The notes under the pieces: model-generated
What the model was told of the DNA's origin: nothing
The model's database searches: none
The model's input: the letters and a program-made list of their open reading frames with translations, nothing else
Shown: in pieces, positions 1 to 64,000 of the stretch
Position numbering within the stretch: position 1 is the stretch's first letter
Layout of the letters: every line of letters starts with the position of its first letter
Source: an uncultured Coriobacteriaceae bacterium
GTDB lineage: Bacteria; Actinomycetota; Coriobacteriia; Coriobacteriales; Coriobacteriaceae
Assembly: GCA_944321435.1 (NCBI GenBank)
Contig: CALULH010000001.1
Span: 124,001-188,000, forward strand
DNA length: 64,000 bases
Reading direction: 5' to 3'
Made by a program: the position numbers and the translations under genes

Positions 1-2
1 GC

Positions 3-788
3 CGGCGCGTCGGCAAGATAGCGGCGCCCTACGCTGTGTGGACTACGCTGTACCTCGTCGCGAGACGCGCGCTCGCCCCGTTAACGGTGCTGGCCGCTTT
101 CGTGGTCGGGGGGGGGTCGGCGCAGCTCTACTACCTGGTCGTGTACCTTCAGCTGACGCTCCTGACGCCGTGGCTGTTCCGCCTGCTCGACCGGCCCGCG
201 GCCCGTGCGGCGCTCTACGCCGTCACCCCGCTCACGCTCTGCGCGCGCTATGCGCTCGCCGTCGCGGGGGTCTCGCTGCCCATCCAGGCGTTCTGCGGGT
301 CGTGGCTCCTCTTCTACCTGCTGGGGCTCGAGTGGCGCGGCCGCGTCGCGCCGTGGCTCGGCCGCCGCGGGGCGGGCGCGCGCCAGGCTTTTCTCGCTCT
401 GGTTGCCTGCCTCGCGTTACAGGAGCTTGAGGGCTTTTCGTGGTTCATCAGCGGCAATTACGACCTCGCCACCACGCAGCTCAAGGTGACGAGCGTGTTC
501 TCCTCGGCGTGCGTCTGCGCCCTCGTCGCTCTCGCCGCGGACCCCGCCCGCCGGCGCCTTTCCGCCTGCGTGCCCCTCGTCCGCCTGGGCGATCTGTCCT
601 TCGGCGTCTACCTCTGCCACATGGCGGTGCTCGCGGTCTTCCAAAAGGCTTTCGCCCTCGTCGGCCTCGCCGGCTTCCTCGCGTCGCTCATCCTCTGGCT
701 GGCGGTGCTGGCCGCGTCGGCGGGCCTCGTCGCCGTTTGCCGGCGGGTGCTGCCGAGAGGTGTCCTGGCGGCCATCGGCTTTGCGTAG
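3..788 (+). CDS. Acyltransferase-3 family membrane protein, C-terminal part (5' end outside window)
   Basis: This looks like the C-terminal part of an integral-membrane acyltransferase of the acyltransferase-3 (OafA/YrhL) family, enzymes that put acetyl or other acyl groups on cell-surface sugars. The frame is open to the left edge, so the N-terminal helices and the usual catalytic histidine region are not visible. About 261 residues are seen, mostly hydrophobic helices separated by short basic loops, with the AQLYYLVVYLQL segment typical of the family. The GTG at 36 has no ribosome site and is probably internal. The neighbouring dTDP-rhamnose genes suggest a role in surface polysaccharide decoration, but this is inference and the substrate is unknown. 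Confidence 0.75.
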   Translation, partial: RRVGKIAAPYAVWTTLYLVARRALAPLTVLAAFVVGGGSAQLYYLVVYLQLTLLTPWLFRLLDRPAARAALYAVTPLTLCARYALAVAGVSLPIQAFCGSWLLFYLLGLEWRGRVAPWLGRRGAGARQAFLALVACLALQELEGFSWFISGNYDLATTQLKVTSVFSSACVCALVALAADPARRRLSACVPLVRLGDLSFGVYLCHMAVLAVFQKAFALVGLAGFLASLILWLAVLAASAGLVAVCRRVLPRGVLAAIGFA

Positions 789-1052
789 AGTTTCTAATTT
801 TCAGAGTTTGCTTTCAGGTATTCAGCGAGTACAACACGTTCGGGCTTGTGTTATTGCGGACGACTGCGAGCGACGCGTTTGTCGAAGACACTATGTATCA
901 CCGGAATCATGGAGTTCAATCTCAGAAGTTCATGAGAGTGCTGCATCGAGGGTGTATGTCGGTGCTATTGCGGGTGAAAGGTGGTGTTTAGAGTTGTGAT
1001 TTCCTTGCGTGATTAAGTGCGTGTATTCTTCGTATGTTTGGAGGGGTCGGAG
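789..1052. other. Intergenic region upstream of the secreted repeat protein
   Basis: This 264-base stretch is more AT-rich than its surroundings. Short frames across it gave no recognisable protein. It ends in a good ribosome binding site (GGAGGGG at 1040-1046) for the ATG at 1053. I see no convincing terminator or consensus promoter. Confidence 0.4.
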
Positions 1053-3839
1053 ATGAACGACAAAGTAAGAACCGTCACGAAGATTTCGCTTTCGGCCGCG
1101 GCTGCGGCTGCCATAGCGCTTTGCAACCCGGTTGCCGGATTTGCCGGGGAGACAGACGATGTGGTGGTTGAGGCTTCAGATAGCGTAAACCCGCGTGCCG
1201 CCGAGTTTGAGAAAGCCGGTGAGCGGGAGAGCGAGCATGTGCCGAGGGTGGAGGCGGCTGATGGCGTTGACAAAGCTGCCGAAGAGACCGATGCGGATGA
1301 TCCCACTCTTCCACCGAAGGACCAAGCTGGGACGGAAAACGGGAAAGCTGATTCAGATCCTACGTGTGCCGAGCCTGAAGTAGAAGAAGGCAATTCGGAA
1401 ACGTCGTCTTCTCAGCAACAAACTCCTTCCGAGGGGGAGATTGCGAATGAAAACAGCGATATAGAGCTCGGAGTTGACCGAGGAACAGGCGGGACATCCG
1501 AAAATCCTGCCGGGTCGTCTGATGCGGAAGACGCTCCGGCTGACATGGAAGCTCAGCTGGACGGGGAGGGCCTTGACGAGGTGGCCAGCCCTCTTGCTGC
1601 GAACCAGACGATGGGGAGCGCTGCGTATCTCGCCATGGGTGGGACCGCCTCGGGATTCTTCGACGATGAAAGCGAGAGCGGCTGGTGGAAGTTCACCATG
1701 CCGGCGACGGGCCGCGTCGACTTCAGCGGTAGGTGTGGCTGCGACGTCAGCTTTCTCCTGTACGATTCGTCCGGAAACAAACTTGAGGGCTGGAACTGCT
1801 CGTACGACGACGTTGTGGGGAGCGCCCTAATCGACCATTCCAGCTGGGTCACCAAGGGAACTTACTACGTTTGCGCGAAACGAACCTACTCGTGGAAAAC
1901 CGGATCGTTTAGCTTCGGCATTTCGTACGAGAACGCCAACGTGAGCTTTTCGGCGGAGCATGGCTCCCTTACCAATTACAATACGATATACGTCGGGAAC
2001 AGCTACAACGGGGTTGTCGCGCTCAATGATGATACGACGTTCTATCAAATTTCACTTCCCTCTGCCGGCCGGCTTTCGTTTGCCGCTGCCCTCTACTTTG
2101 ACTCGCGCGTGTACCTTTACGATGCGGACGGAAAGGTGGTCTGGTCTGAAAGCGACTATACTAACGACGTTACGGGGCGGGTGGATATTTCGGAGCAGAT
2201 CGACCTGACGTCCGGGACGTACTATATCGCCGTTACTCGTTACTGGGACGAATACGGGCGTTATACCTTCTCGACCTCGTTTTCGTCTGCCGGAGAGAGC
2301 TTCACTGAAGTGCAGAACGGTTCGAACAACACGATCGACGAAGCTGAAGAGGCCAGCGGCAACAAAACCTACAAAGGTCAGATCGCCCTCAATGACGACA
2401 AGGATTTTTACAAGTTTCAGGCGACGGGGCCCGGGACAGTTACCGTCCAGGGAACTTCTTACACGTCGATACACGTACATGCGTATGACAAGCAGATGGA
2501 GGAGGTTGTCGACGAAACTTTCTATGTAGACAGCGATACCGGGCGCGTCAATTTCAAGGTGACGTTCGATGTCGCGAAAGGTGCGTTCTGGGTTTGCTTC
2601 GAAAGGTATTTCTCCTCAACCGGTAGCTATTCCTTCTCGGTGAACGGGCCTGTGGGCACTTCGTCGACGCCTTCTTCCAAGCTCCCCGCCCCGTCCTCCG
2701 TGTCCGCGAGCCCCGTGTCCCCCAAGGGCGTCCGCGTCACGTGGTCCCGGGTCTCCGGCGCAGACGGCTACGTGATCATGCGCGCCCCCTACGGGTCGAG
2801 CAGCTACTCCAAGGTCGGCTCGGTCAACTCGGGCTACACGCTGTACTTCGTCGACTCGAGCGCGGCGCCCGGCTCCTCCTACTACTACTCCGTGATCGCC
2901 TTCGTGAAGAGCGGGTCCTCGTACGCCCGCGGCAACTGGTCCTACCGCCAGTCGGTGAGGACGGCCCCGGCGGCCCCCAAGATCACCTCGGTCTCCGCCT
3001 CCTCCTCGGGAGTGAGGGTCACGTGGTCGAAGGTCTCCGGCGCCGACGGCTACATCGTCATGCGCTGCGACGGCACCTCGGGCAACTACGTTAAGATCGC
3101 GACCTACGGGTCCGGGGCGTCGGTGTCCGCGCTCGACACCACGGCCGTCGCCGGCAGGACCTACTCGTACTCCGTCATCGCGTTCATCAACCGCGGGGGA
3201 GAGTACACCCGCGGCGCCTGGGCGATGAAGAGGACGGTCACAGCGGGGGCCTCCTCGGTCGGCACCAAGCTCCCCGCCCCGTCCTCCGTGTCCGCGAGCC
3301 CCGTGTCCCCCAAGGGCGTCCGCGTCACGTGGTCCCGGGTCTCCGGCGCAGACGGCTACGTGATCATGCGCGCCCCCTACGGGTCGAGCAGCTACTCCAA
3401 GGTCGGCTCGGTCAACTCGGGCTACACGCTGTACTTCGTCGACTCGAGCGCGGCGCCCGGCTCCTCCTACTACTACTCCGTGATCGCCTTCGTGAAGAGC
3501 GGGTCCTCGTACGCCCGCGGCAACTGGTCCTACCGCCAGTCGGTGAGGACGGCCCCGGCGGCCCCCAAGATCACCTCGGTCTCCGCCTCCTCCTCGGGAG
3601 TGAGGGTCACGTGGTCGAAGGTCTCCGGCGCCGACGGCTACATCGTCATGCGCTGCGACGGCACCTCGGGCAACTACGTTAAGATCGCGACCTACGGGTC
3701 CGGGGCGTCGGTGTCCGCGCTCGACACCACGGCCGTCGCCGGCAGGACCTACTCGTACTCCGTCATCGCGTTCATCAACCGCGGGGGAGAGTACACCCGC
3801 GGCGCCTGGGCGATGAAGAGGACGGTCACAGCGGGTTAA
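1053..3839 (+). CDS. Large secreted protein with PPC-like repeats and duplicated fibronectin-III modules
   Basis: A 928-residue exported protein of unknown function, probably acting at the cell surface or in the medium. The ATG at 1053 is chosen because GGAGGGG precedes it and it opens a clear signal peptide (basic start, alanine-rich core, cleavage after about GFA near residue 31). A GTG at 1017 lacks a ribosome site. Residues about 36-185 are acidic, Ser/Glu/Asp-rich and likely disordered. Residues about 186-540 hold three beta-sandwich repeats resembling bacterial pre-peptidase C-terminal (PPC) domains (WWKFTMPATGRV, FYQISLPSAGRL, FYKFQATGPGTV). Residues 542-928 hold four fibronectin type III-like modules arranged as two identical pairs. 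No LPXTG signal or C-terminal membrane helix is visible; the protein stops at the end of the last module. The third-position GC jumps sharply at the FnIII part. No catalytic motif was recognised. Confidence 0.8.
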   Translation: MNDKVRTVTKISLSAAAAAAIALCNPVAGFAGETDDVVVEASDSVNPRAAEFEKAGERESEHVPRVEAADGVDKAAEETDADDPTLPPKDQAGTENGKADSDPTCAEPEVEEGNSETSSSQQQTPSEGEIANENSDIELGVDRGTGGTSENPAGSSDAEDAPADMEAQLDGEGLDEVASPLAANQTMGSAAYLAMGGTASGFFDDESESGWWKFTMPATGRVDFSGRCGCDVSFLLYDSSGNKLEGWNCSYDDVVGSALIDHSSWVTKGTYYVCAKRTYSWKTGSFSFGISYENANVSFSAEHGSLTNYNTIYVGNSYNGVVALNDDTTFYQISLPSAGRLSFAAALYFDSRVYLYDADGKVVWSESDYTNDVTGRVDISEQIDLTSGTYYIAVTRYWDEYGRYTFSTSFSSAGESFTEVQNGSNNTIDEAEEASGNKTYKGQIALNDDKDFYKFQATGPGTVTVQGTSYTSIHVHAYDKQMEEVVDETFYVDSDTGRVNFKVTFDVAKGAFWVCFERYFSSTGSYSFSVNGPVGTSSTPSSKLPAPSSVSASPVSPKGVRVTWSRVSGADGYVIMRAPYGSSSYSKVGSVNSGYTLYFVDSSAAPGSSYYYSVIAFVKSGSSYARGNWSYRQSVRTAPAAPKITSVSASSSGVRVTWSKVSGADGYIVMRCDGTSGNYVKIATYGSGASVSALDTTAVAGRTYSYSVIAFINRGGEYTRGAWAMKRTVTAGASSVGTKLPAPSSVSASPVSPKGVRVTWSRVSGADGYVIMRAPYGSSSYSKVGSVNSGYTLYFVDSSAAPGSSYYYSVIAFVKSGSSYARGNWSYRQSVRTAPAAPKITSVSASSSGVRVTWSKVSGADGYIVMRCDGTSGNYVKIATYGSGASVSALDTTAVAGRTYSYSVIAFINRGGEYTRGAWAMKRTVTAG
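2677..3247 (+). repeat. Tandem duplication copy 1 (571 bp, two FnIII modules)
   Basis: First copy of a 571-bp in-frame repeat. It appears identical to 3265-3835 at every base compared, with a period of 588 bp (196 codons). It encodes residues 542-732 of the secreted protein. The codons are almost all G/C-ending, unlike the first half of the gene. Confidence 0.95.
3265..3835 (+). repeat. Tandem duplication copy 2 (571 bp, two FnIII modules)
   Basis: Second copy of the 571-bp repeat, separated from copy 1 by 17 bases. It ends one codon before the stop of the gene, so the protein terminates exactly at a module boundary. Perfect identity implies recent duplication, ongoing gene conversion or an assembly-sensitive copy number. 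Confidence 0.95.
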
Positions 3840-3865
3840 TCGTTGCTCCATTTTCTTTGAGCATT

Positions 3866-3916
3866 GATGGATTGAGGGTAGATTTATTCCATGTCTGTCA
3901 ATCCATCTATTTTTTC
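3866..3916 (+). terminator. Likely intrinsic terminator of the repeat-protein gene
   Basis: A perfect 10-base inverted repeat, GATGGATTGA (3866-3875) with TCAATCCATC (3898-3907), is followed by TATTTTTTC. The loop is long (22 bases), so efficiency is uncertain. Confidence 0.55.
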
Positions 3917-4015
3917 ATTATTGAGTCACTAATAATTTAGGTAGGTTTGGTAAGGGTGAGTTGCGACAACGTTCGACGGCGTAGAGAGATCGGCTGGTGA
4001 GCCGGAAGGCGCTCG

Positions 4016-4756
4016 ATGGACTACAGCCGCATGTGCAACAAGCGTGATCGACTGCACGCCATTTTGAATGCCATCGATCCCGAGGCGCTCGAGAGTTTCG
4101 AACGCAGCTTTGATGTTGAGTATGCGCACAACTCTACTGCCATCGAGGGCAACACGCTAACGCTTGTGCAGACCAAGGCAATCTTAGAAGATGGGCTGTC
4201 GGTTGGCGGCAAGTCCCTGTGCGAGATCTACGAGGTGGCAAACCATCGCAAGGCGTTCAACTACGTGAAAGAGCATGTTGCCAAGGGCGATGTGCTCACG
4301 GAGGACATTGCCAAAGACATTCACATGCTCTTGCTTGAGAACATCCTGCCGGGCGGTATTTACCGCAACGTGGAGGTGCGCATATCCGGCGCTGGCTTTT
4401 TGCCGCCTGTTGGGGAGGACATGTACGCGCAGGTTAAGGAGTTTTTCGCGCGTCTTGCCGAGCCTGCGGGTAACAACCTCATAGAGCTTGCGGCGTGGAC
4501 TCACGCTGAGTTTGTGCGCATCCATCCGTTTGTGGACGGCAACGGGCGCACGGCGCGCATGCTCATGAACTATCAGCTCATGCTCGCCGGCTTCCTGCCG
4601 GTTTCCGTTGCGAAAGAGCAGCGGCTTGAGTACTACGATGCGCTTGAGGCGTATGCCGTGCATGGGGAGCTGGATCCCCTCGCGGATATGGTGGCCGCGC
4701 TTGAGGAGGCCCGGCTGGATGAGTATCTGGCGATCGATCCCTCGCTGGGAGCGTGA
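4016..4756 (+). CDS. Fic-domain protein with N-terminal inhibitory motif
   Basis: A 246-residue Fic family protein; such proteins usually transfer AMP or another nucleotide part to a hydroxyl of a target protein. The full Fic motif HPFVDGNGRTAR lies at residues 170-181, with His170 the expected catalytic base and Asn/Arg around the phosphate site. An inhibitory-helix motif of the (S/T)xxxE(G/N) type, STAIEGN at 40-46, lies before the Fic core, making this a self-inhibited class II protein in which Glu44 would block productive ATP binding. No Doc/Phd-type partner gene is adjacent, and no winged-helix domain follows in frame. A possible winged-helix remnant lies about 75 bases downstream. The start is the ATG at 4016, with GGAAGG about 10 bases upstream. 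The target protein is unknown. Confidence 0.85.
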   Translation: MDYSRMCNKRDRLHAILNAIDPEALESFERSFDVEYAHNSTAIEGNTLTLVQTKAILEDGLSVGGKSLCEIYEVANHRKAFNYVKEHVAKGDVLTEDIAKDIHMLLLENILPGGIYRNVEVRISGAGFLPPVGEDMYAQVKEFFARLAEPAGNNLIELAAWTHAEFVRIHPFVDGNGRTARMLMNYQLMLAGFLPVSVAKEQRLEYYDALEAYAVHGELDPLADMVAALEEARLDEYLAIDPSLGA

Positions 4757-4831
4757 AACATCGCCTCCATCCCATATTGTTGGTATGTATCACTAACAGA
4801 AATTGGATCAAGATGTGCGGTTCTCGGCTAA

Positions 4832-5002
4832 CGAGCTCTACGCGCTTCAATTGCAACAGTTGTTGACCTGCCTGATCGCGAGCTTGTTGAGGGCGCCTCG
4901 GTCAGTCAGGTACGCCGCCGCCTGAACGATCTTATCGCCCGCGGGGTGGTTAAAGCCACCGCGACCGCAACGAGCAGGAACCGCAAGTACCAGGTTGTCT
5001 GA
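4832..5002 (+). pseudogene. Remnant of a winged-helix DNA-binding domain
   Basis: In this 439-base gap between the Fic gene and rfbA, one frame reads from just after a stop at 4829 to the stop at 5000-5002. Its C-terminal part (VSQVRRRLNDLIARGVVK, then NRKYQVV) resembles the recognition helix and wing of a winged-helix domain, as found at the C-terminus of some Fic or ATPase proteins. There is no start codon with a ribosome site and no N-terminal part, so I read it as the decayed 3' end of a gene. It could come from an older, longer Fic-type gene. Confidence 0.45.
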
Positions 5003-5108
5003 CGATATGCGCGGCTTTCCCTGAATGCCAAGATGGGCCAGGGATAGCTTGTTGCGGTGGGCATCGTAGCAGTCGTTCTTCTTGTTCTTTTTGCACCTTT
5101 TGGTGATA

Positions 5109-5140
5109 ACGGGTGACCGCACATGCGGTCACCCGTTTTT
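5109..5140 (+). terminator. Strong intrinsic terminator before rfbA
   Basis: ACGGGTGACCGCA (5109-5121) and TGCGGTCACCCGT (5124-5136) form a perfect GC-rich hairpin followed by a run of T to 5140. It isolates the Fic/remnant region from the rhamnose genes. Confidence 0.9.
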
Positions 5141-5195
5141 CATAGCGCGGCCTCGCGGCCGCATCGCCCTGTACCTTGAAAATTGGAGGCAACCC

Positions 5196-6098
5196 ATGAG
5201 GGGCATAGTCCTCGCCGGGGGCTCGGGCACCCGGCTCTACCCGCTGACCTTAGTGACGTCCAAGCAGCTCCTGCCCGTGTACGACAAGCCGATGGTGTAC
5301 TACCCGCTGTCGGTTCTCATGATGGCCGGGATCCGGGACATCCTCGTGATCTCGACGCCCGCGGACCTGCCGAACTTCGAGCGGCTTTTGAAGGACGGCT
5401 CGGACTTCGGCATCAGCCTTTCCTACGCGGTGCAGCCCTCGCCGGACGGCCTCGCGCAGGCCTTCCTGATAGCGGAGGAGTGGCTTTCAGGCGAGCCCTG
5501 CGCGCTCGTGCTCGGGGACAACGTCTTCTTCGGCAACGGCCTGGGCAGGCACCTCAGGCGCGCGGCGGCCTCCGCGGAGGCGGGCCGGGCCACCGTCTTC
5601 GGCTACCACGTGGACGACCCGGAGCGCTTCGGCGTGGTGGAGTTCGACTCAGAGGGGAGGGCGGTCTCCATCGAGGAGAAGCCCGCGGAGCCCAAGAGCT
5701 CCTACGCCGTCACCGGCCTCTACTTCTACCCGGGCGACGTGGCGGAGCGCGCCAAGGAGGTCAGGCCCTCCGCGCGCGGGGAGCTCGAGATCACCGACCT
5801 CAACCGCATGTACCTTGCGGACGGCCTGCTCTCGGTGGTGACGCTCGGGCGCGGCTACGCCTGGCTCGACACCGGCACGATGGAGAGCCTCTACGAGGCC
5901 GGGGAGTTCGTGCGCGCCGTGGAGCGCGCCCAGGACCAGCCGGTCTCCGTGCTGGAGGAGATCGCCTACGAGAACGGCTGGATCGACCACGCCACGCTCG
6001 CCGCCTGCGCCGAGCGCTACGGCAAGAGCGCCTACGGGGCGCACCTGCGCAAGGTCGCGGCGGGGGAGTACGCCCCGCAGGGAAAGGGGGAGCGGTAA
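5196..6098 (+). CDS. rfbA: Glucose-1-phosphate thymidylyltransferase
   Basis: RmlA/RfbA, 300 residues, makes dTDP-glucose from dTTP and glucose-1-phosphate, the first step of dTDP-L-rhamnose synthesis. The N-terminus has the nucleotidyltransferase signature [11 protein letters not shown], followed by [17 protein letters not shown] and later EEKPAEPKS and the GYAWLDTGT segment, all diagnostic of the family. The ATG at 5196 is preceded by TTGGAGGC; an in-frame extension upstream runs through the terminator hairpin and is not used. One base separates its stop from the next gene, so rfbA and the rfbC-rfbD fusion are co-transcribed. Confidence 0.95.
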
Positions 6099-6099
6099 G

Positions 6100-7584
6100 A
6101 TGGCGGACTTCGCGTTCGAGAAGGACCTTCAGGCGGTCGAGACCGGCATCCCCGGGCTCGTGGTGGTGGAGCTTGCCGTCCACGGGGACGCCCGCGGCTG
6201 GTTCAAGGAGAACTGGCAGCGGGGGAAGATGGCGGCCTTAGGGGTCCCGGCCTCCTTCCGCCCCGTGCAGAACAATATCAGCTTCAACGCGGAGCGGGGC
6301 GTCACGCGCGGCATCCACGCCGAGCCCTGGGACAAGTTCATATCCGTCGCCACGGGCTCGGTCTTCGGCGCCTGGGTGGACCTCAGGCCGGGCCGTACCT
6401 ACGGCAGGGTCTTCACCTGCGCCCTCGACCCCTCGCGGGCGATCTACGTGCCCCGCGGCGTCGGGAACTCCTTCCAGGCCCTGGAGGACGGCACGGCCTA
6501 CACCTACCTGGTGGACGCCCACTGGTCGGCGGAGCTGAAGAAAACCTACACCTTCGTCAACCTGGCGGACCCGGAGCTCGGCATCCGGTGGCCGATCCCC
6601 TTGGATGAGTGCACGCTCTCGGAGGCAGATAGAAATCACCCCATGCTCAGGGACGCCCTCCCCATGGAGCCCAGGCGCACGCTCGTCACCGGCTGCAACG
6701 GGCAGCTGGGCCGCGCCGTGCGCGCGCTCGCCGAGGAGCGCGGCCTTGTCGATTTCTTCGACTTCTGCGACATAGACACCTTCGACATGTCGGACCCGGA
6801 TGCCTACGAGCGGTACGACTGGTCCCTCTACGGGGCCGTCGTGAACTGCGGCGCCTACACCGCGGTCGACAGGGCGGAGACGCCAGAGGGCAGGGCCGCC
6901 TGCTGGAAGGCGAACGCGACCGGCCCCGCGCTCCTCTCCAGGCTCTGCGCCGAGCGCAACATCACGCTCGTTCATATTTCCTCCGACTACGTCTTCGACG
7001 GGACCAGGGAGCTCCACGACGAGGGGGAGCCCCTCTCGCCCCTCTCCGTCTACGGCCAGTCCAAGGCCGCGGGCGACCTCGCGGTCTCGACCTGCCCGAA
7101 GTATTACATTCTCCGCTCCTCCTGGGTGATAGGCGAGGGGCATAACTTCGTGAGGACCATGGCCAAGCTTTCCGACCGCGTCGCGGATCCGGGGGATGCG
7201 CTCAGCCAAGTCACCGTGGTGGACGACCAAATCGGCCGCCTCACCTTCACGGAGGACATGGCGGAGGCCGTCTTCCACCTCCTCGGCTACCGCGAGGGGG
7301 ACCTGGAGCCGAGCTCGCCCGCGCCCTGCGGCACGTACGACTGCACGGGCTCGGGCGACCCGGCCTCCTGGGCCGAGATCGCCCGCGAGGTGTTCGAGCT
7401 CAGGAACGGCAACGGGGGCGCCGTGCGCCCCGTCTCCACGGGGGAGTACTACGCGAGCGCGGCCGGCCCCGTGGCCCCGCGCCCGCGCTTCTCGACCCTC
7501 GACCTCGCCAAGCTGGGGGAGGCGGGCTTCAGCATGCCCGACTGGCGGGTATCCTTGAGGGGATACCTCAAATACGGCGAGTGA
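6100..7584 (+). CDS. rfbCD: Fused dTDP-4-dehydrorhamnose 3,5-epimerase / dTDP-4-dehydrorhamnose reductase
   Basis: A 494-residue bifunctional protein joining the last two steps of dTDP-L-rhamnose synthesis. Residues about 1-185 are an RmlC cupin epimerase (TRGIHAEPWDKFI, with His73 in the catalytic position, and YVPRGVGNSFQALED). Residues about 190-494 are an RmlD short-chain reductase with the nucleotide-binding TGCNGQLG at 197-204, ISSDYVFDG, and the catalytic Tyr318-xxx-Lys322 (YGQSK). RmlC-RmlD fusions are known in some Actinobacteria. The joint near residue 188 is in frame and shows no sign of a sequencing frameshift. GGAAAGGGGG precedes the ATG at 6100. Confidence 0.93.
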   Translation: MADFAFEKDLQAVETGIPGLVVVELAVHGDARGWFKENWQRGKMAALGVPASFRPVQNNISFNAERGVTRGIHAEPWDKFISVATGSVFGAWVDLRPGRTYGRVFTCALDPSRAIYVPRGVGNSFQALEDGTAYTYLVDAHWSAELKKTYTFVNLADPELGIRWPIPLDECTLSEADRNHPMLRDALPMEPRRTLVTGCNGQLGRAVRALAEERGLVDFFDFCDIDTFDMSDPDAYERYDWSLYGAVVNCGAYTAVDRAETPEGRAACWKANATGPALLSRLCAERNITLVHISSDYVFDGTRELHDEGEPLSPLSVYGQSKAAGDLAVSTCPKYYILRSSWVIGEGHNFVRTMAKLSDRVADPGDALSQVTVVDDQIGRLTFTEDMAEAVFHLLGYREGDLEPSSPAPCGTYDCTGSGDPASWAEIAREVFELRNGNGGAVRPVSTGEYYASAAGPVAPRPRFSTLDLAKLGEAGFSMPDWRVSLRGYLKYGE

Positions 7585-7591
7585 CAGCGGA

Positions 7592-8666
<1,075 letters not shown>

Positions 8667-8730
8667 GCCTTACGGCAGCTCTTCTCGTCTTTTGGCTGCT
8701 CCCCTGAGACACCGTTAACGTTTACGATTG

Positions 8731-8768
8731 AACCGGTAACGATCCTGGTCGTTGCCGGTTCTTTTCTT
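8731..8768 (+). terminator. Intrinsic terminator of the rhamnose operon
   Basis: AACCGGTAACGA (8731-8742) pairs with TCGTTGCCGGTT (8749-8760) with one mismatch, followed by CTTTTCTT. Confidence 0.85.
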
Positions 8769-8802
8769 ATCGTCCTTACGCATCGCTTACGCTAAATTAT
8801 GT

Positions 8803-8849
8803 TCTGATAGTCAGATATATCAGCGAATGATCGTGCGTATAATAATACG
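8803..8849 (+). promoter_or_regulatory. Promoter/operator of the toxin-antitoxin pair
   Basis: A perfect TATAAT -10 box (8838-8843) lies inside the inverted repeat CGTAT-aata-ATACG (8836-8849). A second inverted repeat, TCTGA-tag-TCAGA, is at 8803-8815. Such overlap is expected where an antitoxin or toxin-antitoxin complex represses its own promoter. No clear -35 box is visible. Confidence 0.6.
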
Positions 8850-8890
8850 TATAGCATGGAAGACCGGGTGTTGTTGTGAGGGAGGGTGCA

Positions 8891-9181
8891 ATGGATCCCA
8901 TCTATTCCATGACAGCGCTGCAGCGCAACGCCGGGGAGGTCAAAGCGGCTGCGCGTGACAACGTTGTGCGCATCACCGAACAGGGGATGGGCGCGTACGT
9001 TTTTTGCAGCGAGGACGCCTTTGAGCGGCGCATTGCGCGCGAGCGTGAGGACGCGGCTTACGAAGCGCGGCTGACCGAGGCGGTGGGCCGCGGCATCGCC
9101 GACATCGAGGCGGGACGCTATGTGACCTCGGTGGACGAGGCTTTTGCGCGCGCTGATGCTTTGAGGAAAAAAAGTGCCTGA
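8891..9181 (+). CDS. Type II antitoxin, Phd/YefM-like
   Basis: A 96-residue protein resembling Phd/YefM antitoxins: an N-terminal DNA-binding part (MTALQRNAGEVKAAARDNVVRITEQG) that would bind the operator upstream, and a charged C-terminal tail that would wrap the toxin. The ATG at 8891 is preceded by GGAGGG; a GTG at 8876 is also in frame but lacks a ribosome site. Its stop overlaps the start of the toxin gene by 8 bases, implying translational coupling. The embedded palindromic promoter suggests autoregulation. The assignment rests on size, layout and N-terminal pattern; a RelB-type antitoxin is the alternative. Confidence 0.75.
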   Translation: MDPIYSMTALQRNAGEVKAAARDNVVRITEQGMGAYVFCSEDAFERRIAREREDAAYEARLTEAVGRGIADIEAGRYVTSVDEAFARADALRKKSA

Positions 9182-9443
9182 CGTGACGTTGCGCCTTGCC
9201 GACGAGTTTGTGGAAAGCCTCGCGGAGATCTACTCCACGCGTTTGCTAGAGCGCATTAAGTCGTTGGTTACCAGTATCGCGACCTTTCCTGAGCTGGGGT
9301 CTCCCATGGTCCGCAAGAGTCTTGTCGCGCGGTACGGGGACAAGATGCGGCACATTGCCGTTGCCCAGTTTGTGATTGTGTACCGCTACGCCGACAACGT
9401 GGTGGATGTTCTCGCCTTGGTGTATGGGCCGCGGATCATTTAG
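9174..9443 (+). CDS. Type II toxin, ParE/RelE superfamily
   Basis: An 89-residue protein of the ParE/RelE toxin fold. The visible pattern is typical: an N-terminal strand (VTLRLADEFVESLAEIY), two helices, TFPELGSPMVRKSL, a MRHIAVAQFVIVYRY strand pair and a final VLALVYGPRII strand. ParE members poison DNA gyrase and RelE members cut ribosome-bound mRNA; the sequence does not let me choose, although the PELGSPMVR segment leans to ParE-like plasmid-stabilisation toxins. The start is the GTG at 9174, overlapping the antitoxin gene, with the ribosome site inside the antitoxin 3' end (TTGAGGAAAAAAA). Confidence 0.75.
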   Translation: MPDVTLRLADEFVESLAEIYSTRLLERIKSLVTSIATFPELGSPMVRKSLVARYGDKMRHIAVAQFVIVYRYADNVVDVLALVYGPRII

Positions 9444-9484
9444 CGGCTGGTTAAAGGTTGCATGTGGCCAGAGGCGATGCAGAA

Positions 9485-9530
9485 CAAGCGGCCTGACCCT
9501 TTGGATGGGGTCAGGCCGCTTGCTTTTCTG
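9485..9530. terminator. Shared terminator between the toxin gene and the convergent FMN reductase gene
   Basis: A perfect 15-bp stem, CAAGCGGCCTGACCC (9485-9499) with GGGTCAGGCCGCTTG (9508-9522), has an 8-base loop and is followed on the plus strand by CTTTTCT. Lying between convergent genes, it may serve both directions. Confidence 0.85.
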
Positions 9531-9557
9531 GGTGTTCGTTGTCTTTTGCTGCAGTGC

Positions 9558-10106
9558 TTACTTGAGAAACGCAAGGAACGCCTCGGCTTGACGCTTGAGG
9601 TAAGGCTGCGAATCGCCCAGCTCGAGCGTGCCGTCTTTTACCCTGCTGAAACCCGAAGGCACGGTGAGGCGCGGCTTGTTCATCACGCGCATGTTGAGAA
9701 ACGAGATCAGCGCAACCAGGTGGTCTTGCGCGCATGCGGTGCCGGTGCCTCCGGCCGAGATGCCGCTGATGGCGCAGGGCTTGCCGTCAAGCACCTGCCC
9801 TTGCTTTGCGTTTACCGGGCGCGAGAGCCAGTCGAGCAGGTTTTTGAGCGGGCCGGGGAAGAAGTGGTTGTATTCGGGCGTGAAAAACCAAACGCCGTCG
9901 GCATCAAGCACCTCCTGGCGCACGCGGGAGACGGCTTCGGGTGCGGGGCGCTCCATGTCTTCGTTGAACAGCGGGACATCGTCCCAGGCGAGGATGGAAA
10001 ACTCGGCGTTGGGGTCAAGCGCAGCGACCTCCCGTGCGGCCGCTTCGGCGAGCTGGCGGTTGAGGCTTCCCTGGCGCAGCGACCCTGCGATGGCGAGAAT
10101 GCGCAT
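9558..10106 (-). CDS. NAD(P)H-dependent FMN reductase
   Basis: A 182-residue flavodoxin-fold protein of the NADPH-dependent FMN reductase family (azobenzene/chromate reductase type), probably a cytoplasmic FMN-binding oxidoreductase. Diagnostic features are the N-terminal phosphate-binding loop GSLRQGSLNRQLA and FFTPEYNHFFPGPLKNLLDW, which contacts the flavin, followed by ISAGGTGT. GGAG precedes the ATG at 10106. It is transcribed divergently from the next gene and convergently to the toxin-antitoxin pair. The physiological substrate (quinone, flavin, azo dye or metal) cannot be told from sequence. Confidence 0.9.
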   Translation of the reverse strand: MRILAIAGSLRQGSLNRQLAEAAAREVAALDPNAEFSILAWDDVPLFNEDMERPAPEAVSRVRQEVLDADGVWFFTPEYNHFFPGPLKNLLDWLSRPVNAKQGQVLDGKPCAISGISAGGTGTACAQDHLVALISFLNMRVMNKPRLTVPSGFSRVKDGTLELGDSQPYLKRQAEAFLAFLK

Positions 10107-10310
10107 AGCGGCTCCAATCTTTGCGGGGCGGTTCTTGTCTAAAAGTGTTCCCGCGCTCTGCGCGCGTCAATCAGCGGGGCGCGGGCCTTTGTCGCGCCGC
10201 TCTTTTGCGACTCCTGTGGCTCGCATATGGAGATGCGCGGCGCCACGGGGGCGTGGGTGCGCGTTTGGGGTAGATAAGATGCCATCGCCAGCGAGGGTCG
10301 GAGGTGGAGC

Positions 10311-11501
10311 ATGGCTAAGAACAACGACGCGCGGCGCATGAGGGGCGGGATGCGGCCGGTTGCAAGCGGCGAGTCACGTGGCGAAAGCGCCCCGCACGCC
10401 GGCAGCAGCGCCTCGCGCCCGGGCGGGGGCGTGCATCGCCGCTCCGCCTCCCGTCCACGCGGCGGCCGCGTACTCACGGCCGCCCTTATCGCAGCGCTTC
10501 TCATTTTGGCGGGGCTTTTCGCCCTGCGCTACGCGCCGTCGGCGCTGACGCAAGGGCGCAAGGTCGCGCAGGTGGTGGCATTCATGCCGTGGCTGACCAT
10601 CCCCGCCGTGGCGCTTCTCGCCCTGTGCGCGGCCACCAAGCGGCGTGTGCTCGCGGTGCTGTTCGTTCTGTGCGTGGCCGCCGAGGTGGTGTGGCACGCG
10701 GGCTACTTCCTGCCGGCGACGAACCTGTCCGCGGCCTCTCAGCGCTCGGCGGTGGCCGAGCGTACCGCCTCGGATGACACCTTGCGCGTGATGACGCTCA
10801 ACTGCATGAACGGCGAGGCGGACGCCGCCTCTATCGTGCGCGCGGTGCAAAGCGAGCGCGTGGAGGTTCTCGCCCTGCAGGAGGTCTCCAACGGGCTGCT
10901 CGATCGCTTGAACCAGGCGGGCATAGCCGATCTGCTGCCACACCGGCTGGTGGGCAAGGCCGGCTGGCGCGACAACGGCGGCGTGAACTGCCTCTTTTCG
11001 CTCGCCCCGCTTGAGGACGTCTCCACCAGCTCGCTGCCCGACGAGGCGGGCGCGTCGGCCACGCCGGCCGCCACGGTCGAGCTCGGCAGCGGCATCAAGG
11101 TGCGCTTTCTGTCCGTGCATCCCAGCTCGCCCAAAACCGGCACGCGCGGCCTGTGGAACACCTCGCTTTCGAGCCTGGGGCAGAGCCTGCGCGCGGACGT
11201 TGACTACGTGCTCATGGGCGACTTCAACGCCACGTGGGATCACCTGCGCTTCAGGCGGCTGCTGCAGAACGGCGGGCTGGTGGACGCCTCCGAGCAGGCG
11301 GGCGAGGGCTTCCACATGACCTACCCTTCGAGCCCCGAGCTTTCGCTGCGCTACTCGCCGGTGCCGGTGCCGTTCCCGCTGATGGAGATCGACCACATCC
11401 TGTACGCGCGCGAGGGCTCGGTGGCGGTGGCCTCGCTCAAGACGCTGCAGGTTGCGGGGACCGACCACATGGCGCTGCTTGGCACGCTTGCCGCGCGGTG
11501 A
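10311..11501 (+). CDS. Membrane-anchored endonuclease/exonuclease/phosphatase family protein
   Basis: A 396-residue protein with a basic cytoplasmic N-terminus, three predicted membrane helices (about residues 53-75, 88-105 and 110-130) and a C-terminal domain of the EEP superfamily, placed outside the membrane by the odd helix count. The EEP motifs are in order: TLNCMNGEAD, LALQEV, HPSSP, MGDFNATWDH, EIDHIL and GTDHMALL, which supply the metal-binding Asn/Glu/Asp/His set. Substrates in this superfamily range from DNA to phospholipids and inositol phosphates, so the exact role is unknown. GGAGGTGGAGC precedes the ATG at 10311. Confidence 0.85.
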   Translation: MAKNNDARRMRGGMRPVASGESRGESAPHAGSSASRPGGGVHRRSASRPRGGRVLTAALIAALLILAGLFALRYAPSALTQGRKVAQVVAFMPWLTIPAVALLALCAATKRRVLAVLFVLCVAAEVVWHAGYFLPATNLSAASQRSAVAERTASDDTLRVMTLNCMNGEADAASIVRAVQSERVEVLALQEVSNGLLDRLNQAGIADLLPHRLVGKAGWRDNGGVNCLFSLAPLEDVSTSSLPDEAGASATPAATVELGSGIKVRFLSVHPSSPKTGTRGLWNTSLSSLGQSLRADVDYVLMGDFNATWDHLRFRRLLQNGGLVDASEQAGEGFHMTYPSSPELSLRYSPVPVPFPLMEIDHILYAREGSVAVASLKTLQVAGTDHMALLGTLAAR

Positions 11502-11533
11502 GGTGCAGCAGACATGTTGGCCTGCCATTGGGT

Positions 11534-11602
11534 GCCATTGGGGACGGGTACGAATGGCAAGGGATGCGGCGCGTTCTGCCATTCGTACCCGTCCCCAATG
11601 GC
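11534..11602. repeat. Long palindromic repeat, copy A of a dispersed family
   Basis: Perfect 26-base arms at 11534-11559 and 11577-11602 flank a 17-base spacer. The outer 19 bases of each arm (GCCATTGGGGACGGGTACG) recur in the palindrome at 58434-58497, while the inner parts differ. It lies between the EEP gene and the ParB-like gene. There is no T-run, so it resembles a REP-type element more than a terminator. Confidence 0.9.
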
Positions 11603-11726
11603 AAATAGCAAGTGCGCGCTTCCAGCGATATGTGGAGAACGCAGTGGTGGCGCGCGGCGGGCGCCTGCGGCTTTCGCGCTGTTCGTTTACACTGGGGTCA
11701 GAGAGACGCGAGTGAGCGGAGGGGCC

Positions 11727-12695
11727 ATGACAAGGGCGGACGGCGCAGGCGCTCGGAACGCAGGCGGAGCTGCCGAGTCGGAGGCGGCTGTTGCGACAAC
11801 CGGCGCGGATGCCGTGCTGGGCGAGCTTTCGTACTCGTTTGCGCGCCTGCCGCTCGACGAGATCGGCGCGCATCCCGAGAACGACTACTCCATGAACGAA
11901 GGCGAGCTTGTCGAGCTCATGGCCTCCATTGAGAAGGACGGCCTGGGGCAGCTGCCTTTGGTGCGTCGCCTGCCGGACGGGACGTACCAGATGATCGCGG
12001 GGCACCGACGACTGGAGTGCTTCCGACGGCTCGCCGCCGCGCATCCCGGCGCTGACGGCAAGCCCGGTCCCTACGACCTGCTGCCGGTGAACGTCATCGA
12101 CGGCCTGGATGATGCCCGCGCCTCCATTCTGCTCAACGTCACCAACCTGGTCACCCGCAACCTCACGCAGGAGGAGCGCGGCGCCCGCTACCGCGCCATA
12201 GGGAGGCGCGTGCCGGCCATGCGCGCCGCCGACCCGTCCTTGCGCGGCGTGCGCACCAACGAGGTGATTGCCCGCATCGTGACTAAGGAGACGGGCAACC
12301 CGGTCTCCGAGGCCACGGTCAAACGCGCCATCGCTGCCGAGAGGCGCCTGGCCGAGGCGCGCGAGAAGGCAACGCGGCTGCGGAGCGACCTCACGGACAA
12401 CTGGCAGGTAGAGGCCAGTACGGGCAAGATCGACCCGGTGACGCTCAAGTCCATATCCGAGCTGCCGGAGGACCGGCAGGAGGAGCTTTTCGTGTCCTAT
12501 CAGCGCCAGGGGTTGGCCCCCGGCGCGCTGCGGGCGCATATCCGCCGGCTGGAGCCCAAGACCGCGGAGGACGCGCGCCGCGAGCTTACGGCGGCCATTC
12601 GCAACGTGGAGGACGTGGTCGAGATGGCCCGGCGCAACGTGGAGGTGCCCGCCGAGTTGGTGCAGCGCCTGAGAAGCCTGATCGACCAGCTGTAA
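11727..12695 (+). CDS. ParB-like nuclease-fold domain protein (orphan)
   Basis: A 322-residue protein with a ParB/Spo0J-type N-terminal domain: FARLPLDEIGAHPENDYSM, a helix, then MIAGHRRLECFRRLA with the AGHRR box at 91-95 that binds CTP in ParB proteins. NLTQEERGARYRA follows, then a helix-turn-helix region (SEATVKRAIAAERRL). It ends in a predicted helical tail. There is no parA gene nearby and no parS-like site was recognised, so it may be a Noc-like or other nucleoid-associated ParB relative, not the main segregation protein. The ATG at 11727 follows GGAGGGG. A TACACT box at 11690-11695 is a possible -10. The function is inferred from the fold only. Confidence 0.7.
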   Translation: MTRADGAGARNAGGAAESEAAVATTGADAVLGELSYSFARLPLDEIGAHPENDYSMNEGELVELMASIEKDGLGQLPLVRRLPDGTYQMIAGHRRLECFRRLAAAHPGADGKPGPYDLLPVNVIDGLDDARASILLNVTNLVTRNLTQEERGARYRAIGRRVPAMRAADPSLRGVRTNEVIARIVTKETGNPVSEATVKRAIAAERRLAEAREKATRLRSDLTDNWQVEASTGKIDPVTLKSISELPEDRQEELFVSYQRQGLAPGALRAHIRRLEPKTAEDARRELTAAIRNVEDVVEMARRNVEVPAELVQRLRSLIDQL

Positions 12696-12795
12696 CCGTT
12701 GCGCGCCGGCGTGCGCCGCGCGTGCCGATCGCCGCGCGCTGCGCTTTTGCCTGGCACCGTTGCGCTTGCACGAGACTTTAACAGGAGTGAAACCC

Positions 12796-13680
12796 ATGGC
12801 CTTGATCCGCATTACCACCTTGGACGACCCGCGGCTCGCTGCCTACACGCGGCTGACGGAACTTGAGCTGCGCAGCCGCCTGGAGCCCGAGAAAGGGCTC
12901 TTTATCGCCGAGTCCGCCAAGGTCATAGAGCGCGCGCTGGCTGCTGGGATGGAGCCTGTGAGCTTCCTTCTGGGCGAGAGGTGGCTCGACCCGCTGGCGC
13001 CGCTTCTGGAGCCGTACCTGGAGGGCGGCTCGCATGCGGATGTGCCCGTGTTCACGGGGTCGATGGAGCTGATGGAGCGGCTTACCGGGTTCAAGGTCAC
13101 GCGCGGCGCGCTCTGCGCCATGCGCCGCCCGCCGCTCGAGGACCCGGCCGACCTGCTCGCGCGCACGGACGCGCGCCGCGTGGCCGTGCTGGAGGGCATT
13201 GTGGACCACACCAACGTGGGCGCCATCTTCCGATCGGCTGCGGCGCTCAACGTCGACGCCATCTTGGTGAGCCCCAGCTGCTGCGACCCGCTGTACCGCC
13301 GCGCGGTGCGCGTGAGCATGGGGACCGTCTTTCAGGTGCCGTGGACGCGCGCGGGCGAGCATGTGCGCGAATGGCCCGCGGCCGGCGTGGACGCACTGCA
13401 CAGCGCCGGTTTCACCTGCGCTGCGCTGGCGCTCACCGATGACAGCGTGTCGCTGGACGACCCGGCCCTGCGGCAGGTGGAAAAGCTCGCGCTCTTCTTG
13501 GGCACGGAGGGACAGGGCCTCAATGCGCGCACCATCCGCGCATGCGACACCGCCGTGCGCATTCCCATGGCCCACGGCGTCGACTCCCTCAATGTGGCCG
13601 CCGCTAGCGCCGTGGCGTTCTGGCAGCTCTGTCCGCATGTTGGCAACGACTACCACTACCAGCCTGGCATGTTCTCGTAG
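12796..13680 (+). CDS. SpoU/TrmH-family RNA 2'-O-methyltransferase
   Basis: A 294-residue SPOUT methyltransferase that would methylate a ribose 2'-hydroxyl in rRNA or tRNA using S-adenosylmethionine. An N-terminal substrate-binding part (IAESAKVIERAL) precedes the knotted catalytic domain, which shows the three SpoU motifs: DHTNVGAIFRSAAAL, FLGTEGQGL and IPMAHGVDSLNVAAAS. The Asn/Arg of motif 1 and the Glu of motif 2 are present. The length suits the 23S rRNA methyltransferase branch (TsnR/RlmB-like). The ATG at 12796 follows ACAGGAG. It is followed by about 1.1 kb without a protein-coding gene. Confidence 0.85.
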   Translation: MALIRITTLDDPRLAAYTRLTELELRSRLEPEKGLFIAESAKVIERALAAGMEPVSFLLGERWLDPLAPLLEPYLEGGSHADVPVFTGSMELMERLTGFKVTRGALCAMRRPPLEDPADLLARTDARRVAVLEGIVDHTNVGAIFRSAAALNVDAILVSPSCCDPLYRRAVRVSMGTVFQVPWTRAGEHVREWPAAGVDALHSAGFTCAALALTDDSVSLDDPALRQVEKLALFLGTEGQGLNARTIRACDTAVRIPMAHGVDSLNVAAASAVAFWQLCPHVGNDYHYQPGMFS

Positions 13681-13844
13681 CGCCGAGCGCACTGACGTTG
13701 CCGCAACGGTGAGCCCGCGTTGCGTCGCCGTTTCTGCGCTGCAACGCCGTGCCCGCGGCGCGTTTTTTGTGGATATGCAAAGCGTTGCCTATTTTATGCG
13801 TTCTGCAAACACGAAACGGCTTGTTTTTCTGATTCGACGACGAT

Positions 13845-14033
13845 CGCGGGACGAAATCGCTAGGTTTTCTGATTATGCAAGCGCCCTGCGAAGCCCAAGG
13901 GGGAGGTTCGCGCTGCGATGGAGCTAGGTTTTGCCGATGAGTTATGCGCGACGAGCATAAAACAACCTAAACAATCTTCCATGCGCATGTATAAGAATCG
14001 CAGAATCAGAAATAGGTTCGATTTTGTCCCGCG
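13845..14033. repeat. Nested inverted repeats in the gap before the ileS leader
   Basis: Imperfect 30-base outer arms (13845-13874 and 14004-14033; CGCGGGACGAAATCG against CGCGGGACAAAATCG on the other strand) enclose 129 bases. Inside is a smaller hairpin, TTATGC-gcgacga-GCATAA (13942-13960). The decamer GCTAGGTTTT occurs twice in the same direction (13859-13868 and 13923-13932). The stretch is AT-richer than its surroundings and has no credible open frame. It could be a decayed mobile element or a structured RNA. Confidence 0.6.
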
Positions 14034-14201
14034 ACGTGCCCGCATGTAGGAAAGACCCCTATTTTGTCAGCTGCAAAGCTTTTTCGCGTCCTATAACTTC
14101 GCCTGCGTCGCATTCCCCTGCACGCCTGCTTGCCGAACCAGCGGGATCGCGCATGCCTTGGTAAAACACCGCCGTTTCTACAACCGCGCTCACTGCCTGC
14201 G

Positions 14202-14210
14202 TGCTACAAT
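14202..14210 (+). promoter_or_regulatory. Likely extended -10 promoter of the ileS T-box transcript
   Basis: TGCTACAAT is an extended -10 element about 20 bases before the first conserved T-box elements. No clear -35 box was seen. The 540 bases between the methyltransferase gene and this point otherwise hold only the nested inverted repeats. Confidence 0.5.
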
Positions 14211-14220
14211 GCCGTGCTAC

Positions 14221-14697
14221 AGGCGTTGATGGGGAGGAGTAGGCGGCCCCCGCGCATATGAGAGAGCGGACCCGAGCCGGTTCGGCGCCGTAAGGCGCTC
14301 GGCTGCTGCGCGCTAGGCGCGGCGTACCGGCTTTGGCTGAGAGGACCGCGTGCGCGACCGTCCGAAAATCACCCCGGAGCCGCGGCCTGAACAAGGACGC
14401 GCTCCCGTATGCCCGCGCATTTTGCCGCAAGGCGTCGCGGTGCAGGGCATGGGATGCGTGGGCTTCAGTAGGCGTCGCCGGGACGACCGCCGTCATGTGG
14501 TCGGCCGAGTACGGGTGCCGTTGCGGCGCTACGGGCATCGGGTGCGCAAGTGCCTTCAAGCCCTTGGCGCGGCGGGCAGCCTAAGCTGGGTGGTATAGCG
14601 AGGAGCTTTGCGAGAGGCGGCTGCGCGCATGCGCCCGCCGCTCATATGGACAAGCGCTTCGTCCCAGCTTGCAGGGATGAGGCGCTTTTTTAGTGCC
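14221..14697 (+). promoter_or_regulatory. T-box riboswitch controlling ileS
   Basis: The leader has the parts of a transcriptional T-box in order. The AGTA S-turn of Stem I is at 14238-14241 (GGAGGAGTA). The distal GGCTGAGAGG motif is near 14335. The specifier sequence GAAAATCAC has the Ile codon ATC at 14368-14370. The T-box antiterminator core GGGTGGTATAGCG is at 14588-14600. A perfect terminator follows at 14652-14691, containing CGTCCC/GGGATG and a T-run. The TGGT bulge fits a tRNA ending in ACCA, as tRNA-Ile does. AAGCTGGG (14583-14590) can pair with CCCAGCTT (14663-14670), giving the alternative antiterminator. The core differs from the usual ACCGCG ending. Uncharged tRNA-Ile would permit read-through. 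Confidence 0.9.
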
Positions 14698-14780
14698 TCG
14701 AGATTCGGGTCGCGCGCCCGGAACCGCCGCGGGCGTTGTCCCGCACGGAGCCGGAGGCGCGGCGCGTGAAAGGGGAGAGC

Positions 14781-17594
14781 ATGGCAAACAACTACAAGGA
14801 CACCACCAACCTGCCCAAGACCAAGTTCCCCATGCGGGGCAACCTGGCCAAGGCGGAGCCCAAGCGCCTGGCGGCGTGGAACGAGAACGGCGTTTACGAG
14901 CTCCTGCAGAAGAAGAACGAGGGCCACAAGAAGTTCGTGCTGCACGACGGCCCGCCCTACGCCAACGGTCCCATCCATGTGGGACACGCCATGAACAAGA
15001 TCTCCAAAGACATCATCATGCGCTACCACGCCATGCAGGGCGAGCAGACCCCCTACGTGCCCGGCTGGGACTGCCACGGCCAGCCCATCGAGCACAAAGT
15101 GGAGGAGTCGCTCGGCACCGAGAAGTTCAACGCCACGCCCACGGACAAGATCCGCGAGATGTGCCGCGAGTTCGCGGTCGAGAACATCGAGCTGCAGAAG
15201 GCCGGTTTCCGCCGCTTGGGCGTGCTGGGCGACTGGGACCATCCCTACCTCACGCTCTACCATGAGCACGATGCCGCCGACATCGAGGTCTTCAAGGCAA
15301 TGTTCGATCGCGGCATGATCTACCGCGGCCGCAAGCCCGTGCACTGGTGCAAGCACTGCCACACCGCGCTCGCCGAGGCGGAGATCGAGTACTCCGATGA
15401 GACGAGCCCCTCCATCTTCGTGCGCTTCGAGCTGATCGACGTGCCCGAGGCCCTGCGCGCCGCCGGCTGCCCCGTCGACGTGGTCATCTGGACCACCACC
15501 CCCTGGACCCTTCCGGCCAACTCCGGCGTGGCGCTTGCCGCCGACGCCGAGTACGTGGCCGTGTCCGCCAAGGGCCGCTTGGGTATCATGGCTAAGGCGC
15601 TCTGGGAGAAGGTCTTCCATGGCGTCGCCCAGGATGAGGACGCCTGCCTCTACGTGCCCGCCGGCGCCGACGAGCCCTGGTCTGTCCGCGGCGAGCAGCT
15701 CGTCGACATCACCTACAAGCAGCCGATCTTTGAGAACGTGACCGGCCGCATCGTCACGGCCGACTACGTGAGCCTTGAAGACGGCACGGGCTGCGTCCAC
15801 ACCGCCCCCGGCCACGGCGTGGACGACTACTACACCGGCATGCGCTGCGGCCTGCCCATCATTATGCCCGTCGACGACGACGGCCGCTTCTACCAGGGCG
15901 ACGAGTACGGCACCGGCGGCCCCTTCTCCGGGCTCGACACCGACGAGGCCAACCCCGTCATCATCGACTGGGTCGACGAGCGCGGCATGCTCGTGGCCGA
16001 GAAGAAGATCAACCACAGCTACCCGCACTGCTGGCGCTGCAAGAACCCCGTGATCTTCCGCGCAACCGACCAGTGGTTCGTCTCCATGGACGACACCGGC
16101 CTGCGCGAGGAGGCGCTCGACCAGATCATGAACCACGTGACCTGGTACCCGGATCACGCCAAGAACCGCATCGGCTCCATGGTCGAGGGCCGTCCGGACT
16201 GGTGCATCAGCCGCCAGCGCAACTGGGGCGTGCCCATTCCGAGCTACACCTGCGCCGACTGCGGCGAGAAGGTCATGAACGACGCCACGCTGGACGCGGT
16301 CATCGCCCTGTTCAAGGAGAAGGGCTCCGACGCCTGGTTCACCGACGCGCCCGAGGACTACCTGGGCGACGCCTGCGTCTGCCCCAAGTGCGGCGGCCAC
16401 CATCTCAAGGCCGACCGCGACATCCTGGACGTGTGGTGGGACTCGGGTGTGTCCTGGAAGGCCGTGTGCGAGAACCGCCCCGAGCTCACCTACCCGTGCG
16501 ATATGTACCTGGAGGGCTCCGACCAGCACCGCGGCTGGTTCCAGAGCTCGCTGCTCACGAGCGTGGGCGCCTACGACCAGGCGCCGTACCGCGCCGTGGT
16601 TTCCCAGGGCTTCACGCTGGACGGCCAGGGCCGCAAGATGTCCAAGAGCCTGGGCAACGTCATCGACCCCAACAAGGTGTGCGACACCCTGGGCGCCGAC
16701 ATCCTGCGCCTGTGGGTGGCGAGCGTGGACACCTCCAATGACGTGGCCATCGACGACGAGATCCTGAAGCGCACCTCCGAGGCCTACCGCCGGTTCCGCA
16801 ACACCTTCCGCTTCCTTTTGGGCGAGCTCGAGGACCAGTTCGACCCCGAGGCCGACGCAGTGCCCTTCGATGAGCTCATGCCGCTCGACAAGCTCATGAT
16901 GGCGCGCATCTCCGAGGTCCATGGCGAGGTTTCGGCTGCCTACGCCGAGTACAGCTTCAACAAGGTCTACCGCACGCTCTACGACTTCGTGGTCACCGAG
17001 CTCTCGAACGTTTACCTGGACGTTACCAAGGACCGCGTGTACTGCGATGCCCCTGCGAGCCGCGAGCGCCGCAGCGCGCAGACCGTCTGGGCTCAGGTGC
17101 TGGCCATGCTGCTGCACGACCTGCAGCCCATCTTGGCCTTCACCTGCGACGAGGTCATGGCCTACGCGCCGGCAGCGTGCCGCGACGGGCAGACCTACGC
17201 CGCCCTCATGGACTGGTACGCGGCGCCGCTCTCCGCAGACGAGGCGGCTCCCTACCTGCCGGCCTACCGCGCCATGCTCGAGTTCCGCGACGCGGTGACC
17301 GCCGCCTTCGAGAAGGAGCGCGCCGCGGGCACGTACACCAAGACCCAGGAGGTCCGCGTGCGCGCCGAGGTTCCCGCCGAGATGCTCGCGCTCCTCTCCG
17401 GCGAGACCGCGGCCGACCTCGCCGAGATCTGCATCGTGTCCGAGGTCGAGCTCGCCGAGGGCCCGGAGCTCTCCGTTGCGGTTGAGCCGGCGCGCGGCGA
17501 GCGCTGCGAACGCTGCTGGAACTACCGCGAGCTCGGCCATTCCGAGGAGCATCCGCGCCTGTGCGCCCGCTGCGCCGCCGTGGTGGAGGCCTAA
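14781..17594 (+). CDS. ileS: Isoleucyl-tRNA synthetase
   Basis: IleRS, 937 residues, charges tRNA-Ile. It has the class I HIGH motif (PYANGPIHVGHAMNK), the CP1 editing domain including TTTPWTLPANSGVAL, the KMSKS motif in GRKMSKSLGN, and a C-terminal zinc ribbon (CERCWNYRELG with CARC). The overall form matches the bacterial-type enzyme (IleS1). The ATG at 14781 follows AGGGGAG; an in-frame TTG at 14736 is not needed. It is preceded by its T-box leader and followed without a gap by lspA, so the T-box also governs lspA and probably rluD. Confidence 0.97.
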   Translation: MANNYKDTTNLPKTKFPMRGNLAKAEPKRLAAWNENGVYELLQKKNEGHKKFVLHDGPPYANGPIHVGHAMNKISKDIIMRYHAMQGEQTPYVPGWDCHGQPIEHKVEESLGTEKFNATPTDKIREMCREFAVENIELQKAGFRRLGVLGDWDHPYLTLYHEHDAADIEVFKAMFDRGMIYRGRKPVHWCKHCHTALAEAEIEYSDETSPSIFVRFELIDVPEALRAAGCPVDVVIWTTTPWTLPANSGVALAADAEYVAVSAKGRLGIMAKALWEKVFHGVAQDEDACLYVPAGADEPWSVRGEQLVDITYKQPIFENVTGRIVTADYVSLEDGTGCVHTAPGHGVDDYYTGMRCGLPIIMPVDDDGRFYQGDEYGTGGPFSGLDTDEANPVIIDWVDERGMLVAEKKINHSYPHCWRCKNPVIFRATDQWFVSMDDTGLREEALDQIMNHVTWYPDHAKNRIGSMVEGRPDWCISRQRNWGVPIPSYTCADCGEKVMNDATLDAVIALFKEKGSDAWFTDAPEDYLGDACVCPKCGGHHLKADRDILDVWWDSGVSWKAVCENRPELTYPCDMYLEGSDQHRGWFQSSLLTSVGAYDQAPYRAVVSQGFTLDGQGRKMSKSLGNVIDPNKVCDTLGADILRLWVASVDTSNDVAIDDEILKRTSEAYRRFRNTFRFLLGELEDQFDPEADAVPFDELMPLDKLMMARISEVHGEVSAAYAEYSFNKVYRTLYDFVVTELSNVYLDVTKDRVYCDAPASRERRSAQTVWAQVLAMLLHDLQPILAFTCDEVMAYAPAACRDGQTYAALMDWYAAPLSADEAAPYLPAYRAMLEFRDAVTAAFEKERAAGTYTKTQEVRVRAEVPAEMLALLSGETAADLAEICIVSEVELAEGPELSVAVEPARGERCERCWNYRELGHSEEHPRLCARCAAVVEA

Positions 17595-18206
17595 GTGGCC
17601 GCGTCAGGCGAGAAGAGCCCCCGCACGCCCCGTCGCGGCGCGGTGCTGCCCTCCTTGGGGTGGCGCCTCGCCGTGTGGGGCGTGCTTGGCGCCACCGTGC
17701 TCGGCATCGACCAGGTTGCCAAGGCCGCGGTTCGCGCCGCAGTCGCCTCCGGATGGTTCTCGACCACGGTCATTCCCGGCGTGCTCGACTTCACCTTCGT
17801 GCGTAACTTCGGCGCCGCCTTCGGCATCGGGCAGGGGATGGGTTTCGCGTCGGTCATCATCGCGGTTCTGGTCGTGGGCTTTTCGGCCGCCTACCTGGCG
17901 CGCGCCCCGTACCTCGCCAAGCTCGAGGTCGTGGGCCTCGGGCTCGTGCTGGGCGGCGCGGTGGGCAACGCCGTCGACCGCATCGTGCACGGGTACGTGA
18001 CGGACTTCATAGCCGCGACCTTCATCGACTTCCCGGTCTTCAACGTGGCGGACATCGGCATCGTGATTGGCGTGATCCTCGCGTTCGTCGGGTTCGCTTT
18101 CTTCTCGCCCGCCACCAAGATGGAGCGCGAGGAGGCTGAGCGTCGCCGTGCAGCGTCCGGCGGCGCCGACGGCGACAAGGGCGCAGACGTGCAGCGAAAG
18201 CAGTAA
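17595..18206 (+). CDS. lspA: Lipoprotein signal peptidase (signal peptidase II)
   Basis: LspA, 203 residues, removes the signal peptide from lipid-modified prolipoproteins in the membrane. Four membrane helices are visible, with the catalytic aspartates in GNAVDR (Asp128) and FNVADI (Asp153) and the conserved FVRNFGAAFGI. Compared with typical LspA it has about 25 extra N-terminal residues and a charged C-terminal tail. The start is the GTG at 17595, which directly follows the ileS stop, so translation is probably coupled. The ileS-lspA-rluD order is common in bacteria. Confidence 0.95.
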   Translation: MAASGEKSPRTPRRGAVLPSLGWRLAVWGVLGATVLGIDQVAKAAVRAAVASGWFSTTVIPGVLDFTFVRNFGAAFGIGQGMGFASVIIAVLVVGFSAAYLARAPYLAKLEVVGLGLVLGGAVGNAVDRIVHGYVTDFIAATFIDFPVFNVADIGIVIGVILAFVGFAFFSPATKMEREEAERRRAASGGADGDKGADVQRKQ

Positions 18207-18215
18207 GGAGGGCAT

Positions 18216-19223
18216 GTGGCGGGTATCTTCAGGCATCGGGTGACGGCGGCCGGCGACGGCGAGCGCCTGGACGCGTATCTGGGGTCGCTTGCGGACACGC
18301 CGTCGCGCAGCGCCTGCGCCAGGCTCGTGGAGCAGGGCGCGGTGCTGGTGAACGGCGAGGTCGAGACTTCGAAGAAGCGCGTTCTCGCCGAAGGCGACGG
18401 CATCGAGCTCTCCCTGCCGGACGAGGAGCCCGCGCCCACCTTGAAGCCCGAGAACATCCCGCTCGACATCCGCTTTGAGGACGACTACCTCATCGTGCTA
18501 TCCAAGCAGGCCGGGCTCGTATGCCATCCGGCGGTGGGGCACGCCTCGGGCACCCTCGCCAACGCGCTCGTCTACCATTGCGGCGCGGAGCACCTGGGAC
18601 GCCTGCAGGGTGACGACCGCCCGGGCATCGTTCACCGCCTGGACCGCGATACCTCGGGCCTCATGGTTGCCGCAAAGGACGACGCCACCCAGCGCGCGCT
18701 GCAGGACCTGATCCGCCTGCGCACGCTCGACCGGCGCTACATCACGCTCGTGCACGGCTACATCGCCCCGGACAACGGCATCATCGACGCCGGTATCGCG
18801 CGCTCCACGCGCGACCGCATGCGCATGGCCGTGTCCGACGACCCGCTCGCGCGTCAGGCCATCACCACCTTCACCACGCTGGAGCGTTTCGAGGCCGGTC
18901 CGCGCGGCGACGGCTACACGCTGCTCGAGTGCCACCTCTACACCGGCCGTACCCACCAGATCCGCGTGCACATGCGCCACATCAACCACCCCTGCGTGGG
19001 CGACCCGCTGTACGGGCGCGCAAACGAGCGCGCCGACCGGGGGCTCGCGCGGCAGTTCCTGCACTCCTGGCGCATCAAGTTCACGCATCCCGTGACGGGC
19101 GAGGAGATCGAGCGGCGCGACACCCTGCCCTATGATCTTCTTGATGTGCTTGAGGAGATCGCGCCCACGTCGATGGGGCGCACCGCGGCGGGCGATAAGA
19201 TAGTGCCGCAACTGTGGTATTAA
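18216..19223 (+). CDS. rluD: 23S rRNA pseudouridine synthase, RluD type
   Basis: A 335-residue RluA/RluD-family enzyme that isomerises uridines in 23S rRNA. An N-terminal S4 RNA-binding domain (RLDAYLGSLADTPSRSACARLVEQGAV) is followed by the catalytic domain with HRLDRDTSGLMV, in which Asp143 is the nucleophile. GRTHQIRVHMRHINHPCVGDPLYG near the C-terminus is diagnostic. The GTG at 18216 is used with AAGGAGG at 18205-18211; an ATG at 18214 is out of frame. It is the third gene of the ileS operon. Confidence 0.93.
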   Translation: MAGIFRHRVTAAGDGERLDAYLGSLADTPSRSACARLVEQGAVLVNGEVETSKKRVLAEGDGIELSLPDEEPAPTLKPENIPLDIRFEDDYLIVLSKQAGLVCHPAVGHASGTLANALVYHCGAEHLGRLQGDDRPGIVHRLDRDTSGLMVAAKDDATQRALQDLIRLRTLDRRYITLVHGYIAPDNGIIDAGIARSTRDRMRMAVSDDPLARQAITTFTTLERFEAGPRGDGYTLLECHLYTGRTHQIRVHMRHINHPCVGDPLYGRANERADRGLARQFLHSWRIKFTHPVTGEEIERRDTLPYDLLDVLEEIAPTSMGRTAAGDKIVPQLWY

Positions 19224-19249
19224 AGCGCGCCTCGGCGCGCCGGCGCGCT
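19224..19249 (+). terminator. GC-rich hairpin after rluD
   Basis: AGCGCGCC (19224-19231) pairs with GGCGCGCT (19242-19249). There is no T-run, so termination is only possible. Confidence 0.35.
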
Positions 19250-19299
19250 GTGCGGCTGCGTCGGCGCATCCGGGTGCTCGTAGCTATGAGGTGATCTTC

Positions 19300-20577
19300 T
19301 TGCAGCTGACGCCCATCGTCGTCTTCAACGGCCTGCTGCTGGTCCTTTTCACGGTGTGCTTTCTCTACCAGGTCATCTACACCCTCGTGGGCTTCTTCCG
19401 CGGCGAGGTCAAGATCCCGGCGGCCAAGCGCCTGCACACCTACGCCTTCCTCATCGCCGCGCACAACGAGGAGGCGGTTATCGCCAACCTGGTGCAGTCC
19501 ATCAAGGAGCAGGACTACCCGGCCGACAAGATCGACATCTTCGTCATAGCGGACGCCTGCACCGACGCCACGGCAGACCGCGCGCGCGAGGCCGGCGCCA
19601 CCGTGTTCAAGCGCAATGACTTGGCGCGCAAGGGCAAGAGCTGGGTGCTCGACTACGCGGTCAAGCGCATCATGCGCGAGCAGCCCGGGCGGCACGACGG
19701 CTTCTTCATCTTCGATGCGGACAACCTCCTGGCGCCCGACTACGTGCGCCAGATGAACGATGCCTTCGACCAGGGCTTCATGGTGGTCACCAGCTACCGT
19801 AACTCAAAGAACTTCGGCAGCTCGTGGGTGTCGTCCGCCTATGCCACGTGGTTTTTGCGCGAGGCGCGTTACCTCAACAACGCGCGCATGCAGCTGGGGA
19901 CCTCGTGCGCGGTGTCGGGCTCGGGCTTTCTGGTTGCGGCCGAGATCATGCGCGGCATGGACGGCTGGCACTTCCATACGCTCACCGAGGACATCCAGTT
20001 CTCCACCTTCTGCGCGGTGCACGGCATCCGCATCGGCTACGCGCCGGCAGAGTTCTACGACGAGCAGCCGGTTACCTTCGCCGCGTCCTGGAAGCAGCGT
20101 ATGCGCTGGACCAAGGGCTTTTACCAGGTGTTCTTCACCTACGGCGGGCAGCTGGTCAAGTCCATGACGGTGTTCAGGCGCTTTGCGGCCTACGACCTGT
20201 TCATGACCATCGCGCCGGGCATGCTGCTCTCGCTCATCTCGTTCGTCACCAACGTCACCTTCCTGGCGGTGGGGTATCTGAGCCACGGCTTCCTGGCCAC
20301 CAACGCCGAGCTCGAGATGTGCGTGGGATCGCTCGTCATGACCTTCATCGGGCTCTACGGCACGTTCTTCTTCATGGGCGTGCTCACCACGCTCACTGAG
20401 TTCGGCCATATCCGCACCAAGCAGCGCTGGCGCATCTTCACGAACCTCTTCACGTTCCCGCTGTTCATGTTCACCTACATACCACTGACGGTCGCGGCGC
20501 TATTCAAGAAGGTCGAGTGGGTTCCCACGCGCCACGACGTGGCCGTGTCTCTGGACGAGGTCATGGGCGCCAAGTAA
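19300..20577 (+). CDS. Membrane glycosyltransferase, family 2
   Basis: A processive-type GT2 enzyme of 425 residues, likely using a UDP-sugar to build or lipid-link a surface glycan. It has an N-terminal membrane helix, a cytoplasmic catalytic domain with AHNEEAVIANLVQ, DADNL (Asp139 and Asp141) and the QxxRW motif at 266-270 (QRMRW), and several C-terminal membrane helices. The layout resembles IcaA/BcsA-like synthases. The TTG at 19300 is preferred because GAGGTGATC (19288-19296), an almost perfect ribosome site, lies just upstream; the in-frame GTG at 19291 is inside that site. The product is unknown. Confidence 0.85.
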   Translation: MQLTPIVVFNGLLLVLFTVCFLYQVIYTLVGFFRGEVKIPAAKRLHTYAFLIAAHNEEAVIANLVQSIKEQDYPADKIDIFVIADACTDATADRAREAGATVFKRNDLARKGKSWVLDYAVKRIMREQPGRHDGFFIFDADNLLAPDYVRQMNDAFDQGFMVVTSYRNSKNFGSSWVSSAYATWFLREARYLNNARMQLGTSCAVSGSGFLVAAEIMRGMDGWHFHTLTEDIQFSTFCAVHGIRIGYAPAEFYDEQPVTFAASWKQRMRWTKGFYQVFFTYGGQLVKSMTVFRRFAAYDLFMTIAPGMLLSLISFVTNVTFLAVGYLSHGFLATNAELEMCVGSLVMTFIGLYGTFFFMGVLTTLTEFGHIRTKQRWRIFTNLFTFPLFMFTYIPLTVAALFKKVEWVPTRHDVAVSLDEVMGAK

Positions 20578-20610
20578 GCGGGCCTGCGGTGCCGTGGTGC
20601 GGCGCCTTCG

Positions 20611-20955
20611 CTACCCCAGCAGCTCGGGGAGCCTGCGGGCCAGCAGCGCGTCCACCTCTGCTTGCAGGGTCTGATAGACGGCGAGCATGCGCGCGCCCTC
20701 GGGCGTGAGGGTGGACCCCCGCGCGCCGTCGCGCAGGATGAGCGCGCAGCCCATGTGCGCCTCGGCTTCCTTCATAATGCGCCAGGCCTTGGAGTAGGCC
20801 ATTCCCAGGTGCTTGGCGGCCTGGTTGAGCGATCGCAGGTCGCGCACGCCCTCAAGCAGCTGCACCACGCCGCTGCCGAACACGCCCGGCAGGTCCGGGT
20901 CCGTGCTCATAAGGCTCAGGCGCGCACGCGCGGTGATGTTCTCGGCGCTGATCAT
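20611..20955 (-). CDS. ModE-type winged-helix protein (N-terminal domain only)
   Basis: A 114-residue LysR-like helix-turn-helix protein matching the N-terminal DNA-binding domain of ModE, the molybdate-responsive regulator (LLEGVRDLRSLNQAAKHLGMAYSKAWRIMKEAE, then LTPEGARML). The molybdate-binding TOBE domains of full ModE are absent. Such stand-alone forms are common and often linked to molybdoenzyme or molybdate transport genes, but none lie here. GAGGGAGAGC precedes its start at 20955. It is divergent from the IMP dehydrogenase gene across a perfect inverted repeat. Confidence 0.8.
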   Translation of the reverse strand: MISAENITARARLSLMSTDPDLPGVFGSGVVQLLEGVRDLRSLNQAAKHLGMAYSKAWRIMKEAEAHMGCALILRDGARGSTLTPEGARMLAVYQTLQAEVDALLARRLPELLG

Positions 20956-21060
20956 ATGCTCTCCCTCTGCGGGGCCGCGCGGGCCCATGCGGGTCGGATG
21001 CCGGTACCCGGGGCCGGCGCGGTGTTGCTTGTGCGCAGGATGGGCCCCATGGGCAATTCC

Positions 21061-21097
21061 GTCCCATTGTACCAGCATCGCTGCGCTACAATGGGAC
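21061..21097. promoter_or_regulatory. Perfect inverted repeat with facing -10 boxes
   Basis: GTCCCATTGTA (21061-21071) and TACAATGGGAC (21087-21097) are exact reverse complements separated by 15 bases. Each arm contains TACAAT in its own direction, so it could form divergent promoters for the IMP dehydrogenase gene and the ModE-like gene, or an operator overlapping them. Confidence 0.5.
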
Positions 21098-21162
21098 GCC
21101 AGAACCACCTCAATGCGGGCTTGGCGCGCATGGCTTGAAAACGACATGGCAAAGGAGTGTAC

Positions 21163-22671
21163 ATGGCAACGTTCTTCCCTGGCGAATCGCACACCTTCTC
21201 CGAGTATCTGCTGGTCCCCGGATACAGCTCGTCCGAGTGCATTCCCGCCAAGGTCTCGCTCAAGACGCCGCTCGTGAAGTACAAGCGCGGCGAGGAGCCC
21301 GCCATCAGCCTCAACATCCCCATGGTGTCGGCTATCATGCAGTCCGTCTCCGGCGTGGACATGGGCATCGCCCTGGCCACCGAGGGCGGCATGGCGTTCA
21401 TCTACGGCAACCAGACCCCCGAGTCCGAGGCGGCCATGATCAAGGCCGTCAAGGACCACAAGGCCGGCTTCGTGGAGTCCGACTCCAACCTCACGCCCGA
21501 TATGACCATGACCCAGGTCATGGACCTCAAGGCGCGCACCGGCCACTCCACCATGCCCGTCACCGAGGACGGCTCCCCGCACGGCAAGCTGCTGGGCATC
21601 GTCACCAGCCGCGACTACCGCCCCACGCGTGATGATCCGGCCAGCCTGGTGGGCACCTTCATGACCCCGCGCGAGAAGCTCGTGGTGGCCGAGAAGGACA
21701 TCACCCTCAAGAAGGCCAACGACATCATCTGGGAGAACAAGCTCAACGCGCTGCCCGTGGTGGACGATGACGACTGCCTGGTGGCCATGGTCTTCCGCAA
21801 GGACTACGACTCCCACAAGACCAACCCCGACGAGATGCTCGACGCCAACAAGCGCTACATGGTGGGCGCTGGCATCAACACCCGCGACTACGCCGAGCGC
21901 GTGCCGCTGCTGGTGGAGGCCGGTGCGGATGTGCTGTGCATCGACTCCTCCGAGGGCTTCTCCGAGTGGCAGAAGCTCACGCTCGAGTGGATCCGCGAGC
22001 ACTACGGCGACTCCGTCAAGGTGGGCGCCGGTAACGTGGTCGACGAGGACGGCTTCCGCTTCCTGGCTGAAGCCGGCGCCGACTTCGTGAAGGTGGGCAT
22101 CGGCGGCGGCTCCATCTGCATCACGCGCGAGACCAAGGGCATCGGCCGCGGCCAGGCCTCGGCGGTCATCGACGTGTGCCGCGCGCGCGACAAGTACTTC
22201 GAGGAGACGGGCGTGTACGTGCCCGTGTGCTCCGACGGCGGCATCGTCTACGACTACCACATGACGCTTGCCCTGGCCATGGGCGCCGACTTCATGATGC
22301 TCGGCCGCTACTTCGCGCGCTTTGACGAGTCTCCCACCGAGCGCGTCAACGTCAACGGCCAGTACATGAAGGAGTACTGGGGCGAGGGCTCCGCGCGTGC
22401 CCGTAACTGGCAGCGCTACGACCTGGGCGGCGCGGCCAAGCTGGGCTTCGTGGAGGGTGTTGACTCCTACGTGCCCTACGCCGGCTCGCTCAAGGAGGGC
22501 GTCCAGCAGACGCTCTACAAGATCAAGTCCACTATGTGCAACTGCGGTGCGCTCACCATCAAGGAGCTGCAGGAGAAGGCGCGCCTGACGCTGGTCTCCG
22601 CCACCTCCATCGTCGAGGGCGGCGCCCACGACGTGGTGGTCAAGGAGTCCAACCAGAGCGTGAGCTACTAG
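21163..22671 (+). CDS. guaB: IMP dehydrogenase
   Basis: A 502-residue IMP dehydrogenase, converting IMP to XMP in the first committed step of GMP synthesis. The TIM-barrel core has [19 protein letters not shown], the nucleotide-binding GAGNV and GGGSICITR loops with the catalytic Cys at about 319, and a GIGRGQASA flap region. Two CBS domains occupy about residues 105-220. The catalytic loop is GGGSICITR where most bacterial enzymes have GPGSICTTR, which marks a divergent subgroup. The ATG at 21163 follows AAAGGAG. A stand-alone GMP reductase is a less likely alternative given the CBS domains. Confidence 0.88.
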
Positions 22672-22730
22672 CGAGAGCTTGCTTGAGCCCCGCATGCAGG
22701 GGCGGGCGATAAGCGCAGATGGACCCGAAG

Positions 22731-22766
22731 ACGGCGCTGCCCCAGGAGGGCGGCGCCGTTTCCTTA
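22731..22766 (+). terminator. Intrinsic terminator of guaB
   Basis: ACGGCGCTGCCC (22731-22742) pairs with GGGCGGCGCCGT (22748-22759), one G-U pair, followed by TTCCTTAA. Confidence 0.75.
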
Positions 22767-22805
22767 AGGAGGCTTGCGCGCTGCCTGTTTGCGCCGGCGG
22801 TTCGC

Positions 22806-22811
22806 TATACT
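22806..22811 (+). promoter_or_regulatory. Likely -10 box for the zinc-ribbon gene
   Basis: TATACT lies 58 bases before the start of the downstream gene. A -35 box at normal spacing is not evident. Confidence 0.35.
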
Positions 22812-22868
22812 GGTGCGAGAAAAACCTTGACGACGCGTCCCGAGGGCGCGCGGGGAGCGTGATGATCC

Positions 22869-24215
22869 ATGTTTTGCGTGAGCTGTGGGGCGGAGCTCGA
22901 CGACGGCACCCAGTTCTGCCCGTTCTGCGGTAAGCGCGTGGGGCGGCCTGCGCGTCCTACGACGCGCGTTGAGGAGTCCGCAGGCAATGCGGCCGCAGCG
23001 TCACCGACCGTCGCCTCGGCGTCCGATTCCGGCACGGCCTCTCCCGATGCCACGGTGTACCTCTCCGGCTACGATGCGCAGGGTGGCCTTGGGCAGGCTG
23101 AGCAGAGCGCATCGGAGGCCCAGGGTTTTGCCAGCTCAAATGCGCGCGAGGCTACCTATGACGCGGACGCTACGCGCTTTACCCCGGCGCCTTACGCCGA
23201 CGTTGCGCCCGCGCCCGTTCGTCCCGTCGACGCGGCTCAGCCTGCCGCGCGCACGGCTCCCGGCGACACGGCGTCTTTCACTGCGCCGCTGCCCCCGTCC
23301 ATCCCGCAGGACGGCATCATGTACAACGCCCATCCCGCCCGCAAGCGCACGGCGGGGGAGAGCGTCCTCATCGGCCTTGCGGTTGTTGTCGTCCTTGCGG
23401 CGGTGGTGTGCGGGGCATGGGTGCTTACCGGGCACACGCTGCCGTTTCTCGCTCCCACGCAGGCCGAGCAGCCCGCGCCCGCGGATGATGCGTCCTCGCT
23501 TGCGGACCTTACGCCTCTTACGGTCACCATCAGCACGGTGAACGCCGACTCGTATCCTACGGTTGCGGTCGACCTTGCGCTGACGGCGGCCGACGGATCG
23601 GCTTTCGATGCCTCTTCGCTTACGGCCGCGGATTTCGGCGTGACCGAGACCACCTCAAACGTCAACCGCGCCATAGCCACGGTCGATCGGTTCACGCCGG
23701 GCAACGGCGGGACCTCGCGCTTGGTCTACACTTCGGCCATCGACGCCGCGGATGCAGGCGCGGAGGGCGCGCGTACCGTCGAGGTCACGCTGGACCAGCT
23801 GAGCGGTTATGCGGGAAGCTCCTCCACCGAGGTTTATGTAGCGCCCGACGCGTCCGACGCCGAGGAGCAGGATGCCTCCGATAGCCAGGCCGCTCAAGAG
23901 GCGGCTGCTGCTGCGGCGGCTGATCCGGCTGGTTACCTTCTGCCTGACAGCGGCACGCACCGCTACACCGCCGACGAGCTCGAGGGGTACAGCGACTGGG
24001 ACCTCTACGTGGCCCGCAACGAGATCTTCGCGCGGTACGGGCGCGGTTTCTCCAGCGCCGACCTTCAGGCGTACTTCAACGGGAAGACCTGGTACCGCGA
24101 GCAGTACGCTCCCGAGGAGTTCGATTCCATGGCCTCGCCCCTGAACGAGGTCGAGAAGGCCAACGTGGAGACGATCCGCTCGGTGGAGCAGTCGCGCGGC
24201 AGCTCTTACGCGTAG
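22869..24215 (+). CDS. Zinc-ribbon, single-pass membrane protein with YARHG domain
   Basis: A 448-residue protein of unknown function. Residues 1-25 are a zinc ribbon with two CxxC pairs (CVSCG and CPFCG). A Pro/Ala-rich linker runs to about 160, a membrane helix spans about 165-187 (LIGLAVVVVLAAVVCGAWVL), and the rest should be extracellular. Residues about 356-440 form a YARHG domain (WDLYVARNEIFARYGRGF), a module found in bacterial surface proteins and often close to peptidoglycan-related functions. The middle part (about 210-320) looks like a beta-rich domain. The start is the ATG at 22869. The combination of an inside zinc ribbon and an outside YARHG domain suggests a sensor or scaffold, but this is only inference. 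Confidence 0.8.
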   Translation: MFCVSCGAELDDGTQFCPFCGKRVGRPARPTTRVEESAGNAAAASPTVASASDSGTASPDATVYLSGYDAQGGLGQAEQSASEAQGFASSNAREATYDADATRFTPAPYADVAPAPVRPVDAAQPAARTAPGDTASFTAPLPPSIPQDGIMYNAHPARKRTAGESVLIGLAVVVVLAAVVCGAWVLTGHTLPFLAPTQAEQPAPADDASSLADLTPLTVTISTVNADSYPTVAVDLALTAADGSAFDASSLTAADFGVTETTSNVNRAIATVDRFTPGNGGTSRLVYTSAIDAADAGAEGARTVEVTLDQLSGYAGSSSTEVYVAPDASDAEEQDASDSQAAQEAAAAAAADPAGYLLPDSGTHRYTADELEGYSDWDLYVARNEIFARYGRGFSSADLQAYFNGKTWYREQYAPEEFDSMASPLNEVEKANVETIRSVEQSRGSSYA

Positions 24216-24637
24216 GCGTCCCGACTGTGCTACCGCCCGCGCGGAGGCGGGGTTGTCCTCCGTCACTTTTCCGATCTTGCGCAGGGTCGCCCGCTTTGCC
24301 CGTCTTGTTCCCCTTGCGCGAGGCTGCCCGTTTTGCGCAAGATGGGTCACTTGCGCACCGGGGGCTCGGCCCCTCCCTACGCAAGACGAGTGCGTTTTGC
24401 GGCGATGGCCGGTGCGAGAAAGGCAAGACGCGCCGCCGCCTGCGTTACAAGCTGCAACGCAACGGCGGGCGAGCGGGCAAAACGGTGTATACTCTTGAGC
24501 GTTTTACCCAGCTCGCAGCAGGGGTCCGCGCGTTTCGCGCGTGCGTCCGGCCGGCATGAGCGCGCCCTTCGGCGCCGCCCGCACCCGCGCGCAACGTTTG
24601 CGTCCTCCCCGCATAGATACGCTGAGAAGGAGAGCAT
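24216..24637 (+). promoter_or_regulatory. Long leader/intergenic region before leuS
   Basis: This 422-base gap has no credible protein. It contains ATCTTGCGCA (24274-24283) and its complement TGCGCAAGAT (24334-24343), and the hexamer TTGCGC four times in the same direction (24277, 24314, 24333, 24351). A TATACT box at 24488-24493 is the likely -10 of leuS, leaving a transcript leader of about 140 bases. I looked for T-box elements and found none. Confidence 0.5.
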
Positions 24638-27235
24638 ATGTGCACCTGCGCATCTCATGGCAGCGCCCACGAGATTCCCGCCTACGACGCTCAGGCCATC
24701 GAGGCCAAGTGGATGGAGGAGTGGGACAAGGAGGGCATCTACGCCACGGACACCGATCCCTCCAAGCCCAAGAAGTACATCCTCGAGATGTTCCCGTATC
24801 CCTCGGGCGATCTGCACATGGGCCACGCGCGCAACTACACCATCGGCGACGCCATGGCGCGTCAGGCCCGCATGCGCGGTTACGACGTGCTGCACCCCAT
24901 CGGGTTCGACGCCTTCGGCCTGCCGGCCGAGAACGCCGCCATCAAGCACAACACCCAGGCCAAGGCATGGACCTACAAGAACATGGATCAGGCGCTGGCA
25001 ACCATGCGCCGCATGGGCTTCTCCTACGACCTTGACCGCCTGGTCAAGACCTGCAGCCCCGACTACTACCGCTGGGGCCAGTGGATCTTCCTCAAGATGA
25101 TGGAGCGCGGCCTGGTATACCGCAAGAAGAACCCCGTCAACTGGTGCCCCAACTGCAAGACGGTGCTCGCCAACGAGCAGGTGACCGACGGCGTGTGCTG
25201 GCGCTGCGGCGAGGCGCCCGAGAAGCGCGACCTCGAGCAGTGGTACTTCAAGATCACCGACTACGCCCAGGAGCTCCTCGACGACCTTGAGAAGCTTCCC
25301 GGCTGGCCCGAGCGCGTCAAGCAGATGCAGGCCAACTGGATCGGCCGCTCCGAGGGCGCCGAGGTCGACTTCACCCTGTGCGACGCCTCGGGCAACCCCA
25401 TCAAGGGCGACGAGGGCAAGATCACCGTCTTCACCACCCGCGCCGACACGCTCTTCGGCTGCACCTTCTTCCTGCTGGCGCCGGAGTACGCGGGCTTGCA
25501 CGACCTGGTCGCCGGCACCGAGTACGAGGCCGCCGTCATGGAGGTCGTGGAGGGCGCCAAGCAGATCACCGCGGTCGAGCGCGCCCAGGGCGAGCTCGAG
25601 AAGCACGGCGCCTTCACCGGCCGCTACGTAGTGAACCCCATTAACGGCGAGAAGGTCCCCGTGTGGGTCGCGGACTACATCGTGTCCGACTACGGTACCG
25701 GCGCCGTTATGGCCGTGCCCTGCGGTGACCAGCGCGACTTTGAGTTTGCGCGCAAGTACGACCTGCCTGTGCGCCCCATCATCCTCATGGACGACGAGAT
25801 CGAGGCCCTGATGGCCGAGACGGGCAAGGCGCGCGACGAGGTCATCGCCTCTTACGACGCCAAGACCGTCGACTGGGACGCCGCGCACGCCGCCGAGGGC
25901 ACCCTCGTGCAGTCCGGCCGCTTCACCGGCATGGTGGGCGGCAAGCACTCCGAAGGTGAGGCGGCCGTCGTGTCCGAGCTCGAGGAGCGCGGCGTGGGTC
26001 GCCGCAAGGTCGAGTTCCGCCTGCGCGACTGGCTCATCAGCCGCCAGCGCTACTGGGGTAACCCCATCCCGGTGGTGTACTGCGACCACTGCGGCATCGT
26101 GCCGGTTCCCGAGGATCAGCTGCCGGTAGTGCTGCCCGACAATCTCGACCTCACCGCCGGCGAGACGCTCGCCGAGTGCAAGGAGTTCTACGAGACCACC
26201 TGCCCGGTCTGCGGTCGCCCCGCCCGCCGCGAGACCGACACCATGGACACCTTCACGTGCTCCAGCTGGTACTACCTGCGCTACTGCGATCCGCACAACG
26301 CGGAGCTCCCGTTCTCCAAGGAGGCTGCGGACCGCTGGATGCCGGTCGACAACTACATCGGCGGTATCGAGCACGCCATCCTGCACCTGCTCTACAGCCG
26401 CTTCTTCACCAAGGCCTTGCGCGACATGGGGCTCCTCGGCGTGGACGAGCCCTTCACCAACCTGCTGTGCCAGGGCATGGTGAAGGACGAGAACGGCGAC
26501 ACCATGTCCAAGTCCAAGGGCAACGTGGTCCCGCCCTCGAGCGTCATCGAGCCCTACGGCGCTGACACCATGCGCCTGGCCATTCTCTTCATCGCCCCGC
26601 CCGAGAAGGACTTCGACTGGGATCCCAAGGCCGTGGAGGGCGCCAACCGCTTCCTCAAGCGCGCCTGGCGCATGGTCTGGCAGCTCGTGGAGACGGCCGA
26701 TCTCAACGCTGCCGTCGACCCGTCCGCGCTCGACGCCGAGGCCCTGGAGCTCAACCGCGAGATGCACCGCACGCTGGCCAAGTGCACCGACGACTTCGAC
26801 CGCCAGCAGTTCAACACCGCCATCAGCGCCATCATGGAGCTGGTTAACGCGGCGAGCGCTTACCTCAACGCCGTGCCGGCCGAGAAGCGCAACCCCGCGC
26901 TCTGCGGCTTGGTCGCCACCAACATCGTCTCGGCGCTGGCCCCCATCTGCCCGTTCTGGGCGGAGGAGCTTTGGCGTGCCGCGCTCGGCCACGCCGAGAG
27001 CGTCTACGGCGCGCCTTGGCCGGCCTTCGACCCGGCGCAGGCCAAGCGCGACACGGTGGAGATCGCCGTGCAGGTGAGCGGCAAGGTGCGCGCGCGCATC
27101 GAGGTCGCCGCCGACGCGTCCAAGGAGGACATGGAGGCGTCCGCGCGCACGGCTGCCGCCAAGTGGCTCGAGGGCAAGAACGTTATCAAGGTCATCTGCG
27201 TTCCGGGCAAGCTCGTGAACATCGTGGCCAAGTAG
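24638..27235 (+). CDS. leuS: Leucyl-tRNA synthetase
   Basis: LeuRS, 865 residues, charges tRNA-Leu. It has the HIGH-type motif ([18 protein letters not shown]), the editing domain ([13 protein letters not shown] and [16 protein letters not shown]), the KMSKS-type motif MSKSKGN, and a C-terminal anticodon-binding and IF2-like tail. The first dozen residues (with two Cys and a His) are an N-terminal addition before the usual start region. The ATG at 24638 follows AGAAGGAGAGC. It stands alone between two long non-coding gaps. Confidence 0.97.
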
Positions 27236-27301
27236 CACGCGATAAGTTCGACCTGACGGTCCGAGGGGCGGGTATATCGTCCCGCGCGCAGTTTTGCAGC
27301 C

Positions 27302-27331
27302 GACGGAAGCGCCGTTTCCGGCGCTTCCGTC
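27302..27331 (+). terminator. Hairpin downstream of leuS
   Basis: GACGGAAGCGCC (27302-27313) and GGCGCTTCCGTC (27320-27331) form a perfect 12-bp stem with a 6-base loop. It lacks a T-run but is well placed to end the leuS transcript. The gap between leuS and rimP (311 bases) otherwise holds the rimP promoter and leader. Confidence 0.5.
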
Positions 27332-27455
27332 TCGGCGAAACTGTTTGAGCACGGGATGATATACTCGCCCTCTCCCCGCCGTCGCCGGTGAAGATCGTGG
27401 AGAAGCTGTGTGCGTTGGCGGCACGGGGGGAAATCTGGCGGTTTACCTGTTCTTG

Positions 27456-27464
27456 TGCTATATT
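27456..27464 (+). promoter_or_regulatory. Extended -10 promoter of the rimP-nusA-infB operon
   Basis: TGCTATATT is an extended -10 element 82 bases before the rimP start. No good -35 is visible, as expected for extended -10 promoters. Confidence 0.55.
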
Positions 27465-27493
27465 CACCTATGCAACCTAAAGCAGCTGAAACG

Positions 27494-27530
27494 AGGGAGT
27501 GGGGCGCTCGGCGTCCCGCTCTCTTCTTGT
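27494..27530 (+). promoter_or_regulatory. Leader hairpin just upstream of rimP
   Basis: Bases 27495-27506 pair with 27512-27523 in a 12-bp stem (GGGAGTGGGGCG with CGTCCCGCTCTC, including three G-U pairs) and a 5-base loop, extendable by A-T. TTCTTGT follows, then the ribosome site AAGGAGGTGGAG. It could act as an attenuator for the operon. Confidence 0.5.
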
Positions 27531-27546
27531 ATAAGGAGGTGGAGCG

Positions 27547-28038
27547 GTGGTCAAGACCAAGACGGAGCAGGCCATTCTCGACGCGCTGGAGCCTGCGGCC
27601 GCCGATCGGGGCATCGACATCGTGGACGTCGAGGTGGTGGGCGCCACCAAGGCGCCGTGCGCGCGCGTGCGCATCGAGCGGCTGGACGGCGCGGCTATCA
27701 CGCTGGACGAGGTGTCGGCGCAGACCAAGTGGATCTCCGAGATCCTGGACGAGCTCGACCCGATCTCCAGCTCCTACACGCTCGAGGTCTCCTCGCCGGG
27801 GTTGGCGCGCCCGCTGCGCCGCGCCCAGGACTTCGCGCGCTTTGCCGGTCAGGAGTGCGAGATCAAGACCACGGCCACCGAGGGCCGCCGTAGCTTCACC
27901 GGCATCATCAAGGGCTGCGCCGACGGGGCGGTAACCATCGAGGCGGACGGCGAGGAGATCGTCATCCCGCTCGATGAGATCAAGAAGAGCACGCTCAAGC
28001 CCACCTACGATTTCAAGGGCTCGAAGGAGGAGAAGTAA
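27547..28038 (+). CDS. rimP: Ribosome maturation factor RimP
   Basis: RimP, 163 residues, assists assembly of the 30S subunit. The N-terminal alpha/beta domain includes DVEVVGATKAPCARVRIER and SYTLEVSSPGLARPLRRAQDF, the latter being the family hallmark, followed by an SH3-like C-terminal barrel (FTGIIKGCADGAVTIE). The start is the GTG at 27547 behind AAGGAGGTGG. Its stop overlaps the nusA start by one base. It is the first gene of the classical rimP-nusA-infB operon. Confidence 0.95.
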   Translation: MVKTKTEQAILDALEPAAADRGIDIVDVEVVGATKAPCARVRIERLDGAAITLDEVSAQTKWISEILDELDPISSSYTLEVSSPGLARPLRRAQDFARFAGQECEIKTTATEGRRSFTGIIKGCADGAVTIEADGEEIVIPLDEIKKSTLKPTYDFKGSKEEK

Positions 28039-29315
28039 TGGCATCGGAGATGATGGAAGCGCTCATGGCGCTTTGCCAGGAGAAGCATATCGACCAGCTC
28101 TACCTGCTGGACCGCTTGGAGCAGTCGCTTGCCAAGAGCTATGCCGAGATCCTTAAGCTGGACTTCGGCGCCAAGGTCACCATCGACCGCGCCACCGGCA
28201 AGATCTACGTCTACAAGCTCGTGCCGGTCGAGGAGTCCTTCGATGAGGAGACGGGCGAGTACGCCGAGTTCTCCGAGGTCGACGTCACGCCCAGGGACAC
28301 GAGCCGCATTGCCGCGCAGCATGCCAAGTCCGAGATCAACGCCATCGTGCGCAACGCGGCGCGCCAGCAGATCTACGAGGAGTTCTCCAGCCGCATAGGC
28401 GACATCATCACCGGCACCGTGCTGCAGACCACGCCCGACTTCACCATCCTGAAGATCCGCGAGGGCGTCGAGGCCGAGCTGCCCCACTTTGACCAGCGCC
28501 GCAACGAGAACGAGCGCAACGAGCGCCCGGCGGGCGAGCGCTACACCCACAACCAGCGCTTGAAGGCCGTCATCATCGACGTGCGCGACCCCAACGCCAC
28601 TGTTCAGCCCGTGCGCGGCGAGCACTCCCGCCCGTCCATCGTGGTGTCCCGTACACATCCGGCGCTGCTCCGCCGCCTCTTCGAGCTCGAAGTCCCGGAG
28701 ATCTACGAGGGCTCCGTCGAGATCATGAGCTGCATCCGCGAGCCCGGCCAGCGTTCCAAGGTGGCCGTGCGCTCCCTTGACAGCCGCCTCGACCCGGTGG
28801 GCGCCTGCGTCGGTCCCAAGGGCAGCCGCGTGCGCACCGTGGTGGGCGAGCTGCGCGGCGAGCGCGTCGACGTGATCCTGTGGGACGAGGATCCGGCTGT
28901 CTACGTTGCCAACGCGCTCAGCCCGGCCAAGGTCACCCGCGTGCTTATCGACGAGGAGAAGAACTACGCCGGCGTCATCGTGCCCGACGACCAGCTGTCG
29001 CTCGCCATCGGCAAGGCCGGTCAGAACGCGCGCCTGGCTGCGCGCCTCACCGGCTGGCACATCGACATCAAGAGCGAGACCCTGGCGGCCGACATCCTCA
29101 AGAACGTCCCCGTGGTGGAGGAACCCACGCCCGACCTCATCGACGGCGACGAGCCGCGCCGTTGCGAGTACGTGAGCCCCTCGGGCGTGCGCTGCCGCAA
29201 CCAGGCGCGCCCCGGCTCGCGCTACTGCGGCGTGCACGAGGCCGTATCCTTGGTGGACCCCGACGTGGTGGCCCCCGAGTCCGACCTCATCGAGGATGCG
29301 GAGGATCTGATCTAG
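28038..29315 (+). CDS. nusA: Transcription factor NusA with C-terminal zinc-cluster extension
   Basis: NusA, 425 residues, binds RNA polymerase and controls pausing, termination and antitermination. It has the N-terminal polymerase-binding domain, the S1 domain (about 130-200, GDIITGTVLQTTPDFTILKI), and two KH domains (VGACVGPKGSRVRTVVGEL and LSLAIGKAGQNARLAARLTG). After residue 365 there is an unusual tail with a Cys/His cluster at C376, C386, C397 and H400 (CEYVSPSGVRC, then RYCGVHE), resembling a small C3H-type zinc knuckle, then an acidic end. The usual next gene ylxR is absent; infB follows after 101 bases. Confidence 0.95.
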   Translation: MASEMMEALMALCQEKHIDQLYLLDRLEQSLAKSYAEILKLDFGAKVTIDRATGKIYVYKLVPVEESFDEETGEYAEFSEVDVTPRDTSRIAAQHAKSEINAIVRNAARQQIYEEFSSRIGDIITGTVLQTTPDFTILKIREGVEAELPHFDQRRNENERNERPAGERYTHNQRLKAVIIDVRDPNATVQPVRGEHSRPSIVVSRTHPALLRRLFELEVPEIYEGSVEIMSCIREPGQRSKVAVRSLDSRLDPVGACVGPKGSRVRTVVGELRGERVDVILWDEDPAVYVANALSPAKVTRVLIDEEKNYAGVIVPDDQLSLAIGKAGQNARLAARLTGWHIDIKSETLAADILKNVPVVEEPTPDLIDGDEPRRCEYVSPSGVRCRNQARPGSRYCGVHEAVSLVDPDVVAPESDLIEDAEDLI

Positions 29316-29416
29316 CGGCCCGGGCCCCGGCGCGGAACCGGGGTGCCGCAGAAGCGGCTGTACCGTGAGATGGGATCGATCCGGCGCACAGCGGCCGGTA
29401 AGGTAGGTGATTGTTT

Positions 29417-32062
<2,646 letters not shown>

Positions 32063-32071
32063 GGAGGCGCT

Positions 32072-32500
32072 ATGAAGCAAACCGCCGCAACCCGCCGCAC
32101 CGGCGAGCAGCTGCGCGAGAAGCTCGGCTACATCCTGCTCTTCGAGATCGCCGATCCCCGCCTCGACCTCGTCACCCTGACCGGCTGCGAGGTCTCGGTG
32201 GACCGCGCCTTCGCGCGCGTCTACGTCTCGTGCGAGGAGGAGCGCTACGACGAGGTGCTCGAGGCCCTGGCGGACGCCAAGGGGCGCATCCGGTCCTTTT
32301 TGGCCCGCTCGCTCGACTGGCGCGTGACGCCGGAGCTCTCCTTCAAGATCGACCGCTCCACCGACGAGGCAGAGCGCATTGCCGCGGCCCTCAAGAACGT
32401 GCCCGAGACCATGGCGGTGCCCAAGGACGAGGAGGGCTATCCCCTCGATCCGGAAGCCCCCGACGCGGCGGGCGAGAAGGACGACGACCCGGTGGCGTAG
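32072..32500 (+). CDS. rbfA: Ribosome-binding factor A
   Basis: RbfA, 142 residues, a KH-type protein needed for late 30S maturation and 16S 5' end processing. It has the family core RTGEQLREKLGYILLFEIADPRL and the ARVYVSC strand, with the DRSTDEAERI end region. The tail after about residue 115 is acidic and variable. The ATG at 32072 lies 9 bases after the infB stop with GGGAGG between, so translation follows infB closely. Confidence 0.93.
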   Translation: MKQTAATRRTGEQLREKLGYILLFEIADPRLDLVTLTGCEVSVDRAFARVYVSCEEERYDEVLEALADAKGRIRSFLARSLDWRVTPELSFKIDRSTDEAERIAAALKNVPETMAVPKDEEGYPLDPEAPDAAGEKDDDPVA

Positions 32501-32527
32501 AGCCGGGACAGCGTTTGAGTACGTGAG

Positions 32528-32551
32528 CCCGGCCGGCTTTGCCCGGCCGGG
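32528..32551 (+). terminator. Hairpin between rbfA and nrnA
   Basis: CCCGGCCGG (32528-32536) and CCGGCCGGG (32543-32551) form a perfect 9-bp stem followed by TCTTCGTTC. It may partly terminate or stabilise the upstream message. Confidence 0.45.
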
Positions 32552-32600
32552 TCTTCGTTCGGGCGGTACCCGGGCGGGGACTGGAGGATAAGGGACAGCT

Positions 32601-33617
32601 ATGGGAGAGTTCTCAGGCTCGCCGACATGCACGCGCGTGTTCGAGCTCATCAAGCAGGCCGATACGATCGCCTTGGCCGGCCATACGTCGCCCGACGGCG
32701 ATGCGCTGGGATCGGCCCTCGGGCTGGGGCAGGCCATCATGCGCCTCTTCCCGGACAAGGACGTGCACCTGCTTTTGGCCGACGATGCCGAGGTACCGCG
32801 CGTCCTGCGCTTCTTGCCGGGAGCGGACTGCTTCGAGCGGGCGAGCGCCTATACGGGCACGCCGGATCTCTTCATCATCGTCGACGCCCCGCACCCCGGG
32901 CGCATCAACAACGCGCGGCCCGTCTTCGAGCGCTCCCGCACCACGGTGGTTATCGACCACCATCCCGGCTGCGACGATATCGCCGATGTGGTGGTGCGCG
33001 ACGTGGATGCGGCGGCCTGCGCGGTCATCATCGAGACGTTCCTGCGCGCCGCCCACGTGGAGATCGACGCCGATATCGCCACGTGCCTCATGTGCGGCAT
33101 CGTGACCGACACGGGCCGCTTCCAATACCAAAACGCCAACGCGCGCGCGTTCTGCTCCGCGGCGGCGCTGGTGGACGCGGGCGCTGACCCCGCGTGGATC
33201 GCCCTGAACGTGTACCAGAGCCAGCGCCCGGAGTACCTGCGTCTGAAGGGCCTTGTCATGAAGCGCCTCATGGTGTGCCCCGTCGAGGGCGGCGCCATCG
33301 GCTACAGCTTCGCCACGCAGGAGGACCTGGACCGCTGCGGGGTGAGCCCCGACGAGTGCGATGGGCTCATCGACATCGTGCGCTCCGTCGGCGGCGTGGA
33401 CGTATGCCTGTTCCTGCGCGAGACCGGCGACGGCAAGGTACGCGGCAACCTGCGCTCCAAGAGCACGCTCGACGTGTCGCGCGTGGCCGAGGAGCTCGGC
33501 GGCGGCGGGCATGTGGCGGCCGCGGGCTTCACCTATTCCGGCGGCGTGGACGAGGCGCTGGGCGCCGTCCTGCCGCGCCTGCGCGCGCTGATCTCCGAGG
33601 GCGACGCCGAGGCGTAG
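32601..33617 (+). CDS. nrnA: DHH-family phosphoesterase (NrnA-like oligoribonuclease)
   Basis: A 338-residue DHH/DHHA1 protein like Bacillus NrnA, which degrades short RNA oligomers and 3'-phosphoadenosine-5'-phosphate and can also act on cyclic-dinucleotide products. Metal-binding motifs are visible in order: HTSPDGDALGSALG, IVDAPHPGR, VVIDHHPG (the DHH box), IVTDTGRFQY, and the C-terminal DHHA1 box GGGGHVAAAG. A position between rbfA and truB is typical for this gene. Full family length; ATG at 32601. Confidence 0.9.
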   Translation: MGEFSGSPTCTRVFELIKQADTIALAGHTSPDGDALGSALGLGQAIMRLFPDKDVHLLLADDAEVPRVLRFLPGADCFERASAYTGTPDLFIIVDAPHPGRINNARPVFERSRTTVVIDHHPGCDDIADVVVRDVDAAACAVIIETFLRAAHVEIDADIATCLMCGIVTDTGRFQYQNANARAFCSAAALVDAGADPAWIALNVYQSQRPEYLRLKGLVMKRLMVCPVEGGAIGYSFATQEDLDRCGVSPDECDGLIDIVRSVGGVDVCLFLRETGDGKVRGNLRSKSTLDVSRVAEELGGGGHVAAAGFTYSGGVDEALGAVLPRLRALISEGDAEA

Positions 33618-33733
33618 CGCCCATGGCGTCGCCTGTCGGCACGCAAGGGGCGCCCGCCGCAAGGGCTTCGGGCGGATGGGCCCGGCCGGAGAAGCGCGGG
33701 GCGCCGCAAAACCCGCACTGAGAAGGAGGAGCG

Positions 33734-34741
33734 GTGGCTCGCAAGAGGACCAGCGCGTTGAACTGCCTGATAGCCGTGGACAAGCCGGTCGGCATCACCT
33801 CGCATGACATGGTGAGCCGCGTGCGCCGCCTGGTGGGGGAGCGCAGGGTGGGCCACGCCGGCACGCTCGACCCGTTGGCTTCGGGCGTCATGGTGGTGGG
33901 CATCGGCCAGGCCACGCGCCTTTTGGGGCGGCTTACCTTGGACGAGAAGAGCTACGTGGCGCGCATTGCCTTCGGGGCCGAGACGGCCACCGACGACGCG
34001 GAGGGCGAGATCACGGCGGAGGCCCCGGTTGACGAGAGGCTCTCCGACCCGGCGTTCGCGTCGCGGCTGCTGGAGGGCTTCCTGGGCCCGCAGATGCAGG
34101 TGCCGCCCGCGTACTCGGCTATCCAGGTGGCTGGCAAGCGCGCGTACCGCGCGGCGCGCGCCGGCGACGCCATCGACCTTCCCGCGCGCCCGGTGGACGT
34201 CAAGGGCGCCCAGCTCATCGGCATCGCGGTGGGCGACGAGGCTGCGGCGCCCGCGGACGGCGACGCGCCCGAGGGGCAGGGCTCCCGCTTTGCCTGCAAA
34301 CTGGCATGGGACGTCGCCTTCACCGTGAGCAAGGGGACCTACATCCGCGCGCTCGCGCGCGATATCGGGCGCGCCGCGGGGTCCGCCGCGCATGTGAGCG
34401 CGCTGCGGCGGACCTCCTCGGGCACCGTCACGCTCGCGCGCTGCGTGCCCGAGGAGGCCCTTCCGGGCCTCGACGAGTCCGCGTGGGCGCTTGACCCGTT
34501 GGCGGCGCTGGGGATACCGCGGGCCGACCTGCCCGAGGACGCCCGCGCCGACGTGCTGTGCGGACGCGCGGTGCCGCGCCGACGCTTTGCGCGGGCCACG
34601 TTCGATACGCAGGAGGCCTTTGCGGAAGACGTGCGCGCGGGAGTGGTCGTGGGCGGCCGCTTGCAGGCGCTCGCTTGGTACGATGGAGGGGCGCTGAGGA
34701 TGAAGGACGTGTTCCCGGAGGGGGTTGGCGGCATCAGATGA
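33734..34741 (+). CDS. truB: tRNA pseudouridine-55 synthase
   Basis: TruB, 335 residues, makes pseudouridine 55 in the T-loop of tRNA. The catalytic motif GHAGTLDPLASG places the nucleophile at Asp46, preceded by AVDKPVGITSHDMV and followed by KSYVARIAFG and KGTYIRALARDIG. The start is the GTG at 33734 behind AAGGAGGAGC. Its stop overlaps the ribF start by 4 bases (ATGA). Confidence 0.95.
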   Translation: MARKRTSALNCLIAVDKPVGITSHDMVSRVRRLVGERRVGHAGTLDPLASGVMVVGIGQATRLLGRLTLDEKSYVARIAFGAETATDDAEGEITAEAPVDERLSDPAFASRLLEGFLGPQMQVPPAYSAIQVAGKRAYRAARAGDAIDLPARPVDVKGAQLIGIAVGDEAAAPADGDAPEGQGSRFACKLAWDVAFTVSKGTYIRALARDIGRAAGSAAHVSALRRTSSGTVTLARCVPEEALPGLDESAWALDPLAALGIPRADLPEDARADVLCGRAVPRRRFARATFDTQEAFAEDVRAGVVVGGRLQALAWYDGGALRMKDVFPEGVGGIR

Positions 34742-35778
34742 TGGGTTTGGATGCGGATATGCTCAAGAGCGCGTTCCTCCTCACCGAGGAGGGCGCGCCC
34801 GTATGGAGCCTCGCGGTTGATCCGGCAACCCACACGGGTAGCTTGGGGGATGCCGGGGAGCTTGCGCTGCCGCTTGCCTGCGCGGTGAGCATCGGCGCCT
34901 TCGACGGCTTCCACGAGGGCCATCGCGCGCTGATATCGCATCTGGTGGCGGACGCCCGGTCGCAGGGCCTGCCCGCCGTCGCCGTCACCTTCGATCCCGA
35001 TCCCGACCAGGTGCTGCCCGGCACCCCGGCGCGACGCCTGCTCACGGCCCCCGATCGGCTGCGGGCCCTTGCCGCGAGCGGCGTGGACGCGGTGCTCGTC
35101 GTGCCGTTCACGCCCGAGTTGGCGGCGCTTGACCACGAGGCGTTCTTCACCCAGGTGCTCGGCCCGGTTCTCGACGTGCGCGCCGTGCACGTGGGGGAGG
35201 ATTTCCGCCTGGGCCGCGGCGGCGCCTCGACGGTCGAGGTCATCGGCTTATGGGGCGCGCAGCGCGGCATCCGGGTGAGCGGCCACAAGCTTGTGCGCGA
35301 CGGCGACCTGCCGGTTTCGGCGACGCGTATCCGCGCGCTGCTCGCGGAGGGGCGCACCCTGGAGGCCGCCGTCGAGCTGGGGCGCGGCTACGCGGTGCCC
35401 GGGTGCGTCGAGCACGGCCGCGGGCAGGGCTCCGGAATGGGCTTTCCCACCGCCAACATCGCGGTCGACCCTCGTCTGCAGCTGCCCGCGGACGGCGTTT
35501 ACGCCGGCGCGGTGCTGGTGGGCGGCAGGGCCTGGCCCGCGGCCATCAACGTCGGCGTCCCCCCGCTGTTCGCAGACGACGCCCGTTCGGCCCATGTGGA
35601 GGCCAACCTGCTGGGCTTCTCGGGCGACCTCTACGGCGCCTCGGTTCGGGTGCTGTTCCGGGAGCGCCTGCGCCCCATGCGTGCGTTTCCCTCGGTTGAC
35701 GCGCTTATCGCCGAGGTCCTGCGCAATATCGAACAGGTTCGGGAGGCATACGGCGACGAGGCGGTGAGCTGCGCGTGA
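34738..35778 (+). CDS. ribF: Bifunctional riboflavin kinase / FAD synthetase
   Basis: RibF, 346 residues, phosphorylates riboflavin to FMN and adenylates it to FAD. The N-terminal adenylyltransferase domain has SIGAFDGFHEGHRALI and VSATRIRALLAEG. The C-terminal kinase domain has RGQGSGMGFPTANI, the flavokinase signature (GxxxGFPTAN). A 50-residue segment before the first motif is longer than usual. The ATG at 34738 overlaps the truB stop; a second ATG at 34741 is also possible. The 3' end overlaps dnaG by 4 bases (GTGA). Confidence 0.95.
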   Translation: MMGLDADMLKSAFLLTEEGAPVWSLAVDPATHTGSLGDAGELALPLACAVSIGAFDGFHEGHRALISHLVADARSQGLPAVAVTFDPDPDQVLPGTPARRLLTAPDRLRALAASGVDAVLVVPFTPELAALDHEAFFTQVLGPVLDVRAVHVGEDFRLGRGGASTVEVIGLWGAQRGIRVSGHKLVRDGDLPVSATRIRALLAEGRTLEAAVELGRGYAVPGCVEHGRGQGSGMGFPTANIAVDPRLQLPADGVYAGAVLVGGRAWPAAINVGVPPLFADDARSAHVEANLLGFSGDLYGASVRVLFRERLRPMRAFPSVDALIAEVLRNIEQVREAYGDEAVSCA

Positions 35779-37760
35779 TTTCCGAGGAGGACAAGGAGCG
35801 GGTCCGCGCGGCAACCGACTTGGTCGCGTTGGTGGGCGAGACGGTCGAGCTCAGGCCCCGCAACGGCGAGTTCTGGGGCTGCTGTCCCTTCCACGGCGAG
35901 AAGACCCCCTCGTTCCACATCATCCCGTCCACCCAGTCCTGGCACTGCTTCGGCTGCGGGGCGGGGGGAGACTGCTTCACGTACGTGATGAAGCGCGAGA
36001 ACCTGAGCTTCCCGGAGGCCATCCGCTACCTCGCGGACCGCGCGGGTATCGAGATCGCCGACGACGGCCCCTCGCGCGAGCGCGGCACCAAGCGCACGCG
36101 CCTCGTGCAAGTGTGCGAGGAGACGGCCGCCTTCTACCACACCATGCTCATGCGCGGCAAGGACGCGCGGCCGCGCGAGTACTTCGCGTCGCGCGGGTTC
36201 GGCTCCGCCGTGTGCAAACGCTACCGGCTGGGCTTCGCGCCGGGGCGCGGCTCGCTCGTGGCGCACCTGCGCTCCCGCGGCTTCACGCCGCGTGAGATGG
36301 TGGACGCCAATGTGGCGGTTTCGCGCGGGCGCGGCCTGTCGGACCGTTTCTACGACCGCGTGATGTTTCCCATCATGGACGAGCAGGGCCGCTGCATCGC
36401 CTTCGGCGGGCGCATCATGGGGCAGGGCCAGCCCAAGTACCTCAACACGGCCGAAACCTCCCTGTTCCACAAGAAGCGCAACCTCTATGCGTTCAACTGG
36501 GCCAAGGAGCATATCGTGGCCGAGGCCTGCGCCATCGTGGCCGAGGGCTACACCGATGTCATCGCCTGCCATGAGGCGGGCATCAAAAACGTGGTGGCGA
36601 CGCTCGGCACGGCGCTTACCGAGCACCATGTGAAGACCCTTACGCGGTTCGCCAAGAAGATCATCTACCTGTTCGACGGCGACGAGGCGGGGCAGCGCGC
36701 GGCGGAGCGCGCCATACAGTTCGTGGAGAAGGAATCGGTCGACCTGCGCTGCGTCATCCTGCCGGACAACCTCGATCCCATGGAGTTCGTGAGCGCGCGC
36801 GGCGCCGACGCCCTGCGCGCGCTTCTCGACCAGGCACAGCCGCTCATGGATTTCGTGTTCGCCCGGCTCATGGAGAAATCCGACACCTCCACGCCGGGCG
36901 GCCGCGCCAAGGCGCTCGAGGATGCCTGCCGGCTCATCTACCCGCTCAGGTCGAGCTATATGATCGACTCCTACTACGTCCAGGTGGCCGACATCCTCGG
37001 CATCGGGTCGGATATGGTGCGCGAGTCCGCCCAGCGCGTATGGCGCGACGTGGCCGCCTCGGAGGCGCGCAACCGCCAGCGCGAGCAGGCGCGCGCCCTT
37101 GCCGAGCAGCAGCGCGGCCCAGCCCAGTCTTCAGCCGAGCGCGCCGCCGCGCCCGCGGGCGAGTACGTGCCCTACGACGACGCGGACGCCTATACGGACG
37201 AGGAGGCCTTCGGGGCGCCGGCGGAGCCCGCGCAGGCGGCGGAGCCTGCGGCGCCGGCTTCCGTGCCCTGGGAGGCGCTCACCGACCTCGAGCGCCGCAG
37301 CCTGCGCTCCGAGCGCGAGCTTCTCGCCCTCATGACGGCGTTCCCAGACGCGTTCCGGCCCTTTGCCGACCGCATCACCCAGGTGAGCTGGATCGACCCG
37401 CGCGACGAGGCCGTTGCCTGGGCGGTGCTCGCCACGCCGGCCGGCAGCGCGCCCGCCGACGTCATGGTTGCCGCCCGCGCCGTCTGTCCCGAGGCGGCCG
37501 AGCTCGTGTCCGCGGGCACCATCAGCTCCACGAGCCGGCACACGACCGAGACTAACATATCGTTCACCCTCGACATGCTGGAGCTCTACGGCGCGCAGCG
37601 CCAACGCGACGCCGCGCTCGGCCGCCTCAGGCACGGTTCGGGCCTTGATCCCGACGAGCGGCGCCAGCTCATGGAGAAGACCGCGCAGCTCACCCTGCGG
37701 ATTCGGGAGCTCGAGCAGTCCGCCGCCGCGGTCGCCGACCCCTTCGCCGACCAGGGGTAG
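35775..37760 (+). CDS. dnaG: DNA primase
   Basis: DnaG, 661 residues, makes RNA primers at the replication fork. The N-terminal zinc-binding domain (CPFHGEKTPSF, then WHCFGCGAGGDC) is followed by the polymerase core and TOPRIM motifs (AIVAEGYTDVIACHEAG, LFDGDEAGQRA), then a linker rich in Ala/Pro/Glu and a helicase-binding C-terminal domain. The start is the GTG at 35775, inside the ribF stop. The gene precedes rpoD, the classical dnaG-rpoD pairing of the macromolecular-synthesis region. Confidence 0.97.
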   Translation: MISEEDKERVRAATDLVALVGETVELRPRNGEFWGCCPFHGEKTPSFHIIPSTQSWHCFGCGAGGDCFTYVMKRENLSFPEAIRYLADRAGIEIADDGPSRERGTKRTRLVQVCEETAAFYHTMLMRGKDARPREYFASRGFGSAVCKRYRLGFAPGRGSLVAHLRSRGFTPREMVDANVAVSRGRGLSDRFYDRVMFPIMDEQGRCIAFGGRIMGQGQPKYLNTAETSLFHKKRNLYAFNWAKEHIVAEACAIVAEGYTDVIACHEAGIKNVVATLGTALTEHHVKTLTRFAKKIIYLFDGDEAGQRAAERAIQFVEKESVDLRCVILPDNLDPMEFVSARGADALRALLDQAQPLMDFVFARLMEKSDTSTPGGRAKALEDACRLIYPLRSSYMIDSYYVQVADILGIGSDMVRESAQRVWRDVAASEARNRQREQARALAEQQRGPAQSSAERAAAPAGEYVPYDDADAYTDEEAFGAPAEPAQAAEPAAPASVPWEALTDLERRSLRSERELLALMTAFPDAFRPFADRITQVSWIDPRDEAVAWAVLATPAGSAPADVMVAARAVCPEAAELVSAGTISSTSRHTTETNISFTLDMLELYGAQRQRDAALGRLRHGSGLDPDERRQLMEKTAQLTLRIRELEQSAAAVADPFADQG

Positions 37761-37831
37761 CGCGCGGGAGCTGCCTCGGCCTTGTTCTCTGCAGGCGGCC
37801 CGGCCTGTGTTTTTCCAGAGAAGGTGTGGGG

Positions 37832-37859
37832 TTTACCGGGCTAAAACGCTGGGTATAGT
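37832..37859 (+). promoter_or_regulatory. Promoter of rpoD
   Basis: TTTACC (37832-37837) and TATAGT (37854-37859) are separated by 16 bases, a good match to the housekeeping sigma consensus. It lies 47 bases before the rpoD start, so rpoD can be made independently of dnaG. Confidence 0.6.
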
Positions 37860-37906
37860 GCTATCTGTTAGAATTCTGCTACTTGTGACGCTTGAAAGGG
37901 GCAGGT

Positions 37907-39223
<1,317 letters not shown>

Positions 39224-39262
39224 GAGGGCGATAAGAGCGGCCGATAGGTTCGGTCTGTCCTG

Positions 39263-39340
39263 CCGAGGGGCGGGGCGTGCTGAGAAACCACTCGTCTCAC
39301 GTGTCGTTTTCCCCGCATGCCCCGCCCCTCGGCCTCTGTT
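39263..39340 (+). terminator. Large hairpin terminator after rpoD
   Basis: Eighteen-base arms at 39263-39280 and 39315-39332 (CCGAGGGGCGGGGCGTGC with its complement, one G-U) enclose a 34-base loop, followed by CCTCTGTT. It is the likely end of the rpoD transcript. Confidence 0.7.
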
Positions 39341-39351
39341 CACCCTCGTGC

Positions 39352-39489
39352 GTTTGGTGTGGCTGCGTTTCCATTTGGTGTGCTCCACATCCTGTTGGGT
39401 GTGGTTGGCTGGCATAAAAGCCCAGGATCCGCTGTTATCGCCCCGGGGTTGGGCACACCAAACAGGATGCGAACTACACCAAACAGCGG
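39352..39489. repeat. Cluster of TTTGGTGTG motifs upstream of the MATE gene
   Basis: Five copies of a short motif occur in about 135 bases. Three are on the plus strand (39353 TTTGGTGTG, 39374 TTTGGTGTG, 39394 GTTGGGTGTG) and two on the minus strand (CACACCAAACAGGATG at 39454 and CTACACCAAACAG at 39475). CATCCTGTTGGGTGTG (39388) pairs with the 39454 copy with one mismatch, so the cluster can also fold as a nested hairpin. It may be an operator array for the downstream exporter or a small structured element. The rest of the 388-base gap holds the rpoD terminator and a TATTAT box at 39565. Confidence 0.6.
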
Positions 39490-39611
39490 GCAAGGTGCAA
39501 CCATGGGGCATCTGCGCCCGACAATCCGGCGGGGGAGGGTGTTTCGCCGGATACGCTCTTCGGCTATTATCGTGCGGGCTATGCAGGCGCTCGATCTGAA
39601 GGGGCGGGTTT

Positions 39612-41021
39612 ATGGCGTTCAAGTTGAGGAGCGGCGGGTCGGCCGGGGCGGCTTCGCTCGATGTGACGCAGGGCGTTATCTGGCGGCAGCTCCTGCTGCT
39701 GTGCGTGCCCATCTTTTTCAGCTCGTTCTTCCAGCAGGCCCACGCCCTCATCAACACCTTCATCCTGGGGCAGTTCGGCGGCAAGCTGGCGTTGGGCGGC
39801 GTGCAGGCCACCGCGTCGCTTTTCGAGCTCGCCGTGGGCTTCTCGGTCGGCGTGGGGGCCGGATGCGCCGTCATTTCCGGCCAGTTCTTCGGCAGCCATG
39901 ACGACGAGCGCCTCTCGCGCGCCATTCACACCGCCATGGCGCTCGCTCTCGTCATCGGCCTCGGCGTATCGGTGGCGGGCGTGCTGCTCATCCCGCAGAT
40001 CCTCACCGCCATGGGAACGCCCGCAGAGCTCATGGGCGAGGCCGTTCCCTACGCGCGCTTCTACGCCGCCGGCATGGTGTTCTCGCTCGTCCTCAACATG
40101 GGCTCGGCGCTGCTGCGCTCGGTGGGCGATACGCGCACGCCCGCCCTCATCATCGCGAGCGGCTGCGTGGTCAACGCCTGCCTCGACATCCTCTTCGTCG
40201 CGGTGCTGGGGCTCGAGGCCATGGGCTGCGGCATGGCCACCTGCCTCACCCTCTTCGTCAACGCGGCCCTCATCACCGCGCGCCTCCTGCGCGCCCAGGG
40301 ACCGTGGCGCCTTATCCCCGCGCGCCTGCGCATCGACGGGCGCATCTGCAGGAGCATGCTGGCTACAGGGCTTCCGCTGGGCATCCAATCCTCGCTCTAC
40401 TCCATATCAAACATCATCCTGCAGTCCACGGTGAACACCTTCGGCACCGACGCCGTGACCGGCTGGGGTCTCTCAAGCCGCCTGGACGCTATCGTCTGGA
40501 TGGTCACCGAGGCGCTCGGCGTCTCCATGACCACCTTCGCCGCGCAGAACTTCGGCGCGCGCAACTACGAGCGCATGCGCCGCGGCTACCACACCTCGCT
40601 GGTCATCACCGTCGTGGTGGTGGGCAGCATGTCGGCCTTCCTCGTCGCCTTCGTGGGGCCGCTCTCGCGTATCTTCATCGACGACCCGTCCGTCACGGCC
40701 TACACTACCACCATGCTGCACTTCATCGCGCCCTTCTACGCCTTCTACTCGGTGGTGGACAACACCTCCGGCGCCATCCGCGGATCCGGCGAGAGCCTGC
40801 GCCCCATGCTGCTCACCGTCCTGGGGACCGTGGTCTTCCGCATGGTTTGGCTCCTGGCCGTCGTGCCGCTCCACCACAGCATCGAGACCATGCTCATGGT
40901 CTATCCCGTCACCTGGATCCTCACGGCGGCCCTTTTCGTGGCCTACCATCATTGGGGGCATTGGCTCCGCCATGCCGAGGAGAAGGCCGAGAAGCTCGAG
41001 CGGCCGGAGGTCGCCGTGTAA
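39612..41021 (+). CDS. MATE-family multidrug/metabolite exporter
   Basis: A 469-residue integral membrane protein of the MATE family, about 12 helices, which export drugs or metabolites using a sodium or proton gradient. Family features include LCVPIFFSSFFQQAHALINTF near the N-terminus, ALRSVGDTRTP-like LLRSVGDTRTPAL, and repetition of the pattern in the second half (AIRGSGESLRPML). It is most like the NorM/DinF-type clade found in Firmicutes and Coriobacteriia. The ATG at 39612 follows GAAGGGGCGGG. The substrate is unknown. Confidence 0.9.
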   Translation: MAFKLRSGGSAGAASLDVTQGVIWRQLLLLCVPIFFSSFFQQAHALINTFILGQFGGKLALGGVQATASLFELAVGFSVGVGAGCAVISGQFFGSHDDERLSRAIHTAMALALVIGLGVSVAGVLLIPQILTAMGTPAELMGEAVPYARFYAAGMVFSLVLNMGSALLRSVGDTRTPALIIASGCVVNACLDILFVAVLGLEAMGCGMATCLTLFVNAALITARLLRAQGPWRLIPARLRIDGRICRSMLATGLPLGIQSSLYSISNIILQSTVNTFGTDAVTGWGLSSRLDAIVWMVTEALGVSMTTFAAQNFGARNYERMRRGYHTSLVITVVVVGSMSAFLVAFVGPLSRIFIDDPSVTAYTTTMLHFIAPFYAFYSVVDNTSGAIRGSGESLRPMLLTVLGTVVFRMVWLLAVVPLHHSIETMLMVYPVTWILTAALFVAYHHWGHWLRHAEEKAEKLERPEVAV

Positions 41022-41215
41022 CGCGCGCCGCACCTGATCGAGGCTCGACGCGCAAGGAGACGCCTTCTCGTTAAGTCGGCCGGCATGCGCGCCCTCGGCC
41101 ACCCGCATCGCCCGCCTACATGGAGGCTGAAACACAACCTTGGGCAGGTTGGACTACTTTCCCAGCTTCGGGGGTATCAGGTGGAACGTATCAATTCACC
41201 CCAGAAGCATTTGGA

Positions 41216-43111
41216 ATGGACATGGACGATAAGAAACGCCGACAATCGATGATCCTCTACATCATCGCTGCCATTGTGGTGTACATCGTGCTGAGCACGG
41301 TGCTGTTCCCCAACATGCAAACGCGGCAGCAGGTGGTGGAGGTCTCCTACACGCAGGTGCTGGACGACCTCAACGCCGAGGACGTCGACAAGATCTCCTA
41401 CGACAACAGCGATCTCAGCATCGAGTACACCAAGACGGGCGAGGAGAACACCGTCTACACCAGCACGGCCATGTCGGGCGCGCAGGAGAGCCTGCAGGAC
41501 GCCATCCGCGAGTCGGGCGCCGAGCAGACCAACACCGTGCAGCAGGACAACAGCCTCATGACCTACATGCTCCTCATGTACGGCCTGCCCATCCTGGTGT
41601 TCCTGCTCTTCGGCTGGTGGCTTAACCGCCGCATGAAGAAGGCGGCCGGCGACGACGGCCCCTCCATGAACTTCGGCGGGGGCTTCGGCATGGGCGGCGG
41701 CCTGGGCAAGAGCGGCGCGCGCATCGTGGCGAGCAAGGACATCGGCGTCACCTTCAAGGACGTAGCCGGCCAGGAGGAGGCCAAGGAGTCGCTCAAGGAG
41801 GTCGTGGACTTCCTGGAGAACCCCAAGCGCTACGAGGCCATCGGTGCCAAGCTGCCGCGCGGCGCCCTGCTCGTGGGCCCTCCCGGTACCGGCAAGACGC
41901 TCCTGGCCAAGGCGACGGCGGGCGAGGCGCACGTGCCGTTCTTCTCGATCTCCGGCTCGGAGTTCGTCGAGATGTTCGTCGGCCGCGGCGCCGCCAAAGT
42001 GCGCGATCTGTTCAAGCAGGCCAACGAGAAGGCGCCGTGCATCGTCTTCATCGACGAGATCGACACCATCGGCAAGAAGCGCGACGGTGGCGGCTTCTCG
42101 GGCAACGACGAGCGCGAGCAGACCCTGAACCAGCTTCTGACCGAGATGGACGGCTTCGACAACCACAAGGGCATCGTGGTTCTGGCAGCCACCAACCGCC
42201 CCGACTCCCTGGATCCCGCGTTGCTGCGCCCCGGTCGCTTTGACCGCCGCATTGCCGTGGTGCTCCCGGACCTCACGGGGCGCAAAGCCATCCTGCAGCT
42301 GCACGCCAAGGACGTGAAGACCGAGCCCGGCATCGACCTGGACGCCATCGCGCGCGCCACCCCCGGTGCCTCCGGCGCCGACCTCGCCAACATCATCAAC
42401 GAGGGCGCGCTGCGCGCCGTGCGCATGCACCGCACGCGCGCCACCCAGGAGGACTTCGAGGAGTCGGTGGAGGTCGTCATCGCCGGCCAGCAGCGCAAGT
42501 CCACCGTGCTCTCCGAGCACGAGAAGCAGGTCGTCTCCTACCATGAGATCGGCCACGCCATCGTGGCGGCGCGCCAGAAAGGCTCCGCTCCGGTGACCAA
42601 GATCACCATCATCCCGCGCACCTCGGGGGCCTTGGGCTACACCATGCAGGTCGAGGAGGACGAGAAGTTCCTCACCACCAAGCAGGAGGTGCTCGACAAG
42701 CTCACGGTGTACTGCGGGGGCCGCGCCGCCGAGGAGCTCATCTTCAACGAGATGACCACGGGCGCCGCCAACGACATCGAGCAGGCCACCAAGCTTGCGC
42801 GCAACATGGTGACGCGCTTCGGCATGACCGAGGAGTTCGGCATGGTGGCCTTGGGCACCGTGCAGAACGCCTACCTCAACCAGGACACCTCGCTCACCTG
42901 CGCGCCGGGCACGGCCGAGCGGGTTGACGCCGTGGTGGTTGAGCTTTTGCGCGAAGCGCACGACCGGGCACTCCAGATCCTGCGCGAGAACAAGTTCAAG
43001 CTGCACGAGCTCGCCCGCTACCTGCAGAAGAAGGAGACCATCACGGGCGACGAGTTCATGACGCTGCTCACGCGCGAGAACCCGCTCATGCCCAAGCAGC
43101 CCATGGCGTAG
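41216..43111 (+). CDS. ftsH: ATP-dependent zinc metalloprotease FtsH
   Basis: FtsH, 631 residues from this start, a membrane-bound AAA protease that degrades misassembled membrane and regulatory proteins. An N-terminal helix ([19 protein letters not shown]), an external loop and a second helix ([13 protein letters not shown]) precede the AAA module (Walker A GPPGTGKT near 221, Walker [12 protein letters not shown] region [17 protein letters not shown]) and the zinc site HEIGH (443-447). The Ala of the usual HEAGH is Ile here. The ATG at 41216 gives a normal N-terminus; an in-frame ATG at 41120 would add 32 unusual residues and has no ribosome site. Confidence 0.95.
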
Positions 43112-43142
43112 GCGCGCTTGCGCCGCCTCACGCGCTTTTACG

Positions 43143-43175
43143 AAGGGCGCCCGCGTTTCGGCGGGCGCCCTTCTC
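43143..43175 (+). terminator. Terminator of ftsH
   Basis: AAGGGCGCCCGC (43143-43154) and GCGGGCGCCCTT (43161-43172) form a perfect 12-bp stem. The T-run is short (TTCT). Confidence 0.7.
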
Positions 43176-43196
43176 GTAAGAGGGCGGGGCGTCATG

Positions 43197-44004
<808 letters not shown>

Positions 44005-44005
44005 G

Positions 44006-44950
44006 GTGTTCAACGCCCATAAGCACCTGATCGACATCTCGGAGTACACCGACTCGGAGATCATGACCATCCTGGAGACCGCGCAGCAGTTCTCCCAGGT
44101 CAACCAACGCCGCATCAAGAAGGTCCCGACCCTGAAGGGCAAGACCATCGTCAACATGTTCAACGAGCCGTCCACGCGCACCCGCAGCTCCTTCGAGCTC
44201 GCGGAGAAGCGCCTGTCGGCCGACACGCTGAACTTCGGCGGCTCCAGCACCTCCACCGTAAAGGGCGAGAGCCTCATCGACACGGTGGAGACCCTCAACT
44301 CCTACAAGATCGACATGGTCGTGGTGCGCGACAAGAACGCGGGCGCCCCCTACATCGTGAGCCAGCACACGCCCGCGGCCGTGGTGGACGCCGGCGACGG
44401 CAAGCACCAGCACCCCACCCAGGCGCTTCTGGACCTCTACACCATCTGGCAGCACAAGGGGCGCATCGAGGGGCTCAACGTGGGCATCGTGGGCGATATC
44501 GCGCACTCCCGCGTGTGCGGATCGCTTATTCCCGCGCTCAAGATCATGGGCGCCCACGTTACGGTGGTGGCGCCCGGCACGCTCCTGCCCGCGCGACCCG
44601 ACGTGCTCGGCGTCGACCGCGTGAGCTTCTCGCTCGACGACGTCCTGCCCGACTTGGACGTGGTCTACATGCTCCGCATCCAAAACGAGCGCTTGGAGGG
44701 TGCGCCCTTCCCGAACCTCGACGAGTACCACCGGCTCTTCGGGCTGACCAAGCAGCGCGAGCCGCTCATGCGCCCGGACGCCATCGTATGCCACCCGGGC
44801 CCCATCAACCGCGGTGCCGAGCTGGACTCCTACATGGCCGACCACCCGGAGCGCTCCGCTATCTTGGACCAGGTGTACGCGGGCATCTGCGTGCGCATGG
44901 CCGTCCTCTATCTTCTGCTGGGAGGTGCCGACAATGGCCTATCTGCTTAA
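44006..44950 (+). CDS. pyrB: Aspartate carbamoyltransferase catalytic subunit
   Basis: PyrB, 314 residues, condenses carbamoyl phosphate with aspartate in pyrimidine synthesis. Motifs are STRTRSSFELAEKRL (carbamoyl phosphate site), HQHPTQALLDLYTI and HPGPINRGAEL. No pyrI regulatory chain follows, consistent with the class without PyrI. The GTG at 44006 has GGGAGGTGAG just upstream. The 3' end overlaps pyrC by 17 bases. Confidence 0.96.
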   Translation: MFNAHKHLIDISEYTDSEIMTILETAQQFSQVNQRRIKKVPTLKGKTIVNMFNEPSTRTRSSFELAEKRLSADTLNFGGSSTSTVKGESLIDTVETLNSYKIDMVVVRDKNAGAPYIVSQHTPAAVVDAGDGKHQHPTQALLDLYTIWQHKGRIEGLNVGIVGDIAHSRVCGSLIPALKIMGAHVTVVAPGTLLPARPDVLGVDRVSFSLDDVLPDLDVVYMLRIQNERLEGAPFPNLDEYHRLFGLTKQREPLMRPDAIVCHPGPINRGAELDSYMADHPERSAILDQVYAGICVRMAVLYLLLGGADNGLSA

Positions 44951-46223
44951 GGGAGCCCATATCGTCGACCCGCAGGTCGGGATCGACGGCGTTGCCGACG
45001 TGCTGGTCGACGGCGATAAGATCGCCCAGGTGGGCGAGAACCTCGAGGCGGCGGGCGCCGAGGTCATCGACCTTGCCGGCTCGTACCTGGTGCCGGGCCT
45101 GGTGGACATGCACGTCCATCTGCGCGATCCCGGTTACGAGTACAAGGGCGACATCGAGACCGAGACGCGTGCGGCCGCGAAGGGCGGCTTCACGGGCGTG
45201 TGCGCCATGCCCAACACCAACCCCGTAACCGATTCGGGCGCCGTGGTGACCTATGTCAAGAGCCGTGCCGAGCAGGTGGGGCGCTGCCATGTGTATCCGT
45301 CGGGCGCCATGACCAAGGGCCTTAAGGGCGAGGCGCTCTCGGACATGGGCGACATGGTCGCCGCCGGCGCCGTGGCCTTCACCGACGACGGGCGCGGCGT
45401 GCAGACGGCCGGCATGATGCGCCGCTGCATGGACTACGGCAAGATGTTCGGCAAGGTGTTCATGAGTCACTGCCAGGACGAGAGCCTGGTGGGCAAGGGC
45501 CAGGTCAACGAAGGCGTGGCCTCCACGCGCCTGGGCCTTTTGGGCTGGCCGGCCGAGGGCGAGGAGCTGCAGATCCAGCGCGACATCATGCTGGCCGAGC
45601 TCACGGGCGCCAAGTTCCATGTGCAGCACATCTCCACCGCGCGCGGCATCGAGCTCGTGCGGCAGGCAAAGGCCCGCGGCCTCTCCGTCACCTGCGAGGC
45701 GGCGCCGCACCACATGTTCCTCACCGAGGACGACATCACCTCCGCGTACGAGACCCGCCTCAAGGTCAACCCGCCCCTGCGCACGGCTGCGGACGCGGCC
45801 GCGGTTGTCGAGGGCGTCAAGGACGGCACGGTCGACGCCATCGTGACCGACCACGCCCCGCACGCCGACTGGGAGAAGGCCCGCGAGTTCGAGCATGCCC
45901 CCTTCGGCATGACCGGCATCGAGGCCAGCCTGGGGCTCGTGCTCACCAACCTCGTGTCGACGGGCGCTATCAGCTACGCGCGCATGGTCGAGCTCATGGC
46001 CGTCAACCCGCGCCGCATCCTGGGCCTCGACCCGGTGCGCGTCGAGGAGGGCTCCGCTGCCGACCTCACCGTCTTCGACCCGGAGATCAGCTGGACCGTG
46101 GGCGCCGACGGCTACGAGTCCAAGGCCAACAACTGCGGCTTTGCGGGCGTCGTGCTGAAGGGCCGTGCCACGTACGTCCTCTGCGGCGGCCGCCTCACGC
46201 TCGCTGACGGCAAGGTGCGCTAG
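44934..46223 (+). CDS. pyrC: Dihydroorotase
   Basis: A type I dihydroorotase, 429 residues, closes the pyrimidine ring from carbamoyl-aspartate. Zinc ligands appear in DMHVHLRDPG, SHCQDE, VQHIST and VTDHAPH, with MPNTNPVTDS in the family core. The ATG at 44934 has GGAGGTG at 44921-44927 and lies inside the pyrB end, indicating coupling. A hairpin follows before pyrK. Confidence 0.96.
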   Translation: MAYLLKGAHIVDPQVGIDGVADVLVDGDKIAQVGENLEAAGAEVIDLAGSYLVPGLVDMHVHLRDPGYEYKGDIETETRAAAKGGFTGVCAMPNTNPVTDSGAVVTYVKSRAEQVGRCHVYPSGAMTKGLKGEALSDMGDMVAAGAVAFTDDGRGVQTAGMMRRCMDYGKMFGKVFMSHCQDESLVGKGQVNEGVASTRLGLLGWPAEGEELQIQRDIMLAELTGAKFHVQHISTARGIELVRQAKARGLSVTCEAAPHHMFLTEDDITSAYETRLKVNPPLRTAADAAAVVEGVKDGTVDAIVTDHAPHADWEKAREFEHAPFGMTGIEASLGLVLTNLVSTGAISYARMVELMAVNPRRILGLDPVRVEEGSAADLTVFDPEISWTVGADGYESKANNCGFAGVVLKGRATYVLCGGRLTLADGKVR

Positions 46224-46239
46224 CACAGGCGCATCGTCG

Positions 46240-46268
46240 GGCCCCGGTGCCTGGTCGCCGGGGCCTTT
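46240..46268 (+). other. Hairpin between pyrC and pyrK
   Basis: GGCCCCGG (46240-46247) pairs with CCGGGGCC (46258-46265), followed by TTT. It could reduce read-through between the two halves of the pyr operon or protect mRNA ends. Confidence 0.45.
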
Positions 46269-46331
46269 GGAGCAGACGCGCCGCGGCTCTGCCCGCGGCG
46301 CGCGGGATATCGGAAGAAAAGGGGAGTGCTC

Positions 46332-47123
46332 ATGCCGACACCTTCTCCCGCTCGGGTGCACGACTTCACCGTCGTGTCGAACGAGCCGATGGCGCGTGAC
46401 ATCTACGCGCTGACGGTACGCGCACCCAAGCTCGCCCAGGCCATCAAGCCCGGGCAGTTCGTGAACATCGCCGTTCCGGGCAACGCCGCATCGCTTCTGC
46501 GCGTGCCGCTGTCCTACGCCGCCGCCGATCCGGCCGCCGGGACCATCGACATCTGGTACGCCGTGGTGGGCGACGGCACCCGCCGTCTTTCCCAGATGCA
46601 GCCCGGCGCCACGAGCACGCTGCTCGGGCCGGGGGGTCGCGGCTGGACGGTTCCCGAGGGATGCCGGCGCGCGCTCCTGGTCGCCGGCGGCATCGGCGTG
46701 CCGCCCGTCGTGTGCCTGGCGCGCGAGCTCGCCTCCGCGGGCATTGACTTCGACGCCTGCGTGGGCAGCGCCTGCGCCGACACCCTGGTCGGTCCCGCCG
46801 AGCTCGAGGAGCTCGGCGCCGGCGAGGTCCGCATATCGACCGACGACGGGTCGCTCGGACTCGCCGGGTTCTGCACCGATCCCGCCGCCGAGCTTCTCGC
46901 CCGCGGGGGCTACGATTACGTGGCCACCTGCGGTCCCGAGCCCATGATGGCCAAGGTGGCCGCCGCCGCGCAGGCGGCCGGCGTGCCCTGCGAGGCCTCG
47001 CTCGAGCGGATGATGAGCTGCGGGTTCGGCGCCTGCAACACCTGCGCCGTGGAAACCACCCACGGCATGGTGGGCGCCTGCATGTGCGGCCCGGTGTTCA
47101 ACGCGGAGGAGGTTGTCTGGTGA
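46332..47123 (+). CDS. pyrK: Dihydroorotate dehydrogenase B electron-transfer subunit
   Basis: PyrK, 263 residues, carries FAD and a [2Fe-2S] cluster and passes electrons from the PyrD FMN to NAD+. The FAD/NAD-binding reductase domain (KPGQFVNIAVP, AGGIGVPPVVCLAREL) is followed by the cluster motif CGFGACNTCAV and a fourth Cys in GACMCGPVF. The ATG at 46332 follows AAAAGGGGAG; the GTG at 46326 overlaps the ribosome site. Its stop overlaps the pyrD start (GTGA). Confidence 0.94.
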   Translation: MPTPSPARVHDFTVVSNEPMARDIYALTVRAPKLAQAIKPGQFVNIAVPGNAASLLRVPLSYAAADPAAGTIDIWYAVVGDGTRRLSQMQPGATSTLLGPGGRGWTVPEGCRRALLVAGGIGVPPVVCLARELASAGIDFDACVGSACADTLVGPAELEELGAGEVRISTDDGSLGLAGFCTDPAAELLARGGYDYVATCGPEPMMAKVAAAAQAAGVPCEASLERMMSCGFGACNTCAVETTHGMVGACMCGPVFNAEEVVW

Positions 47124-48043
47124 GCAAGGTGAGCATGGCCGTCGATCTCGGCGGCATCAAGATGAAGAACCCCGTCAACACCGCGTCTGGCACGTTCGGC
47201 TACGGGTGGCAGTACCAGAACTTCTTCGACGTCTCGTGCCTGGGGGCCATCACCACCAAGGGCTGCGCGGCCGAGCCATGGCCCGGCAACCCCAAGCCCC
47301 GCATGACCGAGGTGTACGGCGGCATGATGAACTCCGTGGGCCTGCAGAACCCCGGCGTGCGCGCCTTTGCCGAGGAGTCCGGCCCGTGGCTTGCGGATCT
47401 TGCCGAGAAGGGCACGCAGGTCATCTGCCAGGTGGCGGGCCACTCGACCGCCGAGTACGTGGCCGCGCTCGAGCTCTTCGACGAGCTGTGCCCTTGGGCG
47501 GCGGGCTTCGAGCTCAACGTGAGCTGCCCTAACATCGCCGCAGGCGGCGCGGCGTGCGGCTCGACTCCCGAGGGTGCGGCCGAGGTCATGCGCGCCTGCC
47601 GTCCCGTGACCAAGAAGCCGCTGCTGGTGAAGATGGCTCCCGTGCGCCTGCCCGAGATCGCCCGCGCGCTCGAGGCCGAGGGCGCCGACGGCCTGACCGT
47701 CATCAACTCCATCCCCGGCATGGCCATCGACGTGCACACGCGCCGCTCCAAGATCTCCAAGCCCACGGGCGGGCTTTCCGGCCCGCTGCTGCATCCCATC
47801 GCCGTGCGCATGGTATGGGAGGTCGCCAACGCGGTGGACATCCCCGTCTGCGGCGTGGGCGGCATCATGACCGGCGAGGACGCGGCCGAGTTCATCCTGG
47901 CGGGAGCCACGGCCGTATCCGTGGGCATGGCGAGCTTTGCCGAGCCGGATGCCGCCGCGCGCATCCTCTCCGAGCTCACCGCCTGGGCCGAGGAGCAGGG
48001 CGTGAACGATATCAACGAGCTGATTGGAGCCCTGGAATGCTAG
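47120..48043 (+). CDS. pyrD: Dihydroorotate dehydrogenase, class 1B catalytic subunit
   Basis: PyrD, 307 residues, oxidises dihydroorotate to orotate using FMN. The active-site Cys is at about 136 in ELNVSCPN, the class 1 catalytic base. NTASGTFGYG, the flavin-binding GVGGIMTGEDA and NSVGLQNPG also fit. Its partnership with pyrK marks it as the NAD-dependent class 1B enzyme. The GTG at 47120 follows GAGGAGG at 47105-47111. It overlaps pyrF by 7 bases. Confidence 0.95.
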   Translation: MSKVSMAVDLGGIKMKNPVNTASGTFGYGWQYQNFFDVSCLGAITTKGCAAEPWPGNPKPRMTEVYGGMMNSVGLQNPGVRAFAEESGPWLADLAEKGTQVICQVAGHSTAEYVAALELFDELCPWAAGFELNVSCPNIAAGGAACGSTPEGAAEVMRACRPVTKKPLLVKMAPVRLPEIARALEAEGADGLTVINSIPGMAIDVHTRRSKISKPTGGLSGPLLHPIAVRMVWEVANAVDIPVCGVGGIMTGEDAAEFILAGATAVSVGMASFAEPDAAARILSELTAWAEEQGVNDINELIGALEC

Positions 48044-48756
48044 AGACCGCCGCGCGCGACCGCATCATGGTCGCGCTTGATTGCGACCGCGACCGCGCCT
48101 TCGAGCTCGCCGACCTTCTCGCCGGGCACGCCACGTGGCTCAAAGTGGGGATGACGCTCTTCTACGCCGAGGGTCCCGCCATCGTGAGGGCCTTCAAGGA
48201 CCGCGGCTTCAAAGTCTTCCTCGATCTCAAGCTGCACGATATCCCGCACCAGGTCCGCGGTGCCGCGCGGTCGGCGGCGCTTGCGGGCGCCGACCTCATC
48301 ACCGTTCACGGCCTGGGCGCCTCCAAGATGCTCGCCGCCGCGCGCGGGGGCGTCGAGGAGGCGGCGGCGGAGCTCGGCTTCCGTCCGCAGGTCATCGCCG
48401 TCACCGTGCTCACGAGCATGGACCAGGCCGCGCTCGACGAGATCGGCGTCGAGCGCCCCGTGGCAGACGAGGCCGCCGCGCTCGCCTCCCTTGCGCGGGA
48501 AGCGGGCATCGACGGCGTGGTCTGCTCGCCCCAGGAGGCCGCCGGCATGCGGGCGCTTCTCGGACCCGAGGCCCTGGTCGTGACGCCGGGCGTCCGGCCG
48601 GCTGGCTCCGCCGCGGGCGATCAGAGCCGCGTTGCCACGCCCGCCCAGGCCGTGGCCGCTGGCGCGAGCCACATCGTGGTGGGCCGCCCCATCACGGAGG
48701 CTCAAAGCCCTGTTGACGCGTTCGAGGCCATCGCCGCCGAGATGCAGCGGGCCTAA
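48037..48756 (+). CDS. pyrF: Orotidine 5'-phosphate decarboxylase
   Basis: PyrF, 239 residues, decarboxylates OMP to UMP, the last step of the pathway. The catalytic Asp/Lys set is in FLDLKLHDIPHQV, with VALDCD at the N-terminus, TPGVRPAGS and IVVGRPIT binding phosphate. The ATG at 48037 overlaps the pyrD end. It closes the pyr operon. No carA, carB or pyrE gene is present in this operon. Confidence 0.95.
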   Translation: MLETAARDRIMVALDCDRDRAFELADLLAGHATWLKVGMTLFYAEGPAIVRAFKDRGFKVFLDLKLHDIPHQVRGAARSAALAGADLITVHGLGASKMLAAARGGVEEAAAELGFRPQVIAVTVLTSMDQAALDEIGVERPVADEAAALASLAREAGIDGVVCSPQEAAGMRALLGPEALVVTPGVRPAGSAAGDQSRVATPAQAVAAGASHIVVGRPITEAQSPVDAFEAIAAEMQRA

Positions 48757-48766
48757 GGTTCCCCTG

Positions 48767-48824
48767 GCGCCCTGCTTCCTGCGTTACGGGGCCGCCCCGG
48801 GCCCCTATGCGGGGAGCAGGGCGC
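48767..48824 (+). terminator. Hairpin downstream of pyrF
   Basis: GCGCCCTGCT (48767-48776) pairs with AGCAGGGCGC (48815-48824) around a long GC-rich loop. It is a possible end of the pyr transcript. The rest of the 282-base gap before mihF has AT-rich sequence that probably contains the mihF promoter, but I cannot pick a clear one. Confidence 0.45.
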
Positions 48825-49038
48825 TGCGCGGGGCTCGATCAGCTGTTGAGGCCGCCGTGTTCTCTCTGTGTGCCTCCGGGCTTCATCGAACGAACACGGC
48901 TCGTTAGCTTGCAATTCTTTGCCCGTTCCTCTATGGTTATCACTCGTTTAGGAACAACGGGCCTGGTTGGGATATGCGCATCTGCGTCGAGGCCCTCCGT
49001 TCCCTTACATTGTTTCATTGGTTATTTTGGAGGTACTC

Positions 49039-49347
49039 ATGGCTCTTCCTCAGCTCACCGATGAGCAGCGCAAGGCTGCTCTGGAGAAGGCCGCCGCTGC
49101 CCGTCATGCCCGCGCCGAGCTTCGCGATAAGATCAAGAACGGCGAGGTTACCCTCGAGTCCGTGCTCAACTCCGACGATCCCATCGCCAGCCGCATGAAG
49201 GTTTCGACCCTCATCGAGTCGCTGCCGGGCTACGGCAAGGCCAAGGCCGCTAAGATCATGGAAGACCTGGGCATCTCCACTACCCGCCGCGTGCAGGGCC
49301 TCGGCGTCCGTCAGCGCGAGCAGCTGCTCGAGCAGCTGTCCAAGTAG
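49039..49347 (+). CDS. mihF: Actinobacterial integration host factor (mIHF)
   Basis: A 102-residue nucleoid-associated protein of the mycobacterial integration host factor type, unrelated to E. coli IHF. The C-terminal helix-two-turn-helix core LPGYGKAKAAKIMEDLGI followed by RRVQGLGVRQREQLLE is the family signature and contacts DNA. The N-terminal helix is alanine-rich. The ATG at 49039 follows TTGGAGG. The gmk start overlaps its stop, and the mihF-gmk-rpoZ order is conserved across Actinobacteria. Confidence 0.95.
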   Translation: MALPQLTDEQRKAALEKAAAARHARAELRDKIKNGEVTLESVLNSDDPIASRMKVSTLIESLPGYGKAKAAKIMEDLGISTTRRVQGLGVRQREQLLEQLSK

Positions 49348-49916
49348 TGGGCGCGTTCACCCCAACACTGTTCGTCGTCTCGGGGCCGTCAGGCGCAGGG
49401 AAGGGCACGCTGGTCGAGCAGGTTCGCTCGCTGCGCCCGGACCTGGGCCTGACGGTCTCGGCCACTACGCGTGAGCCGCGTCCCGGTGAGACGGACGGCG
49501 TGAGCTACCACTTCATGTCCGCGGACGCCTTTCAGCGCATGGTTGACGAAGGCGGCTTCGTGGAATGGGCGCATGTGCACGGCCACTGCTACGGCACGCC
49601 GGTCTCGGAGGTCGAGAAGAACCTCGTCTCCGGTCGCTCGCTCATCTTGGAGATCGACGTCCAAGGAGCGCTCCAGGTGAAGGAGAAGTACCCGGACGCC
49701 GTTCTCGTCTTCATCAAGCCGCCGTCGCTTGACGTGCTCGAGCAGCGCCTGCGCGGCCGCGGCACCGAGACCGAGGAGTCCGTGGCGCTGCGCCTCGCCA
49801 ACGCGCGCGAGGAGCTCAAGCTGGCGGACCGTTACGACGCGGTCATCGTGAACGACGATCTCGCATGCGCGGTCAAGGAACTGCTCAGCACGCTCGAGTG
49901 CTATGAAAGGAAATGA
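49347..49916 (+). CDS. gmk: Guanylate kinase
   Basis: Gmk, 189 residues, phosphorylates GMP to GDP. The Walker A loop is SGPSGAGKGT, followed by SATTREPRPGETDGVSYHFM (GMP-binding) and LEIDVQGALQVKEKYP. The GTG at 49347 overlaps the mihF stop by one base, with the ribosome site inside the mihF end. rpoZ follows at once. Confidence 0.96.
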   Translation: MGAFTPTLFVVSGPSGAGKGTLVEQVRSLRPDLGLTVSATTREPRPGETDGVSYHFMSADAFQRMVDEGGFVEWAHVHGHCYGTPVSEVEKNLVSGRSLILEIDVQGALQVKEKYPDAVLVFIKPPSLDVLEQRLRGRGTETEESVALRLANAREELKLADRYDAVIVNDDLACAVKELLSTLECYERK

Positions 49917-49924
49917 GGGTACCG

Positions 49925-50203
49925 ATGTCGGTTATCAAGCCTCCCATTGACGATCTTCTCGAGAAGACCGACCACAATCGCTTCCTGCTCGCCTCGCTGG
50001 CGTCCAAGCGCGCCTGCGACATCAACAGCATGATCCGCGGTCAGCACAGCCGCGTGCTCGCCGCGCAGGGCGTTGATGACATTACCATCATGCTTTCCGG
50101 CAAGGACGCCATCTCCATGTCCATGGAGGAGATCGAGAACGGCGCCATCTCCTACGACCATGACTCCTTCGAGGGGGCCATCAAGGGCAAGGCGTCGAAG
50201 TAA
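49925..50203 (+). CDS. rpoZ: RNA polymerase omega subunit
   Basis: RpoZ, 92 residues, supports beta-prime folding and RNA polymerase assembly. KPPIDDLLEKTDHNRFLLASLASKRA is the conserved core (given here from residue 5). The ATG at 49925 is preferred because GAGGG lies 5 bases upstream; the ATG at 49913 overlaps the gmk stop but has its ribosome site only two bases away. Both give the same core. Confidence 0.93.
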   Translation: MSVIKPPIDDLLEKTDHNRFLLASLASKRACDINSMIRGQHSRVLAAQGVDDITIMLSGKDAISMSMEEIENGAISYDHDSFEGAIKGKASK

Positions 50204-50204
50204 C

Positions 50205-51440
50205 ATGTTTCATCGCGTCTGTCTCGTCCATTACCACGAGATCGGCCTCAAGGGAAAGAACCGTTCCCGTTTCGAACGTCAGCTCGTCGAGAACCTCAAG
50301 GCGGCTCTGGCCGCCTTTTCCGTTGAGGACGTGCGCCGGCTGTCCGGCTATATTCTCGTGACCTTCTCCCGTGGCGCGGACATACTCGCTGCCCACGAGC
50401 GCATTCGGCAGGTTCCCGGCGTGGCGCGCGTGTCGCTGGCCTTCCAGTGCGAGCGCGACCTCGCGCAGTACGGCGCCGCAGCTGTCGAGGCCATGCGCGA
50501 GGCCGAGCCCCTGGGCTTCGCCACCTTCAAGGTGCACGCCAAGCGCTCCAATACCGACTACGAGCTGGACACCATCGCCATCAACCGGGCGGTGGGAGAG
50601 GTGCTCTGCGAGGCGTTCCCGGACAAGAAGGTCCTCATGCACCATCCCGACCTCACGGTGAACGTCCTGGTGGTGCAGGGGAGCGTCTTCGTCTTCGCGC
50701 GGCATGATGCCGGTGTGGGCGGCCTGCCCGTGGGTACGGCCGGCAAGGTCGTCTCGCTCATGAGCTCGGGAATCGACTCCCCGGTGGCCTCGTGGAAAAT
50801 CATCCGCCGCGGCGCCGTCTGCGTGCCGGTGCACTTCTCGGGCCGGCCTCAGGTCGCCGATACGAGCGAGTACCTCTGCCAGGACCTGGTGCGTGCGCTG
50901 GAGCCGGCGGGCGGCATCGGGCGCCTCTACGTGGTGCCCTTCGGCGACTGCCAGCGCGAGATCTCGCTGGCGTGCCCGGGCGCGCTCCGCGTCATCATGT
51001 ACCGCCGCGTCATGTTCTCCGTGGCTGAGCGCATCGCGCGGATCGAGCAGGCCAAGGCCATCGTCACGGGCGAATCGCTCGGGCAGGTCGCCTCGCAGAC
51101 GCTCGACAACATCATCGCCACCAACGAGGTGGTGAGCCTGCCGGTCTTCCGGCCGCTGATCGGCTCCGACAAGCAGGAGATCATCGAGCGGGCTCAGGAG
51201 CTGGGCACCTACGATATCTCGACGGAGACGGCGCCGGATTGCTGCACCCTGTTCATGCCGCGTCGTCCCGAGACGCATGCCAAGCTCGACCAGGTCCACG
51301 AGGCATGGGACGCCTTCGACCATGACGCGATGATCGACCATCTGGTTGACACGCTGGAGTACGTCGACTTCGACTCCTGCCCGAGCTACCGGCCGCCGCG
51401 CTCCCTGCGCGAGAGGCACGAGGTGCTGGCGCCGCGGTAA
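50205..51440 (+). CDS. thiI: tRNA 4-thiouridine synthetase ThiI
   Basis: ThiI, 411 residues, adenylates and thiolates U8 of tRNA, and in some bacteria helps make the thiamine thiazole. It has the N-terminal ferredoxin-like and THUMP domains (about 60-165) and a PP-loop domain with SSGIDSPVASW at about 187. The C-terminal rhodanese domain of the E. coli protein is absent, as in most Gram-positives. The ATG at 50205 directly follows the rpoZ stop. No thiamine gene is nearby. Confidence 0.94.
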   Translation: MFHRVCLVHYHEIGLKGKNRSRFERQLVENLKAALAAFSVEDVRRLSGYILVTFSRGADILAAHERIRQVPGVARVSLAFQCERDLAQYGAAAVEAMREAEPLGFATFKVHAKRSNTDYELDTIAINRAVGEVLCEAFPDKKVLMHHPDLTVNVLVVQGSVFVFARHDAGVGGLPVGTAGKVVSLMSSGIDSPVASWKIIRRGAVCVPVHFSGRPQVADTSEYLCQDLVRALEPAGGIGRLYVVPFGDCQREISLACPGALRVIMYRRVMFSVAERIARIEQAKAIVTGESLGQVASQTLDNIIATNEVVSLPVFRPLIGSDKQEIIERAQELGTYDISTETAPDCCTLFMPRRPETHAKLDQVHEAWDAFDHDAMIDHLVDTLEYVDFDSCPSYRPPRSLRERHEVLAPR

Positions 51441-51470
51441 GGCGCGGGCCGCTCTTCCCCGATGTGTTTG

Positions 51471-51507
51471 GCTAGGTTTTGGCTAGGCTAGACGGCGGCT
51501 AGGTTTG
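51471..51507 (+). repeat. Three direct repeats of GCTAGGTTT upstream of comEA
   Basis: GCTAGGTTTT (51471-51480), GCTAGGCTAG (51482-51491) and GCTAGGTTTG (51498-51507) lie in 37 bases between thiI and comEA. The same GCTAGGTTTT occurs at 13859 and 13923. They look like regulator binding sites or a small repeat array. Confidence 0.6.
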
Positions 51508-51549
51508 TGTTAGATCGCATGTCCGTTTCTCATATCGACGGGGTTTTCG

Positions 51550-51585
51550 GCACCCCCTCGGCTCATGATTGGGCCGAGGGGGTGT
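51550..51585 (+). promoter_or_regulatory. Hairpin overlapping the comEA ribosome site
   Basis: GCACCCCCTCGGC (51550-51562) pairs perfectly with GCCGAGGGGGTGT-type bases (51573-51585) around a 10-base loop. The 3' arm contains GAGGGGGTG, the only ribosome site near the ATG at 51591, so the hairpin would hide it. It could alternatively be a terminator for thiI, though the T-run is short. Confidence 0.55.
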
Positions 51586-51590
51586 TTCGT

Positions 51591-52349
51591 ATGGCGCAGT
51601 TGGATAGGAGGGCAGACGGCAGGCGAGATCTCGTGGCGCTGTTGCGGCAACGGCCGGGGTTGTGCGCGAGTGCCCTGCTTGCCTGCGTGGCGCTGCTTGC
51701 GGTGGTTGCCCTGGGGGTGACCGGCGGGTTCGGCGCTACGACGGTGCGGGTCGAACGGGGGTCCGCACCGGCGGCGCAGGGGAGCGATGAGGCGGCAGGC
51801 AGCAGCGGGGCAGGTGAGGAGGATGAAGACCCCTCCTCTGTGGAAGGGGAAGCCTCGGCCGAGAAGGACGCCGCCGAGCCGGCGGAGCTCTTGGTGGACG
51901 TGGGCGGCGCTGTGGCCGCGCCGGGCGTGGTGCGCGTTGCGGCGGGGGCGCGGGTGACGGACGCGGTGGCTGCAGCGGGCGGCCTCACGGCGGAGGCGGA
52001 TACGGCGACCCTCAACCTGGCGGCCAGACTTGAGGACGGGCAGAAGGTGTACGTGCCCACGGCGGGCGAGGCGATGCCCGCCGCCGGCGGCGGGTCGGCG
52101 GACGCTGGGGCTGCAGCGGGTGGCGCGGGCTCAGCGGGTGCTGGCGGCGCGACCTCCGGTCTTGTGAACATAAACACGGCATCAGCCGACGAGCTCGATG
52201 CCCTGCCCGGCGTGGGGCCGGCCACCGCTCAGGCCATCATCGATGAGCGCGAGTCCAACGGCGCCTTCACGAGCGCAGAGGACATCATGCGCGTCTCCGG
52301 GATCGGCGAGAAGAAGTTCGCTAAGCTCAAGTCCTCGATCTGCGTTTAG
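51591..52349 (+). CDS. comEA: Competence protein ComEA (DNA receptor)
   Basis: ComEA, 252 residues, a membrane-anchored DNA-binding protein for DNA uptake. It has a membrane helix at about 22-48 (LCASALLACVALLAVVAL), an acidic linker, a SLBB-type domain (VDVGGAVAAPGVVRVAAG), a glycine-rich linker and two helix-hairpin-helix motifs (INTASADELDALPGVG and VSGIGEKKFAKLKS). The ATG at 51591 is preferred over the GTG at 51507, whose extension has no ribosome site. comEC follows after 11 bases. Confidence 0.92.
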   Translation: MAQLDRRADGRRDLVALLRQRPGLCASALLACVALLAVVALGVTGGFGATTVRVERGSAPAAQGSDEAAGSSGAGEEDEDPSSVEGEASAEKDAAEPAELLVDVGGAVAAPGVVRVAAGARVTDAVAAAGGLTAEADTATLNLAARLEDGQKVYVPTAGEAMPAAGGGSADAGAAAGGAGSAGAGGATSGLVNINTASADELDALPGVGPATAQAIIDERESNGAFTSAEDIMRVSGIGEKKFAKLKSSICV

Positions 52350-52360
52350 GGGAGTGCCGG

Positions 52361-54883
52361 ATGTCGTCGCTATGGGGGTTTCCGCTCCTTGCCGCAGCTG
52401 GCGAACCCGGGGCTCGCTGCGCACGCTCGCCAAGGGAGGAAGCGCATTCCGCACAGGCGGGGTCCGGGTTGAGGGCTCAGGAGGCCAATCCGCGTTTCCG
52501 ACCTGAAAGCCACCCGCTTCCCGCTCGGCCGTACGTGCCGCCCGTGCTCTGGGGCTGCGCCGCGCTAGCGGCTGCGGGCGCGGCTCTTCTCAACGCCGGT
52601 TGGGAGCGCTACTGTGCCGGCGTCGGGGAGGGAGCTGTCCCGCTGCGCGTGCCGCAGGGAGCCCTGGGATGGGCGTGCGCCCTGGCGCCGTTGCTTGGTG
52701 CGGCTGCCCTCTTTGCGTTGGCCATGGGCGCGGTATCCGTCCGTACGGGAGGCCGCGCAGGCGCCGGTAGCCCACGGGGGCGGTACCTTGTCGCCGCGCT
52801 GCGGTGGGCTGCGGCGGGGACGTTGATTGGCTGCGTTGGCACGTGCTTTCAGCTGGCGGGACAAAGTGCGGAGGCGATCCGCTTACGGGAGATGCCGCTC
52901 AGTGCCGGCGTGCTCGTCATCGAGGGCGATCCGGTGCAGGGTTCCTTCGGCGCTTCCGTTGACGCGGCGCTTTGGCGCGATGGCCGCAAGGCAGGGTCCG
53001 TCCGCCTCTCGGCAAACGAGACCTTTCCCCGCGGATCGCGCGTCGTCGCCGTAGGTTCGTTTGAAGGGCTTGAGGCCGACGAGTGGGGAAGGGCGCTTTT
53101 CATGCGCGGCGTCATGGCTCAGGCACGTGTAGCGAGCGTGCGGTCCGTTGACCGGCCCGCGCAGCCGGTCTACGCGTTGCGCGAGGCCGTGCTCGACGGC
53201 ATCGACCCGGAGGCTTCGCCGGAGCGCGCGTTGGTGGCGGGAACCGTCTGCGGGTACGCCTCGGCGCTGAACGCCGATCCCGTGTCGGATGCGTTTGCGC
53301 TCACGGGGCTCTCGCATTTGGTGGCGGTCTCCGGCAGTCATTTGGCCCTCGTCGCCGCGCTTGTCGCCGGCGTGCTGGAACGCGCGGGGACGCCGCGCGG
53401 TCTGCGCTGTGCGCTTATCGGCGGGCTTATGGGCTTGTACGTGGTTTTCAGCGGCGGGGCGCCTTCGGCGGTCCGGTCGTTTCTCATGGTGACGGCGGGC
53501 AGCGCCACGGCGCTCGGGGGGCGCCGCGCGCATGCGCTCTCCGGACTCGGCGTGACGGCCTTCGTCCTCATGGGCCTGCGCCCCGGACTCGTCTACGATG
53601 TGGGCTTCGAGCTGTCGGTGATGAGCGTGCTGTTCATCCTCGTCTTCGGCCGGTACCTTGCGTGCCTTCTTGCGCGCATGGGCCTGCCGGATGCACTCGC
53701 TGAGCTTCTCGCCCTCACGCTCAGCGCCCAATGGGCCACGTTGCCCATTACCATGGAGGTGTTCGGCCAAGTATCCCTCGTGGCTCCGATCGCCAACCTG
53801 CTGGCGGAGCCCCCTATGACGGCGCTGCTGGCCACAGGCTTGGTTGCGGCCCCCGTCGCTGCGGCGATCCCGGCGCTCGGCCTTGCGCTCAACGTGCCGC
53901 TTGCCTGCGCGCAGCTGAGCATCTTCGTGGCGCAGCTCATGGCGGGGCTTCCTTATGCGGCCGTGGCCGTGGAGCCGCCGGCGGGAGCGTCCGTGCTCCT
54001 TTGGGGCGCGGCGGCGGTTGCCTACCTTCTCTGGGGAGACCCTCGGCGCAGTCGCCTGCTGGCCGGCGTTGCGTTGGCGGCCGTCGGGCTCGGCTGCTGG
54101 GCGCTTGCGGCGCGCTTCGGGGCGCCACCGCGCGTGACGGTGCTCGACGTGGGCCAGGGCGACGCCATTCTCATCCGCGATGGACCTGCCGCCGTTCTGG
54201 TGGATACGGGCGAGGGCGACGCGGTGTGCGGCGCGTTGGCGCGCAACGGTGTTTTCGCGCTTGACGCGGTGATCATCACCCATTGGGATAGCGACCATGC
54301 AGGGGGCCTGGACGACCTTGCCCAAACCGTGCCCGTCGGCGCCGTCTACGCCGCTGCGGGTGCGGCAGAGCATGCGCCGGATAACGCGGCGAAGGTTGCG
54401 GCGCGTACCGAGTCAGGCACCGTCGACGAGCTTGCGGCGGGGGACTGCGTTACGGTGGGCCGCTTTACGTGCCGGGTTCTCTGGCCTCGGGAGCCGGTGG
54501 ACGGCGAGGACAACGAGGACTCGCTGGTGCTCTCCGTCACCTTCGAGCACGGGGCCGACAGGTTGTCCGTCTTGCTGACCGGGGACGCCGAGCGCTCCTG
54601 CACCACGCAGATCGCGCAGGAGGCAGGCGATATAGACGTTCTCAAGCTCGCCCACCATGGCTCCGCCGAGTCCGTTGACGGCGCCCTGCTCGATGCGCTG
54701 CGCCCGGAGGCGGCTGTGGCGAGCGCGGGGGCAGGCAACCGCTACGGTCATCCTACGGCTGCCTGCCGCGCGGCAGTCGAGGCCGCGGGAGCCCTCTTCC
54801 TCTGCACCATCGACTGCGGTGACATCGCGTTCGCACCTGGCGCCAGCGGCTCCGCGATCTCCTATTCCGGCCCGCGCGGCTGA
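52361..54883 (+). CDS. comEC: Competence protein ComEC (DNA channel)
   Basis: ComEC/Rec2, 840 residues, forms the channel that carries single-stranded DNA across the membrane. The N-terminal region, with several membrane helices, precedes the competence domain (GLSHLVAVSGSHLALVAALV), more helices, and a C-terminal metallo-beta-lactamase domain (VLDVGQGDAILI, THWDSDHAGG, LLTGDAE, KLAHHGS) that may degrade the non-transferred strand. The first 60 residues are low-complexity and may be too long. The ATG at 52361 follows GGGGAG. Both channel parts intact suggest the strain keeps uptake potential, although other com genes are not in view. Confidence 0.93.
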   Translation: MSSLWGFPLLAAAGEPGARCARSPREEAHSAQAGSGLRAQEANPRFRPESHPLPARPYVPPVLWGCAALAAAGAALLNAGWERYCAGVGEGAVPLRVPQGALGWACALAPLLGAAALFALAMGAVSVRTGGRAGAGSPRGRYLVAALRWAAAGTLIGCVGTCFQLAGQSAEAIRLREMPLSAGVLVIEGDPVQGSFGASVDAALWRDGRKAGSVRLSANETFPRGSRVVAVGSFEGLEADEWGRALFMRGVMAQARVASVRSVDRPAQPVYALREAVLDGIDPEASPERALVAGTVCGYASALNADPVSDAFALTGLSHLVAVSGSHLALVAALVAGVLERAGTPRGLRCALIGGLMGLYVVFSGGAPSAVRSFLMVTAGSATALGGRRAHALSGLGVTAFVLMGLRPGLVYDVGFELSVMSVLFILVFGRYLACLLARMGLPDALAELLALTLSAQWATLPITMEVFGQVSLVAPIANLLAEPPMTALLATGLVAAPVAAAIPALGLALNVPLACAQLSIFVAQLMAGLPYAAVAVEPPAGASVLLWGAAAVAYLLWGDPRRSRLLAGVALAAVGLGCWALAARFGAPPRVTVLDVGQGDAILIRDGPAAVLVDTGEGDAVCGALARNGVFALDAVIITHWDSDHAGGLDDLAQTVPVGAVYAAAGAAEHAPDNAAKVAARTESGTVDELAAGDCVTVGRFTCRVLWPREPVDGEDNEDSLVLSVTFEHGADRLSVLLTGDAERSCTTQIAQEAGDIDVLKLAHHGSAESVDGALLDALRPEAAVASAGAGNRYGHPTAACRAAVEAAGALFLCTIDCGDIAFAPGASGSAISYSGPRG

Positions 54884-54976
54884 GCCCGGTCGCTCCAGTC
54901 GTATCGCCGCGGACGTGTTGCCCTGCGCGACCTATTCCGGAGCGAACGGCGCGGGTATGAAGAGGGAGGGGCTTGC

Positions 54977-55939
54977 TTAACGGCCGCAGATGCGCGCGAC
55001 CCACTGGATGAGGGCCGTCTCGGCGTCGCGGGAGCCTTTGAGGGCAAGCTCGACGTCGACGGCCGCCTCGAGGGCGTCCACCAGCTCGCTCATCTTGAAG
55101 CGCCGCGCCCAGGTGAGGTGGTTTTTCACCTGCCAGGCCTGCGCCCCCAGCGTCTTGGCCAGCATGCCGCCCTCGCCGCGCGCGTCCAGAGCCTTTGCGG
55201 TAATGAGCTCGCGCAGGCGCGTGGCAAGCAGGCTGTAGAGCATGTAGTCGCTCTTTCCGGGCATCAGCTTGAGCAGGCCGAGGGCCTTGGGCGCGTTGCG
55301 CGCGCTCACCGCGTCGAGGAAGTCCCAAGGCTTGGGCTCTGCGGTGCGCACCACGTACTGCTCGACATCCGCTTGGGTGATCTCGGGTCCCGTGACGATG
55401 CTCGCGAGCTTCTTGAGCTCGTTGTCGAGCATGCGCGTGGACTCGCCCACACGGCTCACGAGCTCCTCAGCCCCCGCCTGCGTGATGGTTTTGCCGTGCG
55501 CCGGCGCAAGCGCCCGCACGTGGGCCGGCAGCTCCCAGCGCTTCTTGGGCGCGCAGTCGATAAGGGCCTTCTTGTCCCATTTGACGGCGGCCTTGTACAG
55601 GCGCGTGTTCTTGGCGAGCTTGTCGGCGATGATCATGAGCACGGTGGTCTCGCTCGGCTTCTTGAGGTACGTCACCAGCATCTCGCTCACCGCCTTGGGA
55701 AGGCGGTTGCAGTTGTCGAGAATCACCAGCCGAAACTCGGCCCCCAGGGGAAAGGTGTTCAAAGAGGACAGCAGGTCCTCGGGGTCTGCCTCGCCGCGGC
55801 CCATGTCGCGCTCGTCGAGGTTGAAGTCGGCCAAGCCGCTCGCCTCGAGCCGCTGCTTCATGCGCGTTACCGCCCGGTTGCGCTTGAGCTCGTCCGTACC
55901 GATGATGAGGTAAGCCGGCAGAAGCTTCGTGGCCGCCAT
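54977..55939 (-). CDS. holA: DNA polymerase III delta subunit
   Basis: HolA, 320 residues, the clamp-loader subunit that opens the sliding clamp. LIIGTDELKRNRAVTRM, ILDNCNRLPKAV and KKPSETTVLMIIADKL match the N-terminal AAA-like domain of the family, followed by helical domains II and III ending in ALIQWVARICGR. It lies on the minus strand, convergent to comEC; comEC-holA-rpsT is a common order. The start is the ATG at 55939 with GGGGAACC upstream. Confidence 0.92.
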   Translation of the reverse strand: MAATKLLPAYLIIGTDELKRNRAVTRMKQRLEASGLADFNLDERDMGRGEADPEDLLSSLNTFPLGAEFRLVILDNCNRLPKAVSEMLVTYLKKPSETTVLMIIADKLAKNTRLYKAAVKWDKKALIDCAPKKRWELPAHVRALAPAHGKTITQAGAEELVSRVGESTRMLDNELKKLASIVTGPEITQADVEQYVVRTAEPKPWDFLDAVSARNAPKALGLLKLMPGKSDYMLYSLLATRLRELITAKALDARGEGGMLAKTLGAQAWQVKNHLTWARRFKMSELVDALEAAVDVELALKGSRDAETALIQWVARICGR

Positions 55940-56068
55940 GCGCGGTTCCCCTTTCCGTCTGTGCCGTGTCCCTCGCCGCTGTATGCGCGCTGCGCGCGGC
56001 GGCTGCTCTTCTATTATAGGGGAGCGCGCGAGGCTGTGAGAGCGTGGGGATGCGCGGGCACGCGGGGT

Positions 56069-56106
56069 AAAAAAGGACCCCGCGGTGGAAGCGCGGGGTC
56101 CTTTTT
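56069..56106. terminator. Terminator of rpsT
   Basis: AAAAAGGACCCCGCG (56070-56084) pairs with CGCGGGGTCCTTTTT (56092-56106). On the minus strand it ends in a T-run after rpsT. Confidence 0.9.
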
Positions 56107-56127
56107 GAAACGTGATGTGGGAAGAGG

Positions 56128-56391
56128 CTACTTCAGGGTGTTCACCAGCTGGGCCACACCGGACTTGCGGTTGGCGGCCTGGTTCTTGTGGATGATGCCC
56201 TTGGTGGCGGCCATGTCGAGGCGCTTGTAAGCGCGGGAGGCGGCAGCCTCCGCCTTCTCGAGGTCCTTGGCCTCCACAGCCAGACGCACGTTCTTCACGA
56301 GCGTCTTGAGCTCGGACTTGACTGCGCGGTTGCGCAGACGAGCCTTCTCCGCCTGACGGATGCGCTTCTTCTGAGACTTGATGTTTGCCAC
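56128..56391 (-). CDS. rpsT: 30S ribosomal protein S20
   Basis: RpsT, 87 residues, binds 16S rRNA early in 30S assembly. The sequence is highly basic and helical with the family starts and ends (MANIKSQKKRIRQAEKAR; KGIIHKNQAANRKSGVAQL). AAAGGAACG precedes its start on the minus strand. A TGCTATATT extended -10 box is on the minus strand at 56457-56465, giving a leader of about 60 bases. It is divergent from lepA. Confidence 0.97.
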   Translation of the reverse strand: MANIKSQKKRIRQAEKARLRNRAVKSELKTLVKNVRLAVEAKDLEKAEAAASRAYKRLDMAATKGIIHKNQAANRKSGVAQLVNTLK

Positions 56392-56456
56392 TTCAAACGT
56401 TCCTTTCAGTGTGTACTCTCTGCCCTCTGAGACACGGCGTTGAGATCAACTGCGTA

Positions 56457-56465
56457 AATATAGCA
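56457..56465 (-). promoter_or_regulatory. Extended -10 promoter of rpsT
   Basis: On the minus strand this reads TGCTATATT, about 65 bases before the rpsT start, the same form as the rimP-nusA promoter. Confidence 0.55.
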
Positions 56466-56563
56466 CGGCCATGCGCGTAAGAGAAGAGAAAAAGCCATGT
56501 AGAGCCTGTGTTTCTCACGGTCTGCACAGACGCAGCCCCCTCGCGCCCGCGCGGCGCATACGC

Positions 56564-56577
56564 TATGATAGCTGCCA
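56564..56577 (+). promoter_or_regulatory. Likely -10 box of a leaderless lepA transcript
   Basis: TATGAT at 56564-56569 lies seven bases before the ATG at 56577, with no ribosome site in between, so transcription would start at or next to the start codon. Confidence 0.4.
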
Positions 56578-58385
56578 TGACTACTATAGATACCTCACAT
56601 ATCAGGAACTTCTCCATCATCGCGCACATCGATCACGGCAAGTCGACGATCTCGGACCGCATCCTCGAGCTCACGCACACCGTGGACGAGCGCGACATGG
56701 AGGCCCAGCTGCTCGATTCCATGGACATCGAGCGGGAGCGCGGCATCACCATCAAGAGCAACGCCGTGCGCGTCATGTACACCGCCGACGACGGCGAGAC
56801 CTACCAGTTCAACCTTATCGACACGCCCGGCCACGTCGACTTCACCTACGAGGTCAGCCGCAGCCTGGCGGCGTGCGAGGGGGCGGTGCTGGTGGTCGAC
56901 GCCACCCAGGGCGTCGAGGCCCAGACCGTTTCCAACGCCAACCTGGCCATGAACGCCAACCTGGACATCGTGCCGGCCATCAACAAGATCGACCTTCCCT
57001 CCGCGCATCCCGACGAGGTCAAGACCGAGATCGAGGACGAGCTGGCCATCCCGGCCGACGACGCCGTGTGCGTGTCGGGCAAGACGGGCGAGGGCATCCA
57101 CGACCTTCTCGAGGCCATCGTGTTCCTCGTCTCTCCGCCCTCTGGTAGCGAGGACGCGCCGCTCAAAGCCCTTATCCTCGATTCCTACTTCGATGAGTAC
57201 CGCGGCGTCGTCGCCATGGTGCGCGTCTTCGACGGGAGCATCCGCAAGGGCGACCAGCTCACCATGATGCAGTCCGGCGAGAGCTTCCTCGTGGACGGCG
57301 TGGGCGTCAAGCGCCCGGCCGAGGTCCTTATCGACCGCATCGGGGTGGGCGAGGTCGGCTTCGTGGTGACGGGCCTTAAGGATCCCGGCGCCGTGCGCGT
57401 GGGAGACACGCTCACGTACCGCGACCGCCCGTGCCCGGAGCCCCTGCCCGGCTACCGCGAGGCCAAGCCCATGGTCTACACGGGGCTGTTCCCCATCGAC
57501 AACAAGGATTACGAGAACCTGCGCGACGCGCTCGAGAAGCTCCGCGTGAACGACCCTTCGCTTACCTGGAGCCCTGAGACGAGCGTTGCGCTGGGCTTCG
57601 GCTTCCGCGTGGGCTTCCTGGGCCTTCTGCACATGGAGGTCGTCAAGGAGCGCTTGGAGCGCGAGTTCAACCTGGACCTCATCGCCACGAGCCCCAGCGT
57701 GGACTACCACGTCTACAAGACCGATGGCCAGATGATCGACGTCCGCAGCCCCCAGGACCTGCCCGACGCCACGCGCATCGAGCATATCGAGGAGCCCTAC
57801 CTCAAGGCCAAGGTCATCGTCCCACCCGCCTACATGGGCGCGGTGATGCAGCTCGCGGTCGACCACCGCGGCATCACCAAGGACATGGTTTACCTGTCGG
57901 AGAAGTCCGTCGAGATGCACTTCGACGTTCCGCTCGCCGAGCTCATCCTCGACTTCTTCGACCAGCTCAAGAGCCGCACCAAGGGCTATGCCAGCTTGGA
58001 TTACGAGTTCGCGGACTACCGCGCGAGCGACCTCGTGAAGCTCGACATCCTGCTTTCGGGCGACGAGGTGGACGCGCTCTCCTTCATCGTGCATAAGGAC
58101 AAGGCGTATACCCTCGCGCGCGGTCTCTGCGACAAGCTCAAGGAGATCATCCCGCGCCAGCTCTTCGAGGTGCCCATCCAGGGCGCCATCGGCAACAAGA
58201 TCATCGCGCGCAGCACCGTCAAGGCCCGCCGCAAGGACGTGCTGGCCAAGTGCTACGGCGGCGACATCTCGCGTAAGCGCAAGCTGCTGGAGAAGCAGAA
58301 GGAGGGCAAGAAGCGCATGAAGGCCGTCGGCTCGGTCGAGGTGCCGCAGGAAGCCTTCCTCGCCATTCTGAAGGTGGACGAGTAG
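56577..58385 (+). CDS. lepA: Elongation factor 4 (LepA)
   Basis: LepA/EF4, 602 residues, a ribosomal GTPase that acts in 30S assembly and may back-translocate stalled ribosomes. The G domain shows [14 protein letters not shown], the DTPGHVDF switch, and NKIDLP, followed by the LepA C-terminal domain ([23 protein letters not shown]). Length and motifs are standard. The ATG at 56577 starts [21 protein letters not shown], as in LepA proteins; longer in-frame starts at 56508 and 56565 lack a ribosome site, as does this one. Confidence 0.96.
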
Positions 58386-58433
58386 CCTTCTGCGGCCCCA
58401 AAGCGCTCCGACGCGCTGAGGGTGGGCGCCATT

Positions 58434-58497
58434 GCGCCATTGGGGACGGGTACGTTTGGCAGACATGTCTGCCAAACGTACCCGTCCCCAATGGCGC
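58434..58497. repeat. Perfect 64-bp palindrome, copy B of the dispersed family
   Basis: Arms of 32 bases meet without a spacer; the centre is AGACATGTCT. The outer core GCCATTGGGGACGGGTACG is shared with 11534-11602. It lies between lepA and dusB and has no T-run. It may form a cruciform in DNA or a very stable RNA hairpin. Confidence 0.93.
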
Positions 58498-58575
58498 AAC
58501 CCCATGGCGAGAAGGGCAGTGCGGCGCCGCTTTCTCGCCCGCTCTTTGCGCGCTTGCAAGCAGTAAGGAGACCCC

Positions 58576-59592
58576 ATGACCCCATCCGACACGCTGCGCG
58601 CCCTGTTTGCTGAGCAGCCCTTCCTGTTGGCGCCCATGGCGGGGGTGACCGACGCCCCCTACCGCCTCATGTGCCGTGCCCACGGCGCGCGCCTGGCGTA
58701 CAGCGAGATGGTGAGCGTTGCGGGCCTTGCCTACGCGAGCGAGAAGACATGGGACCTCGTGCTGCCGGATCCGCGGGAGCCGCAGATCTGCGTACAGCTC
58801 TTCGGATCCAAGCCTGAGCAGTTCGCCCAGGCGGTCGACGCTGTTCAGGAGCGCGTGGGCGAGAAGCTCACGCTCATAGACATCAACATGGCCTGCCCTG
58901 CGCGCAAGGTCGTCTCGAAGGGGGAGGGCTGCGCGCTCATGCGCGCGCCGGAGACGGCCGAGCAGATCGTGCGCGCGGCGGCGGGGCGCGCTCGGGTGCC
59001 CGTGACGGTCAAGATGCGCGTGGGCTACGCCTCCGCCGACCGGAACGCCCCGGAGTTCGCGCGGCGCATGGAGGCCGCCGGCGCCGCCGCGGTGGCGGTT
59101 CACGGGCGCACGGCCGGGCAGATGTACCTGGGACAGGCCGACTGGTCCATCATCGACGAGGTCGCCGCGCAGGTTGCGGTGCCCGTCATCGGCTCGGGAG
59201 ACGTCTACACGGCCCAGGACGCCGTCGACATGCTTACCGGCACTGCGGCGAGCGCGGTGTTCTGTGCGCGGGGGACCTACGGCAACCCGTGGATCTTCGA
59301 GGACGCGCAGGCCCTGCTCGCCGGGGACGTTGCGCCCGCTCATGATTTCCGCGACAAGCTGGGCGCGTTCCGCCGTCACCTCGAGCTTTTGGAGGAGGCA
59401 GGCGCGCACATGGTGCGGGCGCGGACCTTTGCCGCCTGGTACTTGAAGGGCGTTCCGCAAGCGGCTTCCTGGCGCCGCCGCGCCGTGTCGTGCGTCTCGG
59501 TCGCGGACTGGCGCGCGCTTGTCGATGACCTGCAGGCGGCCTCGTCCCATTGGACGGTCGAGAACGGCAAGGTCGTGGCGCAGGATGCCTGA
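58576..59592 (+). CDS. dusB: tRNA-dihydrouridine synthase, DusB type
   Basis: A 338-residue flavin-dependent enzyme that reduces uridine to dihydrouridine in tRNA. The TIM-barrel core has LAPMAGVTDAPYR, the catalytic Cys107 in DINMACPARKVV, and the FMN-binding IGSGDVYTAQDA and GARGTYGNPW-like ARGTYGNPWIF. The ATG at 58576 follows AAGGAG. The hemW start codon overlaps its last codons. A GatB-like tail is absent. Confidence 0.93.
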   Translation: MTPSDTLRALFAEQPFLLAPMAGVTDAPYRLMCRAHGARLAYSEMVSVAGLAYASEKTWDLVLPDPREPQICVQLFGSKPEQFAQAVDAVQERVGEKLTLIDINMACPARKVVSKGEGCALMRAPETAEQIVRAAAGRARVPVTVKMRVGYASADRNAPEFARRMEAAGAAAVAVHGRTAGQMYLGQADWSIIDEVAAQVAVPVIGSGDVYTAQDAVDMLTGTAASAVFCARGTYGNPWIFEDAQALLAGDVAPAHDFRDKLGAFRRHLELLEEAGAHMVRARTFAAWYLKGVPQAASWRRRAVSCVSVADWRALVDDLQAASSHWTVENGKVVAQDA

Positions 59593-60820
59593 GACCGCGG
59601 ATTGGGGCGCTCTGGGCGAGAAGCCCGAGGACGCCGGTGGCGTTCGCGCGCTTTACGTGCATGTTCCGTTCTGCGCGGCCAAATGCCGGTACTGCGATTT
59701 CGACTCGCGCGCCTGCCGGGATCCGGAGGCGCTCGGCGCCTACGTGCGCCGCATGCGCGCATGCCTGCGGCACCTGGGGGATGGGGGCGCGTTGAGCGCG
59801 TGCCGCACCGCCTACGTGGGCGGCGGCACGCCGAGCCTGCTGGGGCGGGCGCTGCCGGACCTTGTGGCCGACATCCGACGCGTAGCACCCTGGATCATCG
59901 AGCTCACCTGCGAGGCGAACCCCGAGTCCTTCGACGCGGAGCTCGCCGGCGCGCTGGTCGAGGCTGGCGCCACCCGAGTGTCCCTCGGCGTGCAGAGCCT
60001 CCGCGATGCGGAGCTTCTCGCGCTGGGGCGCGTTCACACGGCCGACCGCGCCCGTGAAGCGGTGCGGGCCGCGGGGGCTGCGGGGCTCGATGTCTCGGTG
60101 GACCTCATGTGCGGCATTCCGCTCCAGACGGCGGAGAGCTGGCAGGCCTCGCTGCGGGGGGTGCTTGAGCTCGGCGTGGAGCACGTGTCGGTGTACCCGC
60201 TCACGTTGGAGGAGGGCACGCCGCTTGAGCGCGCGGCTCGACGCGACGAGGCGCTAGAGCCGGACGAGGACTTCCAAGCCCGGTGCATGGAAGATGCGCG
60301 CCGCATGCTCCGCGCCTGCGGCCTTGCCCCCTACGAGGTGGCGAGCTACGCACGGCCGGGTAAGCGCTGCCGGCACAACCTGGCCTACTGGACGGGCGAG
60401 AACTACTTGGGGCTCGGCCGCTCGGCGGCGAGCATGCTGAGCCGCGCGACGTACGAGGCGCTGCGCTCCCTGCTTGGCCTGTCTGCGGCACCCGAAGGCG
60501 CGGCGCGCCTGCGCTTCACGCAGCTCACCGACGCCCTGCCCGGTGGAAAGGAGCCGCCCGCCTACGAGGTGGAGGAGCTTTCCGCGCGCGAGGCGGCCGC
60601 CGAGGACCTGATGCTCGCCCTGCGCCTCACCGACGGCGCGCCGGCAGAGCTTCTCGCCCAGGCAAAGCAGGTCATTCCCGCCCCGGCTCTTAACCGTGCC
60701 GTCCGCACCGCCGTGGCCGAGGGCCTGGCCGCCTGGACGGAGGCGGGCAACCTGGTGCCTACCGAGCGCGGCTGGCTCATGGGCAATGAGCTCTACGAGC
60801 TGTTCTGGGACCTCGCCTGA
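59585..60820 (+). CDS. hemW: Radical SAM heme chaperone HemW
   Basis: HemW, 411 residues, a radical-SAM protein that inserts or carries heme, long misannotated as oxygen-independent coproporphyrinogen oxidase. The cluster motif is C30-xxx-C34-xx-C37 ([12 protein letters not shown]), followed by [14 protein letters not shown], and [13 protein letters not shown] HemN C-terminal domain follows ([16 protein letters not shown]). HemW lacks the extra Cys of true HemN, as here. The ATG at 59585 overlaps the dusB end. It is followed by a palindromic repeat. Confidence 0.92.
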
Positions 60821-60857
60821 GGCCATTCTCGCGTCCAGTGATCGAGCGCCCCGAAAT

Positions 60858-60920
60858 AATCGCACCGAAGGTTGCAGAATCGGCTCTGCAAGCCTGAATT
60901 CTGCAACCTTCGGTGCGATT
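60858..60920. repeat. Palindromic repeat after hemW (23-bp arms, 17-base spacer)
   Basis: AATCGCACCGAAGGTTGCAG (start of the arm at 60858-60880) and its exact complement at 60898-60920 enclose 17 bases. It differs in sequence from the 11534 element but has the same spacer length. It lies downstream of hemW and may act as a terminator or a repeat element. The 331-base gap from hemW to the next gene also holds a small hairpin (60969-60987) and the dnaJ promoter. Confidence 0.9.
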
Positions 60921-61017
60921 CTGTTGTGCGGGGCCGGGACCGGGGCCGGGGACGCCTTGAGGTCGTTTGAGGTCCTTTCAGGGACCTTCGCTCTTATCTG
61001 CAGCTACCGTGTAGCGT

Positions 61018-61047
61018 CTGACCGGGCGGCCTTCGGTCATGTATACT
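61018..61047 (+). promoter_or_regulatory. Promoter of the membrane DnaJ gene
   Basis: CTGACC (61018-61023) and TATACT (61042-61047) have 18-base spacing, a fair match to the housekeeping sigma consensus. No CIRCE or HAIR heat-shock operator was found. Confidence 0.5.
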
Positions 61048-61151
61048 GGTACGGCTCTATTTACCAGCCCGCGCCCTGCGCGGCGCATTGCCTACGCCTC
61101 GCCCGGGCCCTCCTACGCTCCGGGCGTATCTCAGGAGGTCGCACCGCCCCG

Positions 61152-62273
61152 ATGCCAACAATGAACGAGAAGGACTACTACGCTATCCTGGGCGTCTCCA
61201 AGGACGCCTCGCAGCAGGAGATCCAAAAGGCCTTCCAGCAGAAGGCCCGCAAGCTGCACCCGGACGTCAACAAGGCGCCCGATGCGGAGGAGAAGTTCAA
61301 GGAGGTCTCCGAGGCCTACGCGGTCCTCTCGGATAAAGACAAGCGCGCCCGCTACGACGCCATGCGCTCGGGTAACCCCTTCGCGGGGTCCGGGGCCCCG
61401 TCAAGCCCCTACGGGCAGGGCGGCTACGGCGGCGGGTACGGCAGCCCCTTCGGCGGATCGCCCTTCGGCGGCGGGTTCCCCTTCGGCGGAAGCTGGACGG
61501 GGCGCCGCAGCGGCCGCACCGCTTACAAGCCCGAGAACGGCGCCGACGTGGTGATCGACGTGGAGCTCGACCGCAAGCAGGCCAAGGAGGGGGCGCGCCG
61601 CGGCGTGACCTACACGCATTACGAGCCCTGCGACCACTGCCATGGCACCGGATCCATGGCGACCGACCGCGCCCACACCTGCCCCACCTGCGGCGGCACC
61701 GGATCCATCGGCGTGGACATGGCGTCGCTTTTCGGTATGGGGACCTTCCAGGTGGTCTGCCCGGAGTGCAACGGATCGGGCAAGGTCGTAGCGGACCCGT
61801 GCTCGGCTTGCGGCGGCTCGGGCCGCACGCGCGTGCGCTCCGAGGCCGTGATCGAGTTCCCGGCGGGAACCCATGACGGCGACACCGTCCGCCTGAAGGG
61901 CCGCGGCCACGCCGGCACCAACGGCGCCGCCTCCGGAGACCTCGTGGGGCGCGCCAAAGTTGCCGCCGAGCGCCTTGAGGGGCGCGCGGCCTCGGGCTTC
62001 TACTGGATCGGCTTCATCCTGCCGTTCCTGGTGTTCTCCGCCATCTCGGGCGTGTTCACCGTTTTCGCCGCCATCTGCCTGATCCCGTTGGTCGCGGGCA
62101 TCGCCATGGTGGTTACGAGCGATGTTGCGCACCGCAGCGCCCTGTGGTGGAAGCGCGGCGCCATGCAGGTGCTCAACGGCGTGGCAAACGGCCTGTTCTT
62201 CGCGTTGATCGCCGTGTGGTTCACCAGCTGCTCGCAGCGCATGCTCATGGCCCCTTACTATTACTACTGGTAG
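61152..62273 (+). CDS. Membrane-anchored DnaJ-like co-chaperone
   Basis: A 373-residue J-domain protein with an unusual end. Residues 1-70 are a J domain with the HPD tripeptide at 36-38, which stimulates DnaK ATPase. A Gly/Phe/Pro-rich linker (about 80-120) follows, then a complete four-repeat zinc domain of the CxxCxGxG type ([32 protein letters not shown]). The substrate-binding C-terminal domain of DnaJ is cut short after about one subdomain, replaced by two or three membrane helices ([34 protein letters not shown], and a third around [10 protein letters not shown]). The protein would face the cytoplasm at the membrane. The ATG at 61152 follows AGGAGGT; the ATG at 61161 is an alternative. 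Confidence 0.85.
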
Positions 62274-62343
62274 CCCGCCCGCGGCGCTGGCAGGGCGCCT
62301 GTGGCAATTTGCCGCACCGCGTTTTCGCAGGGGGCATTTTGGG

Positions 62344-62403
62344 CATACTGTTGCACGTTTCAGCGTTGATACAGGTTTTTGCAGCGGGCCGCGCCGGCCC
62401 GCT
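62344..62403 (+). promoter_or_regulatory. Likely promoter and hairpin before the second dnaJ
   Basis: CATACT (62344-62349) may be a -10 box. AGCGGGCCG (62383-62391) and CGGCCCGCT (62395-62403) form a stem just before the ribosome site GAGGAGG, which may affect translation. Confidence 0.4.
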
Positions 62404-62423
62404 TTGAGGAGGAGAGCGAAGCC

Positions 62424-63578
62424 GTGGCGGACAAGCGTGACTATTACGAGGTCCTGGGCGTCGACCGCAACGCCGACCAGCGCACCATCAAGCGTGCGTT
62501 TCTGAAGAAGGCCCGCGAGGTCCATCCGGACGTCAACAAGGCGCCCGATGCGGAGGAGCGGTTCAAGGAGGTCAACGAGGCCTACTCCGTTCTTTCCGAC
62601 GAGCAGAAGCGCGCGAACTACGACCGTTACGGCGACCCCGACGGCCCCGCGGGCTTCGGCGGTGGATCGGGCTACGTTGACATCAGCGACATCTTCGGCG
62701 GCATGGGGATGGACGACATCTTCTCCTCGTTCTTCGGCGGGGGCGCCGGAACCCGCGGCGGGCGCGAGCGCCGGCGCGCGGGCCGCGACATGGCCATCCG
62801 CCTTTCCGTCACGCTGCAGGAGGCCGCGCTGGGGTGCACCAAGACCATCAGCTACGACCGCCTGGCCCCCTGCGAGGATTGCGGCGGCAAGGGCTACGGG
62901 CAGGGCGCGGCGGAGAAGGCCTGCCCCACCTGCCGGGGCACCGGCTTCGTCACCACCGTGCAGCGCTCCATCTTCGGCCAGGTTCAGTCATCCGCTCCCT
63001 GCCCGGACTGCCATGGCGAGGGCACGGTCATCGACCATCCCTGCGAGATGTGCGACGGGCAGGGCCGCACGCCCACGCACGAGCGCATCGACATCCAGGT
63101 GCCCGCGGGCGTGGCCACCGGCCGCCAGCTGCGCGTGAGCGGCTACGGCGAGGCCGGGTACCGCGGCGCGCCGTCCGGCGACCTCATCGTAACCATAGAG
63201 GTGCGCGACGACGAGCGCTTCCAGCGCCGCGGCGATGATCTGGCCTGCACGGTCGACGTCTCGATGACGCAGGCGGCGCTCGGCTGCACGGTCGACATCG
63301 AGGGCGTCATGCCCGACGAGTCGGTATCGGTCCAAGTGCCCGCGGGCACGCAGCCGGGGGCGACGGTGCGCGTTGCCGGCAAGGGCATGCCCCGGATCGG
63401 CGGGGGCGGTGCCCGCGGCGACCTTATCGCGCATATCGACGTCACGGTTCCGCGCAAGCTCAACGCCGAGCAGCGCGCCTGCCTCGAGCGCTTTGCCGAG
63501 CTCACGGGCGAGAAGGTCGAGAAGCGCCGCAACTTGGGCGATCGCCTGCGTGACGCCATCGACGACATCATGGAGTAG
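62424..63578 (+). CDS. dnaJ: Chaperone protein DnaJ
   Basis: A canonical DnaJ, 384 residues. J domain with HPD at 34-36, a Gly/Phe linker, four CxxCxGxG zinc repeats ([32 protein letters not shown]) and two full C-terminal beta domains ending in the dimerisation helix region. The start is the GTG at 62424 with GAGGAGG 11 bases upstream; an ATG frame from 62379 is longer but unusual. It follows the membrane-anchored paralogue, and mtaB follows it, which retains the usual dnaJ-mtaB part of the old gene order. Confidence 0.95.
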
Positions 63579-63584
63579 TCCCGG

Positions 63585-64000
<416 letters not shown>

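Follow-up and report, generated by a model that had tools for sequence, protein, structure and literature searches.

Two palindromes between co-oriented genes

The analysed stretch, referred to here as the window, comprises 64,000 nucleotides (contig 1, 124001-188000) of the 2.3 Mb draft genome of an uncultured Coriobacteriaceae bacterium (G000). Two palindromic elements lie within it, both between co-oriented genes. Element 1 (11533-11603) follows an ORF at 10311-11501 (+), the product of which we take, from reading the protein, to be endonuclease/exonuclease/phosphatase-like. It precedes an ORF at 11727-12695 (+) with a presumably ParB-like product. A longer ORF from 11514 that crosses element 1 is an over-extended start. 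Element 2 (58432-58499) is flanked by ORFs at 56508-58385 (+) and 58576-59592 (+), which we take to be lepA (EF4) and a tRNA-dihydrouridine synthase-type (dus-type) gene, respectively. No Rfam family was matched in the window.

The 19-mer GCCATTGGGGACGGGTACG was found by exact search at four positions in the window, arranged as two inverted pairs (11534-11552/11584-11602 and 58436-58454/58477-58495). Allowing up to three mismatches gave no further match in the window, with 0.04 expected by chance. This agrees with the original prediction, made from the sequence of the window alone, that both palindromes share a 19-base outer core. The left REP arm of element 1 (11533-11559, +) reads TGCCATT-GGGGACGGGTACG-AATGGCA, giving a 7-bp stem and a 13-nt loop. 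Its right arm (11577-11603, -) is the perfect inverse, and the two are separated by a spacer without strand assignment (11560-11576). Element 2, likewise without strand, is perfectly palindromic over 68 bp and consists of two inverted REP arms that abut directly. A 17-base spacer in one of the two palindromes had been predicted and was found as such; the predicted arms are present, but are slightly longer than the 26 bp proposed (27 bp each in element 1, with the 68-bp palindrome in element 2). Folding as single-stranded DNA gave -37 kcal/mol for element 1 (z ~ -10) and -44 kcal/mol for element 2 (z ~ -15).

Alignment with a second genome of the genus (G090) also pointed to what looks like a truncated further REP arm, GCCATTGGG, immediately upstream of element 1 (11524-11532, +). 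At the corresponding position, G090 retains more of it (GCCATGGGGGACGGGTACG).

The element family and its transposase gene

The pattern GGGGACGGGT-N18..44-ACCCGTCCCC was matched by 24 inverted pairs in the G000 genome, both window palindromes included, versus none for the reversed control pattern. The dispersed REPIN-like family proposed from two copies in the window is thus represented by 24 copies genome-wide, whereas a genome holding those two alone would have spoken against it. Of the proposal that the element is mobile or amplified, amplification is supported by this copy number; mobility we infer.

All copies follow the consensus GCCA-NN-GGGGACGGGT-RC-NNN-TGGC with small variations; between copies, the sequence varies at NN, R and NNN as well as in the centre. 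Within a copy, however, the two arms are identical in all 24 cases, compared with a mean of 3.3 and a maximum of 11 when right arms were dealt at random. The 24 copies are all apparently intergenic and lie mostly between co-oriented genes. A simple ORF caller placed eight of them within reading frames, in most cases close to a 5' end that had been over-extended (for example, window 11514). Short GCCATTG(GG) repeats were also observed directly outside about half of the 24 elements, in their upstream flanks, as at window 11524-11532. These look like leftovers of further REP arms, since a longer version is present at element 1 in G090.

As predicted, the window itself holds no REP-associated transposase. 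Exactly one Y1_Tnp gene is present in the G000 genome (G000:C1:68196-68936). It lies in the gpmI-secG gap (G000:C1 67765-69112), 55 kb upstream of where the window begins, and is flanked by the same repeat. GGGGACGGGTACA was found in two copies on each side of the gene, on the + strand upstream and on the - strand downstream. Correspondingly, two direct copies of TGCCATTGGGGACGGGTACATTTG lie upstream and two inverted copies downstream, all facing inward. In the 247-aa protein the HUH pair reads NHVH and is accompanied by Y---NP, the signature known from TnpA-REP proteins; the HUH residues and the Y---NP motif were invariant among 18 relatives. Its best NCBIfam match was NF047646 REP_Tyr_transpos (E 7e-18), with a score of 64.9 bits that lies below the cut-off of 80. 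The predicted structure (mean pLDDT 88) gave 4ER8, a TnpA-REP bound to a REP hairpin, as best PDB match. Its C-terminal part is helical in the predicted model. HTH_23 and HTH_7 were matched in 9/18 and 8/18 of the relatives, respectively, with no significant match in the G000 protein itself. Assignment of the gene as a RAYT is well supported by the HUH/Y---NP residues, the REP_Tyr_transpos match and the 4ER8 fold match.

A conserved loop tag and its association with RAYT genes

The flanks of 66 RAYT genes from the order were subjected to an unguided ranking of all 6-mers. GGGACA, AAAGGG, GGACAG and GGGGAC came out on top, facing inward, and no GTAG word was among the 25 most enriched. Inward GGGGAC hairpins flank about half of these 66 genes. 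We then took the GGGGAC nearest each gene, without selection for pairing, and scored the Watson-Crick fraction over six positions. Pairing in Coriobacteriales peaked solely at a 13-nt loop (GGGGAC plus 7), reaching 0.67 against 0.22-0.40 for other loop sizes and a maximum of 0.43 when 3' halves were exchanged between loci. Since 36 Coriobacteriales loci show 28 different 6-nt stems, pairing has been maintained through sequence change. Outside the Coriobacteria, mostly in Bacillota, the GGGGAC motif was present at 17/22 RAYT loci, and the peak was likewise at 13 nt (0.70, with shuffles not exceeding 0.54). At distances of over 700 bp from a RAYT, GGGGAC sites gave a weaker 13-nt-loop signal (0.39), probably from other REP copies.

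A conserved tag therefore sits inside the hairpin in both Coriobacteriales and Bacillota, where it opens a loop of constant length (13 nt) borne by species-specific stems. In Bacillus-like and clostridial genomes, the flanks of RAYT genes (L270-L302) were seen to carry a nearly invariant loop, GGGGACGGTTCTC, on differing stems. GTAG or GTGG is absent from the 5' foot of the G000 hairpin, where GGGGAC is found in the loop instead. The predicted REP/REPIN likeness accordingly holds for the REPIN-like arrangement (24 pairs and a flanked RAYT), but not for a GTAG-type REP, as GGGGAC starts the 13-nt loop.

Association between repeat and transposase was surveyed in 150 genomes of the order, 77 with a RAYT-type gene and 73 without, with IS200-only genomes separated by hand. 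Excess was defined as the number of GGGGAC-N20..50-GTCCCC palindromes minus that of the reversed control. An excess of at least 15 was reached by 29/77 genomes with a RAYT and 0/73 without (Fisher p = 2e-10, uncorrected for shared ancestry, for which reason comparison within the genus is the cleaner test). RAYT presence does not bring amplification automatically, as some RAYT-bearing genomes lack a palindrome excess. Little excess was seen in 28/77. A modest excess was seen in seven genomes without a RAYT.

Four genomes of the genus were compared, one per species. In G000, RAYT-A occupies the gpmI-secG slot, and the genome contains 24 type-A elements. The same slot in G090 is occupied by RAYT-B, 49% identical to RAYT-A, and this genome has 18 type-A elements and 12 type-B tags. 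The type-B REP, GGGGACGTGYTCC, also flanks the G090 RAYT-B and is absent from G000. In G150 and G151, secG and gpmI lie ~120 bp apart, the RAYT is absent, and no elements of either repeat type were found. The link of elements to a RAYT in the gpmI-secG slot is thus exact within the genus, and on these genome sequences the presence or absence of elements between species follows the RAYT. The type-A elements of G090 are older. Mismatched arms were found in 6/18 of them, in a genome without RAYT-A, compared to 0/24 in G000 (p = 0.004).

The orthologous gaps of the two window elements behaved differently. No element is present in the lepA-dus gap of G090, G150 or G151, element 2 being confined to G000 among the four. 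These element-free gaps come from diverged species, and their alignment yielded neither a precise empty site, boundary or target site nor a directly visible insertion event. At the orthologous G090 site, element 1 and its spacer are preserved without change, though the flanks have changed.

A RAYT was present in the gpmI-secG slot at 16 non-redundant loci examined, from several genera. Loci of this kind are G000:C1, L127, L136, L137, L140, L150, L156, L157, L183 and L223-L235; the gap is a fixed RAYT home not just in Coriobacteriaceae but in at least one family besides. Identity among the RAYTs in the slot is 36-90%, whereas gpmI is mostly at least 90% identical within Coriobacteriaceae. A chance swap was initially considered for RAYT-B in G090. 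However, RAYTs occupy this slot in many loci, and its presence is better accounted for by replacement at a fixed slot or by old divergence and differential loss. For the 14 gpmI-secG loci with REPs, RAYT identity predicted REP similarity (Mantel r = 0.79, p = 5e-5), whereas gpmI identity, within the family, did not (r = 0.03). RAYT and repeat are thus coupled, by joint movement or joint evolution, and this coupling owes little to the neighbouring gpmI. One further genome (G088, contigs 10-21) has two RAYTs and two palindrome families, GGGGACGCACCTTTTGTCTCAT and GGGGACGTTTCCCTTTTGTCA, with like GGGGAC ends and different interiors. Each family can be assigned to one RAYT (L177, L176) by its match to the flanks of that gene.

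Interpretation and relation to known systems

The sole Y1 transposase of G000 is flanked by inverted copies of the family repeat, which argues for a system of the REPIN-RAYT type. We consider the elements to be REPIN-like and non-autonomous, each formed by two inverted loop-tagged REP hairpins and dependent on a single RAYT (probability about 0.85). That a family of ~24 elements depends on a single REP-type transposase gene is very probable.

In such a system the RAYT would recognise the REP hairpin once it forms in single-stranded DNA, the lagging strand being the likeliest place. TGCCATTGGGGACGGGTACGAATGGCA is the candidate single-stranded hairpin target of the G000 enzyme, and specificity would be read from the tag in the loop instead of from a tetranucleotide at the hairpin foot. 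The hairpin would be nicked through the HUH/tyrosine site, and the paired unit then copied or moved. Since arms agree within copies although copies differ, fold-back (hairpin-templated) synthesis or repair, acting during or after copying, would best account for arm homogenisation. The family as a whole is probably persistent rather than host-functional, while single copies may have been co-opted.

It is possible, if unlikely, that the RAYT has been domesticated at its slot and that the elements are immobile relics which no longer spread. A gpmI-secG slot common to several genera would be expected for a domesticated, vertically kept gene, and the genus comparison does not demonstrate a recent insertion. 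Against this, arms are identical in every G000 copy but mismatched in one third of the type-A copies of G090, which lacks RAYT-A, and element 2 is missing from three relatives. Retention of intergenic hairpins for a host function, as bidirectional terminators or mRNA-stabilising 3' hairpins, with the likeness to the RAYT flanks being secondary, is improbable. Such a function would suit the intergenic position of the copies, mostly between co-oriented genes, and the preservation of element 1 in G090 despite altered flanks. However, T-runs at a distance of up to 12 nt from the stem were missing from both strands of all copies (0/24), and terminator prediction at element 2 gave none. Intrinsic terminators were rejected on these grounds, and a terminator function is unlikely because T-runs are lacking. 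Moreover, both relatives without a RAYT have no elements, and the repeat type changes with the transposase rather than with the host. An origin of the elements as MITEs from another (DDE-type) transposon, with the RAYT merely inserted beside one or carrying one, is highly improbable: MITEs, too, typically carry long perfect inverted repeats, but inward GGGGAC hairpins flank about half of the 66 RAYTs of the order and 17/22 RAYTs of other phyla, and REP type co-varies with RAYT sequence.

The REPIN-RAYT reading can be compared with the systems of Pseudomonas and E. coli, which use GTAG REPs (PMC3116915, PMC8266576). Common to both are paired inverted REP hairpins that are dispersed and intergenic, and one cognate, repeat-flanked HUH/Y1 transposase matched to its REP. 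The G000 system differs in having GGGGAC in a fixed 13-nt loop and no GTAG/GTGG foot, in its low copy number (24) and in the C-terminal extension of its transposase. Lacking that foot, the repeat falls outside the GTAG REPs; in its apparent mode of operation, the system resembles REPIN-RAYT.

Another close relative may be found in TIRYT genes, which have inverted repeats sharing GGGGWSAS, some in moderately abundant dimer families (PMC3733652). That paper (Di Nocera 2013) describes GTAG and CGTC REPs and TIRYTs separately. A 2018 survey assigns most TIRYTs to TnpA-Y1 subclass 2.1, for which it found no REP-like structures by automatic or manual searches (PMC6006769). TIRYT/TIRtrons are probably equivalent to TnpA-Y1 subclass 2.1, or RAYT group 1. 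As in G000, they combine a Y1 transposase with an extended C-terminus and inverted-repeat flanks with a GGGG-A/T-C/G motif. GGGGWSAS agrees with the G000 motif GGGGACGG at 7/8 positions, and GGGACA and GGACAG, among the most enriched words across the order, can be set beside it. Coriobacteria were not found in a term search of either PMC3733652 or PMC6006769. The GGGG motif at TIRYT genes is published, with the flanks described there as terminal inverted repeats; the repeats here differ in being fixed 13-nt-loop hairpins amplified as REPIN-like pairs. The loop-tagged hairpins thus extend a known kind of bacterial mobile repeat. Tentatively, and at slightly under even odds, we extend this to a widespread RAYT subclass (probably group 1/subclass 2.1) with its own GGGGAC 13-nt-loop REPs across phyla, amplified as REPINs whose arms are kept identical by fold-back, with RAYT and REP types exchanged together at a fixed slot.

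RAYTs are among the best-known domesticated bacterial transposases, but for one of their largest classes no REP partner had been identified (PMC6006769). Having a loop-tagged family with its matching transposase, a natural RAYT swap within one genus and RAYT-free sisters makes REP-RAYT dependence directly testable, in a system outside Proteobacteria and within a common gut lineage.

IS200/IS605 TnpA enzymes (IS608, ISDra2) share the HUH/Y1 fold and the recognition of subterminal hairpins, with 2VJV and 2XM3 among the fold matches of the G000 protein. Unlike IS200/IS605, no multi-copy autonomous element is present here, and IS200-type genes of the order lack the paired GGGGAC flanks of the G000 RAYT. 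Literature searches returned nothing relevant on the repeat sequence itself, nor did they turn up any account of comparable repeats from Collinsella; a link to a Thiomargarita paper was rejected, as the match was only to a primer. CGTC-tagged REPs resemble the present family as short palindromes occurring mostly as inverted dimers, but have no dedicated transposase and 4-5-nt loops (PMC3733652).

A second dispersed palindrome family, approximately GATAAGAACCCGGTTTTTGCCGTTATCAAAATCCGGAACCTTATC, was also observed, at G000:C1:321923-321974 and in the flank of L198 (query 1216-1288) among other places. Its copies are numerous in G090, and G000 has several. One of its copies ends in GGGGAC...GTCCCC.
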